Assembly: GCA_013285905.1 (NCBI GenBank)
Contig: JABDGU010000004.1
Span: 1 to 64,000, forward strand
DNA: 64,000 bases
Direction of reading: 5' to 3'
Source of the DNA: Bacteroidota bacterium
GTDB lineage: Bacteria > Bacteroidota > Bacteroidia > Chitinophagales > Chitinophagaceae
How positions within the stretch are numbered: position 1 is the stretch's first letter; every line of letters starts with the position of its first letter. The notes under the pieces were generated by a model that saw only the letters and a list, made by a program, of their open reading frames with translations, had not been told where the DNA came from and searched no databases. A program made the translations under genes and the position numbers. Positions 1 to 64,000 of this stretch are shown here, in pieces.

Positions 1-2425
1 CATCGGCAAGAATGCCTCCCCAACCCGCTTCTTTCAGGAAAACAAGCCATTGAAAGCCGGACAACTGGTAGGGCCTTAGTAGTGGCCTCAGATGTTCGGG
101 CGGTTGTACATCGCTGAAATCGTTGGATAAAATATTTTCGAGTTTTACTTTTTTATTTTCCAGTTCCTGCTGAATGGAATCCTCATCCACATCGGCCATT
201 AACTCGTCGAGTACACTGTAATGGTATTTTTTGAGACGTACCTTATTTCCTTTGGTGTCGCCCATTTTCAATACCAATGCATATTTCTTCAGCCACTCTT
301 CGGGCAGTATGCCAACAGAGCCATCGCCGAGGCGGACAAAATTCTGTTTCTGTGCAAGGGCCTTTTTAACGTCAGAAATGGTGACAGTCTGGTCGCCAAA
401 AGAAATGTCAATAGAGGCATCGAACCAATCAATGCTGCTTGTTACCTGCACCCTTGTTTCGGGTTTGTGAACATTGATACGGAGGTTTTTCAGGCCCTCC
501 ATGCCAAATACTTCCACATTCCATTCCCGCATCAGGTCTGTAAAGCGGAAGAACCAGTTATTAGCTAAGACTGTGTTGCCGGGCAAGTAGAAGAAATGAT
601 CTTTAGCATTTACCTGGATATCAGAATGCAAAGTGCGCATTAGCTGAATAAATTCTTCTTCTACAGCTTCATTGCGTTTTATGATCTTGACAACCCCCTC
701 ATGGGCTTGTACGAGATCTCCGAAAAACCCCCAGCGTATCTCTACGCCATTGTAGGAGAAGGCAGGCTGAAGTATGAGCATCTGCTCACGCTCCTGTAAG
801 AATAAATGATAAGCAGGTTTTGTTTTGTTTATATTTTCTACCAGGTCGTCGGAGAAGTTAACATGTATCTTATGGCTCCATGGTATCACTGTTTTTTCAA
901 GGAAGTCGGGCCACTCGGCCATGCCTATCCTTAACTCCCCGGTAGCGTCAAAATGTTCTACTATTTTTACATCCTGTATATTGCCTACACAAAACAGTCG
1001 GTAATCGTCCATCAATAGTGCAGCATTCAGCACTTTCAATTCTTTGTGTGGAACTGCCTTTCCATCTATCGCCCATGAAATAGAAATAAGTACCTCATTG
1101 TTTTCTTTAACAACGCTTAACTGCGGGTGTATTGTTTTACTGACAAACTCCACAGGGCTTATGCTGGCAGAGGAAATAGCTTTAGTGCTATCGTGTATGA
1201 AACAGAAAGGATGGCTGCGATAACGATCAAATAATTTCTGGTATTTTGGCAGAACATATTCCCACAACTGTTCACGCAGGTCTTCAGAAGGGAAATCTTT
1301 CAAAACTTCTGCATAATCGTCCAGCAAGTCGCCGAAAGGAAGATTTTTCTTTAGGTACTTAAGTATTTCTTCGGGTAAGAACTTACGGACAATAGGAATT
1401 AATTCCCGCTCCTCTTCCTTATATTTAACGGCATTTATATACTGGCTTAATTCCAGTTTTTCGATTGGACCAATAAATTTCTTCGCGTCCTCGTCTGTAT
1501 TACCTGCAACAAGCGCCAGGTTTACAAAAGGATACCATTTTACATTGGTGTCTAAAACGATACCCAGCCTTCTTTCTTCTTCAATAACTGCTACTTCAAC
1601 CGGCCTCGGTTCGGGTTTTAGTTTTTCGGATACAACCACTTTTTTTAAAGAGGTATCCAGGACACGTAGAAATGGTTTGCCGTTCTCATAAGTAAATTCA
1701 AATTTGTTTTTTAAATCGTCCTTAAGGCTAAAGCCATATTGATAAAGCAGTTTGTTTTTTTGAATATCCCAGTCCTGCATGGTCTGGAAATACTGGGCAC
1801 CATATTTTTTCAGCACCTGCAGAAATAATGTAGCCTTATGAAGGCAAAGCGGATGCTTGGTTTCTGCACAGCCGCAACTTGTGTCGAAATATCGATCCTC
1901 GTTCTGGCGTATTACAACTTTATAAGTCTGGTCTTCATCCGGTACTTCTGCCTCTATAGTTTCGTTCTTATTGGTGGTAATGATGGCCTTATTTGAGTTG
2001 GCCCATTTTTCTGCCTTTTCCAGTATATCTACGTCAGTGAATATGCGCAGCATTTGCATATTGATCTGCCGCATCCGGACAATGGTATGCTTCTGGTCGT
2101 AAGTAATGTCCGTGTTTTCAAAAAATCCGCTTTGTAAAATATCGTTGAGCTGAAAAAGTGCAGCCACTTCATGCCGGCAGATCTCCCCCAGGTTATAGGG
2201 GCACTGGCAGCGGACTGTTAGTTCTTTTGTATTGAGGTATTTAAAAACAGTAACCGTATAATAATTCTGATAGAGGTCGTTACGGACACGAAAACGAACT
2301 TGTTCCAGCAAGTGGTCAACATCGAGCATTTGAACCCCCGCAGTGTAGAAGATCTTCTTTCCACGACGGATCACTTCCTCAGTTCCATGGTTGTAAACGT
2401 ATCTTAAAAGCGGTGGTAATGACAT
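1..2425 (-). CDS. SNF2-family helicase, N-terminal part (runs off the window)
   Basis: The frame is open from ATG at 2425 to the window edge, giving at least 808 residues. It ends at ...WGGILAD, the start of SNF2 helicase motif I (usually GGILADEMGLGKT), so the whole ATPase lies outside. Residues 73-85 hold a SWIM-type zinc motif, C-x-C-x7-C-x-H (CQCPYNLGEICRH). A second motif of exactly the same spacing, CGCAETKHPLCLH, lies near residue 187. Bacterial SNF2 proteins of this architecture are large cytoplasmic DNA-dependent ATPases, presumably acting in chromosome remodelling or repair. The middle 500 residues show no motif I recognise. The gene stands alone on its 3' side as far as visible. 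The family call is firm; the cellular role is unknown. Confidence 0.9.
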   Translation of the reverse strand, partial: MSLPPLLRYVYNHGTEEVIRRGKKIFYTAGVQMLDVDHLLEQVRFRVRNDLYQNYYTVTVFKYLNTKELTVRCQCPYNLGEICRHEVAALFQLNDILQSGFFENTDITYDQKHTIVRMRQINMQMLRIFTDVDILEKAEKWANSNKAIITTNKNETIEAEVPDEDQTYKVVIRQNEDRYFDTSCGCAETKHPLCLHKATLFLQVLKKYGAQYFQTMQDWDIQKNKLLYQYGFSLKDDLKNKFEFTYENGKPFLRVLDTSLKKVVVSEKLKPEPRPVEVAVIEEERRLGIVLDTNVKWYPFVNLALVAGNTDEDAKKFIGPIEKLELSQYINAVKYKEEERELIPIVRKFLPEEILKYLKKNLPFGDLLDDYAEVLKDFPSEDLREQLWEYVLPKYQKLFDRYRSHPFCFIHDSTKAISSASISPVEFVSKTIHPQLSVVKENNEVLISISWAIDGKAVPHKELKVLNAALLMDDYRLFCVGNIQDVKIVEHFDATGELRIGMAEWPDFLEKTVIPWSHKIHVNFSDDLVENINKTKPAYHLFLQEREQMLILQPAFSYNGVEIRWGFFGDLVQAHEGVVKIIKRNEAVEEEFIQLMRTLHSDIQVNAKDHFFYLPGNTVLANNWFFRFTDLMREWNVEVFGMEGLKNLRINVHKPETRVQVTSSIDWFDASIDISFGDQTVTISDVKKALAQKQNFVRLGDGSVGILPEEWLKKYALVLKMGDTKGNKVRLKKYHYSVLDELMADVDEDSIQQELENKKVKLENILSNDFSDVQPPEHLRPLLRPYQLSGFQWLVFLKEAGWGGILAD

Positions 2426-2539
2426 TCAAAAAATAGTCCCCAGTTCAAAAAAGGCAAGCTACGAAAGTAGCAAAAAAACAGCGTATAACGTGTTTGAACT
2501 GATTAATAATCTGTTAAACCCGAAAGAAAGAGTGAATTC

Positions 2540-3739
2540 TTATTTGACAAATAAATTGAAAACAGAATATATGACTGCAGCAATAAGTCCGCTGACAGGA
2601 ATGGTAAGCACCCAGGCCCAAAGTAAATTTATAGTGACTCCCCAACGAACGGCAGACAAACGTTTTGTTGCACCAACGCCAATTATTGAGCCCGTAATAG
2701 TATGTGTGGTGCTGACAGGTATTTTTAAATTTTCTGTAAGAAATAATGTGATGGCGCCGGCGGTTTCTGCGGCTACCCCTTCAAAAGGAGTAACTTTTGT
2801 AATGCGTGTGCCCATAGTTTTTATGATCTTCCAGCCCCCGCTCATAGTGCCTATTGCAATTGCGGTATAACAAGCCAGTGGCACCCATATCGGCATCTGA
2901 TCAAATTTTTGAATTACGCCACCCGCTATCAGTGCGGCCGTGATGATCCCCATTACTTTTTGGGCATCATTGCCACCATGCCCTATACTGAATGCAGCAG
3001 AAGACACCAGTTGCAAGCGTTTGAACCACTTGGCAGATTGTGAAAAATTAAGGCTGCTTAAAAAGAGGGTGAAAACACTCATGATAAGGAGAATGAGCGC
3101 AAGCAAAGTCCATTTGAAATTTTTAGTATCTGAAAAGACATTATAAAAATAAGAATCGGAATGTCCTTTTAGTTTGCTTGGGTCCCACTCCAACACTTTA
3201 TATAAAATAAAACAAACCAGGGCTATCACTGCAAGGGAAACGAGCTTGGGTGCCAGGCCTTTTCTGAATGAATTGATGAACCAGAGTGAAATGATGAAAG
3301 CCATGAGCATACCCATTAGAGGCGCCAGCACTATAAAGCTTACTGTTTTTATTACCGGCTCAGGATTCACAGCACCAAAGCCTGCATGGGCAATAGCAGC
3401 GCCAGCAAAACCACCTATCAGTGTATGTGAGGAACTGGAAGGGATGCCATACCACCACGTAAAGAGGTTCCATGTAATAGCTGCAAGCAGGCCTGAAATT
3501 ATGACGGGCAGTGTAATATCGATTTCCTTCACGGTTTTGGCAATGGTATTGGCAACGCCATGATCGCGGAAAATGAAAAAAGCAACAAAATTGAAAACTG
3601 CAGCCCAGACAACTGCCTGCAGCGGTGTTAAGACCTTTGTAGACACGATGGTGGCTATTGAATTTGCCGCATCGTGAAAACCATTAATAAAATCGAAGAT
3701 CAGCGCCAGTACGATAATTGTTATCAGCAAAAAGGTCAT
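2540..3739 (-). CDS. pit: Pit-family inorganic phosphate permease
   Basis: 399 residues, very hydrophobic, with about ten membrane segments. Two inverted half-repeats carry the family signatures: NGFHDAANSIATIVST at the N-terminus and the related HGGNDAQKVMG near residue 254. A conserved STTHTITGSIIGVG block follows in the C-terminal half. Pit transporters import phosphate as a metal-phosphate complex, driven by the proton (or sodium) gradient, across the inner membrane. The gene lies 17 bases downstream of the DUF47 gene on the same strand, the usual two-gene arrangement in which DUF47 modulates the transporter. No Pho-box was recognised. Symporter ion and affinity cannot be read from the sequence. 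Confidence 0.93.
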   Translation of the reverse strand: MTFLLITIIVLALIFDFINGFHDAANSIATIVSTKVLTPLQAVVWAAVFNFVAFFIFRDHGVANTIAKTVKEIDITLPVIISGLLAAITWNLFTWWYGIPSSSSHTLIGGFAGAAIAHAGFGAVNPEPVIKTVSFIVLAPLMGMLMAFIISLWFINSFRKGLAPKLVSLAVIALVCFILYKVLEWDPSKLKGHSDSYFYNVFSDTKNFKWTLLALILLIMSVFTLFLSSLNFSQSAKWFKRLQLVSSAAFSIGHGGNDAQKVMGIITAALIAGGVIQKFDQMPIWVPLACYTAIAIGTMSGGWKIIKTMGTRITKVTPFEGVAAETAGAITLFLTENLKIPVSTTHTITGSIIGVGATKRLSAVRWGVTINLLWAWVLTIPVSGLIAAVIYSVFNLFVK

Positions 3740-3756
3740 ATATATGCTATGGCTGA

Positions 3757-4407
3757 TTAAGCGTATTTAATAATGATGGATTCTATAACATTGGCAGCAT
3801 CTTCGCATTTATCGGTTACAGTTTCCAGCATCTGGTACAGGTCTTTTTTCTTGCTGATCTCTACTGCGGAAATATTAGGCTTGCTATATAGCTCCATCAT
3901 CGATTTATCCAGCAGGTCGTCGCCATCATTTTCCAGGCTGTTTATTAACACACAGGCATTGGTTATTGCCCGTAGGTCTTTCAGGTCCCTCATGCCATGT
4001 ATGCAGGTATTCAATGCATAGACGGATTTGATAATAATATCACCAAATTCCCTTAAAGTCTGATCTACATCAGTAATGTCATAAATAACCACGCGTTTGG
4101 ATGCGCCCCATAAGTAATCGGCTATGTCGTCAAGCGAAGTGGCGAGGTAGTGAATATCCTCGCGGTCGAAAGGAGTAATGAAGTTTTGTCCCAGTTCTAC
4201 AAAAATACGGTGTGTGGTCTCGTCATTTTTATGTTCCAGGTCTTCGAGACTTTTAAGATGGAGGTGCCTTGCAGTGGGATCATTTTCATTTACTGCTTTT
4301 ATAAAAACCTCGCTCATATTCATAAGCGTGGCAGAAACTTCTTCAAACAGGCTATAAAATATCCTGTCTTTAGGAACGAACATTTTTACAATGGAAGCAA
4401 ATGACAT
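3757..4407 (-). CDS. DUF47 family (PhoU-like) Pit accessory protein
   Basis: 216 residues, all-helical in appearance, with the family N-terminus MSFASIVKMFVPKDRIFY. An upstream in-frame TTG at 4443 is possible, but ATG at 4407 matches the family start and is preferred. DUF47 proteins are PhoU-like helical bundles, almost always encoded next to Pit transporters and thought to regulate phosphate uptake in the cytoplasm. The gene is first in the two-gene operon with the permease just downstream. Acidic patches such as DREDIHYLATSLDDIADYLW fit the metal-cluster binding sites of PhoU-like bundles; that last point is inference. Confidence 0.9.
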   Translation of the reverse strand: MSFASIVKMFVPKDRIFYSLFEEVSATLMNMSEVFIKAVNENDPTARHLHLKSLEDLEHKNDETTHRIFVELGQNFITPFDREDIHYLATSLDDIADYLWGASKRVVIYDITDVDQTLREFGDIIIKSVYALNTCIHGMRDLKDLRAITNACVLINSLENDGDDLLDKSMMELYSKPNISAVEISKKKDLYQMLETVTDKCEDAANVIESIIIKYA

Positions 4408-4521
4408 ACTCTTTATTTGTTTGGTTTTGTTAAACAGCGGCAAATTACCCTTTGAGGGGCTTATTTACATAATAATAACAAAAACTTAATGATTTCTTAA
4501 CCTTGAAGTAATATTGAAATA

Positions 4522-5580
4522 TTAGTGAATTCGGACGCGGGGATCAAGCCAGCTGTACAGAAGATCGGTAAACAGGTTAACTATTATAAATATGAAAGCG
4601 GTCAGTAGTACCGAACCCATCACGAGCGGGAAGTCAAATTTATCTAATGCGTCAACCGTGATCTTTCCAACCCCTTTCCAGCCAAAAATATATTCAACAA
4701 AAAAGGAGCCTGCCAATAACTCCGCCAGCCAGCCTGATACTGTAGTAACAACGGGGTTGAGGGCATTGGGCAGTGCATGGCGGAACACGACCTTCGTTTT
4801 GCTCAATCCTTTTGCACAAGCCGTGCGGATATAGTCCTGGTTCAGCACATCGAGCATGGAACTGCGGGTAAGCTGCGTAATAATAGCCAGGGGCCTGATG
4901 CCGAGTGCAAAAGCCGGCAATATAAGATTGCGTATAGCGAGATGCCTGCCTGTAAATGCATCGTACTCCCAAAGGCTGCCCGTCATGTTAAGCCCGGTAT
5001 AACTATGTAAGAGGTAGCCGAAAAGGTAAGCAATGAATAAAGCGGCAACAAATGATGGCAGCGATATGCCCGCCACACTTGCTGTAATAGCAGAGGTATC
5101 CAGCCAGCTACCTTTTTTCAGTGCAGCAAGTATGCCTAACAAAATGCCGGCAATAGTGGCAAACGACATTGCCGTGAGCGCAAGGATGGCTGTCCCTGGC
5201 AGCGCATCAGTTAGCACTGCATTTACTTCCCGTTTTGTACGGTAAGAGCGGCCTAAATAGGGCCATTTGAGAGCAATACATTTTTCTGTCGAAACAGGAA
5301 AGAGTACGAGGTAATGATATCTTTGTGCAGTGGCGGAATCGCGGTTATGAAGCCCGATTGGCAGAAGATCGTTTATATAAAACAGGTACCTGGTAAATAA
5401 GGGTTTATCAAGATTCAGATCGCGACGAACATTAGCCAGGGAGTTTAAATCGCTTCTTTGCCCCAATGTGAGCCTTGCCGGGTCGCCGGGCAAAACATTG
5501 AACAGAAAAAAAACCAAACTTACCACTCCCCACAACACCAGCAGGCTATACCTGATACGCCGTGCCAGGAAGTGCAGCAC
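4522..5580 (-). CDS. ABC transporter permease, DppB/OppB type
   Basis: 352 residues. The N-terminus (ARRIRYSLLVLWGVVSLVFFLFNVLPGDPARLTLG) is typical of DppB/OppB permeases, followed by several membrane segments and a binding-protein-dependent transport loop (about residues 235-255, DYIRTACAKGLSKTKVVFRH). Such permeases pair with a DppC-type permease and DppD/F ATPases to import peptides or nickel. None of these partners is in the window. The start is GTG at 5580, whose G is also the last base of the upstream TAG stop, so translation is probably coupled to the DoxX-type gene. The segment between TM1 and TM2 is longer than usual. The substrate cannot be assigned. Confidence 0.88.
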   Translation of the reverse strand: MLHFLARRIRYSLLVLWGVVSLVFFLFNVLPGDPARLTLGQRSDLNSLANVRRDLNLDKPLFTRYLFYINDLLPIGLHNRDSATAQRYHYLVLFPVSTEKCIALKWPYLGRSYRTKREVNAVLTDALPGTAILALTAMSFATIAGILLGILAALKKGSWLDTSAITASVAGISLPSFVAALFIAYLFGYLLHSYTGLNMTGSLWEYDAFTGRHLAIRNLILPAFALGIRPLAIITQLTRSSMLDVLNQDYIRTACAKGLSKTKVVFRHALPNALNPVVTTVSGWLAELLAGSFFVEYIFGWKGVGKITVDALDKFDFPLVMGSVLLTAFIFIIVNLFTDLLYSWLDPRVRIH

Positions 5581-6710
5581 TATTGGTAAGTAAGTTTATT
5601 ATTACTTAAAGCAATAGTTTTAGGATAATCGCGATAACTCCATTTTTTCTCCACCGTGCCATCCTTCAAAAGCATTAGGCCAGGATTGGAGCGCATAGCG
5701 GTTTTCTCTACCGTGCCATCCAATACAAGGAAGTCAACGTTTGTCAGATTCCATTTTTTCTGGAATGCTTCTGCATCATCTTTGTTTGCAGAGCAAACCA
5801 CGTAGAATTGCACGCCCAATAGTTGTGCTTGTTTTATAAGGGCATGTAAAGTTTCTATATTATCCATCCTGGCTTTTGCAGGGTCTTTCACAAACCAGAG
5901 AAACTCATAACCTTTTGCAGTCAGTAATTCCTGTGTATGGTCTCCGCCGCTATAATCTGTAAGGCTGAAATCCCTTATTTCAGGGTCAGCATTTCCTTTC
6001 TGCACCAGTTTGTCTTTACGGTCAACAAATTTCCAGGTGCTATCCTGCCATGGATAATTTTGCATGTTAAATTCTTTTTTCACACCGTCCTTCTCATAAA
6101 TAAGCACAGATTCGTATTTATCGGGTATAGCACCGGGAGGAGGCTGCATTTTCTGCCAAAGATTATTACCGGCTTTGTAAGCAAGACAATCAACAAAAGG
6201 CAAATGTTCCAGTGCCCACCATTGCATGCCAAAAGCAAAAACTACGGTTAAAGTAATGATGGCTGTGCCCACATATTTAGGGAATATGGGAGTGACACGT
6301 TTGCGATAAAAGAAAAGCACCAAACTGAATAATAATAAAGCTATATCCTTATTGAAAGTAGCTGTGTTTGATATTTTAATGCAGGCGCCAAAACAACCGC
6401 ACTCTTTTACTGTGCCTGTGAAGAGGGCATAGCCGGTAAGGAAGGTAAAGAAGAGATTGAGCAATAATAGCAAAACTGAAAAAGTGCGGAACGCAAAGCC
6501 TGTAAGGACAGCTACGCCGCAAAGTATTTCGAACGTTATCATGATAAGGGAAAATGCAAAGGCATAGGGAGACATAAAAGCCATATGCAGCACCTCGAAA
6601 AATTCATCCATTTTATAGGTAAGTCCCAGCGGGTCATTTGCTTTTACGAGGCCTGAAAAAATGAACAGAACGCCGACAACAATCCTTAGTAGCCAAATCA
6701 CATATTTCAT
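5580..6710 (-). CDS. DoxX/MauE-type membrane protein with thioredoxin-like C-terminus (BT_3928 type)
   Basis: 376 residues. Residues 1-175 form a four-helix DoxX/MauE-like membrane domain starting MKYVIWLLRIVVGVLFIFSG, with an ECGCFGACIK cysteine segment. Residues from about 215 to 376 resemble a periplasmic thioredoxin-like domain (FSLTDYSGGDHTQELL and later VDFLVLDGTVEKTAMRSNPG), but no CxxC active site is present there. In Bacteroidetes such proteins are often found near DUF1599 and folP genes, as here. A redox or electron-supply role is suggested by DoxX/MauE relatives but is not demonstrated. The gene overlaps the following ABC permease by one base. Confidence 0.85.
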   Translation of the reverse strand: MKYVIWLLRIVVGVLFIFSGLVKANDPLGLTYKMDEFFEVLHMAFMSPYAFAFSLIMITFEILCGVAVLTGFAFRTFSVLLLLLNLFFTFLTGYALFTGTVKECGCFGACIKISNTATFNKDIALLLFSLVLFFYRKRVTPIFPKYVGTAIITLTVVFAFGMQWWALEHLPFVDCLAYKAGNNLWQKMQPPPGAIPDKYESVLIYEKDGVKKEFNMQNYPWQDSTWKFVDRKDKLVQKGNADPEIRDFSLTDYSGGDHTQELLTAKGYEFLWFVKDPAKARMDNIETLHALIKQAQLLGVQFYVVCSANKDDAEAFQKKWNLTNVDFLVLDGTVEKTAMRSNPGLMLLKDGTVEKKWSYRDYPKTIALSNNKLTYQ

Positions 6711-6823
6711 AAATAGAGAAAGTTTATTTTGTAATAATTATTCAAAAATAATAATTGTCTTTTTTCAACAAAGCCTTTTGCATTTTTTTCACAATTTCCA
6801 AAATGCTGTTACTTTAAAATGTT

Positions 6824-6878
6824 TTGGCTAAAGCCCCTTCACTCCCTTTCCCAAACCCCGGCCTGAAGTCCGGGGCTA
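6824..6878 (+). repeat. Dispersed palindromic repeat, copy A
   Basis: TTGGCTAAAGCCCC (6824-6837) is followed after a spacer by the near-palindrome CCCCGGCCTGAAGTCCGGGG and CTA (6856-6878). The same unit occurs as an inverted pair at 21383-21525. It lies in the 213-base gap between the DUF1599 and DoxX-type genes, where nothing else was seen. Confidence 0.75.
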
Positions 6879-6923
6879 CTAAGTTATTACATTGACACAG
6901 CACTATAAGACCACTTCATTGCA

Positions 6924-7460
6924 TTATTCCCCTATGCGGATAAGCGCGAAAATGCCATAATTAACAATATCTATAAAATTTGCGTCTATACCTTCAGAGA
7001 CTATTGTCTTGCCTTCATTGACCAATATTTGCTTTATACGCAGGAGTTTAACTAATATAAGATCAACAAAAGACTGTTGGGACATATCGCGCCAGGCTTC
7101 GCCATAGTCATGGTTTTTTTGCAGCATCAGGTCTTCTATTTCTTTAGCCTTTAATTCATACCAGTTCTTTGCCTCTTCCGCGCTTAATTCGGTAGCTGCA
7201 TCCGCAGGTATAGAAGATTGTATCAATGCAATGATGCCATAATTGACTATGCCGATAAACTCGCTTTCTATAGTGTCACCTATCTTTTGATTGCCCGTTT
7301 CCTGTATCTGGCGTATGCGGGCTGCTTTTATATATACCTGGTCGACGATGGATATGGGCCGCAATACACGCCATGAGGTGCCATAGTCTTTAGCCTTCTT
7401 AATGTAAAGGTCTTTACATCGGGCGACTATATTTTTATATTGTGTTAAAGTATCTGACAC
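6924..7460 (-). CDS. DUF1599 protein with internal duplication
   Basis: 178 residues built of two homologous halves. Each carries a K-x-DYG-x-[SA]W motif (KAKDYGTSW near residue 22, KNHDYGEAW near 117), a basic helix ending R-I-[RK]QI, and a closing F-I-x-IVNYGI-ALI block. DUF1599 has been linked to nucleotide modification by domain association, but no reaction is established. The start is GTG at 7460, 45 bases from the divergent folP start. Position upstream of the DoxX-type and ABC permease genes on the same strand suggests a common transcript, interrupted only by the repeat at 6824. Confidence 0.85.
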   Translation of the reverse strand: MSDTLTQYKNIVARCKDLYIKKAKDYGTSWRVLRPISIVDQVYIKAARIRQIQETGNQKIGDTIESEFIGIVNYGIIALIQSSIPADAATELSAEEAKNWYELKAKEIEDLMLQKNHDYGEAWRDMSQQSFVDLILVKLLRIKQILVNEGKTIVSEGIDANFIDIVNYGIFALIRIGE

Positions 7461-7476
7461 TTATGTATGTTTTATA

Positions 7477-7484
7477 TACTTTTG
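7477..7484 (+). promoter_or_regulatory. Likely -7 promoter element of folP
   Basis: TACTTTTG fits the Bacteroidetes -7 consensus TAnnTTTG and lies about 22 bases upstream of the folP start. No convincing -33 TTG is present at the expected distance. Confidence 0.45.
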
Positions 7485-7505
7485 ATCGTAAATTAAAATT
7501 AGACC

Positions 7506-8369
7506 TTGCAAAATACACTTTTACCTGTACAAACCACGCTGCAAAGTAAAGGACGATTGCTGGATATTTCCAAACCGGTGATAATGGGCATTTTGAATGC
7601 GACGCCGGACAGCTTTTATAATAAAGGCAGGGAGAGCGGGTTAGATGAGTTGCTGAGAAGTGCAGAGAAGATGCTGAAGGATGGTGCGGCCATTTTGGAC
7701 ATAGGAGGGGCATCTACCAAGCCCGGCGCAGAAATTATTTCTAAAGATGAAGAATTGAAAAGGGTTATTCCTGTAATAAGTACCATTCACCGGCATTTTC
7801 CTGATGCATGGTTGTCGGTTGATACCTATAATGCAGTTGTTGCGAAAGAAGCAGTGGACGCAGGTGCATCTATCGTTAATGATGTAAGTGCAGGACGCTT
7901 TGACAAGGAAATGCTGCATACAGTGGCTGCGCTGAAAGTGCCCTATATCGCAATGCATATGCAAGGAAGGCCGGAAACCATGCAAAAGGACCCGCAATAT
8001 GGAGATGTGGTAACAGAAGTGCGGGAGTATTTAAAAGACGTTTCCTTTAAGTGTGCAGAAGCCGGAATTATAGACGTGATCGTTGACCCGGGATTTGGAT
8101 TTGGCAAGACAGTGGAACATAATTTTGCTATATTAAGTTCGCTGCACACTTTCAGAATATTAGGTAAGCCCATATTGGCGGGTTTGTCAAGAAAATCTAT
8201 GATATGCAAGGTGCTTAAAGTAAACCCGGAAAATGCTTTGAATGGCACTACTGCCCTTAATATGGTAGCCTTATTGCAGGGAGCGTCCATATTGCGTGTG
8301 CATGACGTGAAGGAGGCGATGGAGGTAGTAACAATGGCTCAATGGCTTAATAGCTCAATGGCGCAATGA
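7506..8369 (+). CDS. folP: Dihydropteroate synthase
   Basis: 287 residues, the normal length. Family motifs in order are MGILNATPDSFYNKG near residue 27, DIGGASTKPGAE near 64, the SVDTYNA block, NDVSAG, DPGFGFGKT near 195, and GLSRKSMI near 225. The enzyme joins 6-hydroxymethyl-7,8-dihydropterin diphosphate with p-aminobenzoate in cytoplasmic folate synthesis and is the sulfonamide target. The start is taken as TTG at 7506 because no ATG precedes the first conserved motif and a -7 element sits just upstream. The folK gene of the same pathway is in this window at 45324. The tail ends in a short low-complexity stretch (AQWLNSSMAQ) beyond the conserved fold. Confidence 0.95.
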   Translation: MQNTLLPVQTTLQSKGRLLDISKPVIMGILNATPDSFYNKGRESGLDELLRSAEKMLKDGAAILDIGGASTKPGAEIISKDEELKRVIPVISTIHRHFPDAWLSVDTYNAVVAKEAVDAGASIVNDVSAGRFDKEMLHTVAALKVPYIAMHMQGRPETMQKDPQYGDVVTEVREYLKDVSFKCAEAGIIDVIVDPGFGFGKTVEHNFAILSSLHTFRILGKPILAGLSRKSMICKVLKVNPENALNGTTALNMVALLQGASILRVHDVKEAMEVVTMAQWLNSSMAQ

Positions 8370-8403
8370 TAGGAAAATTTATAATTTTGTATAAAGCAAT
8401 GTT

Positions 8404-8634
8404 ATGGTTACTTCAGCATTAGATAAAAAGATTCAAAGTTATTTACCATTGTTGGGGCATGAAGAAAAACAATCATTGCTAAGCCTTATTAAAGTATTTC
8501 TGAAGTTAAAAAATGAAAATCCTCGCTTCGACATTGAAGCGTACAATAAGGAATTAGAAGAAGCCGTGAAGCGTATTGATGCGGGGCAGTTTTATACCCA
8601 GGAAGAAGTAGAAAAAATGTCAAAAGAGTGGTAA
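8404..8634 (+). CDS. Putative type II antitoxin, toxin partner lost
   Basis: 76 residues, acidic and helical. The C-terminal pattern (NKELEEAVKRIDAGQFYTQE then EEVEKMSKEW) is typical of Bacteroidetes addiction-module antitoxins encoded upstream of RelE/ParE toxins. In such modules the toxin start overlaps the antitoxin stop. Here a GTG at 8628 overlaps the stop but the reading continues for only 13 codons before a MITE-like repeat, so the toxin appears destroyed. The assignment rests on pattern similarity and arrangement. Confidence 0.6.
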   Translation: MVTSALDKKIQSYLPLLGHEEKQSLLSLIKVFLKLKNENPRFDIEAYNKELEEAVKRIDAGQFYTQEEVEKMSKEW

Positions 8635-8669
8635 AGAAAAATATTGATCTAATACCAATTAGACATTAA
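8628..8669 (+). pseudogene. Remnant 5' end of a RelE/ParE-like toxin gene
   Basis: GTG at 8628 overlaps the antitoxin stop codon and reads VVKKNIDLIPIRH then a stop. A basic K-K-N/I-I start is common in RelE/ParE toxins. The stop lies inside the left end of the repeat element at 8658-8785. No further toxin sequence was found downstream, so the remainder was deleted or never present. Confidence 0.3.
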
Positions 8670-8785
8670 AGTTCGTCATCGATTGGGTGGGCCTCGTAGA
8701 GGCCAAAGCTTTGTAGTCAATAAGGAAATAATGAAATGCGCTCCGTAGGTGCGCAACCGATAGTGCTGAAATTTTATGTCTAAAT
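8658..8785. repeat. MITE-like non-coding repeat with terminal inverted repeats
   Basis: The left end TTAGACATTAAA (8659-8670) matches the right end TTTTATGTCTAAA (8772-8784) as an imperfect inverted repeat. Inside are two strong palindromes: GGCCTCGTAGAGGCC (8690-8704) and GCGCTCCGTAGGTGCGC (8738-8754). No open frame is present. The 'gcgctccgtagg-gcgcaac' core resembles dispersed repeats I know from Bacteroidetes genomes. Confidence 0.6.
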
Positions 8786-8795
8786 AGTATAACTT

Positions 8796-9110
8796 ATGAT
8801 AGCCTCAACCCCGGCACCTCCTTATTATGCAGTGATCTTTACGTCCCTTAGGACAGAATTGGATGGTGATGCATATTCAATAATGGCAGATGCAATGGAA
8901 GAACTTGCTAAGCAACAACCCGGTTATCTCGGCATAGAGAGCGCCCGTTCGGAGATAGGCATCACTGTTTCTTATTGGGAGTCTCCTGAGGCCATAAAAA
9001 GCTGGAAAGAAAATGTGCAACACAGGGTTGCACAAAAACTTGGTAAAGAAAAATGGTATGCTGCTTTTAAAACAAGGGTTTGTAAGGTGGAGCGGGATTA
9101 TGGGATGTGA
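8796..9110 (+). CDS. Antibiotic biosynthesis monooxygenase (ABM) domain protein
   Basis: 104 residues forming a single dimeric alpha+beta-barrel (ferredoxin-like) ABM domain. Diagnostic segments are YYAVIFTSLRTELDGDAYS, the QQPGYLGIESARSEIGITVSYWES block, and the helix PEAIKSWKENVQHRVAQ. Relatives include quinol or heme-degrading monooxygenases and many enzymes of unknown substrate. The gene starts directly after the repeat element and has no obvious operon partner. The reaction cannot be inferred. Confidence 0.85.
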   Translation: MIASTPAPPYYAVIFTSLRTELDGDAYSIMADAMEELAKQQPGYLGIESARSEIGITVSYWESPEAIKSWKENVQHRVAQKLGKEKWYAAFKTRVCKVERDYGM

Positions 9111-9183
9111 GTTTTGCCTGGTTTATTCTATATAAAGCAGTACAAAATAAAAACCGTAAATTGCAGTAGTTAAATCATGGATT

Positions 9184-9414
9184 ATGAAATACGGTGCGGT
9201 AACAATTGATCCGGAAACAATGGGGGGTACGCCTGTTTTTACAGGTACACGTGTCCCTATTCAAACACTTTTTGATTATTTTGAGGGTGGAGAAATGCTG
9301 GAAGAGTTTTTAGATGATTTTCCAAGTGTTACAAAGACACAAGCCATTGCAGTTCTTGAAATGGCAAAAAAAACGATCACAACTGAAAAAGTGCTGAATG
9401 AAACTTTTGCTTGA
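9184..9414 (+). CDS. DUF433 antitoxin
   Basis: 76 residues with the DUF433 signature: DPETMGGTPVFTGTRVPIQT, then LFDYFEGGEMLEEFLDDFPS and a closing helix beginning VTKTQAIAVLEMAKK. DUF433 proteins are small winged-helix antitoxins normally encoded upstream of a DUF5615 PIN-like toxin. That is the case here: the DUF5615 start codon (9398) overlaps this gene by 17 bases in another frame. A paralogous, intact pair is at 32021-32568. Confidence 0.85.
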   Translation: MKYGAVTIDPETMGGTPVFTGTRVPIQTLFDYFEGGEMLEEFLDDFPSVTKTQAIAVLEMAKKTITTEKVLNETFA

Positions 9415-9722
9415 CGAAAATCTTCCAAGAAAACTGAAAACAGATTTTGGACCTGAATTTGAAGTCAAAACAGTTCGTGATATGAACTGGTTGGGCAAAA
9501 AGAATGGAGAACTTTTAGGCTTGATTGCATTTAACGGGTTTGATTTTTTTCATTACAATTGATAAGAACCTGCGTTATCAACAAAACCTGGACAAATTCG
9601 ATATTACTGTTTTCCTCTTAATAGCTCATGATAACAGAAGAGAAACCTTGCAAAAACTTATTGTTAAAATAAAAGAACGGATCGATAACAGGGATTACAT
9701 AAAACTCACCGAGATCATGTAA
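9398..9722 (+). pseudogene. DUF5615 PIN-like toxin, frameshifted
   Basis: From ATG at 9398 the frame reads MKLLLDENLPRKLKTDFG and so on to GFDFFHYN, then TGA at 9560-9562. Directly after GFDFF the +1 frame continues with ITIDKNLRYQQNLDKFDITV to the stop at 9722, the expected second half. It matches the intact paralogue at 32236, where the equivalent is WIVVDKNLPYQQN. The break lies in a run of seven T at 9544-9550; six T would restore one frame of about 107 codons. DUF5615 proteins are PIN-fold RNase-like toxins with acidic residues such as DEN near the start and D in [TV]-[IV]-DKNL. This could be a true inactivation, a slippery phase-variable tract or a homopolymer error. Confidence 0.8.
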
Positions 9723-9748
9723 TAGGTAGTTGAGTAACACTTCCTTTC

Positions 9749-10015
9749 TTAGTTGATTTTATATTTTTTCATAACCTCTTCATGTGGCACTCCTTTGCCG
9801 GCATCAAGCTCGGCTTCTGCTTCGGAGATATGCCTTTTTTGTTCATCACTCAAATCATCCCACCAATCATTAAGTTTTTCATCTTTAAAGACATCTGGTA
9901 TAAGCAATTCATCATCGCCATTTGCAGCCATTTTCTTAAATGCTTCATCCCAACCTTTTCTTTTGGAAGTGGATGAGGCAATTGTAGCCTGAATTTTATT
10001 AGTTGATTTTTTCAT
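9749..10015 (-). CDS. Small antitoxin-like protein (MazE-tail-like)
   Basis: 88 residues, with no partner toxin beside it. The middle segment KGWDEAFKKMAANGDDELLI followed by PDVF resembles the toxin-neutralising tail of Bacteroidetes AbrB/MazE-type antitoxins. The C-terminus (ISEAEAELDAGKGVPHEEV) resembles another common antitoxin tail. An AbrB DNA-binding domain is absent; the N-terminus is instead a short basic Ser/Thr/Lys stretch. It lies 21 bases downstream of the nuclease-like gene on the same strand and may be cotranscribed with it. Whether it neutralises that protein is speculation. Confidence 0.5.
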   Translation of the reverse strand: MKKSTNKIQATIASSTSKRKGWDEAFKKMAANGDDELLIPDVFKDEKLNDWWDDLSDEQKRHISEAEAELDAGKGVPHEEVMKKYKIN

Positions 10016-10036
10016 TTCTTTTTTATGCTTCAGTGG

Positions 10037-10657
10037 TTATAGATTTGTGTTTTGATTTAGTGCGTTTTTAATTTTTACTTCTGCATTTAGGTTTTCATAG
10101 GTAACCCGATTTGTTAGATTTTGCAATGGTTTTAATCTGATTGAATCCTTGCGTCCCATATGATCATTAAGTTGTTTGGTTGCCAAAATGTAAAAATCCC
10201 ATTGGTTTAAATTTAATGGATCAACTGTTTGTTTGTCTTTGTGATGCAGTAAACAAAAAACGTAAACATCTGCATGACGTATTTTAGGGCGATAATATTT
10301 ATTTGTTCTAATGTCCCAATATTGGGTTTCTTTTATGCTAAATTTAATTTCCGATAATTTTTCTTGACCCCACGATTGTAAATAAGCAGATGTCTTAATT
10401 TCAAGTTTTATACCTGTTGGTGTTTTAAGGTCAAAAGAATTCCATTCGCTGTATTCCTCGTCAACTATTGTAGTATCAATATTTGTTGCAGTAGCTACGA
10501 TGAATTCTGCAAAACGTCCCCTGGTAGCATTACTTAAAATATCAGAAGAACTCCATTTCCAAAAATCAGATAAGCAAAAGTTTAACGGTTCTCTATAGTA
10601 AGATAACAGTTCTTGTCCTGTTTTGATTAGTACATTTATTTTGTCTAAAGGTTGCAT
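10037..10657 (-). CDS. PD-(D/E)XK nuclease-like protein, orphan
   Basis: 206 residues with no signal peptide or membrane segment. A restriction-endonuclease-like core can be read: RGRFAEFIVATAT (helix with the conserved E), then SFDLKTPTG, then LEIKTSAYLQSW. This gives the E-x(n)-D-x(n)-E-x-K arrangement of PD-(D/E)XK folds. The C-terminal third (WDFYILATKQLNDHM) fits the later strands of such folds. No methyltransferase or helicase is nearby, so a complete restriction system is not supported. Similar stand-alone proteins are widespread and unassigned. The adjacent antitoxin-like gene is the only likely partner. Confidence 0.6.
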   Translation of the reverse strand: MQPLDKINVLIKTGQELLSYYREPLNFCLSDFWKWSSSDILSNATRGRFAEFIVATATNIDTTIVDEEYSEWNSFDLKTPTGIKLEIKTSAYLQSWGQEKLSEIKFSIKETQYWDIRTNKYYRPKIRHADVYVFCLLHHKDKQTVDPLNLNQWDFYILATKQLNDHMGRKDSIRLKPLQNLTNRVTYENLNAEVKIKNALNQNTNL

Positions 10658-10675
10658 ACGTAAAAAAATTAGTTT

Positions 10676-13600
10676 TTAAAACGCCCTGTTGATCCCCACC
10701 GCATACCTGAATGTTGTATAAATAGGATTATTATAAGGCGGTCGGTTCAGGAATACAGGTATGTCGAACCTGATGGTCAAAGGTTTTGCTTTCTCAAATA
10801 CACCAAAGTTTTTTATGGTAAAAGCCATCCCTAGGCCTGCATCCATGTGGAGGCTGCTCCAATTGTTTGTGGGCTCTATGAAACTATAATTGGAGAAAGG
10901 AGAAGTATATGCAAGTTCCATAACACCGGCATCAAAAAAGCCATACAGATTTGCATGAAGCCAGTTCTTGGTAAGGCGGGGATGCAGAGGAATATAATTT
11001 TCAACATCCACCTCTATATTGGCGGAGGCACCACTGCGGGCTTTATAGCCTATCAGTTGTTGCCCGTTAACGTTGTCGGGCATAAAATAGCCACTATAGC
11101 CCCGCAGATTTAATCCGCCTCCCATCTGGAAATGGTTTACATCGTAAGGGGATGTTAGGCCCTGGTCGCCAACAAAGCCAACACTGCGGCTGTATTTATT
11201 GTCCATCATTTGCTCGGGGTTGGCACCTGAGGCAAATAAAAGACTTTCGTCAGGCAAAGAAACGCCGGTTCCATATCGGCCGAACCAGCGGGTATGAATA
11301 TTTAATTTGGCGATCTTGTAGGTATTTATTTCTTCAAACTGCGCATAAGAATAATCGAAGGCACTCGTTAGCATAGGCGCGCGAAAACTGAAAGTATAGA
11401 CGCCATTACCTCCTAAAAAGATGTGATGGTGTGTCCATGCAAAATTCAGGGAGTTGTTGCGTGCATGATAAGTGCTGCTCCATTCCTGCGGGTAAATGAG
11501 ATAATCTAAAGCATTGTCATCGGGCCTCCACATAGATAGCCCGTAGAGTTGTACTGTGTTATTGTCGTTTATAAGCCAGTTAAATCCTGCACGATGCGAC
11601 CACAAGCCATCCAGGAAGCGGCTATTTACCTGCAATTGAAGTTTTGGCAAACGCAGCATCAGCGGCGAGAGGTAATTGAATGAATAGTTTAGCGGGGCGT
11701 ATCTGGAATAGTATCCCTCATTACCAATATTTTTATATTGGGCATCCTGCAATAAATGTGTATTGTACCAGACCGTTGCATCAAACTTATAAATGCTGGA
11801 CAAATAATTGCCCTCTGCGTGGGCGCCTATTTTCAGACCGTCAACGGAATTCCACCAAAGATCGGGGCGGATATATAAACGATATTGCCTGCGGTCGGTA
11901 ATGGGCAATAAGCCGCCGTCGAATTTACTATGTATGGCATCCATTCGGGGAAACAAACCTTTGTCGCGGTAATTGTCCACCATATCCCTGTCTGCAAGGC
12001 GGAATGATGTGTCTATCTGTACGCTTTTTATGCCCGATGGTACATATACCCTTGCAGTATAATCGGGGTCAAGCAAATTGCCCCAGCCATACCATTTGGG
12101 TAATACAGTAGCATCTGTTTGTTTAACAAACCAGGTATTGGGAATATGAAAATTATGTTTGCGCCCGTCGTTTGCAATTACGGTAAAATCTATGGGCATT
12201 TGCATTTCGCTTTTGCGGTGAAAGTGAATAGCAAAACTGTCGAATGCAGGCAGCCGTTTTATTTTGGTAATGCTGTAATCAATTGTTTTGGTGGTCTCGA
12301 ACCATTCATCAAAAAACCAGTTAAGGTCCACATGGGTGAATTGTATGACCGAGGCTTTAAAGTCCTCGAAGTAGGGATGACAGAAACTCCATTGCTGGAA
12401 ATAGTGCTGCATGGCCGCCTGGAACAATGAATCGCCAAGTGTGTATTGCAAATTATACAACATACTGGCTGTTTTGAAATACACTTCACGATAACCTCCG
12501 CCGTGGTTCAATCCGTTATTAAAATCATCCGAGTGCGTATTGATCGCAACTTCGTCCTGGTTTAGCGCATCTGTCGTATATACATTCAGCACATTCCGGT
12601 CAAGCACATTTGTAGGTTCTGCAAAATGCCGCCTGTATTTTGATTTTGGAGAGCCTGTAACCATAGTGTCTCCATCGATCCTGCGCAATCCCCATGATGT
12701 AAGGAATTGTGTAAAGCCTTCGTCCATAGCAGCGCGGTAGGTTTCGTTGCTGCCCACCATGCCGTAAAACCAGTTATGGCCAATCTCGTGCACAAACAGG
12801 CCCCTGTAGCCCGGTTCGGAGCCTCCATCCAATGTTAGCATAGGGTATTCCATGCCATCCTGTGCATCTGCGGCCACTATTTTGGGATAAGCATATTGGC
12901 CAATATCTTCAGAAAAAGTTTTAATGATCTTTGTAATGTAGGTCGTTGCATTTTGCCAGCCGGCAGCGTGCGGCTCCTGCACTATTGCTACACATTGCAC
13001 CGGACCTTCATAAGCGATGCCAATACGATAAGAAGGGTCTGCGGTAAAGGCAAAATCATGCACGTTATTGGCTTTATAATGCCATTGTTTTCTTTCCCCA
13101 CTTTTGTACGGAGTAATAACGGATGGAGCTTCATTCCATTTTTTGCCCGCAAAATTTTTGATGTCTAATTTTTTCAGCAAAGTATCGGGCAATACTTCAT
13201 CCCTGTTTTGTAAAAGCCCTGTTGCCTCCACCACATAATTAGAGGCAAAATCAAGCGTCACATCATACAATCCAAAGTCGCCATAAAATTCTTTGTTGAG
13301 GTGCTGGTAAGTGTCCCAGCCAAGTTTGCGGTCATACACAGATATTTTTGGGAACCACTGTGTGCCATTATAATGCGTAAAACCCCATGAATCCCACATT
13401 TGCATACGCCGTCTTGTGCTGCCATGGTCGTAATAAGTATCAAATATCATATTAAATGTCATTTCTCCGCCAGGGTAAATTGCTTTGGGTAAATAAACTT
13501 TCATGATGGTATTATCCAGTTCTGTTTGCACAGGTTCACCATCCGCCATAATAGTGTCAATAACAATCCCTAAACCTTGTTCTTCATATTTACCAAGTGT

Positions 13601-13981
13601 AGCTTTTGTTTTATTAAATTTCTCCAGGTCGTGCAGGTGGGAGCCTTTTATAAAGGCATTCTGAAACAAGTGGAAATAAACATAGTGTAAAGTATCGGGT
13701 GAATTATTCCAGTAAGAGAGTTGCTCATGCCCTCTTATTATGTTGGCTTTTTCATCAATCACAGCGCTTATGGCATATTCCACATCCTGCTGCCAATAAT
13801 CTTTATCGGGCCGGCGGTTCTTCCAGTAATATTGGTTTTTAAGGCTACGGTATTCATTCGTATGTACTAGCTTTTGTGGGAGAGGTATGGATGGTTTTTT
13901 CGTGTTTTTATTATGCTGCTGGGCATATAATGCAGGTGCAAAAGAGCATAAAGCAAGAATGAGTAAAAGACGTTGAAGCAT
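10676..13981 (-). CDS. M1 metallopeptidase fused to an Omp85-like beta-barrel
   Basis: 1101 residues. A signal peptide (MLQRLLLILALCSFAPALYA) precedes a gluzincin M1 peptidase of about 600 residues. The zinc site HEIGH is at residues 398-402, with the downstream glutamate in DEGFTQF, giving the expected HExxH-x18-E. From about residue 660 to the end the sequence becomes a series of alternating aromatic/polar strands containing LRGYSGYF, like the (V)RG[FY] signature of Omp85/D15 barrels, and it ends in a C-terminal Phe as outer-membrane barrels do. The protein is thus probably an aminopeptidase anchored in the outer membrane by its own barrel. The gene is monocistronic as far as visible. The peptidase call is firm; the barrel call is by pattern. 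Confidence 0.88.
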   Translation of the reverse strand: MLQRLLLILALCSFAPALYAQQHNKNTKKPSIPLPQKLVHTNEYRSLKNQYYWKNRRPDKDYWQQDVEYAISAVIDEKANIIRGHEQLSYWNNSPDTLHYVYFHLFQNAFIKGSHLHDLEKFNKTKATLGKYEEQGLGIVIDTIMADGEPVQTELDNTIMKVYLPKAIYPGGEMTFNMIFDTYYDHGSTRRRMQMWDSWGFTHYNGTQWFPKISVYDRKLGWDTYQHLNKEFYGDFGLYDVTLDFASNYVVEATGLLQNRDEVLPDTLLKKLDIKNFAGKKWNEAPSVITPYKSGERKQWHYKANNVHDFAFTADPSYRIGIAYEGPVQCVAIVQEPHAAGWQNATTYITKIIKTFSEDIGQYAYPKIVAADAQDGMEYPMLTLDGGSEPGYRGLFVHEIGHNWFYGMVGSNETYRAAMDEGFTQFLTSWGLRRIDGDTMVTGSPKSKYRRHFAEPTNVLDRNVLNVYTTDALNQDEVAINTHSDDFNNGLNHGGGYREVYFKTASMLYNLQYTLGDSLFQAAMQHYFQQWSFCHPYFEDFKASVIQFTHVDLNWFFDEWFETTKTIDYSITKIKRLPAFDSFAIHFHRKSEMQMPIDFTVIANDGRKHNFHIPNTWFVKQTDATVLPKWYGWGNLLDPDYTARVYVPSGIKSVQIDTSFRLADRDMVDNYRDKGLFPRMDAIHSKFDGGLLPITDRRQYRLYIRPDLWWNSVDGLKIGAHAEGNYLSSIYKFDATVWYNTHLLQDAQYKNIGNEGYYSRYAPLNYSFNYLSPLMLRLPKLQLQVNSRFLDGLWSHRAGFNWLINDNNTVQLYGLSMWRPDDNALDYLIYPQEWSSTYHARNNSLNFAWTHHHIFLGGNGVYTFSFRAPMLTSAFDYSYAQFEEINTYKIAKLNIHTRWFGRYGTGVSLPDESLLFASGANPEQMMDNKYSRSVGFVGDQGLTSPYDVNHFQMGGGLNLRGYSGYFMPDNVNGQQLIGYKARSGASANIEVDVENYIPLHPRLTKNWLHANLYGFFDAGVMELAYTSPFSNYSFIEPTNNWSSLHMDAGLGMAFTIKNFGVFEKAKPLTIRFDIPVFLNRPPYNNPIYTTFRYAVGINRAF

Positions 13982-14041
13982 GTAAGTATATTAATTGTTA
14001 GTTTATTGAATCCTCCAGGGAGGGTGTATCCTGGTTCATGT

Positions 14042-14683
14042 TTATTTTATTTCAATTTTACTACCATAATCATATTTTGCCTGTGTATTCAGCAACAGGT
14101 CTATCAGCATTTTTACACGGGCCAGTTTTTCGCGTGCCAGTACTTTCTGGCCAAGGTCCTCCTGCACATCTTTGGCATTATAGGCTATAGCGTTGATATC
14201 CTTGTGATTGGCTATAAAAAGGGCCCGCTCGTTGTGGAATTGCTGCGATATGATGGTAAAATGGTCTTCGCCGAATATATCCCTGCAACGTAAAATGCTG
14301 TCCAGGGTCCGGAGCCCCGCATCGTCAATAAATATTTTTTCAGCAGGTATGCCACGGGCGATGAGGTCTGCCAGCATCATTTTCGGTTCGTTATAATGCA
14401 AAGTGCTGTTATCGCCGCTGATAAGGATATATTCGATCTTGCCGGAATTATATAATTCCACAGCTGCGTCTATCCTATTCTGATAATAAGGATTATTTAC
14501 GCCTTTTTTAATGTGTTTTGCGGTGCCGAGCAAAAGGCCGACTTTATTTTTGGGTATATCTGAAATATTAGAATAAAGCTGCTTTTGTGTGGAACTTGTA
14601 ACCCAATAGTCGGCCCACAGCACAAGGGTAACTATGCACAGAATGGCTAATATGATGGACCTTATTACAAAACGCCTTGACAT
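14042..14683 (-). CDS. SanA/YdcF-family (DUF218) membrane-anchored protein
   Basis: 213 residues. One N-terminal membrane segment (RFVIRSIILAILCIVTLVLW) anchors a periplasmic DUF218 domain. Key segments are VGLLLGTAKHIKKGVNNPYY, YNSGKIEYILISGDNS, and FTIISQQFHNERALFIA. An in-frame TTG at 14701 is possible, but ATG at 14683 directly before the basic MSRRF start is preferred. SanA-type proteins affect envelope permeability to large antibiotics such as vancomycin in Enterobacteria; the biochemical activity is not settled. The gene diverges from the pyrophosphatase gene. Confidence 0.85.
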   Translation of the reverse strand: MSRRFVIRSIILAILCIVTLVLWADYWVTSSTQKQLYSNISDIPKNKVGLLLGTAKHIKKGVNNPYYQNRIDAAVELYNSGKIEYILISGDNSTLHYNEPKMMLADLIARGIPAEKIFIDDAGLRTLDSILRCRDIFGEDHFTIISQQFHNERALFIANHKDINAIAYNAKDVQEDLGQKVLAREKLARVKMLIDLLLNTQAKYDYGSKIEIK

Positions 14684-14757
14684 ATAGGTATTTAAACGCA
14701 AGGCTAAATATACTTATTATAAGGGATATTGGATTCCTCGCGTAATTCGTTGCGTAG

Positions 14758-14777
14758 AGACTCAAGATTTTGAGTCT
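14758..14777. repeat. Palindrome within a dispersed 'GTAGAGAC' type repeat
   Basis: AGACTCAA-GATT-TTGAGTCT forms an 8-bp stem with a 4-base loop, preceded by TTGCGT. No T-run follows, so it does not look like a terminator. It resembles a GTAGAGACGCA-type palindrome dispersed in many Bacteroidetes genomes. It occupies the divergent spacer between the SanA-like gene and hppA. Confidence 0.4.
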
Positions 14778-14857
14778 TATCTTGCGTCCACATGCTTAAT
14801 GAATAAGAATCAAACAATCAAATTCGGGTACTGCTATCGAAATTCAACTTTTTCATG

Positions 14858-14865
14858 TAGGTTTG
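14858..14865 (+). promoter_or_regulatory. Likely -7 promoter element of hppA
   Basis: TAGGTTTG fits TAnnTTTG and lies 30 bases upstream of the ATG at 14896. It covers the alternative TTG start at 14863, which argues that translation begins at 14896. Confidence 0.45.
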
Positions 14866-14895
14866 CGCTCTGATTTTTTAATTTATATTGAATTT

Positions 14896-17091
14896 ATGAA
14901 TATTATCTACCTCGTACCTGCATTCGGTATTCTGGCATTGCTCTTTACATTCATTAAAAGTTCCTGGGTAACTAAGCAGGACGCCGGTACAGACCGGATG
15001 AAAGAAATCGCGAAATATATTTCTGAAGGGGCCATGGCCTTCCTGAAAGCTGAATATAAGATACTCGCTTATTATGTGGTTATAGCCGCTGTGTTATTAG
15101 GTTATATGGGTTACAGCAATCCTAACTCAAGCTGGCTGATAGCCGTTGCATTTGTTGTAGGTGCATGTTTCAGTGTATTGGCAGGTTATATAGGTATGCG
15201 TATAGCTACCAAGGCAAATGTGCGTACTGCACATGCCGCACGTACCAGCCTTAGCAAAGCCCTTGCCGTTTCTTTTGGCGGCGGTTCTGTTATGGGACTG
15301 GGTGTTGCCGGCCTTGCAGTTTTAGGCTTAGGCTCTGTATTCATTATCTTATTGCATGTTTTTGCACCGGACCTAATGGCTACTAATGACGCTGTTAGAA
15401 AAGCCATCGAAGTATTGACAGGCTTCTCCCTCGGCGCAGAGAGCATCGCCCTTTTTGCACGTGTGGGCGGTGGTATCTATACCAAAGCTGCCGACGTTGG
15501 CGCTGACCTGGTGGGTAAAGTGGAAGCGGGTATCCCTGAAGATGATCCGCGTAACCCGGCCACTATTGCTGATAACGTAGGTGATAACGTAGGCGACGTG
15601 GCAGGTATGGGTGCCGATCTTTTTGGTTCTTATGTTGCAACGGTATTGGCTACCATGGTGCTTGGACAGGAAACAGCTTCGGTAGATGCTTATAATGGTT
15701 TTGCGCCGATATTATTGCCAATGCTGATAGCGGGCATGGGTATCGTGTTCTCTATAATAGCTACTTTCTTTGTTCGTATATCCGACACAGCAGGTGTAAG
15801 CACTCATGCAGTGCAAAAAGCACTGAATATGGGCAACTGGGGTTCTATCGTTCTTACAGCAATTGCTTCTTATTTCCTTGTAAATTTTCTGATGCCCGAT
15901 ACAATGATACTGCGTGGTAACACTTTTACCAAAGGCGGAATTTTCGGCGCTATCATGGTGGGCCTTGTTGTTGGTACCTTAATGAGTATCATTACTGAGT
16001 ATTATACGGCTATGGGCAAACGCCCTGTGCTTAGCATAGTTAGGCAATCATCCACAGGCCATGCCACCAATATCATCGGCGGCCTTGCAATGGGTATGGA
16101 AAGTACTTTCCTTCCCATCCTTGTTCTGGCAGGTGGTATATGGGGTTCTTATTATTGCGCAGGCCTTTACGGTGTGGCCATTGCCGCAGCAGGTATGATG
16201 GCCACTACGGCTATGCAATTGGCAATTGATGCTTTCGGGCCTATTGCTGATAATGCGGGTGGTATTGCTGAAATGAGCGAATTGCCTAAAGAAGTGCGTG
16301 AAAAAACAGATACACTGGATGCTGTTGGTAATACTACCGCTGCAACCGGTAAAGGTTTCGCCATTGCTTCTGCCGCCCTTACTGCTTTGGCTTTGTTTGC
16401 CGCTTTTGTAGGCGTAGCGGGTATCACGGGTATTGATATTTATAAAGCGCCTGTATTGGCCTGCTTGTTTGTGGGTGGTATGATACCATTTATTTTCTCC
16501 TCTCTCGCTATCCGTGCGGTAGGTGAGGCTGCCATGGCTATGGTGGAAGAAGTTCGTCGCCAGTTTCGCGATATTCCGGGTATTATGGAAGGTAAGGCCA
16601 AGCCTGAGTATGATAAATGCGTGGCTATTTCTACCAACGCCTCTTTGCGCAAAATGATAGCCCCGGGCGCTATTGCCATCATCTCTCCATTGGTTATCGG
16701 TTTTATGCCGGGCCTTGGTGCAGAAGCATTAGGTGGTTTCCTTGCAGGTGCAACAGTTAGCGGTGTGCTGATGGGTATGTTCATGAACAACGCCGGCGGC
16801 GCATGGGACAATGCTAAAAAATCTTTCGAAAAAGGTGTTGAAATAAATGGGCAAATGTACTACAAAAAATCTGAGCCACATAAAGCATCAGTAACAGGTG
16901 ATACTGTGGGCGATCCTTTTAAAGATACTTCAGGGCCTTCTATGAATATCCTGATCAAACTGATGTCTATAGTGGCATTGGTTATTGCACCAACCATTGC
17001 AGTAGTTAATACTAATAAGCCTGCTGCTAAAACTCCGGTAAAACAGGAAATAAATGTAGCGCCTAAAGCACAGGTTGTTACTTTGAAATAA
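14896..17091 (+). CDS. hppA: Membrane-bound ion-translocating pyrophosphatase
   Basis: 731 residues with about 16 membrane segments. The catalytic loop [18 protein letters not shown] and the acidic DNVGDNVGD motif are present, as is the late acidic DNAGG motif. It hydrolyses pyrophosphate at the inner membrane and pumps H+ or Na+. [10 protein letters not shown] has Ala where potassium-independent enzymes carry Lys, so a K+-dependent enzyme is expected. The Na+-pump DLFESY motif reads DLFGSY here, and a Glu appears in the preceding helix instead (GAESIALF). The C-terminus has a 30-residue hydrophilic Lys/Pro-rich tail (from about residue 702) not typical of the family. A strong terminator follows. 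Confidence 0.96.
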
Positions 17092-17112
17092 TTAATTTGA
17101 ACTTCTGATAAT

Positions 17113-17146
17113 AAAAAAATCCTTCTCGATTGAGAAGGATTTTTTT
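17113..17146 (+). terminator. Intrinsic terminator after hppA
   Basis: An ATCCTTCTC-GATT-GAGAAGGAT hairpin is flanked by A-run and T-run that extend the stem. It could work in both directions. Confidence 0.9.
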
Positions 17147-17215
17147 GCGTTGGCTCGAGTCTAAAGAGGTTCACACGCGTAAAAGTCTTGATAGTATTCA
17201 CTTTAAATACTTATT

Positions 17216-17223
17216 TATATTTG
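17216..17223 (+). promoter_or_regulatory. Possible -7 promoter element in the gap after hppA
   Basis: TATATTTG matches TAnnTTTG exactly, but the nearest TTG (17188-17190) is 25 bases away, farther than usual. It points to the small frame at 17267. Confidence 0.25.
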
Positions 17224-17266
17224 TACTATAGGTTAACCAAACTCCGCACAAAACTTCACACGTTTT

Positions 17267-17485
17267 ATGACAATCTTGCCCAGAAACAAAAGAATGGGTA
17301 AAGTTTTAATTCTACCCAAGAATTGTGAAACAGGGAGTAAACCCCCTGTTAGAAAAGCAGTGGGTAATCAGGTATCGGTATTATTATGTAAAACACACCT
17401 TCAACTTTTGAGGGCTTCAAAATGCCTTTCATCCTCAGATTTTGCAATGTTCCGGATGATAATCACGGATATTTTTACAAATTAA
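17267..17485 (+). CDS. Possible small protein of unknown function
   Basis: 72 codons from ATG at 17267, basic and Cys/Ser-containing, with no recognisable domain. Support is limited to a perfect -7 element about 45 bases upstream and the absence of any other gene in the 380-base gap after the hppA terminator. Its last 11 bases overlap the 3' end of the convergent DUF2971 gene. It may be a remnant or not translated. Confidence 0.2.
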   Translation: MTILPRNKRMGKVLILPKNCETGSKPPVRKAVGNQVSVLLCKTHLQLLRASKCLSSSDFAMFRMIITDIFTN

Positions 17486-18263
17486 ATTCTTCGATTGCCA
17501 ATTTGAAATCGTACTTATTGATGTACATCTTACCAGAGTTAGAAATTGGATAATCTTTCTGTTTTATAATAGCTTTTAGTGCATCAATTTCTTCTTGTGG
17601 GGTAGTCACGCCAAAGTAAATTTCACAAAGATTTGATTTGTGAAATGGAAACACACCATTGTTTAAAACATCAATCAACCTTACCTCATTTTCGTACTCC
17701 CATACTTTCGACTTACAGCACATCCATCTTACTGATGTGCCGCTTGTTTCGAAACTATGTTGAAGTGGTTTTATTTCATCTTCATATTTCACTTCAACAG
17801 TGATAGTTGGACCACTCATTGTAGGAACTTTAAATCCTAAACAAACGCCTCGGTGCTTATCTGCATAATGGCTCCACATTAAAGTGCTGTCATTTATTTT
17901 GGACATACAATATATTCCATAGGTAGAGCGGCAACTAAGTAATGCCTTTGTTGTGCTTTCCCTAAATGTCTCGTCACCAATCATTTTCAACTCATCTTCT
18001 AGCCCTGGCTGGGATAAACCCTTTTTTCTTAGAAAAGAAATAATGTCATTAATACCTGATGGCTCTATGAAGCCAAGATGTAGTTCAAATGGGTCATTAA
18101 AATTCTCAGCAGTTTGTAAAAAAATAGTTTGGTCACCCAGTATAAGTTTTGCGTCTTTTAAATTCACATACTTATACAGAATGTTTCTTTGGTCGTGAAG
18201 CGTTACATTAAGCTCTCTAAGAGTTTTAAGCAGTATATTGTCATCCATCATTTCTTTAATCAT
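17475..18263 (-). CDS. DUF2971 protein, intact copy
   Basis: 262 residues. Family features are the early YKYVN segment, ENFNDPFELHLGF near residue 54, STLMWSHYADKHRGVCLGF near 125, and the C-terminal KVWEYENEVRLI and EIYFGVTTP motifs. The function of DUF2971 is unknown; the conserved His, Arg and Glu residues suggest a catalytic or nucleotide-binding site, and genes of this family often sit in variable genome regions. It follows a second, broken DUF2971 gene with an ATGA start/stop overlap, so the two were a tandem, translationally coupled pair. Confidence 0.85.
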   Translation of the reverse strand: MIKEMMDDNILLKTLRELNVTLHDQRNILYKYVNLKDAKLILGDQTIFLQTAENFNDPFELHLGFIEPSGINDIISFLRKKGLSQPGLEDELKMIGDETFRESTTKALLSCRSTYGIYCMSKINDSTLMWSHYADKHRGVCLGFKVPTMSGPTITVEVKYEDEIKPLQHSFETSGTSVRWMCCKSKVWEYENEVRLIDVLNNGVFPFHKSNLCEIYFGVTTPQEEIDALKAIIKQKDYPISNSGKMYINKYDFKLAIEEFNL

Positions 18264-19110
18264 ATTTTGATCTTACTTTCCGTTTCTCTGTCAGTCTTTT
18301 GGAAATCGATTTCTAGATTAAATCGCTCTTTGCTGACCTTCATCTTTCCTATTCTCGACAGGTTGTAGTCTCGTTCTTTTATAATGCTTTTCAGCTTATC
18401 TATGTCATTTTGTGGCGTAGATACACCGAAGTAGATTTCCACAAGTTGTTCCTTTTTGAATGGTAGTAAACCATTCTGTTCTAAGTTAATGGCTCTTACT
18501 TCCTTTTCATACGCCCAGTGCTTTGACTTTGTGCAGGTCCAGTATATCAACGCTGAAACATTATCTAGTAGCCTGATAGTATTCTTCGGGCTATTAGCCT
18601 GATAGTATTCTTCGGGCTAAATTTGTCAGTATAATTTACATTAAATGCTGTGGTCGTGTCTGTTTCATCTTTACTTGGCATTTTAAAGCCTAAGCATACG
18701 CCTTTGTGCTTATTGGAATAGTGAGACCACATCAGAGTACTAACATTGGTTCTTGACAGGCATAATATTCCCAATGCTTGTTTATCAGCTTCAAATTTTT
18801 CATAAGCACTATCCAGAATTATTTTCTTAGTAAGTCTTTTCCTTAATTGGCTTCTATCTCGATTGGGTACATTTTCTAAAATTTCATTAAAAAATACATC
18901 ATCATAGTCAGGAATAAACTCCATCAAGCCCATATGAAGGTCAAAGGGGTCATTAAAATTATTCGGTATCTGATACAACAGATTACCGTTGGATAGGATT
19001 TTCTCAGCTGTATCCGTTTCAACATACTTAAATAAAGTAGTTGTGGGGTTATGAGGTCGAATATTCATTAATCGCAACCGTTCCGTAATAATTTCATCAA
19101 AGTCTTCCAT
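18260..19110 (-). pseudogene. DUF2971 protein, broken by a 26-bp tandem duplication
   Basis: From ATG at 19110 the frame reads a normal DUF2971 start (LFKYVETDTAEKIL, NNFNDPFDLHMGLME, STLMWSHYSNKHKGVCLGF) and stops at 18565 after RLIARRILSGY. A second frame (18550-18260) supplies the missing C-terminus (SKHWAYEKEVRAINLEQNG, VEIYFGVSTPQ). At the junction a 26-bp unit is present twice in tandem (18569-18620). Removing one copy joins the frames as ...KNTIRLLDNVSALIYWTCTK..., giving about 274 residues, similar in length to the intact neighbour. The duplication is therefore recent and could be reversible by slippage. Confidence 0.85.
18569..18620. repeat. 26-bp tandem duplication inside a DUF2971 gene
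   Basis: Two adjacent 26-bp copies (18569-18594 and 18595-18620) differ only in the last base. Each begins TAGCCTGATAGTATTC. Because 26 is not a multiple of three it breaks the reading frame. Confidence 0.95.
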
Positions 19111-19718
19111 TAGTGTAAATATAAGTCTATACGTTGGGAACTTTTTTAGAAATCAAATCCCTTTTACACGTAGTCTTTAAAAAAAACCGCTCGGCGGCAA
19201 TCTCTGATTCCGTAAGTGCCTGTTGTTCGGGATGTTCCGCAGGGCATCCCGTACTGCAAGATAGAAAGCCGTTTTGCAAACGGGCTTCATAGAGTTCTTC
19301 AGCTTAATAAAAGTACGAAAGTTTCCCACTCTCTCCGTCGAAGTGGCAGGCAATCTTCAGATTGCAGCGTTTGCATATAATCTAATCTGGTCAGTGGTCC
19401 GTTTTCCGCCTTTGTTGGTCGCCTGACCAACAAAAATGCACCCCCAAAAGTCCAAGGCCCCGCTTGCGAAAACCCCATACCTGTCCACAAAATAAACCCT
19501 CCAAAACGCTTACAACCCAATCCCAATAACTAATTCCCAATTCCAAATCCCCCACTAAAAAAGTGGATATGTTTTTTTGCACAGCATAAAAGACCGTATT
19601 AATTTTACACCCTCAAAACACCCTATTATGAAACAGCACATTAACCACAGTCCGCCAATATATTGCATGCCCGCCTCATCCCATAGCATCACTTCTGTGC
19701 GCTGATTCATAATCTGAG

Positions 19719-19791
19719 TCTGCGAGTGTCTGCGGAGTTTGTTCATTGCTCCGGGCATCCGGAATTCTGCGATTGTCTGCGGGTATCTGCG
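19719..19791 (+). repeat. TCTGCG hexamer array at 10-bp phase
   Basis: TCTGCG starts at 19719 and 19729 and again at 19766, 19776 and 19786, each neighbouring pair exactly 10 bases apart. Similar CTGCG-type phased arrays are common between genes in Bacteroidetes. Confidence 0.75.
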
Positions 19792-19815
19792 GGAAAATCT
19801 TTTATCCCATTCTAC

Positions 19816-19900
19816 CACATTCAATCACATTAAGCCACATTCCCCACATTCAATCACATTTGTCACATTAAACCACATTCCCCTACATTTTCATCACATT
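19816..19900 (+). repeat. CACATT hexamer array, helically phased, ending at a start codon
   Basis: CACATT begins at 19816, 19826, 19836, 19845, 19855, 19864, 19874 and 19895, with TACATT at 19884 and CCCATT at 19806. Spacing is 9-11 bases throughout, one helical turn. The last copy ends 4 bases before the ATG at 19905 and so covers the normal ribosome-binding region. It could be a protein-binding array, a curved-DNA element or a member of a dispersed repeat class. Confidence 0.8.
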
Positions 19901-19904
19901 TTTT

Positions 19905-20804
19905 ATGATAACCACCACCACACAAGATGCCGCCCGCGAACAATACTTCAGCGGACAGAAAACACAATCGCAGATAGCTGCCGACCTTAATATTCACGTC
20001 AAAACCCTATCTTATTGGATAAAACAAAACAAATGGCGTGAGGCGCGAAGTGCAGCCAGGCAAATGCCCCTCTTTCTTAAAAACAATATCTACTCCCAGT
20101 TGGCCCATCTGCAGATGGCCATACTCACCCGTGAGCCCGACAGGCGTTTCCCCGACAGGCACGAAGCTGAAGTGCAGCGTAAATTATTGGCAGGTATTAA
20201 AAACCTGCCATCCCTTGCACTTCCGGAGACCATTGAGCTGATGAAAGAATTTACTACCGGCCTCGTAAGGGATAATTGCAGCATCGTTAAAGAGGTTACA
20301 ATGCTCTGCGATAATTTTATTCAGAAAAAAATTCAGCCCATTCATCTGTATAATGATCCTTCATGGATCGAAGACCAGCCCCTCCCTGGTGAAGAAGACG
20401 ATGTAAACCCACAAGCAGAAAAAATAGATGCTACTACTCCCGGCTTACACATAAAACAAGTCCCTCAACTCCAAACTGCGCTAACAAAGGAAACCACAAA
20501 CGCAATCCCAATCACTAATTCCCGTCCCGAAACTTCGGGACAAATTCCACCTCAAAATGTGGATAATTCCACCGATAATATTTTTTCTGAAAAGGATAAA
20601 AATCAGGAAGAAAATATTGAAAATCAATCATCTGCAACACAACCTAAACAACAGGAAGGGATAAAAAAGGATAAAACTATTCACAATTCCGCAGAAGAAA
20701 AAAAGGCTCAAGCAAGCCCCAATAAAACAAGGCTCTTTCAGAAAAAAGGTTTCAGTCGCAAAAACACTAATCGAAGTATGGATAACATAAGATACAAGCA
20801 TTAA
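19905..20804 (+). CDS. Terminase-small-subunit-like HTH protein, isolated
   Basis: 299 residues. Residues 8-50 form a helix-turn-helix (YFSGQKTQSQIAADLNIHVK then TLSYWIKQNKW) like those of phage terminase small subunits and DUF1804-type proteins of Mu-like phages. A helical region follows to about 165. The C-terminal 130 residues are low-complexity, rich in Gln, Lys, Asn and Pro, and end in a basic tail; they are probably disordered. Within that tail the palindrome at 20524-20541 encodes SRPETSGQ. No other phage gene is nearby, so this is either a remnant or a domesticated DNA-binding protein. The phased CACATT array abuts its start. Confidence 0.55.
   Translation: MITTTTQDAAREQYFSGQKTQSQIAADLNIHVKTLSYWIKQNKWREARSAARQMPLFLKNNIYSQLAHLQMAILTREPDRRFPDRHEAEVQRKLLAGIKNLPSLALPETIELMKEFTTGLVRDNCSIVKEVTMLCDNFIQKKIQPIHLYNDPSWIEDQPLPGEEDDVNPQAEKIDATTPGLHIKQVPQLQTALTKETTNAIPITNSRPETSGQIPPQNVDNSTDNIFSEKDKNQEENIENQSSATQPKQQEGIKKDKTIHNSAEEKKAQASPNKTRLFQKKGFSRKNTNRSMDNIRYKH
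20524..20541. repeat. Palindrome inside the terminase-like gene
   Basis: GTCCCGAAACTTCGGGAC is an 8-bp stem with a two-base centre, in frame within the disordered tail. It resembles the TCCCGAA-TTCGGGA repeats dispersed between genes in related genomes. Confidence 0.5.
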
Positions 20805-21091
20805 AAGCCATTACAACCTCAGTTCGATGCCATAAATCGAATAGACAAGTGGTCAGTACCGCTTTTTCAGCGGTCAGTACCACTTATCCGGTAAGGAAAA
20901 ATTCCCGTCCTCCTTCTGGGACCCGCGCACTCGCGCAGAGATTCCCCCTTGAGCGTTGGGTTTGTGCAGAGCGAAGGGGGTAGGGGGATGTCAAAGGAAT
21001 CTGTTTATACAACATTCAGGTATGTTATAGGGGTGATAGTGCGTTTTAATGACAAATTTTTCATTAAATTTACAGTAGTACAATAACTCTT

Positions 21092-21322
21092 ATGACAACT
21101 GAAGCACTTCGAACTTTTGCAATTGAAGAAATAAAAAGCAAGAATATGAAGGGGCAAAAAAGGGATATTGATTATTGGCTTTCCCGGCCACCCATAGAAC
21201 GAATAGCCGCAGTTACGGCTCTTGTACACGCTAAATTAAAAGATGGCGAAAGGATGGATAGAACTAAAGTTCGAACAAGGAAAATGCGTAAATCTTCAAA
21301 TCGTAGTAAAGGCACTTTTTGA
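21092..21322 (+). CDS. Small protein of unknown function
   Basis: 76 residues, basic. The central segment DIDYWLSRPPIERIAAVTAL followed by a basic end resembles small Bacteroidetes proteins with a W-L-x-[RK]-PP-x-ER-[IL] motif that often precede nucleotidyltransferase-like genes. No such gene follows; downstream is the dispersed repeat pair. Coding is supported by the motif only. The 287 bases before it hold short palindromes (for example ACCGCT-TTTTC-AGCGGT) and no gene. Confidence 0.45.
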   Translation: MTTEALRTFAIEEIKSKNMKGQKRDIDYWLSRPPIERIAAVTALVHAKLKDGERMDRTKVRTRKMRKSSNRSKGTF

Positions 21323-21382
21323 ATTGCCTCCCATAACAAGACTAAGGGGTTCGTGGATGTCAGTCAAATGCGAAAACAATCG

Positions 21383-21525
21383 CCCCGGCCTTCAGGTCGG
21401 GGAGACAATAGCAAGGTTGTATGGCTTTAGCCAAATCGACTCATGAATGGGGTTTCTATATAGTGTTTTTGGGGCTAAAGCCAGCTAATATTATTCTCAA
21501 AACCCCGACCTGAAGGCCGGGGCTA
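21383..21525. repeat. Dispersed palindromic repeat, inverted copies B and C
   Basis: Copy B (21383-21435) is in reverse orientation: CCCCGGCCTTCAGGTCGGGG, a spacer, then GGCTTTAGCCAAA. Copy C (21471-21525) is forward: GGGGCTAAAGCC, a spacer, then CCCCGACCTGAAGGCCGGGG and CTA. Both match copy A at 6824-6878. The inverted pair could fold into a large cruciform. Confidence 0.85.
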
Positions 21526-21564
21526 TTGAGAAGTGCAATTAGTTTACTGATTAGGCTAATGTTT

Positions 21565-24042
21565 TTAAAACTCCAAAGGGAAATACAATTTCACCCCGAT
21601 ATTTCTACCCATATTGTAGATGCCTGAACGGCCTCTGGGGTCGGTAGGGTAGGGCTCGAAATATTTCAGGCGGCTGAGGTGGTCCTGGTAGGCGACATCA
21701 AAAATATTGTCTGCGAACAAAGAAATGTTGAACAGGGTCTTTCCTTTTTTATTAGTAATGTCGGAGCCAATGGCGCAATTAATTAAAGTATATCCGGGCG
21801 TACTTGTTTCTGTATTATATGCAAGATAGACATTGTTTTGAGCCGCATAATATACCGCCGTTATTTTCACAAATGCATTCTTTAAGCGAGGAAAGGGATG
21901 TTTGAAATTTCCCCGCAACTCACTTGTGCCGTGTATAGGAGGAATGAAAGGCAGGTATTTAGAACTGTCATTCGCGGCTCCTTTATTAATGCCATAGACA
22001 ACAGATATGCCGTTCTCAAAATGCAGCCAGTCCAGCGGGTGTGGGTGTATGTCGATATTCAGTTCGCCGCCATATAATTGCGCTGCGGATTGCTGGAACT
22101 GGAATGTCTGGTTGCCGGCAATTATAACGGAGTCCTGCCCGTTTTTTGCCAATACCTTTTTATTGAAAATGTAGTTGGAGATATTGTTATTGAATATTGC
22201 TGCACTGATGGAAATATGCTGCGAAACATAGTCCACGCCTATATCTTCCTGCAAGCTGAATTCCGGCTGGAAATTAGGGTTGCCGATCTGGTATATATTG
22301 GTGCCTGGGTGTACGCCGTTGGCCGAAATTTCAGCAATGTTTGGCGCGCGGAAGCCACGGGCAATATTTGCCTTTGCAGAAAAATGTTCTGAAAAATTAT
22401 AAGTGGCGCCCGCGCTATAGGTCATGCCGGAAAAAGTATGGTCGTAATTACTGAATGGCTTGCTTGTGCCGGTAGTGTCCGAACCTGTATAAGCCATATC
22501 AAAGCCAGTAACAGGATCTGGCTTTGTAAGTAAAGCATCATTATGGAAAGTACGGACATCGTACCTTATTCCACCGCTCAGGTCCAGCTTGCCAAACGTT
22601 TTCTTGGCCATTACAAAAGGGCCGATGTCAAACTCGTTGTAGGATGGGATAATAAATTCAGTACCATTTGTTACCTTATTGGTTTGGTACATGCCGTTCA
22701 CACCTGCTGTAATGTTCCAGCCTGCCATCTCTGCGAGGTAATACTTTAGGTCATAGATGTAAGTATTCATTTGCAGGTAGAGGCCCGGTATATCTGTATA
22801 TTCAGGATGGCTGAACTCGCGGCGAACGCTGCTTTCAAAACCAATATCTATAGCCAATAGTCCATTTGCGAGGTTAAAATTGTTTGACAACATAGCGCGA
22901 TAATGCTGTACATGCTGATGGAGCGCAGGTAAGGTATAAGTGTTCAGTTCACTGTTAGATACAATGGGGCGGTAAGTATCGGCCTCCGTTATTTGTTTAG
23001 TGAATTGCCTGCTGGCGGAGTCCCTGCTGCCATCGGGTATTGCCTGCAGGTCATCGAACAAACTAAGGTCGAGATGCGAGGAGCCCCAGCTTCTTTTAAG
23101 CCCTAAAGTGGCGTTGGCATCTGTCTCGGAATAATTAGTGGCATATACGCGTCCGTCCACAGGGTCCTGGTAGTCCATTGCCTGTTTGTGCGAAACGCGG
23201 CCCAGCCATTCAAAGCCATTCTTATTGCCTGAGGCCATGCCCGAACCACCAATAAGGTTGTTATTACTTTGATATTCTGTTTGAACTGAACCGATAATTT
23301 TCCCTTCGGGCGCAAAGGGCGTGGGGATGAGGTTAACCACACCTGCCAGGGCATCAGAACCATATATGAGGCTGGATGGCCCCTTTACAACCTCTATGCG
23401 GTCAATACTGTATTCGTCCACTTCGATGCCATGTTCATCTCCCCATTGCTGTCCTTCCTGGCGCATACCATCGTATAGTGTGAGTACCCTGTTGTAGCCC
23501 AGGCCGCGGATATAGGGCTTTGACACATTGGGCCCGGTGGTAACAGCCGTAACACCCGGCACTTTTGCTATGGCATCAATAATATTGGTACTGATATTTT
23601 CTTTGAGGTAATCGTTGTTGATAGCTATTATCGGAACAGGGCTGCGCCTTATTTCTGTAGCCTTTGACTGCCCCGTTATCACCACTTCCTGTTTTTCGAT
23701 AGCGCTTTCTTTCAGCTTGAAATCCTGTTTTGTATTTCCGATGATAAGAACATTTTGTGTGAACGAAGTGTAGCTTATCATGGTTGCAACAACCACAAAT
23801 TTTCCCTTAGGTAAATTCTCTATCAGGTAATAGCCATTGCTGTCTGCGACAGCGCCGGCCTTAAGGTCGGGTATTTGTACAACTGCGCCCGGCAAGGTAT
23901 TGCCTGCATTGTCGGTTACTTTACCCGATAGTGTATTGTTATTGGCAGGCATTGCATGTATAAAAAATGGTTGGAATAGGATAAATAATAAGATTGTCGA
24001 TAAAGCATTCTTCTTTATTGGTAGATAATCTTTTGATTTCAT
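21565..24042 (-). CDS. TonB-dependent receptor, putative metal uptake (second copy)
   Basis: 825 residues from ATG at 24042, the start chosen because MKSKDYLPIKKNALSTILLF opens a signal peptide; an upstream in-frame start at 24138 would bury it. A carboxypeptidase-regulatory-like domain (LSGKVTDNAGNTLPGAVVQI) precedes the plug, which carries RQEGQQWGDEHGIEVDEY and VVKGPSSLIYGSDALAGVVN. The barrel ends in ...LYFPLEF with a terminal Phe. The GQQWG-x-EH plug motif is shared with the receptor at 25481 and resembles ZnuD-type receptors, suggesting zinc or another metal; this is inference. A strong terminator separates it from the upstream genes of the same strand. Confidence 0.88.
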   Translation of the reverse strand: MKSKDYLPIKKNALSTILLFILFQPFFIHAMPANNNTLSGKVTDNAGNTLPGAVVQIPDLKAGAVADSNGYYLIENLPKGKFVVVATMISYTSFTQNVLIIGNTKQDFKLKESAIEKQEVVITGQSKATEIRRSPVPIIAINNDYLKENISTNIIDAIAKVPGVTAVTTGPNVSKPYIRGLGYNRVLTLYDGMRQEGQQWGDEHGIEVDEYSIDRIEVVKGPSSLIYGSDALAGVVNLIPTPFAPEGKIIGSVQTEYQSNNNLIGGSGMASGNKNGFEWLGRVSHKQAMDYQDPVDGRVYATNYSETDANATLGLKRSWGSSHLDLSLFDDLQAIPDGSRDSASRQFTKQITEADTYRPIVSNSELNTYTLPALHQHVQHYRAMLSNNFNLANGLLAIDIGFESSVRREFSHPEYTDIPGLYLQMNTYIYDLKYYLAEMAGWNITAGVNGMYQTNKVTNGTEFIIPSYNEFDIGPFVMAKKTFGKLDLSGGIRYDVRTFHNDALLTKPDPVTGFDMAYTGSDTTGTSKPFSNYDHTFSGMTYSAGATYNFSEHFSAKANIARGFRAPNIAEISANGVHPGTNIYQIGNPNFQPEFSLQEDIGVDYVSQHISISAAIFNNNISNYIFNKKVLAKNGQDSVIIAGNQTFQFQQSAAQLYGGELNIDIHPHPLDWLHFENGISVVYGINKGAANDSSKYLPFIPPIHGTSELRGNFKHPFPRLKNAFVKITAVYYAAQNNVYLAYNTETSTPGYTLINCAIGSDITNKKGKTLFNISLFADNIFDVAYQDHLSRLKYFEPYPTDPRGRSGIYNMGRNIGVKLYFPLEF

Positions 24043-24090
24043 AATGTAAATAACGGAAAAACTTATAGTATATGAACAGCAAAGGATGAA

Positions 24091-24127
24091 AAAAAAACAG
24101 TGCCTTATTTTAAAAATAAGGCACTGT
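24091..24127 (-). terminator. Intrinsic terminator/attenuator upstream of the second TonB receptor
   Basis: A 15-bp perfect stem (ACAGTGCCTTATTTT, 24097-24111, with its complement at 24113-24127) is followed on the minus strand by a T-run (24091-24096). It lies between the beta-barrel gene at 24142 and the receptor start at 24042. It should limit read-through into that receptor. Confidence 0.9.
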
Positions 24128-24141
24128 GATGATAGCATCTA

Positions 24142-24882
24142 TTAGGGATGTAATATGTAATAGAGCGTAAGATTTGTATTTAGCCCCGCAATTGGTTCAT
24201 TATAGCTTGTAATCCAGCGGCCGGCATTATTATTTCTATTCTCATAATTGATGCTGAAATCGGGCTTTGAATAAAAATAATCAATGTTCAGCATAATCCC
24301 TGAATGTTTTGAGATCGCGTACCTGCCACCGATACCAAGCTGTAAACCAAAGGTATTCGCAGTCGATTCTTTTTGTGTGAACGTACTTGCTGCCTGGTCT
24401 TCAAAAAACATTTGCATGCCGGCTAAATGTGCATTGACCAATCCAACCAGCAGTCTCGAGTCAAAAGAGAACTTCTTCCCGATAGGTAATGAGTAGTATG
24501 GCCCTACCAGGAAATTCATTGAATAATTACTCCCCTGCGTGTTAACGGTAGAACTATCAATGGCAAATGCATCTTTAAAGCCATCTGCTAATACCTGGAG
24601 CCCTTTAAAGCTATAACTGTGGTATGATATCAGTGCATTTATACCCCAATTTTTATTGATAAACCACGTTCCTGTTACCCCGATATTAAAGCCGGGCCCG
24701 GCGAAACCTGATTTAGGATCATTGAAGTCAGTTTTGGTATAGTTTCCACCCGGCGCAGATAAGCCGCCCGTCAAGCCAAAAATGAAACCAGGTTTATCTT
24801 GCATGTTAGGCTGTTGTGCTTTTGCGTTGTTAGCACATATAATTGTAAAAAGTAAAGACATTATTGCTATTTGTTGTTTCAT
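24142..24882 (-). CDS. Outer-membrane beta-barrel protein
   Basis: 246 residues. A signal peptide (MKQQIAIMSLLFTIICANNAKA, cut before QQP) is followed by amphipathic strands typical of OmpW/PorT-like eight-stranded barrels, for example FIFGLTGGLSAPGGNY, FNIGVTGTWFINKNWGI and FGLQLGIGGRYAI. It ends ...NLTLYYILHP. It is third in the minus-strand run receptor-lipoprotein-barrel, 21 bases after the lipoprotein gene. It may assist the receptors or act as an independent porin; no ligand can be inferred. Confidence 0.8.
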   Translation of the reverse strand: MKQQIAIMSLLFTIICANNAKAQQPNMQDKPGFIFGLTGGLSAPGGNYTKTDFNDPKSGFAGPGFNIGVTGTWFINKNWGINALISYHSYSFKGLQVLADGFKDAFAIDSSTVNTQGSNYSMNFLVGPYYSLPIGKKFSFDSRLLVGLVNAHLAGMQMFFEDQAASTFTQKESTANTFGLQLGIGGRYAISKHSGIMLNIDYFYSKPDFSINYENRNNNAGRWITSYNEPIAGLNTNLTLYYILHP

Positions 24883-24903
24883 AATAGTTGTTTTAGCAGA
24901 TTA

Positions 24904-25464
24904 TTAATTAGTAATGTTAACTGTAAACGTACAATCCATGTCTATCGAGCCGGGAGCGCAATCGCCGTTCTTTACATTTGGCTGGTGATGAAGCGTTACT
25001 TCAACATGTCCATTGCTTACAGCAGTTGTCGTAAAAAGGTCTGTCAAGCCAATCGGTAAAGGGGTTGGATTAGTGTCTTTATCTGTTTGGATACAAGTCA
25101 GGTTAAGCCCTGAAGAAACATCAAAACAAAAAAGATGATAATTTTCCCGGTCTTTTATTTCAGGAGTAACATCAGTAAGTGAATCCAGCAATTGTATTGT
25201 CACATTATAAGACGCGTTCTTTTTTAAATTTAATACGGCAAGACTTGTATCGGGAGGCGTGGCGCCCGTTGGGTCGAGCTCAATCCATTTGGCGGTTCGC
25301 ACATCAGTAGAATCGCCTGCATTGGTTGCAGTGATGATCATTGTGGTCAATGCCTCATTGCCGGGTAATGGGGGTGCAATAGCCGTTTCCTTTTTGTTAC
25401 ATGCACTCCAGCAGATCAATAATGTGAATATTGACGCGAGCAGTATAATTTTTTTCTTTTTCAT
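24904..25464 (-). CDS. Lipoprotein linked to a TonB receptor
   Basis: 186 residues from ATG at 25464; MKKKKIILLASIFTLLI then CWSAC-NKK forms a lipoprotein signal with Cys near residue 22. The longer frame to 25572 overlaps the receptor gene and lacks a proper signal, so it was rejected. The mature part is beta-rich (LTTMIITATNAGDSTDVRTA, YNVTIQLLDSLTDVTPEIKD, VEVTLHHQPN) and resembles a family annotated in Bacteroidetes as type 1 periplasmic-binding-fold-like lipoproteins next to TonB receptors. The start is 17 bases from the receptor stop at 25481. A surface or periplasmic substrate-handling role is likely but unproven. Confidence 0.75.
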   Translation of the reverse strand: MKKKKIILLASIFTLLICWSACNKKETAIAPPLPGNEALTTMIITATNAGDSTDVRTAKWIELDPTGATPPDTSLAVLNLKKNASYNVTIQLLDSLTDVTPEIKDRENYHLFCFDVSSGLNLTCIQTDKDTNPTPLPIGLTDLFTTTAVSNGHVEVTLHHQPNVKNGDCAPGSIDMDCTFTVNITN

Positions 25465-25480
25465 TGTTTTTTTAGTTTTT

Positions 25481-27799
25481 TTAAAATGAATATTTAAATC
25501 GTAAAATGTAATTGACGCCAAGTTCATCAGCGTAATACCTGAAATGGTCCAGGTAATCACGATAAGCAACATTGGTTATGTTGTTTACCGTGAAATTGAT
25601 ACTCAGCGTATTCTTTTTCATCGGTACTATGAAACCTGCATTGGCATTAAAAAGCGAATAGGCGGAAGGCGGTGGCACATAATCACTATTGGGAGGTACC
25701 CTTGTCTGTTTCAAAACACTTACATTTTCCAAAGACAAGTAAGGCTGTTTCAATTTACCGATCTTGAGTAAATGATATTCAAACCCATTCTCAAAACGGT
25801 CGCATGGCATAGATATAAGCCAGTCGTGTATGGACTCATTATCGCCGCGAACAATCGTTGTCTTTGACTGGAACGTGAAGCGCGGCAGGAAATCATATTG
25901 GATAGCAGCATCAAGGCCTTTTATATTTACATTAGTCTGGGTATAATCAAATTCGGGAAAAGCGCCGCTTGGAAGAATGCGGTACTTCAACGCAGGCTTA
26001 TCATAAATATAATTGCTGATATTGTTGTAATACATGTCTGCAACCACCCTCAGCTTATCACTTGTATAATTGACAGAAAAGCCAGTATTGATAGACCGTT
26101 CAGACTTGAGCGTTGAGTCGCCAACTTCAAAACTGGCATCGCTGAAATGCTCTCCGTAGATATACATTTCATTTATGCTCGGCGCTCTCCACGCACTTCC
26201 TGCGTTTAAGCTGGCGGATAGGTGCTCATTATAATGGTAGGTGCTTCCCATTGTGCCTGTAGCGTTACTGTATTGATAAGTAACATTATAAAGAGCAAGG
26301 CTCGTAGGGTTCCGCTCATACACACGCAGCCACCTGTAGTCATACCTAAGCCCTGCTTCAAAAGTGAATTTGCCCAGATTATACCTTTCTATTGCAAATG
26401 CCCCGCCGTTATAATCCCTGTAATTAGGGATAAGCGATCTGACCCCTTCAAAAGTATTGCCGGATGTCTTTCCCGTTATGCCAAAACTTCCTGAGAACCC
26501 ATTTTTGGCTTGTTGTGTATAAATCAGGTCTAAGGTATGGGTAATCAATTGGAAGCGTAATTGCGGGGAGTTTTCTGCGGCAGGATTACTTGTAGAAAGT
26601 TCATCGTATTCCTGCCGGATGTCATTCTGCCTTCCAAAAGATAATTCCAGCTTTCCTTTGTTTTGAAATTCATAGGAAGTGCTTGCTTTCAGCAATTCAT
26701 GCATAACAGTCTGGTAAGGCCTGCCAATGGCATAGGAAAAATAAGACGGCAGGCCGGGCGTCGGCATTGCGAATTTTTCCTGTAGTTCTTGCAGGTTGCC
26801 GCTTTCAGCACCGAAGAAAATACCAACTTCTGTACTATAAAGGCTATAATAAACATTGAAATTCATTTGTTTTATTTTATAGCCAAGGCTTGCAGAAAAA
26901 TCACCCTCTCTAAGCCCGCTGTTCGTCAGGTAATAACGAGGGGTATGAAAATTGCCCGCGTCTTTTACAGTGCCCTGTACGCGCCATGACAAGCCTTTAA
27001 GTTTCTTATCAAAGGCTCCCTGCAACATGCCGGAGAAAGCCCCCATTTGCCCATTGCTCGCTCCAATAAGATACATATTGCCTGTGATGCCTTTTTGAGT
27101 TGGCAGATCATCCGGACTTAGCAAAACAACGCCTCCGATAGCATCCGAACCATAGCGTACACTTGCAGCTCCTTTTACCACTGTGATCTTATTAGCTACA
27201 AATGGGTCTATTTCAGGTGCATGCTCTGAACCCCATTGTTGACCTTCCTGCCTTACACCGTCATTTATGATGAGCACGCGGTTGCTGTACAGCCCATGAA
27301 TAACAGGCTTTGATAATGTTGGGCCTGTCTGGATGGAGTTTAAACCGGGTAATTCCTTTAATGTTTCCCCAAGCGATTCGCCTCGTGTTTGCAATAGTTC
27401 TCTCCCCTTTAATTCTGCTTGTGTTATAGTATGCAGGTCCTGCATCCTTTCCCCGTTGATGACTACTTCTTTGATCTGGTTTTCGCCATTCTGCAAGATA
27501 ATTGCTAAATTTTTATCTCCTGTTATATTGACTGTAATACCACTTTTTTTGTAACCTAATGCCTCACATACCAATGTGTCCTTTCCGGCACAAACATTAG
27601 GAATATGAAAATGACCTGTAGAATCAGTTGCATCACCTGATTTACCATGTACCAGCCTTACGACTGCCCCTGGTATTACTTGTTTTTGTTCGTCCTGAAC
27701 TATGCCACTTACAGAGTAAGTACATGGTTGTGAAAAACACACTGTCGGTATTAAAATCAGCAGGCATGCCCGGTATAAGGCATTAATAAATCGTTTCAC
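25481..27799 (-). CDS. TonB-dependent receptor, putative metal uptake (first copy)
   Basis: 772 residues, start GTG at 27799 followed by a signal peptide (KRFINALYRACLLILIPTVC). After a regulatory-like domain (YSVSGIVQDEQKQVIPGAVV) the plug has RQEGQQWGSEHAPEIDPF and VVKGAASVRYGSDAIGGVVL. The barrel ends ...YILRFKYSF with terminal Phe. The motif similarity to the receptor at 21565 shows they are paralogues, only moderately similar elsewhere. ZnuD-type receptors for zinc have a comparable plug arrangement. It lies 72 bases downstream of the small His/Cys protein and heads the lipoprotein and barrel genes. Confidence 0.88.
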   Translation of the reverse strand: MKRFINALYRACLLILIPTVCFSQPCTYSVSGIVQDEQKQVIPGAVVRLVHGKSGDATDSTGHFHIPNVCAGKDTLVCEALGYKKSGITVNITGDKNLAIILQNGENQIKEVVINGERMQDLHTITQAELKGRELLQTRGESLGETLKELPGLNSIQTGPTLSKPVIHGLYSNRVLIINDGVRQEGQQWGSEHAPEIDPFVANKITVVKGAASVRYGSDAIGGVVLLSPDDLPTQKGITGNMYLIGASNGQMGAFSGMLQGAFDKKLKGLSWRVQGTVKDAGNFHTPRYYLTNSGLREGDFSASLGYKIKQMNFNVYYSLYSTEVGIFFGAESGNLQELQEKFAMPTPGLPSYFSYAIGRPYQTVMHELLKASTSYEFQNKGKLELSFGRQNDIRQEYDELSTSNPAAENSPQLRFQLITHTLDLIYTQQAKNGFSGSFGITGKTSGNTFEGVRSLIPNYRDYNGGAFAIERYNLGKFTFEAGLRYDYRWLRVYERNPTSLALYNVTYQYSNATGTMGSTYHYNEHLSASLNAGSAWRAPSINEMYIYGEHFSDASFEVGDSTLKSERSINTGFSVNYTSDKLRVVADMYYNNISNYIYDKPALKYRILPSGAFPEFDYTQTNVNIKGLDAAIQYDFLPRFTFQSKTTIVRGDNESIHDWLISMPCDRFENGFEYHLLKIGKLKQPYLSLENVSVLKQTRVPPNSDYVPPPSAYSLFNANAGFIVPMKKNTLSINFTVNNITNVAYRDYLDHFRYYADELGVNYILRFKYSF

Positions 27800-27871
27800 G
27801 ATTGTTGATTAAAATGATGAGCGTTTACTGCACGTATGCAGTAAACTAAAAATAAAGCAGCCTATAAAACA

Positions 27872-28207
27872 TTAGGAAAACTGAGCCGGCGGCCCGCGAA
27901 GAGAGGTGCTTACAATGCAACGCTGTATATAGCTTACAGCAATGGCCTGGTGTTGGGTAAAATAAGTTTCAGAATAAAAGCTTACATAAGGCAATTGAAA
28001 ATCATTGGCAAAAGGCATGAGGGAAAAAGAAAGGAAATCGCAGTGGTGGTGCGGCATTTCCAATACATTGGTATTTGCAGGGTAGGAATGTTCGACCGTG
28101 TCTTTATGATTGGCGAATTGGTGTATGAACTCTTTTGGTGTGGCGCCAAACAGCAGCAATATGGATAACCATAGCGATAGAGCAATATGTAGGATCTTCT
28201 TTATCAA
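27872..28207 (-). CDS. Small exported His/Cys protein at head of the metal-uptake locus
   Basis: 111 residues from TTG at 28207. An N-terminal signal or anchor (IKKILHIALSLWLSILLLFG) precedes a segment with MPHHHCDFLSFSLMPFAN and a C-terminus SLRGPPAQFS. The HHHC cluster suggests metal binding. Small Bacteroidetes proteins with a terminal RGPP motif are commonly encoded just before TonB receptors, and their function is not known. A -7 element ends only 5 bases before the start codon, so the transcript would be leaderless or nearly so, or translation begins further in. First gene of a probable five-gene locus. Confidence 0.65.
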   Translation of the reverse strand: MIKKILHIALSLWLSILLLFGATPKEFIHQFANHKDTVEHSYPANTNVLEMPHHHCDFLSFSLMPFANDFQLPYVSFYSETYFTQHQAIAVSYIQRCIVSTSLRGPPAQFS

Positions 28208-28212
28208 GACTG

Positions 28213-28220
28213 CAAAGTTA
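28213..28220 (-). promoter_or_regulatory. Likely -7 promoter element of the metal-uptake locus
   Basis: On the minus strand TAACTTTG matches TAnnTTTG; a TTG lies 22 bases further upstream. The spacer contains an AT-rich ATATTATAT stretch. No Fur or Zur box could be asserted. Confidence 0.5.
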
Positions 28221-28296
28221 CAAATCCTTCGATATAATATTTCAACAAAACAATTTTAAGCGAAAAATCACTCTTTTTAAGTGAGAAACTAAGAAG

Positions 28297-29079
28297 ATGC
28301 ATACTAAACTGTTAATTTTTCCGTTATTTTGTATAATCCCATTTATAGTTGTGAAAAGAATATTCATACTCGTTTTGATCCTCAGCAATTGCATTCAGTC
28401 TTTTGCCCAAAATGGTTTTTTATTTCAACCGCAAATAGGCTTTGGTGTCTCCACTGTATCAAACCTTGAACAACCCAATATTGCCTGCGACTGCGGATTG
28501 CTGGAAGGGGCGCAAAAACAGGTAAGTACCTTTAATATTGACGCGAAACTGGGTTACGAGTTCAATCGTATAAGGTTTAGCAGCGGCCTGGAATTTCTGA
28601 GAACAGGTCCTATGCAAAACATTAGCCTTAACTCATTTCCATCTGGCAGGGGATATACAACGCCTGTTTTTGATAACTACTCTCATTATGACCATTTATT
28701 GATACCCATTTCAATAGGGTACAATATTACTCTTATAAAGAAGTGGAGTTTTACACCTGAACTTGGGACCCATTTGCTATTCATCAAAGAGAACAGCAGT
28801 TCCTTTTCCAATTCTGGTAATTTTTTATTTTCTGCCAAGCTGAATTTTGAGAAGGAAATAAATCAATACTTATCTATCGTTATTACGCCTGCCTACTATA
28901 ACATTATTGCCCCTGTTTACTTTCATGAAAGTGATAATAGCCCTATGCCAACCTTTCTGAACTATAGGGCTTCAAACCACCTCTTTCTTTTACAATGTGG
29001 TGTGCAGTGCCGCTTGCCACATAAGGCCAAAAACAAACCGGCGTCAAAAAATAAATCTAAGGTTGTTGGTACCAACTAA
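28297..29079 (+). CDS. Outer-membrane beta-barrel protein
   Basis: 260 residues from ATG at 28297. GTG at 28351 is an attractive alternative start because VKRIFILVLILSNCIQSFAQ is a complete signal peptide and the longer form has two hydrophobic stretches in a row. The mature part has the short amphipathic strands of an outer-membrane barrel (FLFQPQIGFGVSTVSNLEQP, LLIPISIGYNITLIKKWSF, LFLLQCGVQCRL) and a basic Lys/Asn-rich tail. A CDCG segment follows the signal. Function unknown. It diverges from the metal-uptake locus, and its stop overlaps the convergent uvrA stop. Confidence 0.75.
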   Translation: MHTKLLIFPLFCIIPFIVVKRIFILVLILSNCIQSFAQNGFLFQPQIGFGVSTVSNLEQPNIACDCGLLEGAQKQVSTFNIDAKLGYEFNRIRFSSGLEFLRTGPMQNISLNSFPSGRGYTTPVFDNYSHYDHLLIPISIGYNITLIKKWSFTPELGTHLLFIKENSSSFSNSGNFLFSAKLNFEKEINQYLSIVITPAYYNIIAPVYFHESDNSPMPTFLNYRASNHLFLLQCGVQCRLPHKAKNKPASKNKSKVVGTN

Positions 29080-31910
29080 GTTATAAGTTCCTCTTTGAGG
29101 AAATACCCTGTAAAGCTTTCTTTTATTTTTGCTATTTGCTCCGGCGTGCCTTCGCCTATCACTTTGCCACCACCACTGCCACCTTCGGGGCCCATATCTA
29201 TAACATGATCAGCCACTTTTATTACGTCCATATTATGTTCTATAACGAGCACGGTATTGCCCCTGTCCACCAAACGGTTAAGCACAAGCAGCAAATGTTT
29301 GATGTCCTCGAAATGCAAACCCGTAGTGGGTTCGTCCAGTATATAAACGGTTTGGCCAGTATCACGTTTGGAAAGTTCTGTTGCCAGTTTCACACGTTGG
29401 GCTTCGCCGCCACTTAATGTTACAGCGCTTTGCCCAAGGGTTACATATCCCAGGCCTACATCCTGCAAAGTCTTTATTTTCCTGTGAAGGAATGATATGT
29501 TCATAAAGAACTCTACCGCTTCATCCACCGTGAGGTCAAGAACATCGGCTATAGACTTTCCTTTAAAGCGTATCTCCAGTGTCTCGCGGTTATAACGCTT
29601 GCCCTGGCATTTTTCGCAAAGCACATATACATCGGGCAGAAAGTTCATTTCTATCACACGCATACCGCCGCCCTGGCATTCTTCACAGCGCCCGCTTTTT
29701 ACATTGAATGAAAAACGCCCCGGAGTATAACCCCTTATCTTAGCTTCCGGAATCTGTGAGAACAATTGCCTTATCTCGTTAAAGAAACCGCAATAAGTGG
29801 CAGGGTTGCTCCTCGGTGTGCGCCCTATAGGGCTTTGGTCTATCTCTATTACTTTGTCCACAAATTGCAAGCCATCAAAACTTTTATAGGGCATGGGGGC
29901 CTGCTTAAAATTGTGGTAGCAGTGCTTGCCAAGGATAGGGTAGAGGGTTTCATTTATCAAAGTACTCTTACCGCTGCCTGATACACCGGTAACACAGATA
30001 AAAGTGCCGAGTGGAAAATTGACACTTACATTTTTCAGGTTATTACCGGTTACGCCTTTCAGTACCAGTTTATTGCCATTGCCTTTTCTTCTCTCTTTGG
30101 GTACTTCTATATTCAGCGTCCTGTTAAGGTATGCGGCGGTGGTTGTGTTTGTTTTTAAAACTTGTTTTGGCGTACCCTGGCTGACAATATGCCCGCCATG
30201 TATGCCCGCAGCAGGGCCTATGTCTATTAGGTGGTCGGCGGCAAGCATAATATCCTTATCGTGTTCTACCACTAATACCGAATTACCACCATCACGTAAA
30301 CTCTGTAATGCCTTTATCAATCTTTGGTTATCCCTTTGGTGCAGGCCTATGCTCGGCTCATCCAATATATAGGTGATGCCGGTAAGTTGGGAGCCAATCT
30401 GTGTAGCCAACCTGATACGCTGGCTTTCGCCACCGCTCAAAGTGCGTGTGGGACGATCGAGTGTGAGATAGTGCAATCCTACATCCAACAGAAACAACAT
30501 GCGGTCGCGAATCTCTTTTAAAATATCTTTTGCAACCTGGTTTTGCTTTGCATTCATCCTGCCTTCCAATCCATCAAACCAATTGCTCATTTCAAGCAAA
30601 GATAAATGCGAAAGTTCAGCTATATTCAATCCATCTATCTTGAACCAAAGGCTTTCTTTCTTCAGCCTTGCCCCGTGACATTCAGGGCAGGTTTTGAGCT
30701 CCATAAAATTCTCTGCCCACGTCCGCACACCTTCCGAAGTTGTTTCATTGAACCAGCGCAAGACCATGTTCACAATGCCCTCGTAATTATGTTGTTTTAC
30801 AGCCTCATGATATACGTCCGCCTCATCGTTTACATAGGTGATATGCCCCTCTTCGTTTCCGTAGAGAAGTATGTTCAACTGGTTCTGCGGGATCTTTTTT
30901 ATTGGGACATTGAGTGGGATCTTATTTTTCTTCGCGAGCACAGTGGCCATTTGGAAACTCCATGCATCACGCTCTGAACCGAGCGGGGCGATACCGCCAT
31001 CCATAATGCTCTTTTCAGGGGCGGGCAATACTTCCTGCATATTTACCTGGTAAATGCTGCCAAGCCCTTTGCATTTAGGACAGGCCCCGTAAGGAGAATT
31101 GAATGAGAATGCATTAGGTGATGGTTCCTCATAAGATATGCCAGTTTCAGCGCACATTAGTTGTTTGCTGTATTGGGTTATAATATTTTTGTCAACGTCC
31201 AGCACAAAGAGCAGGTCTTTGCCCATTTGTAAAGCCTTCTGTATGCTTTGCCCAAGACGTGCATTAGCATCTTCCTGCACCAGCAACCTGTCAACCACCA
31301 GTTCTATGTCGTGGATCTTGTAGCGGTCCACCTGCATGCGTTCTTTCAGGTCCAGCACCTCACCATCCACCCGCACTTTCAGGTATCCTTGTTTGCGCAA
31401 TTGTTCGAACAGTTCGCGATAATGGCCCTTTCTGCCACGCACCACGGGTGCCAGCATGGCGATCTTCCTGCCCTTAAAATTCTGCCTGATATGCTCAGCA
31501 ATTTCCTCCTCGCTGAACTTCGTCATTTTCTTACCCGTATTATACGAATAAGCCTCTGCCACCCTTGCATAAAGCAGGCGCATAAAATCGTACACTTCTG
31601 TTACAGTGCCGACCGTGCTTCGCGGATTGCGGTTAGTTGTTTTCTGTTCGATGGAGATAACAGGGGAAAGCCCGCTTATCTTGTCCACATCCGGCCGCTC
31701 CAGATCGCCCATGAACTGGCGGGCATAAGCCGCAAAACTCTCCATATAACGGCGCTGCCCCTCAGCAAAAATAGTATCGAAAGCGAGCGACGATTTACCG
31801 CTGCCGCTGATACCCGTTATTACCACCAATTTATTTTTGGGAATGCTTACATCTATATTCTTCAGGTTATGCACCCTCGCACCCAATACTTCAATATTAC
31901 TATCTGTCAA
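29076..31910 (-). CDS. uvrA: Excinuclease ABC subunit A
   Basis: 944 residues, the full family length. Two ABC modules are visible: Walker A GISGSGKSS near residue 33 and GVSGSGKST in the second half, and signatures LSGGESQRIRLATQ and LSGGEAQRVKLATEL. Zinc-binding CxxC pairs are present (CPKCKG, CPECHG, then CEECQGGG with CEKCQG). It recognises DNA damage in nucleotide excision repair together with UvrB, in the cytoplasm. The start is TTG at 31910, since an in-frame stop lies just upstream and the family N-terminus begins there. No SOS box was identified. Confidence 0.97.
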   Translation of the reverse strand: MTDSNIEVLGARVHNLKNIDVSIPKNKLVVITGISGSGKSSLAFDTIFAEGQRRYMESFAAYARQFMGDLERPDVDKISGLSPVISIEQKTTNRNPRSTVGTVTEVYDFMRLLYARVAEAYSYNTGKKMTKFSEEEIAEHIRQNFKGRKIAMLAPVVRGRKGHYRELFEQLRKQGYLKVRVDGEVLDLKERMQVDRYKIHDIELVVDRLLVQEDANARLGQSIQKALQMGKDLLFVLDVDKNIITQYSKQLMCAETGISYEEPSPNAFSFNSPYGACPKCKGLGSIYQVNMQEVLPAPEKSIMDGGIAPLGSERDAWSFQMATVLAKKNKIPLNVPIKKIPQNQLNILLYGNEEGHITYVNDEADVYHEAVKQHNYEGIVNMVLRWFNETTSEGVRTWAENFMELKTCPECHGARLKKESLWFKIDGLNIAELSHLSLLEMSNWFDGLEGRMNAKQNQVAKDILKEIRDRMLFLLDVGLHYLTLDRPTRTLSGGESQRIRLATQIGSQLTGITYILDEPSIGLHQRDNQRLIKALQSLRDGGNSVLVVEHDKDIMLAADHLIDIGPAAGIHGGHIVSQGTPKQVLKTNTTTAAYLNRTLNIEVPKERRKGNGNKLVLKGVTGNNLKNVSVNFPLGTFICVTGVSGSGKSTLINETLYPILGKHCYHNFKQAPMPYKSFDGLQFVDKVIEIDQSPIGRTPRSNPATYCGFFNEIRQLFSQIPEAKIRGYTPGRFSFNVKSGRCEECQGGGMRVIEMNFLPDVYVLCEKCQGKRYNRETLEIRFKGKSIADVLDLTVDEAVEFFMNISFLHRKIKTLQDVGLGYVTLGQSAVTLSGGEAQRVKLATELSKRDTGQTVYILDEPTTGLHFEDIKHLLLVLNRLVDRGNTVLVIEHNMDVIKVADHVIDMGPEGGSGGGKVIGEGTPEQIAKIKESFTGYFLKEELIT

Positions 31911-31970
31911 TTTTTACACCGTTTCTATAATGCAATTTACGGGTTTTCCTTCATAGGGGTAATTGTATGA

Positions 31971-31999
31971 TTGACGTATCAGTTTATTCATTATCTTTG
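31971..31999 (+). promoter_or_regulatory. Promoter of the intact DUF433/DUF5615 module
   Basis: TTG (31971-31973), 18 bases, then TATCTTTG (31992-31999) fit the Bacteroidetes -33/-7 pattern. The start codon at 32021 is 21 bases downstream. Confidence 0.65.
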
Positions 32000-32020
32000 T
32001 TTGAGAAGGTATAATATGAT

Positions 32021-32239
32021 ATGTCAGGCTTAGATAAATATATTACTGTTGATAAGGAAATAGCGGCTGGTGTGCCCGTGTTTAAGGGTACACGGGTAGC
32101 TGTAAAGACACTTTTTGACTATCTTGAAGACAGTTCTTTGGAGGAATTCCTGGAAGGCTTTCCAACAGTATCCCGGCAACAGGCAGAAGCCGTTATTGAA
32201 CAGGCAGCAGCGATGTTTTTATCTGAAATCGCAGCATGA
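32021..32239 (+). CDS. DUF433 antitoxin, intact module
   Basis: 72 residues with the DUF433 core: DKEIAAGVPVFKGTRVAVKT, LFDYLEDSSLEEFLEGFPT, and a final helix beginning VSRQQAEAVIEQAA. Like other DUF433 proteins it should be a small winged-helix antitoxin and autorepressor. It overlaps the DUF5615 gene by four bases (ATGA), so the two are translationally coupled. It is clearly paralogous to the antitoxin at 9184. Confidence 0.88.
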   Translation: MSGLDKYITVDKEIAAGVPVFKGTRVAVKTLFDYLEDSSLEEFLEGFPTVSRQQAEAVIEQAAAMFLSEIAA

Positions 32240-32568
32240 AGATACTTCTTGATGAAAATATTGACGTGCGCTTCAAGTATCTTTTCCCAGCTGAATATGA
32301 CGTATTTACGGTAAATGACATGCAGTGGAATGGGGTAAAGAATGGTGCTTTGCTCAAATTGCTTGCTGAGCATAAGTTTGATTGCTGGATTGTAGTAGAT
32401 AAGAACCTGCCTTACCAACAAAATACCTCGACGCTTCCCTGCTCGGTAATAGTGCTGGATGTTTTCAGAAATACTTTGAAACATATAAGCCCCTTAATAC
32501 CATCTGTACTGCTTGCTTTGAATAATGCAAGTGAAAAAAAAATAATGGTAATTTCGGAAGCTGTTTGA
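32236..32568 (+). CDS. DUF5615 PIN-like toxin, intact module
   Basis: 110 residues. The N-terminal LLDENIDVRF, the central NDMQWNGVKNGALLKL and the DKNL motif (WIVVDKNLPYQQN) are the PIN-like acidic positions of DUF5615. Such proteins are presumed RNases held inactive by the DUF433 partner. It is intact, unlike its frameshifted paralogue at 9398. The following gene begins 22 bases downstream on the same strand. Confidence 0.85.
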   Translation: MKILLDENIDVRFKYLFPAEYDVFTVNDMQWNGVKNGALLKLLAEHKFDCWIVVDKNLPYQQNTSTLPCSVIVLDVFRNTLKHISPLIPSVLLALNNASEKKIMVISEAV

Positions 32569-32590
32569 TATTCTCAAATAAAAGAACATA

Positions 32591-32932
32591 ATGGATTGTC
32601 TAGTCAATTTTCAAAAATTCTTAAAAGAATGTGGTCGTTCTTTATCAGAAATAAATCCTGGTAGCGAGGAATATGCTTTGAAGATGGTTGACACTGTATA
32701 TGCAATTGAATTACTGAAAGAGGCTCAATTACCAATTGTAGGGGGCGATATCCTTTCAAACGAGTCTGGTAAACTTTCTTATGCATATTTGAATTGGTAT
32801 TGTCAAAAAAATGAAAATGAAAGCATGAATGTATATGCTAATAGAAGTTATGAGGTTGCTATCAATTATATTAGAAGTAGCTTCATTAAAAATGATTTTT
32901 ATGTAGTTTTAGTTGTAGGGACAAAATGCTGA
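32591..32932 (+). CDS. Imm40-like immunity protein, orphan
   Basis: 113 residues, no signal peptide. The pattern of an N-terminal helix, then AIELLKEAQLPIVGGDIL, LSYAYLNWYCQKNENES and a final helix SYEVAINYIRSSF resembles Imm40-type immunity proteins of polymorphic toxin systems. No toxin gene is adjacent; the neighbours are a DUF5615 toxin and a helicase. It may be an orphan immunity gene acquired for protection. The call is by pattern only. Confidence 0.5.
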   Translation: MDCLVNFQKFLKECGRSLSEINPGSEEYALKMVDTVYAIELLKEAQLPIVGGDILSNESGKLSYAYLNWYCQKNENESMNVYANRSYEVAINYIRSSFIKNDFYVVLVVGTKC

Positions 32933-33038
32933 CTGGCACAAGTTTGGCGCATAGTTGTGTCAGCATGCCAACTTTTGCCTTATATATGTCTTGCCAGTTT
33001 GAAACTGGAATTTACATTCATTTCCCTATTTTTACCAC

Positions 33039-34886
33039 ATGCAGCTCGCAGCACCTGATATAGACGCGATAGACACGGATAATGTATTCTTTCAAAAAGC
33101 ATTGACATTTGTAAGGGATACCCAGGAGAATATTTTTCTTACGGGTAAGGCGGGTACGGGCAAGACAACCTTTCTAAAATATTTAAAGACCCATATCCAT
33201 AAAAATTGCGCAGTAGTGGCACCTACGGGTGTGGCTGCAATGAATGCAGGGGGAGAGACGATACATTCTTTTTTGCAATTGCCTTTCAGTCCTTATGTGC
33301 CGGGGAATGTGCGGGGTTTTAGTGAGCAGATGGGTCAGGTGGAGACGAAACATTCGCTTTTGTCTAATTTACGGCTTAGGACAGAAAAGCTAAGCCTGTT
33401 GCGCAAACTGGAACTGCTGATAGTGGATGAGGTAAGCATGGTGCGCTGCGATATGATAGATGCCATGGACCTGGTACTGAGGCACGTGCGCAAAAGTGCG
33501 CAACCATTTGGCGGTGTGCAAATGGTGTTGATAGGCGACCTTTTTCAATTGCCTCCTGTGGCTAAACAGGAAGATTGGGAGATACTGGGCAATTATTACC
33601 GCAGCCCCTACTTTTTTGATGCGCAGGTCTTCAGAGAGCAATCCTTATTGTATATAGAGTTGAAGAAGATCTACCGGCAGAAAGAACAATCTTTTATAGA
33701 GATACTGAACCGGATAAGAACCGGGCATGTGCATGAAGAAGACATTAGTGCACTGAATAAAAAATACAGGCCGTCCTTTAGTCCCAAACAAAAAGATGGC
33801 TATGTGATATTGTCCACGCACAACCAGACGGTTGATAGCATCAATCAAAAATCATTGCAACAGCTAAGTACCCCACTGCATACTTTTATGGGCGTGGTGG
33901 CTAAAGATTTTAACACCCGCGACCTGCCTACTGATCTGGACCTGCAATTAAGAACTGGCGCACAGGTGATGTTTATAAAAAATGATACACAAACACCAAG
34001 GCGTTATTATAATGGCAAGATAGGGACGATAGCTTCGCTAAGCCCTGAGGAAATTTTGATCTCATTTTCATCTGATGAATCTGCTGAGTTGTTGAAGCTG
34101 GAAAAGGAGACCTGGAAAAATGTACGCTACACACTGAATAAAGTAAAAGGACAAATAGAGGAAGAAGAAGTGGGTAGTTTTGTGCAATACCCTATACGCC
34201 TTGCATGGGCCATAACGGTGCATAAAAGCCAAGGGCTTACCCTCAGCAAAGCCATTGTTGATCTTAACCGTTCTTTTGCGCCGGGGCAGGTATATGTGGC
34301 ATTGAGCCGCTGCGCTACTTTGTCCGGCCTGGTATTGCATACGGAACTGAATGCTGATAATATTATTGTTGACAAGCGTGTGATGGAGTTTGCAAAGTCT
34401 GAAATGGACGAAGCGCAACTGGATGAGCAATTAAATAAAAGCAAACGCTTGTCTAACTGGTTGCAACTATGCAAAATATTTTCGTTTGCGGAACTGATCG
34501 ATAGTATAGAGGAATTACAGGAGAGTGTTATGAAAAAAAGGAGTGGTCCTAAAGAAGAGAATTCTATCCTTGCAGAGCATATACTTAAAACGCTTTTAGA
34601 AAGCCAGGCGCAGGCAGAGAAGTTTCACAAGCAAATGCAAGGACTTGTAATAGCTTTTGAAGATGACAAACTGGAAGAACGCATAAAAGCTGCCGCAACT
34701 TATTTTTCTGAAAAAATAGTGTCCCCTTGCACGGAAAAGATAATAGATCATCTTGTGCTTCTTTCTAAATATACCAAAGTGTTGAAACAGGTAATGTCGT
34801 GGAGAGAATATAAAGCGATGCTGGATAAAAAGGCAAAAGAGTTACAATCGGCTAGTACACATGGTTCGGCGAAAAGCTCACCATGA
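33039..34886 (+). CDS. Pif1/RecD-like SF1 helicase
   Basis: 615 residues. Walker A (TGKAGTGKTTFLKYL) lies near residues 36-45, followed by VVAPTGVAAMNAGGETIHSF, a DEVSM motif II, and IGDLFQLPPV. The C-terminal helicase lobe ends with AWAITVHKSQGLTL and YVALSRCATLSGLVL. The last 160 residues (from about 455) are a helical extension with no recognised domain. Pif1-like helicases move 5' to 3' and act on G-quadruplexes, R-loops or replication blocks; stand-alone bacterial forms are common in Bacteroidetes. A single-gene unit. Confidence 0.92.
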   Translation: MQLAAPDIDAIDTDNVFFQKALTFVRDTQENIFLTGKAGTGKTTFLKYLKTHIHKNCAVVAPTGVAAMNAGGETIHSFLQLPFSPYVPGNVRGFSEQMGQVETKHSLLSNLRLRTEKLSLLRKLELLIVDEVSMVRCDMIDAMDLVLRHVRKSAQPFGGVQMVLIGDLFQLPPVAKQEDWEILGNYYRSPYFFDAQVFREQSLLYIELKKIYRQKEQSFIEILNRIRTGHVHEEDISALNKKYRPSFSPKQKDGYVILSTHNQTVDSINQKSLQQLSTPLHTFMGVVAKDFNTRDLPTDLDLQLRTGAQVMFIKNDTQTPRRYYNGKIGTIASLSPEEILISFSSDESAELLKLEKETWKNVRYTLNKVKGQIEEEEVGSFVQYPIRLAWAITVHKSQGLTLSKAIVDLNRSFAPGQVYVALSRCATLSGLVLHTELNADNIIVDKRVMEFAKSEMDEAQLDEQLNKSKRLSNWLQLCKIFSFAELIDSIEELQESVMKKRSGPKEENSILAEHILKTLLESQAQAEKFHKQMQGLVIAFEDDKLEERIKAAATYFSEKIVSPCTEKIIDHLVLLSKYTKVLKQVMSWREYKAMLDKKAKELQSASTHGSAKSSP

Positions 34887-34918
34887 CATTTTGAAAAATA
34901 GATTCGGCACATATAACC

Positions 34919-34940
34919 TCTGCGCCTATGCGTCTTTGCG
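34919..34940 (+). repeat. Short TNTGCG phased repeat
   Basis: TCTGCG, TATGCG and TTTGCG start at 34919, 34927 and 34935, each 8 bases apart. It belongs to the same general class of TGCG-rich intergenic repeats as the array at 19719. Confidence 0.4.
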
Positions 34941-34990
34941 GTTAAATTATTTTTCCATCAAGCTGTCCTCTTTTTTCATCTCCGTCCGTT

Positions 34991-35014
34991 ATTAATACAG
35001 AAAGCAGTATTAAT
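34991..35014. promoter_or_regulatory. Inverted repeat, possible operator of the YCII gene
   Basis: ATTAATAC-AGAAAGCA-GTATTAAT is a perfect 8-bp inverted repeat with an 8-base spacer, 22 bases before the start codon. Its size fits a dimeric repressor site; no regulator gene is adjacent. Confidence 0.4.
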
Positions 35015-35036
35015 TAACATCAAAAAAACTAAAAAC

Positions 35037-35381
35037 ATGAAAGAGTATCTATTGTTACTTCGTGGCGGAAAGCTGGCAGCAAGTAAAACAGAAGCTGAGA
35101 ACAAAGCTGAAATGCAGGCATGGGGTGCCTATATGGGCGGCCTGAACCAAAAAGGACAATTTGTTGGTGGTTTGCCACTGGTAGGTGGTGGCAAAACGGT
35201 TTCTGCCAGCGGCACAAATCATGAGGCTGTAACTTCTGCAAAAGAGGGTATAGTTGGTGGCTACCTTGTAATAAAAGCAGGCAGCCTGGATGAAGCGGCA
35301 CAAATAGCGGCCGCTTGCCCGCATGTTACAAATGAAGGTAATGTGGAAGTGCGCGAGATAGCGCCAATGCCGGCTATGTAA
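35037..35381 (+). CDS. YCII-domain protein
   Basis: 114 residues, a single YCII-like alpha+beta domain. Segments of the family are MKEYLLLLRGG, QAWGAYMGGLNQKGQFVGGL and GGYLVIKAGSLDEAAQIAAA with a following CP. In this subfamily the product is sometimes called a transcription-initiation or dehydration-type protein, but no activity is established. It has its own possible operator upstream and a terminator downstream, so it is a stand-alone unit. Confidence 0.85.
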   Translation: MKEYLLLLRGGKLAASKTEAENKAEMQAWGAYMGGLNQKGQFVGGLPLVGGGKTVSASGTNHEAVTSAKEGIVGGYLVIKAGSLDEAAQIAAACPHVTNEGNVEVREIAPMPAM

Positions 35382-35395
35382 ATAATCATTTTGTT

Positions 35396-35436
35396 AAGTC
35401 CGGCTGCAGAAGATAATTTTGCAGCCGGGCTTTTTT
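35396..35436 (+). terminator. Intrinsic terminator after the YCII gene
   Basis: AGTCCGGCTGCA and TGCAGCCGGGCT form a 12-bp stem (one G-T pair) around an 11-base loop, followed by six T. Confidence 0.9.
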
Positions 35437-35613
35437 ATTAGGGCTATATATGAAACTAATAAAATGTGAACCGGGTTTAAACAAATATTATCAATTCAGA
35501 AATCCATAATTGTTTATTTTTCGTAAATAAAGATGGATATTTATAAAATGTACCGCATTGTGGTATTAAAACAACATGACAGAGTGTAATGGAAAAGCCA
35601 GAAACTGTGCAGC

Positions 35614-36225
35614 ATGGATGATGTAATAAAATTTATTGAGTCGGGTATACTTGAAATGTATGTACTTGAGCAGCTTGGCCCTGAAGAAAAGGCAGAGGTG
35701 GAGCGTATGGCAAGCCTTCATGAGGAAGTGCGCAATGAGATAGATGATATCAGCATAGCATTAGAAGGCTTTGCGCAATTGCATGCAAAAGAACCTGACC
35801 CGACTGTACAGCCTTTTTTAATGGCCACCATAGACTATATGGAGCGGCTAAAGAATGGCGAACCCTTATCTTTCCCACCCATATTGCAGCCCGACTCCCA
35901 AATCGCTGATTATGCTGAATGGCTCAACAGGGATGATATGCAACTGAAAGAACCCTTAAACCAGGTGCAAATAAATATCATTGCCGCCCACCCGTCGGCT
36001 ACTACAGCGATCGTATGGCTTCAGCATGGTGCACCACCTGAAACACACTCAGCAGAATTTGAAAAATTCCTTATTGTAGAAGGCACTTGCGATATAACTA
36101 TCGAAAATGATGTGCATAGCCTGAGAGCCGGTGATGTGCTTATTATCCCTCTTCATCACAGCCACCATGTAAGCGTTACATCTGCGCAGGCATGTAAAAT
36201 CATATTGCAAAGAGTGGCTGCCTGA
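35614..36225 (+). CDS. Anti-sigma-like N-terminus fused to a cupin (ChrR-like)
   Basis: 203 residues. The first 60 (FIESGILEMYVLEQLGPEEK then AEVERMASLH) match the N-terminal region of anti-sigma factors of the RskA/ChrR type. The last 90 form a cupin with HGAPPETHSAEFEKFLIVEG and a second motif DVLIIPLHHSHHVSV, whose His and Glu could bind a metal. No membrane segment is present. ChrR proteins inhibit an ECF sigma factor until singlet oxygen or peroxides release it. No sigma factor gene is adjacent here, and the zinc-binding His/Cys of the anti-sigma domain is not evident. It may therefore be an orphan sensor. Confidence 0.75.
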   Translation: MDDVIKFIESGILEMYVLEQLGPEEKAEVERMASLHEEVRNEIDDISIALEGFAQLHAKEPDPTVQPFLMATIDYMERLKNGEPLSFPPILQPDSQIADYAEWLNRDDMQLKEPLNQVQINIIAAHPSATTAIVWLQHGAPPETHSAEFEKFLIVEGTCDITIENDVHSLRAGDVLIIPLHHSHHVSVTSAQACKIILQRVAA

Positions 36226-36303
36226 GTTTTTAAAGAACAATTACAATCTGCCGAATCATCTAAATCGGAAGAATCAAGGTACCTTTGCGCCTCAATTTGA
36301 TAC

Positions 36304-38217
36304 ATGCATTACGTTTCAACTAAAAATATCACCAAATCCTACGGAATAAAGCCACTATTCAATAATATCTCCTTCCATATCAGCGAGGGGGACAAAATAG
36401 CGCTTGTGGCAAGGAATGGCAGTGGCAAATCCACACTGCTGAAAATACTGGCAGGAAAAGACCAGGTAGATGAGGGAGATGTATGGATAAATAAAGATGT
36501 TACAGTTGCTTTGTTTGAGCAGGAGCCGCAGTTTATGGAGGACAAGTCGGTGCTGGATAATATCTTTCATTACAAGCACCCTGTTGCAGAGGCTCTGATG
36601 AATTATGAACGCCTGCTCGACAGCCATTCAAAAGATCATGATGCAATAGCACATGCTTTGGGGCGTATTGACGAATTAGGTGCATGGGATTTTGAAGCAA
36701 AAGTGAAGCAGATACTGGGCAAACTTAATATACACAACCTGGACCAGGCTGTAAAAACACTTTCGGGCGGGCAGCGCAAGCGGGTAGCATTGGCGCAAAC
36801 GCTTATAGATATAGGATTTGACCACAAGCACGTTTTGCTTATTATGGATGAACCTACCAATCATTTGGACGTTGAAATGGTAGAATGGCTGGAACATTAT
36901 CTCGGGCAGGAAAAAGTGACGCTGCTTATGGTTACCCACGATCGCTATTTCCTGGATGCGGTTTGCGATGAAATATGGGAGATGGACGGTTCCAACCTTT
37001 ATTTTTATAAGGGCAGTTATGAGAATTACTTAGAAAAGAAAACAGCTCGTATAGAGAATACACTTTCAAGCATCGACAAAGCAAAAAACGAATACCGTAA
37101 AGAGCTGGAGTGGATGCGCAAGCAACCCAAGGCACGTACTACAAAAGCACAGAGCCGAATAGACGCCTTTTATGAGGTGGAATCGCGCGCCAAACAAAAG
37201 ATAGAGAACAACCAGGTGGAACTGCAAATGAAAATGAATCGCCTGGGCGGTAAAGTGGCTGAGCTAAAGAAAGTGTATAAGAGTTTTGGAGAAAAAGCAA
37301 TATTGAAAGGCTTTGACTATACTTTTAAAAAGGGAGAGCGCATTGGTATAATAGGCAAGAACGGAACGGGTAAATCAACCTTCCTGCAAATGCTACAGGG
37401 TTACGAGCCGGCAGACAGCGGCAAAATAAATATTGGCGATACCGTGATTTTCGGCAATTTTTCGCAAGGCGGGCTGGTGATAAAAGATGATGTGCGTGTA
37501 ATAGAGTATGTAAAAAATATTGCAGAAAATTTTCCGCTTGCCGGAGGTGGTTCCATAAGCGCTTCTCAATTTCTTACATTGTTTCTTTTTCCGCCTGAGC
37601 AACAATATAATTATCTCTCTAAACTAAGTGGAGGTGAGAAAAAGCGACTGCAACTTTTATCTATCTTATTCCGTAACCCGAACTTTCTAATACTTGATGA
37701 GCCTACCAACGACCTTGACCTGCCTACACTTGCTGTGCTGGAAAATTTCTTGTCAGAATACCAGGGCTGCCTGCTTATAGTTTCGCATGACAGGTATTTT
37801 ATGGACAGACTTGTAGATCATCTTTTTGTTTTTGAAGGTGAGGGAATGGTGCGCGATTTTCCGGGTAATTATACCAGATTCCGTACAGAAGAAAAAGCTA
37901 AAGAAAGGTCCGCGCCTAAAGAAGCCGCTGTTGCAGATAAGACTTACTCTTTATTAAGCGGAAATGAGGAACCCGGATCAAGCAGCGCTACAGCGACTAA
38001 GAAAAAATTCTCGTACAAAGAAAAACGTGAATTCGATACACTTGAAAAAGAGATCGCGGCACTGGATAAAGAAAGAACAGAGATAACTTTGCAAATGAGC
38101 GATGCCGCTATTTCTTTTGATGAACTGCAAAAAATAAGCAAGCGCATTACAGAAGTAACGCGCTTGCTGGAAGAAAAAGAATTAAGATGGCTTGAACTTA
38201 GCGAATATATTGCGTGA
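36304..38217 (+). CDS. ABC-F ATPase, Uup-like
   Basis: 637 residues, with two ABC modules and no membrane segment. Module 1 has Walker A ARNGSGKST, signature LSGGQRKRVAL and DEPTNHLD. Module 2 has GKNGTGKST, LSGGEKKRLQL and DEPTNDLD. A basic helical linker (about residues 240-310, with RKELEWMRKQPKARTTKAQS) separates them. The C-terminal 80 residues form a coiled coil (KKKFSYKEKREFDTLEKEIA and following), as in Uup. ABC-F proteins act on ribosomes or, for Uup, affect DNA transposon excision. No antibiotic-resistance signature could be read. Confidence 0.93.
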   Translation: MHYVSTKNITKSYGIKPLFNNISFHISEGDKIALVARNGSGKSTLLKILAGKDQVDEGDVWINKDVTVALFEQEPQFMEDKSVLDNIFHYKHPVAEALMNYERLLDSHSKDHDAIAHALGRIDELGAWDFEAKVKQILGKLNIHNLDQAVKTLSGGQRKRVALAQTLIDIGFDHKHVLLIMDEPTNHLDVEMVEWLEHYLGQEKVTLLMVTHDRYFLDAVCDEIWEMDGSNLYFYKGSYENYLEKKTARIENTLSSIDKAKNEYRKELEWMRKQPKARTTKAQSRIDAFYEVESRAKQKIENNQVELQMKMNRLGGKVAELKKVYKSFGEKAILKGFDYTFKKGERIGIIGKNGTGKSTFLQMLQGYEPADSGKINIGDTVIFGNFSQGGLVIKDDVRVIEYVKNIAENFPLAGGGSISASQFLTLFLFPPEQQYNYLSKLSGGEKKRLQLLSILFRNPNFLILDEPTNDLDLPTLAVLENFLSEYQGCLLIVSHDRYFMDRLVDHLFVFEGEGMVRDFPGNYTRFRTEEKAKERSAPKEAAVADKTYSLLSGNEEPGSSSATATKKKFSYKEKREFDTLEKEIAALDKERTEITLQMSDAAISFDELQKISKRITEVTRLLEEKELRWLELSEYIA

Positions 38218-38219
38218 TA

Positions 38220-39404
38220 TTAGTTGGTAGTGCTTGAACTATTATCGTCCGGAGTATCTTTTGCTTTCTCTATTTTATCAACTTCAAATACTAAAGAGAA
38301 ACGCAGTGTATTGGAAAGCGGGTTGCGCGTGATGCCTGAACCTGAAGGCACGAGGTAAGAAACATTCAACTGGAAGACATTGTATTTAACACCAACGCCG
38401 CAAGTAATATATTGGCGGTCGCCATTAGTAGGGTCTTCGTAAAAATAACCTGCACGGACAGCAAACTGTTTCTGATACCAGTATTCTGCACCGAAGGAAA
38501 GATCTATTTCTTTCAACTCGCCGGCAAAGCCATTAGGTGAATCATGGAAAGAAGAAAAAATGCCTGACACAACAGATACCTGTGAATCAGGAGAGCTTAA
38601 TGCAGGTACCAATAATTTATTCATATCTATAGTAAACGTGATCGCATTATACTCATCAAACTGCGAAGTATATGCAGCACCAATGCCGAGGTTCATAGGA
38701 ATGAAATCTTTACGGCTGGCATTGTAAGAAATTTTAGAACCTATATTGCTGGCAACAGCACCAAAACTAAAAGTGTGGCTGCGGAAATCGTCAATTTCTT
38801 TTGTTTTAGTGTAGTACATGCCAAGGTCTGCAGCAAATGCATTGCCCGGGCTATAATCAAGCCCCTGCTGTGGACTTACACCTGATGCAATAGCAGAGTG
38901 GATGTAGCGAATTGTTAAGCCTGTACCTAAATAAGGTGAAAGTTTTTGTGAATAGCCTGCGTCAAAGGAATATTCTCTGGGCAAACCTGTGCCTAAAGGT
39001 GCTGCATTGATATCGGTGTATTGTATGCTACCTAAAGAAAAATAGCGCATCGAAGCACTAAAAACCTTATCGTGGTTTTCACCGATTTTTGCGTAACCAG
39101 CGAGGTATGCAAGGAAGATATCAGGTACAAGGTCTTTAAGCCATGGCGTGTAGGTCGCAGATATACCATAGTTTTTAGTTGCAAATGGCAATTTAGCTAC
39201 ATCCCAATACTGGGCATTTGCATCGGGAGTTATAGCGATACCGGCATCGCCCATTGCCCCGGATCTTGCGTCCGGAGATATTCTTAAAAAAGGAACTGCT
39301 GTAGTCACAAAGTTCTGCCCATTATAGCTAACCTGCGCCTGCGTATTTACAGAGGTCATGCTAGCTGCTGCGATCAAACCAATTAAAGCAAAGTGTTTTG
39401 CCAT
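38220..39404 (-). CDS. porV: T9SS outer-membrane protein PorV
   Basis: 394 residues from ATG at 39404; a longer in-frame start at 39476 would put 24 residues before the signal peptide (MAKHFALIGLIAAASMTSVN). The mature start FLRISPDARSGAMGDAGIA is the PorV/FadL-like hallmark. It is a 14-stranded outer-membrane barrel that collects cargo from the T9SS translocon and passes it to the PorU sortase. A canonical promoter lies just upstream. In Flavobacterium porV-porU-gldJ are adjacent; here porV is divergent from gldJ and porU is absent. The C-terminal tail is Asp/Ser/Asn-rich. At the 3' end it meets the convergent ABC-F gene with two bases between. Confidence 0.92.
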   Translation of the reverse strand: MAKHFALIGLIAAASMTSVNTQAQVSYNGQNFVTTAVPFLRISPDARSGAMGDAGIAITPDANAQYWDVAKLPFATKNYGISATYTPWLKDLVPDIFLAYLAGYAKIGENHDKVFSASMRYFSLGSIQYTDINAAPLGTGLPREYSFDAGYSQKLSPYLGTGLTIRYIHSAIASGVSPQQGLDYSPGNAFAADLGMYYTKTKEIDDFRSHTFSFGAVASNIGSKISYNASRKDFIPMNLGIGAAYTSQFDEYNAITFTIDMNKLLVPALSSPDSQVSVVSGIFSSFHDSPNGFAGELKEIDLSFGAEYWYQKQFAVRAGYFYEDPTNGDRQYITCGVGVKYNVFQLNVSYLVPSGSGITRNPLSNTLRFSLVFEVDKIEKAKDTPDDNSSSTTN

Positions 39405-39434
39405 TCTGTTATTATTATTTATTTTAAAGTTTTG

Positions 39435-39464
39435 CAAAAATATCCCTTTTTCACCAGTCTGCAA
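39435..39464 (-). promoter_or_regulatory. Consensus Bacteroidetes promoter of porV
   Basis: On the minus strand TTG (39464-39462), exactly 19 bases, then TATTTTTG (39442-39435). The porV start codon is 31 bases downstream. Confidence 0.8.
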
Positions 39465-39901
39465 TATTATAATCATATTTCGAATTGAATTGAGGATAAA
39501 ACATTGCTTTACACATTAACGCATCGATACCTGTTTTGGTATATTCTCATTTTTATTTTCATCAAAGCCTGCGTCTTTGGAAACGAAAAAAATGCTTAAT
39601 TAAGATATACACTACTTATACACTAATTGAGATAAATGGTTTTTGGGTTTGAAAATAGAACTATTTATGCATTGGAACGGAGCAAAATTGCTGAAAAATA
39701 AGGATTTCGAGCCTTATATTGTTTTTTATATATTTATGTAAATCGAAGAAAAAGGCTGCCAGGATCACGCGTTAAAAAAAGAAAAAGCAGTTTTTTTTAA
39801 CTCTATTGCTTTCAAAACTTGACTTTATGAAAAGAATGCTCTAACATTGTAACGGTTTTAACATTTTCAAACCCATTTGTAGCAAATATTTTTCTCTGAT
39901 T
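39465..39901. other. Long AT-rich spacer before gldJ
   Basis: No gene seen. It contains a GTTAAAAAAA/TTTTTTTTAAC inverted repeat around 39774-39802. The gldJ promoter was not identified with confidence; TATTTTTC at about 39885 is one mismatch from the -7 consensus. Confidence 0.4.
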
Positions 39902-41434
39902 ATGAAAAGAACACTCATTGGCGTGAGCTTGCTGTGCATAGGGTCAGCTGCTTTTTTGTCGGCTTGCTCTCCTAATACCAAAACTACCGGTAAATCTGAC
40001 AAAACCGGCTGGGATTATAATGATCCGCGCCTTGGTGGTTTTGATGTGCCTAATTATCCCGGACAAGCAACAGGCCCGGGCCTTACATTTGTAGAAGGTG
40101 GTACTTTTACGATGGGGCAGGTTGAAGAAGACCTCGCAGAAGAGCGCAACAATATACCCCGCAAGGTATCTGTATCTTCCTTTTATATGGATGAAACGGA
40201 AGTTGCTAACGTTCATTATCGTGAATATACTTATTGGTTAGCCCGTTCTTATAGTTCGGATTATCCTGAGATCGTTACAAAGTCTTTGCCGGATTCAACA
40301 TCCTGGCGCCAGGCTTTATCATATAATGAGCCAATGGTGCAGTATTATTTCCGTGCTGCCGCATTTAATTATTACCCTGTGGTTGGTGTGAATTGGTTCC
40401 AGGCCAATGAATATTGCAAATGGCGCAGCGACCGTGTTAATGAGTATATACTTATTAAGAATGGTTTCCTGAAGAAAAATCCTAACCAGGTAAATGAGGA
40501 TATCTTCTCTACCGAAACTTATGTTGGCGGGCAATATGAAGGTACTGCCGGTAAGAAAAAGAAAAAGGACCTCGATCCGGGTGGAGCTGGCAAACGTAAT
40601 ATTACTTACTCTGATGGGTTCTTATTACCCAATTACCGTCTCCCGACAGAAGCTGAGTGGGAATATGCAGCACTTGGCCTCATAGGTAATAATCCTGAGC
40701 CAGAAACAAAACGCCGTCGTGGTGAAGAAGTTATAGTTGAGCGTAATGTGTTCCCATGGGGTGCAAAAAACACTTCACGTTATGGTTTACGTAACGAATA
40801 CCAGGGTGAATTCTTAGGCAACTTCAAACGTGGTGCCGGTGATAACATGGGTGTTGCGGGTGGTCTGAACGATAATGCTGATATACCAGCTCCTGTTTAT
40901 TCTTACCAACCAAATGCATGGGGTCTATATAATATGGCAGGTAACGTGAGTGAGTGGGTACTTGATACATGGCGTCCAACTTCTCACCAGGATGTTAATG
41001 ATTTCCGTCCTTTCCGCGGTAATGTGTATGAAGAAGTGAAACGCGTAGCTGAAGATAATTCAGTTGAAGAAAAAGACAGCCTTGGCCACATACCTACGAA
41101 AGTTATGTCTAACGACGAAATTGCTGGTAATGGCCGTTTTGAAGCAAGGACTGCTGATCTGAGAGATTATGATGATGGGGACAGTACTTCAAACTTTACA
41201 TACAATTTCGGTAACACTACTTTGGTTGGTAATGATGCGAAAGTGATAAAAGGTGCATCTTGGGCTGATCGTGCTTATTGGATGTCTCCCGGCACCCGCC
41301 GTTTTATGCAGGCTAATCAGGCAAGCTCTACCGTTGGTTTCCGTTGTGTGATGGACCGTCTGGGTTCTCCTAATGGTAACAACAAAGAAGGCAGTGGTAA
41401 CCATTTTGGAAAAGACAAGAGAATAAAACACTAA
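39902..41434 (+). CDS. gldJ: Gliding motility/T9SS lipoprotein GldJ
   Basis: 510 residues. A lipoprotein signal (KRTLIGVSLLCIGSAAF then LSAC-SPN) is followed by a formylglycine-generating-enzyme (FGE/sulfatase-modifying) fold. Segments matching GldJ are GPGLTFVEGGTFTMGQVEED, SFYMDETEVANVHYREY, YPVVGVNWFQANEYCKW and LPTEAEWEYAAL, and at the end VIKGASWADRAYW and VGFRCVM. GldJ stabilises the GldK ring of the T9SS motor in Flavobacterium; it is not known to be an enzyme. A basic KKKKKD insert lies near residue 221. The murF gene follows after a terminator, as in Flavobacterium, supporting the orthology. Confidence 0.88.
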   Translation: MKRTLIGVSLLCIGSAAFLSACSPNTKTTGKSDKTGWDYNDPRLGGFDVPNYPGQATGPGLTFVEGGTFTMGQVEEDLAEERNNIPRKVSVSSFYMDETEVANVHYREYTYWLARSYSSDYPEIVTKSLPDSTSWRQALSYNEPMVQYYFRAAAFNYYPVVGVNWFQANEYCKWRSDRVNEYILIKNGFLKKNPNQVNEDIFSTETYVGGQYEGTAGKKKKKDLDPGGAGKRNITYSDGFLLPNYRLPTEAEWEYAALGLIGNNPEPETKRRRGEEVIVERNVFPWGAKNTSRYGLRNEYQGEFLGNFKRGAGDNMGVAGGLNDNADIPAPVYSYQPNAWGLYNMAGNVSEWVLDTWRPTSHQDVNDFRPFRGNVYEEVKRVAEDNSVEEKDSLGHIPTKVMSNDEIAGNGRFEARTADLRDYDDGDSTSNFTYNFGNTTLVGNDAKVIKGASWADRAYWMSPGTRRFMQANQASSTVGFRCVMDRLGSPNGNNKEGSGNHFGKDKRIKH

Positions 41435-41457
41435 TAGCTACAAACTTTTATAAACGG

Positions 41458-41485
41458 CCCCCTTCTATAATGAAGGGGGTTTTTT
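41458..41485 (+). terminator. Intrinsic terminator after gldJ
   Basis: CCCCCTTC-TATAAT-GAAGGGGG followed by six T. Confidence 0.93.
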
Positions 41486-41500
41486 ATTTTTACATGCTTA

Positions 41501-42805
41501 ATGAAAAATGTTTTGGACATACAAAGATTATATGAGCTGTACCTGGAGCATCCCTCCATACAAACAGATACGCGTAAGTTGAAGCGTGGCGATATCTTCT
41601 TTGCTCTGAAAGGGCCCAGTTTTAATGGTAATGAGTTTGCGAAACAGGCCCTGAATGCGGGCGCAGCGTATGCCGTGATAGACGAAGCCACTTACGCCCT
41701 GAATGAACAATGCATATTGGTGGATGATGTGTTGAAGACGCTGCAAGAGCTTGCCAGGCAGCACCGTGAGCAATTTGATATGCCCTTCCTGGCCATAACG
41801 GGCTCTAATGGTAAGACAACTACCAAAGAACTTATAACTACGGTACTTAAAAAACGCTTTAGGGTTTATGCCACAGAGGGCAACCTGAACAATCATATTG
41901 GCGTGCCGCTTACTTTGCTGAAAATAAAAAAAGACGCAGAGATAGCCGTGATAGAAATGGGTGCGAACCACCTGACGGAGATAGCGGGCTATTGCGAGAT
42001 AGCGTTGCCGGACTATGGCATTATTACTAATTGCGGGAAGGCGCATATTGAGGGTTTCGGGGGTATTGAGGGTGTGCGGAAAGGCAAAGGCGAATTGTAT
42101 GATTTTATAAGAACGCACGGCGGCAGTATTTTTCGCAATGCTGATCTTGATTACCTGGCTGATATGGCTAAGGGTATTTCTAAACAGATAAGCTACGGAA
42201 CTTATAGTCGTGATGCGGAATACAAAGGCAAAGCGATACTGGACGATGTGTTTCTTAAAGTAGCTGTACTGAACAACGGTGTGGAAACCTTGCTGGACAC
42301 GCAATTGGTGGGTGCCTATAATTTTCCGAATGTGATGGCGGCAGTGGCGGTGGGCCAGCATTTTGCTGTACCCTTTAACGCTATTAAAGAGGCGATAGGA
42401 GCTTATAACCCGGATAACAGCCGCTCGCAGTTTATAGAAAAAGGGAGCAACAAGATAATACTGGACGCCTATAATGCCAACCCTGCCAGCATGAATGCGG
42501 CCATAACAAATTTCGGGCAGCTTGGCCTGCCACATAAAATATTGTGGATAGGTGCGATGAAGGAGATGGGGAAGGAAGAGGAATATGAGCATAAAGAACT
42601 GGTGAAGCTGATAGGAAAATATGTGTGGGATGATGTGATATTGGTGGGTAAAGAATTTAAAGGTCTACAAAATGCTTACCGATGGTTTGAAAACTCTGCA
42701 GAGGCGGCCTTATTTATAAAGGAACACAGGCCAATGGAAAGTTCTATTCTCATAAAAGGTAGCCGTGGCAGTAAGATGGAGGTTTTGCTGGAAGCGTTGG
42801 GATAA
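41501..42805 (+). CDS. murF: UDP-N-acetylmuramoyl-tripeptide--D-alanyl-D-alanine ligase
   Basis: 434 residues, with three Mur-ligase domains. SIQTDTRKLKRGDIFFALKG marks the N-terminal UDP-binding domain, AITGSNGKTTTKEL the P-loop (about residue 101), then NLNNHIGVPLTLLKI and the central IEMGANHLTEI. DAYNANPASMNAAI begins the C-terminal domain. It adds D-Ala-D-Ala to the UDP-MurNAc-tripeptide in the cytoplasm. Only 15 bases separate its start from the T-run of the gldJ terminator, so some read-through is possible. Confidence 0.96.
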   Translation: MKNVLDIQRLYELYLEHPSIQTDTRKLKRGDIFFALKGPSFNGNEFAKQALNAGAAYAVIDEATYALNEQCILVDDVLKTLQELARQHREQFDMPFLAITGSNGKTTTKELITTVLKKRFRVYATEGNLNNHIGVPLTLLKIKKDAEIAVIEMGANHLTEIAGYCEIALPDYGIITNCGKAHIEGFGGIEGVRKGKGELYDFIRTHGGSIFRNADLDYLADMAKGISKQISYGTYSRDAEYKGKAILDDVFLKVAVLNNGVETLLDTQLVGAYNFPNVMAAVAVGQHFAVPFNAIKEAIGAYNPDNSRSQFIEKGSNKIILDAYNANPASMNAAITNFGQLGLPHKILWIGAMKEMGKEEEYEHKELVKLIGKYVWDDVILVGKEFKGLQNAYRWFENSAEAALFIKEHRPMESSILIKGSRGSKMEVLLEALG

Positions 42806-42869
42806 TGGTTAAGGGTTGAAAAGTAGATAGCTTAAAAGATGGGATAAACTTATTTTAGGATCAGACAGA

Positions 42870-43558
42870 TTGAATGAGAAACCTAAATATAATCCACAGA
42901 TTCATCACCGCAGATCAATGCGGTTGAAGGGGTATGATTATTCACAAGCGGGGGCGTATTTTATTACAATTTGCTGCCAGTATAGGTTGCACAGATTTGG
43001 GAATATAGAGGATTGTGAAATGATATTGAATGAATTTGGGCAAATAGCCTTTGATGAATGGGGGAAATTGCCAGAACGATTTGCCAATATGGAATTGGAC
43101 ATTTTTGTGGTAATGCCCAATCATTTTCATGGGATTATTGTATTAAATAACCTGGTAGGGGCGGGGCTTGCCCCCACCCCCAATAATGATACAATGCGAA
43201 ACAATGTCCCCACCCAAAATAATGATATAACGGGCGATATTAGGGCAGGGGTGAACCCTGCCCCTACCGAAAATAAAAATGCGACTGGAACAATCGGCGA
43301 TATTGTGGGTGCCTATAAATCGTTGGTTGCAAATGCCAGCCTAGATATTTACAAATCAAAAGATGAAACAATGGGCAAATTGTGGCAACGCAATTATTAT
43401 GACATATCATTCGCGATGAAAAATCTTTTCTGAAAATTTCCGAATACATCATGAATAACCCAAAGAATTGGGAAAATGACAAATTTTATTCCGGTTGCAA
43501 TGATAGTATAATTGAACCCGGAACCATGCAGGGTGCTATCGCCTTGAAAGCTAAATAG
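42870..43558 (+). pseudogene. REP-associated tyrosine transposase (RAYT), frameshifted
   Basis: From TTG at 42870 (or ATG at 42918) the frame shows RMRLKGYDYSQ-like start, GAYFITICCQYR and the HUH motif MPNHFHGIIVL. It ends prematurely after LWQRNYYDISFAMKNLF. The normal RAYT ending (HIIRDEKSFLKISEYIMNNP then KNWENDKFY) continues in another frame up to TAG at 43558. A one-base deletion near 43403 explains it. Between the HUH motif and the last helices is a variable segment of near-repeats (VGAGLAPTP, RAGVNPAPT) encoded by GGGGC-rich palindromes, a known habit of these genes. RAYTs mobilise short palindromic (REP) repeats. Confidence 0.85.
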
Positions 43559-43683
43559 ATGAGACCAAGCTGAATTCCACAAAATATTTTTTAAAATGGC
43601 AAATCAAATGCATTAATTTGTTTATTATTTGTAAAAAATAAGTTTTTACACTGTTTAAATAGTGGTTTATTTGCAGTTATAAT

Positions 43684-45264
43684 ATGCCGCAAAAGAAAAA
43701 AGCCATAATAATAGGGGCAGGCCCTGCGGGGCTGACAGCAGCTTTTGAACTGCTGATGAGAAGTGATATACAACCCATCATACTGGAAAGATCGGAGTAT
43801 ATAGGCGGAATATCGAAAACCGTTAATTACAAGGGCAACCGCATAGATATAGGCGGGCACAGGTTTTTCTCGAAGTCGGACAGGGTGATGGAGTGGTGGA
43901 TGAAGATGATGCCGATAGCCGCTGCACCCGATGCCAGCTTTATAATAAGCTACCAAAATAAGACGCGCGAAATAAATGCAGGGATGCTGAAAAACACACC
44001 TGCGGACCCGGACAGGGTGATGCTGGTGCGCGAAAGGCTGTCGAGGATCTACTACCTGAAAAAATTCTTCGATTACCCGGTTTCTTTATCTGCCCAGACT
44101 ATAAATAACCTGGGCATGGCCAAGATGTTTAAGATAGGGATGTCTTATATGTGGTCGCGCATCTTCCAGATAAAAAACGAGAAGACGCTGGAGGATTTTT
44201 TTATAAATCGTTTTGGCAAGGAATTATATCATACTTTTTTTAAGGACTATACAGAAAAGGTGTGGGGTGTGCCTTGTAATGAAATTTCGTCGGAATGGGG
44301 TGCGCAGCGCATTAAAAAACTGACTATAGGCAAGGCCATTGTACACGCCATAAAATCGCAGTTCAAACCCAAGGGCAAAACAGACCTTTCGCAGAAAGAC
44401 ACCGAGACCAGCCTGATAGAGCAGTTCCTTTATCCCAAACTTGGCCCCGGGCAACTGTGGGAGGAAGTAGCCAAACTGGTGCAGGAAATGGGCGGTGTGA
44501 TACATCACCATATTGATGTGGAAGGTATAAACCATGAGGGCAATAAGATAGTATCGGTAAAAGCTAAGAATACGAAGAGCGGTGCATCGGATATTTACGA
44601 TGGGGATTATTTTTTCTCTACCATGCCTATTAAGAATTTGGTGGCCGGTATGAGCCCTGCTGTGCCTAAGCCTATTGCAGAGATAGCGGAAGGGCTTTTA
44701 TACCGCGATTTTATCACGGTGGGTTTGTTGCTGAAGGAGTTGAAGGTAAAGGATGAGAAGACTGCCAATAAGCTGATAAAGGATAACTGGATCTATATAC
44801 AGGAGCGGGAAGTGAAGATAGGCCGCCTGCAGATATTTAATAACTGGAGCCCGTATATGGTAAAAGACCCCTCCAATGTATGGGTTGGGCTGGAGTATTT
44901 TTGCAACGTGGGCGACGAGCTATGGAGCAAGCCAGATGCGGAGTTTATGAAATTTGCCATTGATGAGTTGGCGCAGATAGGTATTATAAGTAAGGAAGCT
45001 GTTTTGGACAGCACTTTATTGAGGGAAGAAAAAACCTATCCTGCTTATTTCGGAACTTATGACCGCTTTGATGAGTTGAAAACCTATATCAATACTTTCG
45101 AGAACCTTTTCCTGGTGGGGCGCAATGGGATGCATAAGTATAATAATTCTGACCACTCCATGCTTACCGCCATGACCGCTGTTGATAATATTGTGGCCGG
45201 CAAAACAGAAAAAGAAAATATCTGGCTGATAAATACCGAGCAGGATTATCACGAGAAAAAGTAA
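43684..45264 (+). CDS. FAD-dependent oxidoreductase, UDP-galactopyranose-mutase/protoporphyrinogen-oxidase-like
   Basis: 526 residues. An N-terminal Rossmann FAD site ([19 protein letters not shown]) is followed by [20 protein letters not shown], as in UDP-galactopyranose mutase and amine-oxidase-like proteins. The C-terminal FAD segment is [20 protein letters not shown]. It is longer than Glf (about 380 residues) and closer to a broad family found in polysaccharide loci. No glycosyltransferase is adjacent, so the substrate is unknown. The gene stands alone between the RAYT and folK. Confidence 0.85.
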
Positions 45265-45323
45265 AAACCACTAGGTGGTAAAATCCAAATCGGAAAATCC
45301 AAATTCCAAGAGGAGCGGAAGCG

Positions 45324-45803
45324 TTATGTTTTTCTCACCTCAAGTTTATCAGGACATTCGGCAAGTAATTGAACGACTGTTTTTTTAAAGCCAGGGTGTA
45401 TGAGTCCTGGTGCAATTTCGGCAAGGGGAATGAGTGTGAACCTGCGGTCTTGCAAAAAGGGGTGTGGAACTTTAAGATCGGGCAAGTCAATGATATCATT
45501 GTTGTAAAAAAGTATATCAATATCAAGGGTGCGCTGAGCCCATTTTTCTGTGTGTTGCCTGCCGGCGCTTTTCTCGATTTCCTGGTTTAGGTTTAGTAGT
45601 TCTGTTGGAGAAAGGCTGGTTTCGATACAGATAACAAGGTTCAAAAAATCGGGTTGGTCTTCTTTGCCCCAGGCGGCGGTTTCATAAAATGAGGACATTG
45701 CTATGCATATGCAGCCCTTTGATATAAGCTGCCGGATGGCACTATTTATAAAATCCTTCCTGTTGCCTGCATTGGAGCCCAGCAGGAGATATACCTTGTT
45801 CAT
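45324..45803 (-). CDS. folK: 2-amino-4-hydroxy-6-hydroxymethyldihydropteridine diphosphokinase
   Basis: 159 residues. Family motifs are YLLLGSNAGNRKDFI at the start, YETAAWGKEDQPDFLNLV and the active-site segment RTLDIDILFYN followed by LKVPHPFLQDRRFTLIPLAE. It transfers pyrophosphate from ATP to hydroxymethyl-dihydropterin, giving the substrate of FolP (gene at 7506). The gene is divergent from sppA, an arrangement seen in other Bacteroidetes. Confidence 0.95.
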   Translation of the reverse strand: MNKVYLLLGSNAGNRKDFINSAIRQLISKGCICIAMSSFYETAAWGKEDQPDFLNLVICIETSLSPTELLNLNQEIEKSAGRQHTEKWAQRTLDIDILFYNNDIIDLPDLKVPHPFLQDRRFTLIPLAEIAPGLIHPGFKKTVVQLLAECPDKLEVRKT

Positions 45804-45938
45804 GAGGGGTAAAGATAGAGCCTAATAAAGATACCATTCTAAATCACCCTTGAAAAAGACATAGAAAGGATAAAGTATTACAAAGCCAACGTATATTTGC
45901 GAACCAATAATTTAAAAAAGAAGTTCAACAGATAGAAT

Positions 45939-47720
45939 ATGAAAGAATTTTTCAAGATGTTTTTTGCATCCTTGCTTGCTATGGTGATAGCGAGTGTTGT
46001 AGTGCTTATTGTTTTTGTAGCAATGATAGTAGCCTTGGTGTCAAAGTCAGTATCCAACGACAAAATTACCAAAGTGGATGCCAACAGTGTATTAGTGATA
46101 GACCTTGAGAAGCGTTTTCACGAGCAGGGACAAAGTAACTCGATAGCTGCCTTTACGCATGATGATGCTTATACGGGCGGATTGTATGATCTCACAAATG
46201 CCATAAAATATGCAAAGACAGATGCAAATGTTAATGGCATACTCATCAAATTAAGCCATACCCCGAATGGCTGGGCAACGCTGCAACAATTGCGTATGGC
46301 CCTGGTGGATTTTAAGTCGTCTCATAAATTCATTTATGCTTATGGGGAAAGTATATCGCAGGGGGCTTATTATATAGGTTCGGCAGCTGACAGTGTTTAC
46401 ATGAACCCTGTTGGCGGCATTGAGTTGAAAGGTTTTGCCACGATACTTGCATTTTTTAAGGGTACGCTTGACAAACTGGAACTGAAACCCGAAATATTTT
46501 ACGCAGGCAAATTTAAAAGTGCTACCGAACCTTTCAGAGCCGAGAAAATGAGTGAGCCCAACCGGGAGCAAATAACTGCTTTTCAAAAAGATATATGGAG
46601 CGAATTTGTGCAGGCCGTAACGGAACATACACATACCGATGCTGCCAAAATTAATATGCTTGCAACAAGCGGGGCCATACAGTTTCCCGCTGATGCCCTG
46701 AAATATAAACTGGTGGACGGATTGCTGTACTGGGATGAAATGGAGAACCGTTTGCGCGCTAAGACCGACACCAAGGAATCTGCAGATGTGAAGTATGTAT
46801 CATCCGACGATTATATTACAAAAGCAAAGGGGGCCCAGAAGATGAACGATAAGAAAATAGCTATCGTGTTTGCTGAAGGTGCAATAAATGACGGAGAACA
46901 GGGAGAAGAAAATGAGATAGCTGCGAAAACATTTATTGAAACGATAAGGAAAGTAAAGAAAGACGATAAAATAAAAGCGGTGGTGTTACGCGTAAATTCT
47001 CCCGGAGGTAGCGCGCTGGCTTCCGATGTGATACTGCGTGAATTAAAACTGCTGAAGGAAAAGAAGCCGCTTATTGTATCTATGGGCGATTATGCGGCTT
47101 CAGGCGGTTATTATATAGCGTCTGAGGCAGACAGTATTTTTGCATTGCCTAATACCATTACGGGCAGCATTGGTGTATTCTCTATGCTGTTTAGTTTTGA
47201 AGGCCTTGCAAAAGACAAACTGGGTATCACTTTTGACGGGGTGAAGAATGCACCTTATGCAGACTTTCCTACAGCATCAAGGCCACTCAATGAAGACGAA
47301 TCGAAACGTATGCAGAACTCTGTGGATAATATCTACACTATTTTTAAAGGACATGTATCAGCTGGCCGCAAAATAAGCATGGCCGATGTGGACAGTATTG
47401 CACAGGGGCGTGTATGGACCGGCACACAGGCTTTGAAACTGAAACTGGTAGATGGGCTGGGCAATCTGGACAGGGCCCTGCAAAGTGCAGCTGCTATGGC
47501 CAAAATAAGCGATTATAAAATAAGTACTTATCCCGAACCGGCAGACAAAATGGAAATGCTGCTTCGCAAATTCAAGAACAACACCGGTAGCGAAGCCCTG
47601 AAAGCGGGCCTGAAAAAAGAAATGGGCAGCAGCTACGAGTGGATAGAAAAAATTAAAGCCTTAAAGGATATAAATGGCAAACTGATGATGGCTATGCCTT
47701 TTGTAATGGATGTGAAATAA
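45939..47720 (+). CDS. sppA: Signal peptide peptidase SppA, long (67K) type
   Basis: 593 residues. One N-terminal membrane segment (FFASLLAMVIASVVVLIVFV) is followed by two homologous S49 domains. The catalytic Lys is in FYAGKFKSATEP (Lys191) and the Ser in DYAASGGYY (Ser388), matching the Lys209/Ser409 dyad of the E. coli enzyme. It degrades cleaved signal peptides at the inner membrane. Full length and intact. The start is preceded by an A-rich region with no clear SD sequence, as usual in this phylum. Confidence 0.95.
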   Translation: MKEFFKMFFASLLAMVIASVVVLIVFVAMIVALVSKSVSNDKITKVDANSVLVIDLEKRFHEQGQSNSIAAFTHDDAYTGGLYDLTNAIKYAKTDANVNGILIKLSHTPNGWATLQQLRMALVDFKSSHKFIYAYGESISQGAYYIGSAADSVYMNPVGGIELKGFATILAFFKGTLDKLELKPEIFYAGKFKSATEPFRAEKMSEPNREQITAFQKDIWSEFVQAVTEHTHTDAAKINMLATSGAIQFPADALKYKLVDGLLYWDEMENRLRAKTDTKESADVKYVSSDDYITKAKGAQKMNDKKIAIVFAEGAINDGEQGEENEIAAKTFIETIRKVKKDDKIKAVVLRVNSPGGSALASDVILRELKLLKEKKPLIVSMGDYAASGGYYIASEADSIFALPNTITGSIGVFSMLFSFEGLAKDKLGITFDGVKNAPYADFPTASRPLNEDESKRMQNSVDNIYTIFKGHVSAGRKISMADVDSIAQGRVWTGTQALKLKLVDGLGNLDRALQSAAAMAKISDYKISTYPEPADKMEMLLRKFKNNTGSEALKAGLKKEMGSSYEWIEKIKALKDINGKLMMAMPFVMDVK

Positions 47721-47732
47721 TTTATAAAAACC

Positions 47733-47972
47733 ATGACAATAGCAAAAATAAGACAGAGTTTGCACCAGTTTATTGATAACACAGATGATAAAAGGGTAAA
47801 GGTTATTTATGCCCTTTTTGAAAACGAAATTGCAAATGAAGATTGGGACTATACTGACGAGTTTAAAAAGGAACTTGACAGGAGATACGAATACTATAAA
47901 AAAGGTGACAAAATGGTTTCGGCTGAACAAGCCAATAAACAAGTTAAGGTACTGAAAACCGGCAGACGCTAA
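47733..47972 (+). CDS. Putative addiction-module antitoxin, orphan
   Basis: 79 residues, helical and charged. MTIAKIRQSLHQFIDNTDDK then RVKVIYALFEN and EFKKELDRRYEYYKKGDKMV match the pattern of Bacteroidetes antitoxins paired with RelE/ParE toxins. It starts 12 bases after sppA, but no toxin follows; the next gene is convergent and ends 6 bases away. It is either an orphan antitoxin or a relic. Confidence 0.55.
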   Translation: MTIAKIRQSLHQFIDNTDDKRVKVIYALFENEIANEDWDYTDEFKKELDRRYEYYKKGDKMVSAEQANKQVKVLKTGRR

Positions 47973-47978
47973 TAAGCC

Positions 47979-49456
47979 TTATTGCCCGATAATAATTTTC
48001 TTATTTACACATTCTCCATTCTCAGAAAGGACCTTAAGGTCATGTAGACCAGCTGGAAGGTTTTTTACATCTATCGTTTCTAATTCTTTAGTAGTAGTAA
48101 AGGAACGAATCCCTTGACCGAGAATATTGCTAAGCGTGATGTAGTATTTTTGATTATTGTAGTTAGGTATTTTAATTGATAGCATGTCATAAGCGGGGTT
48201 GGGGAATACTTCTAAATTGTTAGTTAGACTTTGAAGATTTGAAATGCCGAGTGGGGGCTCATAGCAAGTTCCGCAGCTATTATCATTATAATAATTACAC
48301 GTTATAGCGTTTACTCCAAAGCTTGGGTTCCCATCCTGATAGCCGTTGTCAACACTACCTATTTCCAGTTTATAATAGTTCCACGTAAATATTGGTGATG
48401 ATGGGGACAAATCGTTATTTAATAAAACATTGTATTCCGGAGCATGTAAGCAATAAGAGGAATCGTAGGGATAATAGTAATAAACATTCTGAATAAAATT
48501 CTCTTCTGGCATTAAAGTGTCAAAACATACAAGATTCAAAAAATGGACAGGCCCACCTGTAATGGTTTTAGCATACTGTGTTCCAAATGGTGGCAGAGGA
48601 TCTGCTTCCCATCCATTTGTAATATAGGTTACACCTGTAGAATCTATAATTTTTTGAACAATTGAATCAAGGTTATATACCATTGGGAAAGAACTGGAGT
48701 AATAGCCAGTACAACCAAGGCAATGTTGAGATTCAAATACATCACCGACACTCCAGTTGTTCATTTGTGCAAACGTCGGGTTTATAAAATCAATGATATT
48801 GAAAGTAATTGCACTGATCTGGAGTATATAAGAACTATAGCTTTTTAAGCTTAAGTCCAAATAAAAGTCCATTCCCTGGTAATATACTGTATCAGGCTTA
48901 TGATAAGGAAAACAATACAAATCAATTATTTGCACAAAGCCATGATTTTTGCTCAGGATTATCTGTGCATTATTTGCGGGATCAGAAGTGACGGGGCCTG
49001 TATTATTAAACGCATTTATAGTAATGGTCTTTACAGAGTCTAATACTTCCAGAATGGTCATGGTATCCACCGAACTAAGTGATGCCCGGAAATAGAGACT
49101 GCTGGTATCGTTATAAAATATCCATGAGTCCCCAGGTTGCGCCTGGGTCTTTATTATTATAGTATCTCCAAACATGTTATCAAAAAGAAAAGTACCGTTC
49201 TGCAATTCTATTATCCGTTTGCCGAGCCAACTTCCTCCATTGCTATCAATAACAACAGGAGCCGTCATTCCTTGCGGGTCATAAGTTTCTCTTAGTGTAT
49301 GGTATGGATAGTACGTTGTTGTGTTGCCTGATATTATTGTAGAGTCAATTCTCATTTAATAAAGTATTGTTTAGAAGCGGCAAAGCAATTATAATTCTGC
49401 GAATAAGAGATGGCAGAGGAGATAATAAGTGAAAACGTTAAAAGGAAGGTCTTCAC
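47979..49456 (-). pseudogene. T9SS cargo protein with signal peptide out of frame
   Basis: The main frame (ATG 49355 to 47979, 458 residues) ends in a T9SS type A sorting domain: EVFPNPAYDMLSIKIP, ITLSNILGQ and the final KKIIIGQ. It has no signal peptide, which a T9SS substrate requires. Immediately upstream, GTG at 49456 opens another frame reading VKTFLLTFSLIISSAISYSQ, a perfect signal peptide, then NYNCFAASKQYFIK and a stop overlapping the ATG region (TGA 49354-49352). One added base near 49357 would fuse them. So the gene is frameshifted by one base at its 5' end, or there is a sequence error. The central part (beta-rich, Tyr-rich) has no recognised domain. Confidence 0.75.
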
Positions 49457-49601
49457 TTTTTTTAGTGTTTAAAAGAATGCTACTATAAAGATAGTAAAAT
49501 AAAATATCTTTTTGGTTTATTTCAGCTCAAATCCAAAATCCATAGTCTCACGTAAGTAATATCTGAACAACCAATTCAATAACCTTTAAAAATCAGATTT
49601 T

Positions 49602-50159
49602 ATGAACAGAATTATTCTTATCCCGGCATTAGCATTGGCTTTGATAGCCGGAAACAGCAATTTTACTTTTGCAAAAGAAAAGACAGTGATGGTAGGTGGT
49701 GCAGCTATGTATCCATCTAAAAACATCGTGGAAAATGCTTTGAACTCAAAAGACCATACCACTTTGGTAGCTGCAGTAAAAGCCGCAGGCCTGGTAGAGA
49801 CGCTGGAAGGTGATGGACCATTCACGGTATTTGCGCCTACCAATGAGGCATTCAATATGCTGCCCAAAGGCACCGTGGAGACTTTATTAAAACCCGAGAA
49901 CAAAGGACAGTTAACAGCAGTGCTTACTTATCATGTAGTGGCCGGTAATATGGGTTCAAAAGAGCTGATGGAAAAAGTTAAAGAAGGACACGGTATGGCC
50001 ATGCTGACAACTGTGCAGGGAGAGAAACTTACAGTGATGATGAAAGACAATGCTTTATGGATAAAAGATGCTAAAGGTGGTGTGGCAAAAGTCAGCATTA
50101 AGGATGTGAACCAAAAGAACGGCGTGATACATGTTATAGACCACGTGTTATTACCATAA
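49602..50159 (+). CDS. Secreted fasciclin (FAS1) domain protein
   Basis: 185 residues. The signal peptide is MNRIILIPALALALIAGNSN then FTFA. One FAS1 domain follows, with SKDHTTLVAAVKAAGLVETL, the FTVFAPTNEAFNMLP (H1) motif and YHVVAGN, ending GVIHVIDHVLLP (H2). FAS1 domains mediate adhesion or protein contacts at the cell surface. Single-gene unit with its own terminator. Confidence 0.92.
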   Translation: MNRIILIPALALALIAGNSNFTFAKEKTVMVGGAAMYPSKNIVENALNSKDHTTLVAAVKAAGLVETLEGDGPFTVFAPTNEAFNMLPKGTVETLLKPENKGQLTAVLTYHVVAGNMGSKELMEKVKEGHGMAMLTTVQGEKLTVMMKDNALWIKDAKGGVAKVSIKDVNQKNGVIHVIDHVLLP

Positions 50160-50185
50160 TATTTGCATCTTTGATAGTATCTTTG

Positions 50186-50213
50186 CGGGGAAATTTGAAT
50201 TTCCCCGTTTTTT
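50186..50213 (+). terminator. Intrinsic terminator after the fasciclin gene
   Basis: CGGGGAAATT-TG-AATTTCCCCG followed by six T. It is only 10 bases before the sdaA start; TATCTTTG at 50178-50185 just ahead of it could be a -7 element, but no matching -33 is present. Confidence 0.9.
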
Positions 50214-50222
50214 ATTTAGAAT

Positions 50223-51653
50223 ATGGCCCCGAAGAAGGAAAGTATATCAGTATTAGATATTTTTAAGATCGGCATTGGCCCCAGCAGTTCGCATACTTTA
50301 GGCCCATGGCGTGCAGCATTGCGTTTTTTGGATACAGTAAAGCATTACGGCATTAATGAGGTCAATTCGATAAGGGTATTATTGTATGGTTCTCTTGCCA
50401 AAACTGGGGTTGGACATGGCACAGATGTGGCAGTGATATTAGGCATTTGCGGTGAAGACCCCGTGACATTTGACGTGAACGAAGTAACTCCACGTATAGA
50501 GCAGATAAAAGAGCAAAGAAAATTAATGCTCAATGGTGAAAAAGAAATAGCTTTTGACCCTGCGCTTGATATAGTGTTTCTGTATGACGAAAGCCTGTCT
50601 TATCATCCTAATGCACTTACCTTTTTATGTTCATTTAAAGATGGCAGGGAGATAGCCGAAACCTTTTATTCGATAGGTGGCGGTTTTGTAGTGAAGGAGG
50701 GCGAAGAGAATGGTGGCAGTGATGCAAAAGAATTACAGTTCCCGATAGACAAGGGCGATGATCTTTTGCACTGGTGCCTGAAAACAGGATTAAGTATCTC
50801 GGAAGTGGTGATGGAGAATGAGCATAGCTGGAGGGATGAAGCCGAAACCAAAAGAATAGTGCTGAATATCTGGCAGGCCATGCGCGATTGTATGTATCGC
50901 GGTGCGCATATTGGCGGCGAACTTCCCGGCGGACTGAAAGTAACAAGGCGTGCACAGGCCCTGAATAAAAAATTGCTGAAAGGCAGAACTTATATTAGTT
51001 ATGAAGAGTGGGTGAATGCCATTCGCGCAGGCGGAGGTTCTTTTCAGTATATTATAGACTGGGTAAGTTGTTTTGCCTTGGCTGTAAATGAAGAGAACGC
51101 CTCGTTTGGCAGGGTAGTAACTGCACCTACCAATGGCGCTGCGGGAGTGGTGCCTGCTGTGCTGCAATATTTTATTACCTTCTGCGATGGCAATGATGAG
51201 AACAAGATCATGAAGTTTCTTTTAACGGCTTCTGAAATAGGAAGCATTTTTAAGAAAGGCGCTACGCTTTCGGCAGCGATGGGCGGTTGCCAGGCAGAGA
51301 TAGGTGTTTCATCATCTATGGCCGCCGCAGCACTTACAGAAAGTATGGGTGGCAGTATCCGTCAGTGTATCATGGCGGCTGAGATCGCTATGGAACATCA
51401 CCTTGGGCTCACCTGCGATCCGGTTGGCGGGCTTGTTCAGGTGCCTTGTATTGAACGGAATACCATGGGGGCCATAAAGGCTATCACAGCTTCTCAGTTG
51501 GCATTACAAAGCAATCCTGATAATGCGCTGGTATCCCTGGACGATGTGGTGAACACGATGTGGAAGACAGCTTTGGATATGAACCACAAGTATAAAGAGA
51601 CCTCCGAGGGTGGGCTGGCAGTGCAGTTGCCGATCAGTTTGAGTGAGTGCTGA
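50223..51653 (+). CDS. sdaA: L-serine ammonia-lyase, single-chain iron-sulfur type
   Basis: 476 residues, containing both the beta domain ([20 protein letters not shown] at the start) and the alpha domain. Conserved cysteine segments for a [4Fe-4S] cluster are [38 protein letters not shown]. It converts L-serine to pyruvate and ammonia in the cytoplasm. The order of domains is that of E. coli SdaA. The DUF3857 cluster starts 81 bases downstream on the same strand. Confidence 0.95.
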
Positions 51654-51734
51654 TTTGTAATTTCCGAAAAGGGTATTATTTTGCGTTTCAATTGCAAAAG
51701 AAATAATTTATATCCTTTTGCAGCCCAGTTTTTT

Positions 51735-53744
51735 ATGCATTATCCTCGCCCTGTTTTTCAAAGACAAGTAGTCTTATTTGTTTTATTTATTTCACTTTCT
51801 TTCCCATCTTTTGCGAATAAATTTTTTGAAGATAAGGACGCGTTTTTTATTAAATATTTAAAGCAGGAGAACTTTGATTTTGATGTGAATTCGGCAGCAA
51901 TTGTTATTTATGAGAAAAGCTCGACTGAATTAAACAATAATAACGGAGTATTTTATATACGCCAGCAAATACGCAGAATAATAAAAATTCTAAACAAAAA
52001 TGGTTTGTCATACGCCGATGTCTCGATTACTGAAAATGGAGGATCGGAAATAAGTAGAGTTAAAGGCGTTACATACAATCTGGTTCAAAATAGCCTGGAC
52101 AGGCAGATTTTAGAAAAGAGCTCTATATATACCACTAAATCCGATTATCTCGTCTCTGCAAAATTTGGCCTGCCATCTGTTAGAGAAGGTTCGATAATCG
52201 ACTATAGTTACACGGTTGAACGCCCATTATCTTTGTTGATATTAGACTGGGAGTTCCAGGCGAAGATTCCCAAACTCTTTAGCGACGTTGAAGTTTTTAC
52301 ACCTTACGACCTGAACTTACGGCCTGTTATTCTCGGCACTCTTGCATTTCATGAGATAGGCAATGCCAAGAAAGAAATTGACGAAATATCTTTGCCAGAT
52401 GCATGTGAATTTGTTGAACAGGGAACAGGAATAGATTTTTCGAAAAGAAGGTGGATCAGAAAGAACATTCCTGTAATAAAGGATGAGCCGTTTACCACGA
52501 TTGAAAATTATTCAGAGAAATTAAAACTCCTTATTACCGGTGTTCAGGAACCGAGATACGCGGTATCCATTATGGATACATGGGAGAAATTAAATCATTA
52601 TTTATTAAATAGCTTTCATTTTTATAAGCCGATAGAGCAGGTACACAGTTCTGTTTTCGAGAAGGCAAACTTGCTGATAAAAGGTATTAGCGACCCGGTT
52701 GAAAAAGCAAGAATTCTTTATCATTTTGTTCAAAAAGAGTTTAGCTGCAAAGGTGATTCACGCATCTGGATCTGGCAGGATATGGATAAGATATTTGAGA
52801 ACAGGTCCGGATCGGCGTCGGAATTGAACCTGCTCTTTATAACAATGCTCGGATATGCAAAGCTTAGTTGCAGCCCGGTAATTATTGCTACAAGCGACGA
52901 GACTAAGGCAGATGGAGCATTCCCTTACCTGGAACAATTTGATCGCACAATTTGTGAATTGACAATTGGAAGCAAGAAATACCTGCTTGATGCCTCGGTA
53001 GATCATTGCCCGTTTGGAATTTTGCCTAACGAATGTTACAATGGTTATGCATGGGTGATAGGCAAGAACGGAGGACACAGTCTTTATTTGAATAGCCAGG
53101 AAGCGAAAGATAAAATCATATACCTGCTAAACGTGTCGTGGGTGGGTGACACCGTTATGGAAATACAAGGTTCTGAAAAGATAGGGATGGTAAGCGGCAT
53201 TAATTTACGCGATGAGTTGGCTAAGGACGAGAAAAATGTGAGGACATATATACTTGATAATTTTGAAAACCTTGCTGCGGATGTGAAGATCGATGATGTT
53301 AAAATTGACCAATTAGATGAGCCTGATACGAGCCTGATGTTAAATTATTCGCTTACACTGAATTTGAAGCAGCCCGCAAATATTTTTTATCTAAACCCTA
53401 ATTTTATTAAGTTTTTCGCTGAGAATCCTTTCAAGTCAATGAAGCGATATTTGCCGATCGAGTTTCCGGGGAATGAAGAGAGAATGTACATAATGCGTAT
53501 GCAAATGCCCATTGGATATGCGCCAGAACTATCGGGAAACCCGGTATTGATAAAATACAGGGAAAACGAGATGAGTTTTAAATACACAGCCCAGTATGAC
53601 TCTACTTTACGCGTATTGTCTGTTAATAAAAATTTCACATTAAGCAAGACGCAGTATAGCAGCAGCGACTATAAGGACATTCAGACTTTTTTTGATAAAA
53701 TGATGCAGGAGGAAAACAATATTATTACATTTAAAAAGGAGTAA
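51735..53744 (+). CDS. DUF3857 protein with inactive transglutaminase-like core (copy 1)
   Basis: 669 residues from ATG at 51735, chosen because it opens a signal peptide (QRQVVLFVLFISLSFPSFA); the frame also extends to TTG 51681. An N-terminal DUF3857 beta-sandwich (about 60-250, with VREGSIIDYSYTVERP) precedes a transglutaminase-like core and a beta-rich C-terminus. The position of the catalytic Cys (GDC in active members) is Ala361 in RSGSASELNLL, and the His is Arg404 in FDRTICEL, so catalysis is not expected. It ends FDKMMQEENNIITFKKE, like copy 2. The most divergent of the three inactive copies. Function unknown; exported to the periplasm or outer surface. Confidence 0.85.
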   Translation: MHYPRPVFQRQVVLFVLFISLSFPSFANKFFEDKDAFFIKYLKQENFDFDVNSAAIVIYEKSSTELNNNNGVFYIRQQIRRIIKILNKNGLSYADVSITENGGSEISRVKGVTYNLVQNSLDRQILEKSSIYTTKSDYLVSAKFGLPSVREGSIIDYSYTVERPLSLLILDWEFQAKIPKLFSDVEVFTPYDLNLRPVILGTLAFHEIGNAKKEIDEISLPDACEFVEQGTGIDFSKRRWIRKNIPVIKDEPFTTIENYSEKLKLLITGVQEPRYAVSIMDTWEKLNHYLLNSFHFYKPIEQVHSSVFEKANLLIKGISDPVEKARILYHFVQKEFSCKGDSRIWIWQDMDKIFENRSGSASELNLLFITMLGYAKLSCSPVIIATSDETKADGAFPYLEQFDRTICELTIGSKKYLLDASVDHCPFGILPNECYNGYAWVIGKNGGHSLYLNSQEAKDKIIYLLNVSWVGDTVMEIQGSEKIGMVSGINLRDELAKDEKNVRTYILDNFENLAADVKIDDVKIDQLDEPDTSLMLNYSLTLNLKQPANIFYLNPNFIKFFAENPFKSMKRYLPIEFPGNEERMYIMRMQMPIGYAPELSGNPVLIKYRENEMSFKYTAQYDSTLRVLSVNKNFTLSKTQYSSSDYKDIQTFFDKMMQEENNIITFKKE

Positions 53745-53790
53745 AAAAATAATGCTTATTTATAGGCTTTGACAATTAATATTTAATAGT

Positions 53791-55827
53791 GTGAACGTAA
53801 AACAGTTTATTTACTTCGGAGTGTTTTTTTTATTGTTTGCGATATTTAGTGATGTTGCAGAAGCACAAAATCTAAGTGACGCCTTCCTGAAAGAGCATCT
53901 TGAGAAGACGAAATATTCGATTGATACCGGGGCATCCGCTGTAGTGCTTTATGAAAAGACATCTATAAAGATCACAACAGAAGATATACTTAGTTCTAAC
54001 CCGGTGTATCGGCAAACGACCAAGATCTACAGGCTAATAAAAATATTAGGACACTCAGCTTTGAGCGCCGCGGACGTATCGACCGGGTATGTTTTTTCAC
54101 GTACGGGAGATATTGCTAACATAACCGCGACAACTTATAACCTGGAGAACGGGGCGATACGAAAAACTCCCTTACCCGCAACATCTGTTTATAAAAAAGA
54201 CAATAAGAACTATTACGAGATGGTCTTTTCTTTGTCAGACGTTAGGGAAGGCTCTATCATTGAATATTCTTATGATGTAGACGTGCTGCTGACCACCTAT
54301 CCGCGGCCGTGGATCATCCAGTCGCAGTTTCCGAAATTATGGAGTGAGTACGAGATTGAGTCGCCCGACAAGTTTGAATATCTCGATATTCAACAACTCA
54401 ATAAAGATGACGTTCCCTTCAAAGATTATAGTTCTGTGGACAGCGTTAAGGCCGATAGCATAAGAGCTTACCACGTATTTACAAAGAAAGGATCTAAAAG
54501 GTATAGTGTTTTGTGGGGTAAAAGAAATATACCCTCGGTAGTTTCAGAGCCTTTTATAACAGATATTGTAAACCATGCAGAGCGACTTGATCTGCAAATG
54601 TCGGAGATTAATAATAAAGGCTTTCTTTACAATTATCACAGGGAGATACTTTCGACTTGGGAAAAGTTGAATGAAGATCTTTTAAATAATGTAAAATTCG
54701 GCAAGCAAATAGACAGATCTAATGTTTTTTTAAATAAAATAACCGATTCTTTTAGCGCTACAGATTCTGCATTAGCCAGGACAAAAAATATTTTCGCGTA
54801 TGTTCGAAATCATTTCAATTGCATTTCAAGCGGGGGTAGCATTTTTATAAGGGATAATCTTCATCAAGTCTTTGATCTCAGGAAGGGCAGTTCTGCCGAG
54901 ATCAATTTGCTGCTTGTGGCAATGCTGGTGCATGCCGGTATTCATGCCGCACCTGTTTTACTGAGTACAGTTGGTAATTTGCCGGTAAATGAAGCATACC
55001 CTCTGCTTAACAGGTTTAACTACCTGGTGTGTGTGGTAGAAATAGAAAACAAAAAATACTTTTTAGATGCATCTAACAAATACAATTCTTTTGGCCAACT
55101 GCCGGTATACTGCTATAATGGTTATGCCCGCATTATTGATGCACAAGGACAAGGGGTCGATCTTAATCGTGACATGATGGTAGAGGTAAATTCTATTTCT
55201 GCATCAGTTTCGGACATATCTGAAGCTGGTTATAAAGTAAATATCGAAGAAAAACTCGGAAAGATCAATACATGGCTGGTCCGTAATTCCTGGGAAACTG
55301 ATTCATCCCGGATAAAAAGCTATGTTGATAAGTCGACCGGTTTATTATCGGGGAGCAATACTGTATCTGATTTTACCATTTTGAATTCAAGTGATCCCGA
55401 TTCGGATATTGTAATACGGTACACAATTAATTCAGAGAACAAAAACAAAAAAAATGCATTGTACATGAATACTGACCTCAACAGGATGTACACAGAAAAC
55501 CCTTTCACATCTGCCTATAGAAAGCTGCCCATTGAATTTGTTTATAATCATCAGTATAGTTATAACATGCAGGCAGTACTACCAGAGGGGTTCACCGTTG
55601 ACGAATTGCCAAAAACATATTTAAAAGAATATGGCGACAATAGTATAGTGTTTAAACATATTGTGGATTATGACAAAACCACACGTTCATTAAAAGTAAA
55701 TACCAGTTTTATTACAACGAAAACAGATTACGATGCTAAAGAATATAATAGTATGAGGGATTTCTTTGAAAAAATGATACGGGAAGAAAATAATATCATT
55801 ACATTTAAAAAAGAGCCTCAGAAATAG
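53791..55827 (+). CDS. DUF3857 protein with inactive transglutaminase-like core (copy 2)
   Basis: 678 residues, start GTG at 53791, signal peptide FIYFGVFFLLFAIFSDVAEA. DUF3857 shows VREGSIIEYSYDVD. The transglutaminase Cys position is Ser368 (RKGSSAEINLL) and the His position is Tyr (RFNYLVCVVEI), while the later YFLDAS Asp is kept. It is very similar to copy 3 in layout and motifs (DAFLKEHLEK, STGYVFSR, WIIQSQFPKLWSEYEI, LWGKRNIPSV). It begins 46 bases after copy 1 and ends 9 bases before copy 3, so a common transcript is likely. Confidence 0.87.
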   Translation: MNVKQFIYFGVFFLLFAIFSDVAEAQNLSDAFLKEHLEKTKYSIDTGASAVVLYEKTSIKITTEDILSSNPVYRQTTKIYRLIKILGHSALSAADVSTGYVFSRTGDIANITATTYNLENGAIRKTPLPATSVYKKDNKNYYEMVFSLSDVREGSIIEYSYDVDVLLTTYPRPWIIQSQFPKLWSEYEIESPDKFEYLDIQQLNKDDVPFKDYSSVDSVKADSIRAYHVFTKKGSKRYSVLWGKRNIPSVVSEPFITDIVNHAERLDLQMSEINNKGFLYNYHREILSTWEKLNEDLLNNVKFGKQIDRSNVFLNKITDSFSATDSALARTKNIFAYVRNHFNCISSGGSIFIRDNLHQVFDLRKGSSAEINLLLVAMLVHAGIHAAPVLLSTVGNLPVNEAYPLLNRFNYLVCVVEIENKKYFLDASNKYNSFGQLPVYCYNGYARIIDAQGQGVDLNRDMMVEVNSISASVSDISEAGYKVNIEEKLGKINTWLVRNSWETDSSRIKSYVDKSTGLLSGSNTVSDFTILNSSDPDSDIVIRYTINSENKNKKNALYMNTDLNRMYTENPFTSAYRKLPIEFVYNHQYSYNMQAVLPEGFTVDELPKTYLKEYGDNSIVFKHIVDYDKTTRSLKVNTSFITTKTDYDAKEYNSMRDFFEKMIREENNIITFKKEPQK

Positions 55828-55836
55828 ATCATTACA

Positions 55837-57849
55837 GTGAATATAAATAAATATTTATTCTTTTCGTTAGTATTTGAGCTGTTGGCTAATACGGTGAAAG
55901 CTCAAAATTTGGGTGATGCTTTTCTGAGGCAGCATCTTGAAAAAAAAGTGTACTCACTTGATGTGGATGCAGATGCGGTTATCCTCAATGAGAAAACAAA
56001 GACCAAGATAGAGGACAACATGATAGTGGGATTTGAGCAAATCACACATGTGTATGAATGTATAAAAGTCCTTAAGCCCACGGCAATTCAAATGCACATC
56101 GCCGATATATCAACCGGCTACGTATATTCCAGGAATTGTGGCGTAAATAATATTATAGCTACTACTTATAATATTGAAGAAGGCGTAATAAAGAAGGCCT
56201 CCTTAGCAAGCAACGCAGTATTTAAAAAAACAAATGGCGATTATTGTGAAACGGTCTTTACAATGCCGGATGTGAGGGTTGGCTCTATTATTGAATATTC
56301 TTATGAAATTAAAACGCCGGTAATGTATTATCCCAGGTCATGGATCATACAAGGTCCCTACCCTAAATTGCAGAGTGAATATGAAATTGTTTCACCCCGT
56401 AATTTTAATTATACGAATATAAGCCAGATAAGTCTTGGAAATGAGCCCTTCCAAGACTACAATTCCAAAAAGGAAACTGAGAACGACAGTGTAACTTCCT
56501 ACCATGTATTAGTGAAGATGACAGATGGATGGTCGTCTGTGCTATGGGGAAAAAGAAATATTCCTTCGGTAAACGAAGAACCTTTTATATGTAATATAAT
56601 CAACCACAGGGATCGTTTGGACCTTCAGATTGCAGGTATGAACTTTGGGGCTTTCTCATATAACCAAGTCATACTCAGCACTTGGGAAAAACTGAATGAT
56701 GCAGTATGGAATAATTCAAACTTCGGCGCCAAAATTAAGGAGCCAAACAAATTCCTAAATAAATTAGTTGACTCTCTCACTACCGGTGATACATCGGCTT
56801 TAGGAAAAACGAGGAGTATATATAACTATGTGCGAAAGAACATAAGTTGTAATAATAATTTAGGAGCATTTTCTACAGAAGATATTCGAAAGATTCTTGA
56901 AAATAAAAGAGGAAATGTGGCTGATATTAATTTGCTGTTGTCTGCTATGTTGGACAAGGCCGGAATTAACGTTTCGCCGGTTATTTTAAGCACATTGGGC
57001 AACCTTAGAATAAACCCTTCTTATCCATTACTAAACAGGTTCAACTACGCGGTATGCATGGTGACAATCGATAGTGCCAGATATTTTTTTGATGCATCTG
57101 ATAAATTTAATCCTTTTGGCATTTTGCCAATTTACTGTTACAATGGTTATGCACGTATCATAGATAAGCATGGGGATGAGCTTTTTATGAGTCCAGATGA
57201 CCTGAAAGAAAGAAATGTATGTGTGGTAAATGTAAACGGTATCGGGGATAGTCTATATAAGATAAACGTGGCTGAAAAGCACGGAATGTATAGTTCAATG
57301 TCCTTACGAAAACAGTGGAATGGCGATTCGGCGGCTTTACACAATTATGTAAAAAAACAAACCGAAACTTTTACAGGAAATGTAAGCGTAACTGACATGA
57401 GTGCAATCAACCTGGAAAATGCCGATACTAACCTTATCATAAAATATACCCTTACTATTGCAACTGGCCGGGCTGACATTATTTACTTGAATTCGGACCT
57501 TAGTAAGTTTTATAACGAAAACCCATTTAAGGCAACAAATAGAAAACTACCTATCGAGTTTCCCTCCAAGATTGAAGATGTTTACGTGATGACCGCCAGG
57601 TTGCCCGAAAACATGGAAGCGGAAGACATTCCAAAGCCATCTATAGTGAAATATGATGACGATAACATCATATTTAAACATTTGGTAAATTACGACAGCA
57701 GTAGCCGCGTTATCAGCGTAAACACAAATTTCTCTGTTTCAAAGACAAATTTTGATGTGAAAGAATATAGCACTATCAGGGATTTCTTTGAAACTATGAT
57801 AACAAATGAAAACTCTATGCTTGTTTTAAAGAAAATAAAAGACAAATAG
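55837..57849 (+). CDS. DUF3857 protein with inactive transglutaminase-like core (copy 3)
   Basis: 670 residues, start GTG at 55837, signal peptide KYLFFSLVFELLANTVKA. Same order of domains as copy 2, with VRVGSIIEYSYEIK in DUF3857. The catalytic Cys position is Val361 (RGNVADINLLL) and the His position is Tyr (RFNYAVCMVTI). Copies 2 and 3 are evidently a recent duplication. It lies two bases before the fourth gene. The family occurs in many Bacteroidetes as exported proteins; no substrate or partner is known. Confidence 0.87.
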   Translation: MNINKYLFFSLVFELLANTVKAQNLGDAFLRQHLEKKVYSLDVDADAVILNEKTKTKIEDNMIVGFEQITHVYECIKVLKPTAIQMHIADISTGYVYSRNCGVNNIIATTYNIEEGVIKKASLASNAVFKKTNGDYCETVFTMPDVRVGSIIEYSYEIKTPVMYYPRSWIIQGPYPKLQSEYEIVSPRNFNYTNISQISLGNEPFQDYNSKKETENDSVTSYHVLVKMTDGWSSVLWGKRNIPSVNEEPFICNIINHRDRLDLQIAGMNFGAFSYNQVILSTWEKLNDAVWNNSNFGAKIKEPNKFLNKLVDSLTTGDTSALGKTRSIYNYVRKNISCNNNLGAFSTEDIRKILENKRGNVADINLLLSAMLDKAGINVSPVILSTLGNLRINPSYPLLNRFNYAVCMVTIDSARYFFDASDKFNPFGILPIYCYNGYARIIDKHGDELFMSPDDLKERNVCVVNVNGIGDSLYKINVAEKHGMYSSMSLRKQWNGDSAALHNYVKKQTETFTGNVSVTDMSAINLENADTNLIIKYTLTIATGRADIIYLNSDLSKFYNENPFKATNRKLPIEFPSKIEDVYVMTARLPENMEAEDIPKPSIVKYDDDNIIFKHLVNYDSSSRVISVNTNFSVSKTNFDVKEYSTIRDFFETMITNENSMLVLKKIKDK

Positions 57850-57851
57850 AC

Positions 57852-59774
57852 ATGCCCAAATATATTTTCATCGTTTTAGCTATCTTATTTTTTCAGGGAA
57901 GCGTTTATGCAAAAGGAGATGAAAGCCTTGACTGCAGCCGTATACCAGCAGCTCTTTTGAAACATGCTGATGCAGTTGTTAGAAGAAGCAGCTATGATGT
58001 AAAGATTGTGTCGCTTGATGAAGTCTATGAAACCGAAACTTATGCTATCACAATATTGAACAAAGAAGGCTACCAATATGCCAGGTTTTATCAATACTAT
58101 GATAAGTTCCGGAAAATAAACAGCGTTGGGGGCACATTGTATGACAAAGATGGAAAAGAACTGAAAAGATTAAGGAAAATAGATGTTGGGGACGCGGCTT
58201 TAGTTAGCTCTTCGAATCTTTTTGACGACCATAGAATTAAGTATTGCGACTTTAATTATTCCGCTTATCCGTTTACGATAGAATATGAAGTTGAGGTGAA
58301 AACGAATTATTCGTTTTTTCTTCCGTCCTGGGATCCCCAAAAAGGGCATAATTGCGCTGTTGAGAAATCTGATTTCAGTATCGAATATCCTGCAAGCATG
58401 CCCTTAAGGTATAAAGCATTTCACCTTAATGCAGAACATACTGAAAAGAAAGATGGCAGCACTGCTACAATGGCATTTTCTGTTGGAAATATAGTCGCAG
58501 GAAAACAAGATAAATTGGCTCCTTCAGAGAATTTCCCTTTCCCGACCTTAATATTTGCTACGGATACTTTTGAATTTGGAGGTTTAAGCGGTAAAATGGA
58601 TACATGGAAGTCTTTTGGGAAATTTTTTTATGATCTGAATGATAAAAGGCAAGACTTGTCCCCTGAAGCCAGGTTAGCGGTACATAAGTTGGTGGATACC
58701 TGTACTTCCAGCTTCAGTAAGATCTCTTTATTGTATAAATACATGCAATCCGGAACGCGGTATGTGAGTATTCAATTGGGAATAGGTGGTTGGCAATGTT
58801 TCCCGGCAGATTATGTTGCTGAAAAAGGTTATGGTGATTGCAAGGCATTGAGTAATTATATGAAGGCCCTATTGAAAGAAGCGGGTATTTCTTCCGATAT
58901 GGTACTGGTATATGGCGGAAGGGATAACGGCTTTAAATTGCAAAACGATTTCCCCTTCAACTCATTTAATCATGCTATTCTTTGTGTCCCGTTAGAAAAA
59001 GACACAGTGTGGCTGGAATGCACGTCCAAAGATCTTCCTGCAGGGTATTTGTCTGAGTTTACACACAATAGAGATGTTTTATTGCTTACTCCAGAAGGAG
59101 GGCAAGTTGTTAAAACCCCCACGTATAATTACGATAACAATCATACAACAAGAATTGTTCATGCGCATATTGATAATAAAGACCAGGTAGATGCAAAGGT
59201 TACTAAAGAATTAATGGGCCTGCCATGTGATATGCAACGACATGAATTAATTGACCAGCCTAAAGACAAGGTTGAAAACTATTTGAACAGGCAATTTTCG
59301 CTCAATACATATAAAGTGAATGACTACAAGATCAGCACTTCGCTTAGTGGGAGGATTCCTGTTTTATCTGAGCAGATATCTTTATCCGGAAGTGGTAAGA
59401 TCACCCATGCTGGTAAGCGTATGTTTATTGACCCTGATATTTTTCCGGCCGGGGTGGATGCGCTGGAAGAAAACGAAAAAAGGGAGAAACCTTTTTACGT
59501 CAGAGAGTCTTTTGAGACAGACGATACTGAAATAATTGAATTGGAAGGAGCCTATACTGCAGAGTTTATACCGGGAGAAATCAGCATGAGCTATCCGTTT
59601 GGGGCATATAATTGCAAGATATTTTTTGAGAATGAAAATACAATAAAGCTTGTACGCACTTATCACCAGGTAGAAGGCACTTATGAGGCGACATTATTTA
59701 CGGATTATACGAAGTTTATTAAAGCAGCGGGAAATGGTACGGAGCAAAAACAGCTGGTACTCTTGAAAAAATAG
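57852..59774 (+). CDS. DUF3857 protein with active-looking transglutaminase core
   Basis: 640 residues, signal peptide KYIFIVLAILFFQGSVYA. The N-terminal DUF3857 domain has YPFTIEYEVEVKT. The core has the expected Cys330 (GYGDCKALSNYMKALL) and His374 (SFNHAILCV); the third position is Glu389 in VWLECTS, usual for this subgroup. The lead-in YVSIQLGIGGWQCFPADYV is also typical. It is much more distant from copies 1-3 than they are from one another. As the last of four genes with 46, 9 and 2-base gaps it probably shares their transcript. It may be a cysteine protease or amidase acting on an exported substrate; that is inference. Confidence 0.88.
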   Translation: MPKYIFIVLAILFFQGSVYAKGDESLDCSRIPAALLKHADAVVRRSSYDVKIVSLDEVYETETYAITILNKEGYQYARFYQYYDKFRKINSVGGTLYDKDGKELKRLRKIDVGDAALVSSSNLFDDHRIKYCDFNYSAYPFTIEYEVEVKTNYSFFLPSWDPQKGHNCAVEKSDFSIEYPASMPLRYKAFHLNAEHTEKKDGSTATMAFSVGNIVAGKQDKLAPSENFPFPTLIFATDTFEFGGLSGKMDTWKSFGKFFYDLNDKRQDLSPEARLAVHKLVDTCTSSFSKISLLYKYMQSGTRYVSIQLGIGGWQCFPADYVAEKGYGDCKALSNYMKALLKEAGISSDMVLVYGGRDNGFKLQNDFPFNSFNHAILCVPLEKDTVWLECTSKDLPAGYLSEFTHNRDVLLLTPEGGQVVKTPTYNYDNNHTTRIVHAHIDNKDQVDAKVTKELMGLPCDMQRHELIDQPKDKVENYLNRQFSLNTYKVNDYKISTSLSGRIPVLSEQISLSGSGKITHAGKRMFIDPDIFPAGVDALEENEKREKPFYVRESFETDDTEIIELEGAYTAEFIPGEISMSYPFGAYNCKIFFENENTIKLVRTYHQVEGTYEATLFTDYTKFIKAAGNGTEQKQLVLLKK

Positions 59775-59782
59775 TAGTTTTG
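59775..59782 (+). promoter_or_regulatory. Possible -7 promoter element of kdsA
   Basis: TAGTTTTG, starting with the last stop codon of the DUF3857 cluster (TAG), fits TAnnTTTG 23 bases before the kdsA start. No -33 element at the right distance. Confidence 0.3.
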
Positions 59783-59804
59783 CAGATAATTTGGTGAGTT
59801 TTAT

Positions 59805-60629
59805 ATGATAAAGAATTTAGAAGGACTTTTCCCGGCTATTAAGGAGGGTAATAATTTCTTCCTCATGGCAGGTCCATGTGTGGTGGAAAATGAAGAGGTA
59901 GTTATGTTTACTGCGGAAAAACTGATTAAAATGTGTGAGCACCTGAAGATCCCTTATATTTTTAAGGCGTCATACAGGAAGGCCAATCGCACAAGGCTCG
60001 ACAGCTTTACAGGCATAGGAGATGAAAATGCATTAAAGCTTTTGAAAAAAGTGCGGGATACATTTAATATTCCCGTTGTTACAGATATACACTCCGCAAA
60101 CGAAGCTGCTATGGCTGCAGAATATGTGGATGTGCTGCAGATACCCGCTTTTCTATGCCGCCAAACGGATATACTGATAGCTGCTGCAGAGACGGGGAAA
60201 GTAGTGAATGTGAAGAAAGGACAATTCCTGTCGCCTGAGGCTATGCAGTTTGCGGTAGATAAATTAAGGCAAAGCGGTAATGAGAAGATTATTCTTACAG
60301 ACAGGGGGACCATGTTTGGTTATCACGACCTTGTGGTAGACTATAGGGCCATCCCTATAATGAAAACGATGGATGTGCCTGTGGTGTTGGATTGCACTCA
60401 TTCTTTACAGCAACCTAACCAGACAAGTGGTGTAACCGGTGGCAATCCCGCAATGATAGAGACGATCGCGAGGGCAGGCATTGCTGTTGGTGCTGATGGT
60501 CTATTTATTGAAACCCATCCTGATCCATCCAAAGCCAAGAGCGACGGGGCCAATATGCTGCGCCTGGATCTGCTGGAGGGGCTTATGGAGAAGCTGGTGC
60601 GCCTGAGGGAGGTTGTTAATAAGTTTTGA
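59805..60629 (+). CDS. kdsA: 3-deoxy-D-manno-octulosonate 8-phosphate synthase
   Basis: 274 residues, full length. Motifs are FLMAGPCVVENEE near residue 18, FKASYRKANRTRLDSFTG, VVTDIHS, DRGTMFGYHDLVVDYR, LDCTHSLQQPN and FIETHPDPSKAKSDGANML. The enzyme condenses phosphoenolpyruvate and arabinose 5-phosphate for the Kdo of lipopolysaccharide. The Cys in AGPC, with the later His, Glu and Asp, places it in the metal-dependent class. A terminator follows. Confidence 0.96.
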   Translation: MIKNLEGLFPAIKEGNNFFLMAGPCVVENEEVVMFTAEKLIKMCEHLKIPYIFKASYRKANRTRLDSFTGIGDENALKLLKKVRDTFNIPVVTDIHSANEAAMAAEYVDVLQIPAFLCRQTDILIAAAETGKVVNVKKGQFLSPEAMQFAVDKLRQSGNEKIILTDRGTMFGYHDLVVDYRAIPIMKTMDVPVVLDCTHSLQQPNQTSGVTGGNPAMIETIARAGIAVGADGLFIETHPDPSKAKSDGANMLRLDLLEGLMEKLVRLREVVNKF

Positions 60630-60650
60630 TAATTGAAAATATGCGGTATA

Positions 60651-60681
60651 AAAAGGGGGATTATTTTTTAATCCCTTTTTT
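60651..60681 (+). terminator. Intrinsic terminator after kdsA
   Basis: GGGATT and AATCCC (60657-60662 and 60670-60675) extended by an A-run on the left and six T on the right. Confidence 0.8.
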
Positions 60682-60696
60682 GTTAATATTACATTC

Positions 60697-62850
60697 ATGA
60701 TACATAGCAGATCCATTTGCAGGCTCGCGGCCTGCTTAGTTTTGTCTGGCCATGCTTTTGGGCAAAGCAGGCTTTTTACCATGGCAGAGGCCACCAATGG
60801 AATGACTACAAGTTTGGCACCGCAAAGTATCAAACAGCCAAGCTGGGAACCCGGTAATGATAAGTTCTGGCAAACAGTAAATAAAGGAGAAGCCTGGGTA
60901 AGGACCGATTTTGCAAAAAACAAAACGGATACTGTTTTACGATTGGAGCAATTAAATGAAGCAATAGGCGCGCAGCTTAAGTCACTGCCTGCTATAAAGT
61001 GGATCGATGAGGACTATGTATATTTCGTGAATGGTAAGCAGGTGGAAAGAGGACTATTGACTGCAAAGGGATTTAATTGGGAGCATTGGGCCACGTTGCC
61101 GGAGAAGGCTGAAAACATAACCGTAGACAACAAAACCAGGAAACTGGCCTATACCATTGAAAATAACCTGTGCCTCACCACAGATGGCAAGAAAATGGTT
61201 CAGGTAACTAAAGAGGAGAATAAAAACATTATCTGCGGCAAGTCTGTGCACAGAGATGAGTTTGGAATAGACCATGGCATATTTTTCTCGCCCAATGGCA
61301 ATTACCTTGCTTATTACCGCATGGACCAGACAATGGTAAATGATTATCCCATAGTCAGATGGGGAGAAACCCCTGCCAGGGCAGATAATGTTAAGTATCC
61401 CATGGCTGGCGGCACATCACACCAGGTAACGCTCAATGTCTACTACCCAAACATGGGCAGGACGGTAACTATGCAAACAGGGGAGCCGAAAGACCATTAC
61501 CTCACTTCCGTTACATGGAGCCCCGATGAAAAGTATATTTATATAGGCATACTGAACCGCGATCAAAACCACTTATGGCTCAATCAGTATAGTGCAGAAA
61601 CAGGGGCTATGATAAAAACCTTGTTTGAAGAAACGAGTCCAAAATATGTGCATCCTAAACACCCTTTGTCTTTTTTGCCCGATAATAACAATGAGTTTAT
61701 CTGGTGGAGCGAAAGAGATGGTTACGAACATTTATACCTCTATAATACCGATGGCAAACTGTTGCGTAAACTTACAGAAGGTAAATGGGTAGTGAATGAA
61801 ATAGCGGGAATTAATAAAAACGATAAAGAGGTTATTATTACGGCCTCAAAAGAATCTCCCCTTGATAAGAATATTTATTCTGTGAACTGGAATAGTGGCA
61901 GGATGGAACGCATAGATAAAGGTGAAGGTGTGCATACCGCTACCTGCAGCGAAGATGGGAAATACGTTTTAGATGTTTATTCCAGCGCATCGATACCCAA
62001 AAACAGTGTTGTTCGCAAGAGAGATGGAAGTTTTTCAAAAGCCGTGATAGAAGCTCCAAATCCATTGGCTGATTATGACATGCCTGAACTTAGAGTCGTG
62101 AAACTCAAAGCATCTGACAATACGACACTTTATGGCAAGCTGATATTGCCCACTCATTTCGACAGCACAAAAAAATATCCTGTTATCGTTTATCTCTATA
62201 ACGGCCCTAATGTGCAATTGATACGGAATAGCTTTCCCGGAAGCGGCAACCTGTGGTATGACTACATGGCGCAGCATGGCTACATAGTTTTCAGTATGGA
62301 TGGCAGGGGCAGCTGGAACCGTGGGCTTACTTTTGAACAGGCAACATTCCACCACCTCGGCAATGTAGAGATGGAAGACCAGTTAAAAGGTGTGGATTAT
62401 TTAAAATCATTTCCCTACGTGGATGCCGATCGCATGGGGCTGCATGGTTGGAGCTATGGCGGTTTTATGACCACCTCCATCATGCTAAAACACCCGGATG
62501 TGTTTAAAGTTGCTGTGGCCGGTGGCCCCGTAATGGATTGGAAAATGTATGAGGTGATGTACACTGAGCGCTATATGGATAGCCCGGAACAAAACCCGGA
62601 TGGCTACGAAGATGCCAACATGCTGGATAAAGTAAAAAATCTGAAAGGGAAATTATTATTGATACACGGCACAGAGGATAATGTGGTGGTATGGCAGCAG
62701 AGCATTGATTTTATTAAAAAGTGCGTAGATGAAGGTGTGCAGGTGGATTATTTCGTTTATCCCGGATACGAGCACAACGTACGTGGCAAAGACCGTGTGC
62801 ACCTCATGCAGAAGATCACGGATTACTTTGATGAGTATTTGAAGAGGTAG
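60697..62850 (+). CDS. S9-family peptidase, dipeptidyl-peptidase-IV-like
   Basis: 717 residues. A signal peptide (CRLAACLVLSGHAFG) precedes a beta-propeller DPPIV-N domain, with LAYYRMDQTMVNDYPIVRW and VTWSPDEKYIYIGILNRDQN. The C-terminal hydrolase has the triad Ser586 (GWSYGG), Asp661 (HGTEDN) and His693 (YEHNV). Such enzymes remove X-Pro (or X-Ala) dipeptides in the periplasm and serve peptide utilisation. The Glu pair used by DPP-IV for the substrate N-terminus may be in WWSERDGYEHLYLYN. Its last 35 bases overlap the convergent small-membrane-protein gene. Confidence 0.94.
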   Translation: MIHSRSICRLAACLVLSGHAFGQSRLFTMAEATNGMTTSLAPQSIKQPSWEPGNDKFWQTVNKGEAWVRTDFAKNKTDTVLRLEQLNEAIGAQLKSLPAIKWIDEDYVYFVNGKQVERGLLTAKGFNWEHWATLPEKAENITVDNKTRKLAYTIENNLCLTTDGKKMVQVTKEENKNIICGKSVHRDEFGIDHGIFFSPNGNYLAYYRMDQTMVNDYPIVRWGETPARADNVKYPMAGGTSHQVTLNVYYPNMGRTVTMQTGEPKDHYLTSVTWSPDEKYIYIGILNRDQNHLWLNQYSAETGAMIKTLFEETSPKYVHPKHPLSFLPDNNNEFIWWSERDGYEHLYLYNTDGKLLRKLTEGKWVVNEIAGINKNDKEVIITASKESPLDKNIYSVNWNSGRMERIDKGEGVHTATCSEDGKYVLDVYSSASIPKNSVVRKRDGSFSKAVIEAPNPLADYDMPELRVVKLKASDNTTLYGKLILPTHFDSTKKYPVIVYLYNGPNVQLIRNSFPGSGNLWYDYMAQHGYIVFSMDGRGSWNRGLTFEQATFHHLGNVEMEDQLKGVDYLKSFPYVDADRMGLHGWSYGGFMTTSIMLKHPDVFKVAVAGGPVMDWKMYEVMYTERYMDSPEQNPDGYEDANMLDKVKNLKGKLLLIHGTEDNVVVWQQSIDFIKKCVDEGVQVDYFVYPGYEHNVRGKDRVHLMQKITDYFDEYLKR

Positions 62851-63187
62851 ATATAGGCCGCAGATGACGATCGAAAGCAAAAAGGAGAAAAGCAAGAAAC
62901 AAAAGGCCCGGTATGCCTATGCATATAAGAGAAATGAGCGTCCCTGTGTCATTTTGGAATAGCAGGCCGATGACCAGGCCCAGGAGGACAAGTATGCACA
63001 TGCCTGTCAATAAAATATCGGCTTTCTTTTTGCGCTTTTGTTCATTGTCTTTGGAGCGGTAGGAAAAATGACTTTGCCATTTGTGTTCCTTCTTGGCAAC
63101 ACTATGTTCATGCACACGAAAGGCTGCGTATGTGGCGCAAATTTGGCAACTGAACAACAGGGTCATTAATATTGTGACAAGCTTCAC
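62816..63187 (-). CDS. Small membrane protein of unknown function
   Basis: 123 residues from GTG at 63187, with three hydrophobic segments: residues 3-22, and a tight pair at about 58-78 and 82-104 around a short turn (NDTGT). A basic central stretch (KDNEQKRKKKAD) lies between. No family was recognised. A -7 element 32 bases upstream supports expression. Its 3' end overlaps the S9 peptidase gene by 35 bases, convergently. Confidence 0.6.
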   Translation of the reverse strand: MKLVTILMTLLFSCQICATYAAFRVHEHSVAKKEHKWQSHFSYRSKDNEQKRKKKADILLTGMCILVLLGLVIGLLFQNDTGTLISLICIGIPGLLFLAFLLFAFDRHLRPISTSSNTHQSNP

Positions 63188-63218
63188 AGGTATTTGAAAG
63201 GTAAAACATTTTACAATA

Positions 63219-63226
63219 CAAAAATA
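63219..63226 (-). promoter_or_regulatory. Likely -7 promoter element of the small membrane protein gene
   Basis: On the minus strand TATTTTTG fits TAnnTTTG, 32 bases before the GTG; a TTG is present 22 bases further up. Confidence 0.45.
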
Positions 63227-63342
63227 GTCACAATTGGTTTAAGCATATCAAATAACGTAGTCAAATTCAATTGGCTGTGCCTTTTTCAAGTGAGATTGTT
63301 GTAGAAAGAGATTGAGTGATCATTCGAATCAGGGTAAAGTAT

Positions 63343-63382
63343 AAATAATAAAGGGTGGTCATAAAACCACCCTTTATTATTT
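63343..63382 (-). terminator. Intrinsic terminator after the T9SS cargo gene
   Basis: A 17-bp stem (AAATAATAAAGGGTGGT and its complement) with a 6-base loop lies 19 bases after the stop at 63402. The T-rich right arm can serve either strand. Confidence 0.85.
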
Positions 63383-63401
63383 GATAGACTCAATATTGTT
63401 T

Positions 63402-64000
63402 CTATTGGTTGTTCTTCACAAACCTTTCCACTTTCAGCAGATTATTGTCTTCGTCAAAAACCTGTATCATATAGAAGCCGCTGGCAAGATCGGAGATGTT
63501 AAGATCTTTTGCATCTTGTTTTTGCAGGATCATTTTACCCTGTATGCTGTAAACCGATACGTTTACTTTTACCGCTGCCTGGATATATATTACCGAGCTG
63601 GCCGGGTTAGGATATATCGTAACATCGTTATTGTATTCGTTTACGTTGCTGATACCCAAAACGGTAATAGAATTGGATGTATTAGAGCAACCTGCAGGGT
63701 CAGTAACAGTTACAGAATAATTAGCCGCTACGTGATTGGTATTGTAGGTATAGCTGGTGGCACCGGGAATAGGTGTTGTACCATTTTTGTACCATTGATA
63801 AGTTGTATAACCACTGCCGGTACTTGCAATGCCCGCACCATTAATTACCACTGTTGGAGTTATGGGTGTATCTACTGTAAGGTTGATAATTGATGAGGTG
63901 CCTATACAGCCATTAGCGTTGGTAACCATAACTTCATAGTGGCCGGAATTATGAGCGACATATGAAGATGCAGTTGCCCCTGAAATGAGAGTACTGTCAA
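63402..64000 (-). CDS. T9SS cargo protein, C-terminal part (5' end outside window)
   Basis: The frame is open from 63402 to the window edge (about 199 residues). It contains at least one and a half Ig/PKD-like repeats, with pattern G-Y-T-T-YQWYKNG...ATSYTYN...YSVTVTDPAGCSNTS, common in secreted Bacteroidetes adhesins and enzymes. The end is a T9SS type A sorting domain: VTIYPNPASSVIYI, VSVYSIQGKMIL, LASGFYMIQVFDE and the final RFVKNNQ. The catalytic or binding part is outside the window, so function is unknown. Confidence 0.9.
   Translation of the reverse strand, partial: DSTLISGATASSYVAHNSGHYEVMVTNANGCIGTSSIINLTVDTPITPTVVINGAGIASTGSGYTTYQWYKNGTTPIPGATSYTYNTNHVAANYSVTVTDPAGCSNTSNSITVLGISNVNEYNNDVTIYPNPASSVIYIQAAVKVNVSVYSIQGKMILQKQDAKDLNISDLASGFYMIQVFDEDNNLLKVERFVKNNQ

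Follow-up and report, generated by a model that had tools for sequence, protein, structure and literature searches.

The family to which the proteins described here belong has one solved structure, 3KD4, of the "putative protease" BDI_1141 from Parabacteroides distasonis, with a DUF3857-Transglut_core-DUF3858 architecture. This protein itself appears to be Cys-less, judging from a low-score alignment in which its Cys site corresponds to YGTPLEI, with a proline at the position of the catalytic cysteine. Our literature searches found no function or paper for BDI_1141 and no functional work on DUF3857, a term met only as a neighbour of lolA. Hardly any literature exists on the family, and none that we found deals with function, in keeping with an earlier sequence-only reading of the DNA analysed here, which had stated that no function is established for it.

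The core fold is also found in LapG, a periplasmic cysteine protease of Legionella and Pseudomonas. LapG is a single small domain with LapD as its regulator, and we know of no dead paralogue of it. Erythrocyte protein 4.2 is an inactive transglutaminase, whose dead fold has been retained as a binding protein. RloB, encoded in the rlo operon of Pseudomonas, consists of an inactive transglutaminase fused to seven transmembrane helices (PMC12239564). It would share with the dead proteins described below an operon-encoded, periplasm-facing inactive transglutaminase domain in a Gram-negative bacterium, but RloB is a membrane protein, and its partners are an aspartic protease and an ATP-grasp protein instead of an active paralogue (PMC12239564). 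In trypanosomes, a catalytically dead paralogue, the prozyme, activates AdoMet decarboxylase (AdoMetDC), and this activation is biochemically proven (PMC5201418). It serves as the model for the mechanism proposed below for the four proteins considered here (P1–P4), although the prozyme system is eukaryotic and of unrelated fold.

The four-gene locus and its surroundings

The window, i.e., the whole 64,000-nucleotide stretch of DNA analysed here, comes from a Bacteroidota genome whose nearest named relatives belong to the Flavipsychrobacter/Taibaiella kind of Chitinophagaceae. It contains four tandem open reading frames on the + strand, P1 (51735–53744, ATG start), P2 (53791–55827, GTG start), P3 (55837–57849, GTG start), and P4 (57852–59774, ATG start), separated by gaps of 46, 9, and 2 bases, as described in the sequence-only reading; an in-frame TTG at 51681 offers a longer alternative start for P1. 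Besides this locus, no further DUF3857 matches were found in the host genome of 2.5 Mb, which is 61% complete. By sequence reading, each of the four N-termini is signal peptide-like and without a lipobox Cys, and P1–P4 are predicted to be exported, soluble, periplasmic proteins. The host probably possesses type IX secretion because the C-termini of two other products of the window (47979–49355 and 63402–63929, both on the − strand) resemble, by eye, type IX sorting domains (NPA...N..G). A tail of this kind is absent from P1–P4.

The gaps separating the four genes contain no terminator-like site, and their promoter-like matches are no more than the whole region yields. The ends of P1 and P3 are each overlapped by one sigma-70-type match, and the Bacteroidota-type TAnnTTTG sequence is absent from the gaps on the + strand and occurs at chance level across the window. 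Together with the short gaps, the lack of a clear intergenic promoter-like or terminator-like site points to the single P1–P4 transcript proposed earlier. This transcript may also span the L-serine dehydratase gene (50223–51653, + strand), 81 bases upstream of P1, and the DAHP-synthase-family (KdsA-like) gene (59805–60629, + strand), 30 bases past P4, because strong intrinsic-terminator-like hairpins with T-runs lie on the + strand at 50185–50208, upstream of the serine dehydratase gene, and at 60651–60681. They are possible left and right boundaries of the transcription unit.

The serine dehydratase gene is conserved as a neighbour in close relatives only and is unlikely to belong to the module functionally; the DAHP-synthase-family gene is a lineage-specific neighbour, too. 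While these two genes flank the locus near the window, a QueG-like gene and ClpB are the neighbours in many Chitinophagaceae, and Ssb and a GldE-like gene in another family (all named by eye). Because the flanking genes vary between lineages, only the dead–active pair itself is conserved, and the lineage-dependent neighbours proved uninformative as a clue to function.

Catalytic residues and predicted structures

We assessed DUF3857 (PF12969) membership with the Pfam profile at its gathering cut-off of 24.6 bits. P2 (27.9 bits), P3 (30.8 bits), and P4 (79.8 bits) score above this value, whereas P1 (18.2 bits) falls below it, and its membership is therefore assigned by the tree and by its homology to P2 and P3 (30–33% identity). 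P2 and P3 are about 46% identical to each other, and P3 is the only one of the four with a Transglut_core match above the cut-off. To read the catalytic columns, we aligned the proteins with some 100 homologues. At the Cys, His, and acid positions, P1 has Ala, Arg, and Asp (A-R-D), P2 Ser, Tyr, and Asp (S-Y-D), P3 Val361, Tyr404, and Asp419 (V-Y-D), and P4 Cys330, His374, and Glu389 (C-H-E); a Cys-His-acid triad in register is found only in P4. The alignment thus bears out the earlier claims that P1–P3 have lost the catalytic Cys and His and that P4 has kept both, and it adds the third residue, absent from that reading, which is Glu in P4 instead of the canonical Asp still present in P1–P3. 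By its residues, P4 is a putative active transglutaminase-like enzyme. In the phylum-wide alignment, the active copies comprise 146 with C-H-E and 14 with C-H-D, the latter nearly all distant singletons, and Glu as the third residue is common to the whole C-H-E group. The dead pattern of P1–P3 is not due to chance, as it is conserved in well over 100 loci.

A triad restored by other residues, which the sequence-only reading had named as an argument against itself, was not found in the alignment: the dead copies as a whole have no conserved Cys or His column, and the GIGGWQ motif preceding the Cys, common to the active copies, is lost in the Cys-less group. We considered C434 as a relocated catalytic Cys, but it is kept in 120 of 131 dead copies from Chitinophagaceae and in only 7 of 56 elsewhere and is therefore not a general replacement nucleophile. 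One member of the Cys-less clade (L069:6249-8189) has a Cys at the nucleophile position together with Lys at the His position (C-K-D). Otherwise, many different residues occupy the former Cys position of the dead copies, which is free to vary. The site is remodelled, with Asn at Cys+4 (185/192), an acidic residue at Cys+2 (173/192), and Asp (187/192), and the invariant residues of the Cys-less copies include N365 (183/187), D419 (184/187), and N562-P563-F564.

AlphaFold models of P3 and P4, computed with family alignments, are confident (pLDDT 90.5 and pTM 0.85 for each) and predict the same three-domain fold for both proteins. In the models, V361 of P3 and C330 of P4 are at equivalent positions opening a helix, Y404 and H374 open a strand, and D419 and E389 come after the next strand. 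The top structural match for both is 3KD4 (Z 25.9, rmsd 3.7 over 490 residues for P4; Z 19.7, rmsd 3.8 over 485 residues for P3), which shares the three-domain fold with only 15% identity. Next come the transglutaminase cores of LapG (Z 11.2, rmsd 2.9 over 130 for P4; Z 10.7, rmsd 3.3 over 134 for P3), PNGase, TG2/TG3, and protein 4.2 (7uzs; Z 9.2, rmsd 4.2 over 153 for P4; Z 9.9, rmsd 4.5 over 151 for P3), and both P3 and P4 have a transglutaminase-like fold by these matches. Protein 4.2 differs in being an animal protein that is comparable in the core domain alone and has no operonic active partner. Matches to the N-terminal domain of M1 aminopeptidases and to ribophorin mainly reflect similarity to the DUF3857 β-sandwich and were dismissed as clues to activity.

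Conservation and descent of the dead–active pair

A genome scan with the active copy as the query, ranked by similarity to P4, provided 80 named loci, a set biased by this design to near relatives (almost all Chitinophagaceae). In all 80, the copy immediately upstream of the C-H-E gene, on the same strand, is Cys-less and either complete or a fragment, the fragments being mostly at a contig edge. The gap between the dead and the active gene is mostly −4 to +10 bases, and the commonest dead triad is V-Y-D. Counts from two overlapping whole-genome samples are less biased. Strong matches were hand-counted from the best E-values per genome (< ~1e-100 for the active profile and < ~1e-60 for the Cys-less profile), and residues were checked in about 60 sequence stretches of the phylum sample. 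Of the 149 genomes in the family sample, 100 have both copies, none the active copy only, two the Cys-less copy only (G001 and G088), and 47 neither; the corresponding numbers among the 148 genomes of the phylum sample are 39, 0, 5, and 104 (Fisher p of 8e-37 and 1e-30, respectively, uncorrected for relatedness). Every C-H-E carrier also has a Cys-less copy (100/100 and 39/39). The linkage, whose absence from related genomes would have counted against the sequence-only reading, holds in the 80 loci and in both samples.

The usual arrangement is one dead and one active gene, and the three dead copies in the window are a local expansion. An even larger array has four Cys-less copies upstream of a single active copy (L149:2-9902), and elsewhere active and dead genes alternate twice as a duplicated cassette (L071:4027-11761). 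In other families, the Cys-less copy is sometimes located downstream of the active one (L197, L198, L200, L207, and L208) and may retain the His (G-H-D, S-H-D). Since the dead copy lies upstream or downstream across the phylum, what is conserved is the pairing rather than the order of the two genes. Exceptions include genome G090, with two solitary Cys-less copies apart from its active one (L034 and L055), Cys-less copies at some distance from the pair (L242 and L243), and members of the active clade that have C-H-D (L190 by its place in the tree, L233 by motif). The solitary copies in G090 and the seven Cys-less-only genomes across both samples indicate that the dead protein can also play a separate role. 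Copies from Cys-less-only genomes with Gln at the Cys position (L227, L228, and L229; Q-G-D, Q-W-D, and Q-S-D) represent a separate subtype.

Canonical DUF3857-transglutaminase singletons with C-H-D are homologous to P4 and share its domains and the Cys-His pair. They differ in having Asp as the third residue, in mostly lacking a Cys-less neighbour (L213-L219, L221-L223), and in falling outside the C-H-E clade. At two loci (L212:7123-10931 and L220:5177-8943), a further Cys-less homologue (D-I-S and D-Y-S, from a weak alignment), outside the main Cys-less clade, sits right beside a distant C-H-D copy, possibly a second, independent origin of dead–active pairing. Open reading frames of 1255 and 1286 amino acids (L218 and L221), taken up as dead–active fusions that could indicate contact, are actually TPR-DUF3857-transglutaminase proteins, in which TPR repeats are fused to a C-H-D module within about 1270 residues (L218:4845-8612 and L221:4965-8825).

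Two unrooted trees, with SH-aLRT support in place of a full bootstrap search, describe the descent of the copies. In the first (homogeneous model, 167 rows), 95 Cys-less copies form one side of a branch with a support of 100, and the C-H-E copies cluster with one C-H-D copy among them. The second (site-mixture model, 49 rows) has a group of 24 Cys-less rows with a support of 100 and a separate one of 19 C-H-E rows with 99. The Cys-less copies share their ancestry within one clade, and the C-H-E copies constitute another. P2 and P3 are tandem duplicates that arose locally, and P1 is an older paralogue. Between close relatives, pairwise dN/dS, estimated by Nei-Gojobori with several pairs at dS > 1, is 0.04–0.11 for the dead gene and 0.07–0.12 for the active gene. 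The dead genes are under strong purifying selection, as strong as that on the active genes, which, together with their single clade and its own invariant residues, agrees with the earlier suggestion that the dead copies are under selection. Across 74 loci, the protein distances of dead and active copies correlate with r = 0.90, to which their common species history contributes. With a dead paralogue under selection and a conserved linkage to the active one, the locus presents genetically as an enzyme–pseudoenzyme paralogue pair.

A possible two-part enzyme

The reading we favour, to which we give roughly even chances, is that P1–P4 make up a two-part enzyme of the periplasm: P4 would carry out the catalysis, and P3, together with P1 and P2, would serve as the non-catalytic activator or substrate presenter. 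P4 would have a papain/transglutaminase fold and attack an amide bond with the Cys330-His374-Glu389 triad, as a protease, an amidase, or an acyl transferase. P3 would be its non-catalytic paralogous partner, as would the duplicated copies P2 and P1, all of them translated just ahead of P4. They would most likely bind P4 via the shared β-sandwich/transglutaminase architecture and might activate it or present its substrate, as the prozyme does with the trypanosome AdoMet decarboxylase. A two-part enzyme, whether the dead part is activator, presenter, or inhibitor, is supported because no active copy in the sampled genomes lacks a dead one, whereas a dead one can occur alone; apparently, the active copy needs its Cys-less partner and the Cys-less copy can persist by itself. 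We infer that the dead partner is an activator rather than an inhibitor, although inhibition fits this asymmetry nearly as well.

It is possible, though doubtful, that the dead copies instead restrain P4 as an inhibitor or safeguard, by binding it during export, releasing it on a signal, and thereby shielding the cell from a harmful periplasmic hydrolase. Besides the asymmetry, the translation of the dead gene ahead of the active one in all 80 named loci would suit such a role, but the downstream position of the dead gene in five loci of other families fits an antidote more poorly, the Cys-less-only genomes require another role for the dead protein, and the dead copies are full-length three-domain proteins, not small inhibitors. 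We regard it as quite unlikely that the Cys-less proteins have a ligand-binding or catalytic site of their own, formed by the acidic residue at Cys+2, the Asn at Cys+4, the Tyr at the His site, and Asp419, and are linked to P4 through a common pathway alone. The conservation of the remodelled residues, far above that of the former Cys position, and the occurrence of Cys-less-only genomes and solitary copies agree with such a site, yet a nucleophile conserved across all dead copies and the GIGGWQ loop are missing, and this explanation alone does not account for the absence of solitary active copies. That the linkage merely reflects ancient tandem duplication and operon inheritance, with the copies acting independently, is very unlikely: tandem duplication is frequent in the family, as the local duplicates P2 and P3 illustrate, but the linkage survives across families and classes, with differing neighbours and in both gene orders, and the active copy is never alone in the 100 and 39 carrier genomes of the two overlapping samples.

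Within the two-part enzyme with an activating or presenting dead partner, a more specific proposal, which we consider unlikely as a whole, is that the remodelled site of the dead subunit (acidic-x-Asn, Tyr, Asp) detects a substrate or other ligand and gates its partner, that the catalytic subunit works only with the dead one throughout the phylum, and that the shift from C-H-D to C-H-E accompanied this dependence.

The dead–active pairing, seen phylum-wide in Bacteroidota and almost always adjacent, suggests a so far uncharacterised two-part enzyme and turns the label "domain of unknown function" into a testable hypothesis. That no activity has ever been reported may be because the only solved relative is apparently Cys-less. 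The DUF3857 transglutaminases of Bacteroidota should be expressed or knocked out together with their Cys-less neighbour, since the active protein may give no signal when assayed by itself. As the active copy never occurs without the dead one in any carrier of either sample, the pair offers a clean bacterial system for the origin and the indispensability of pseudoenzymes.
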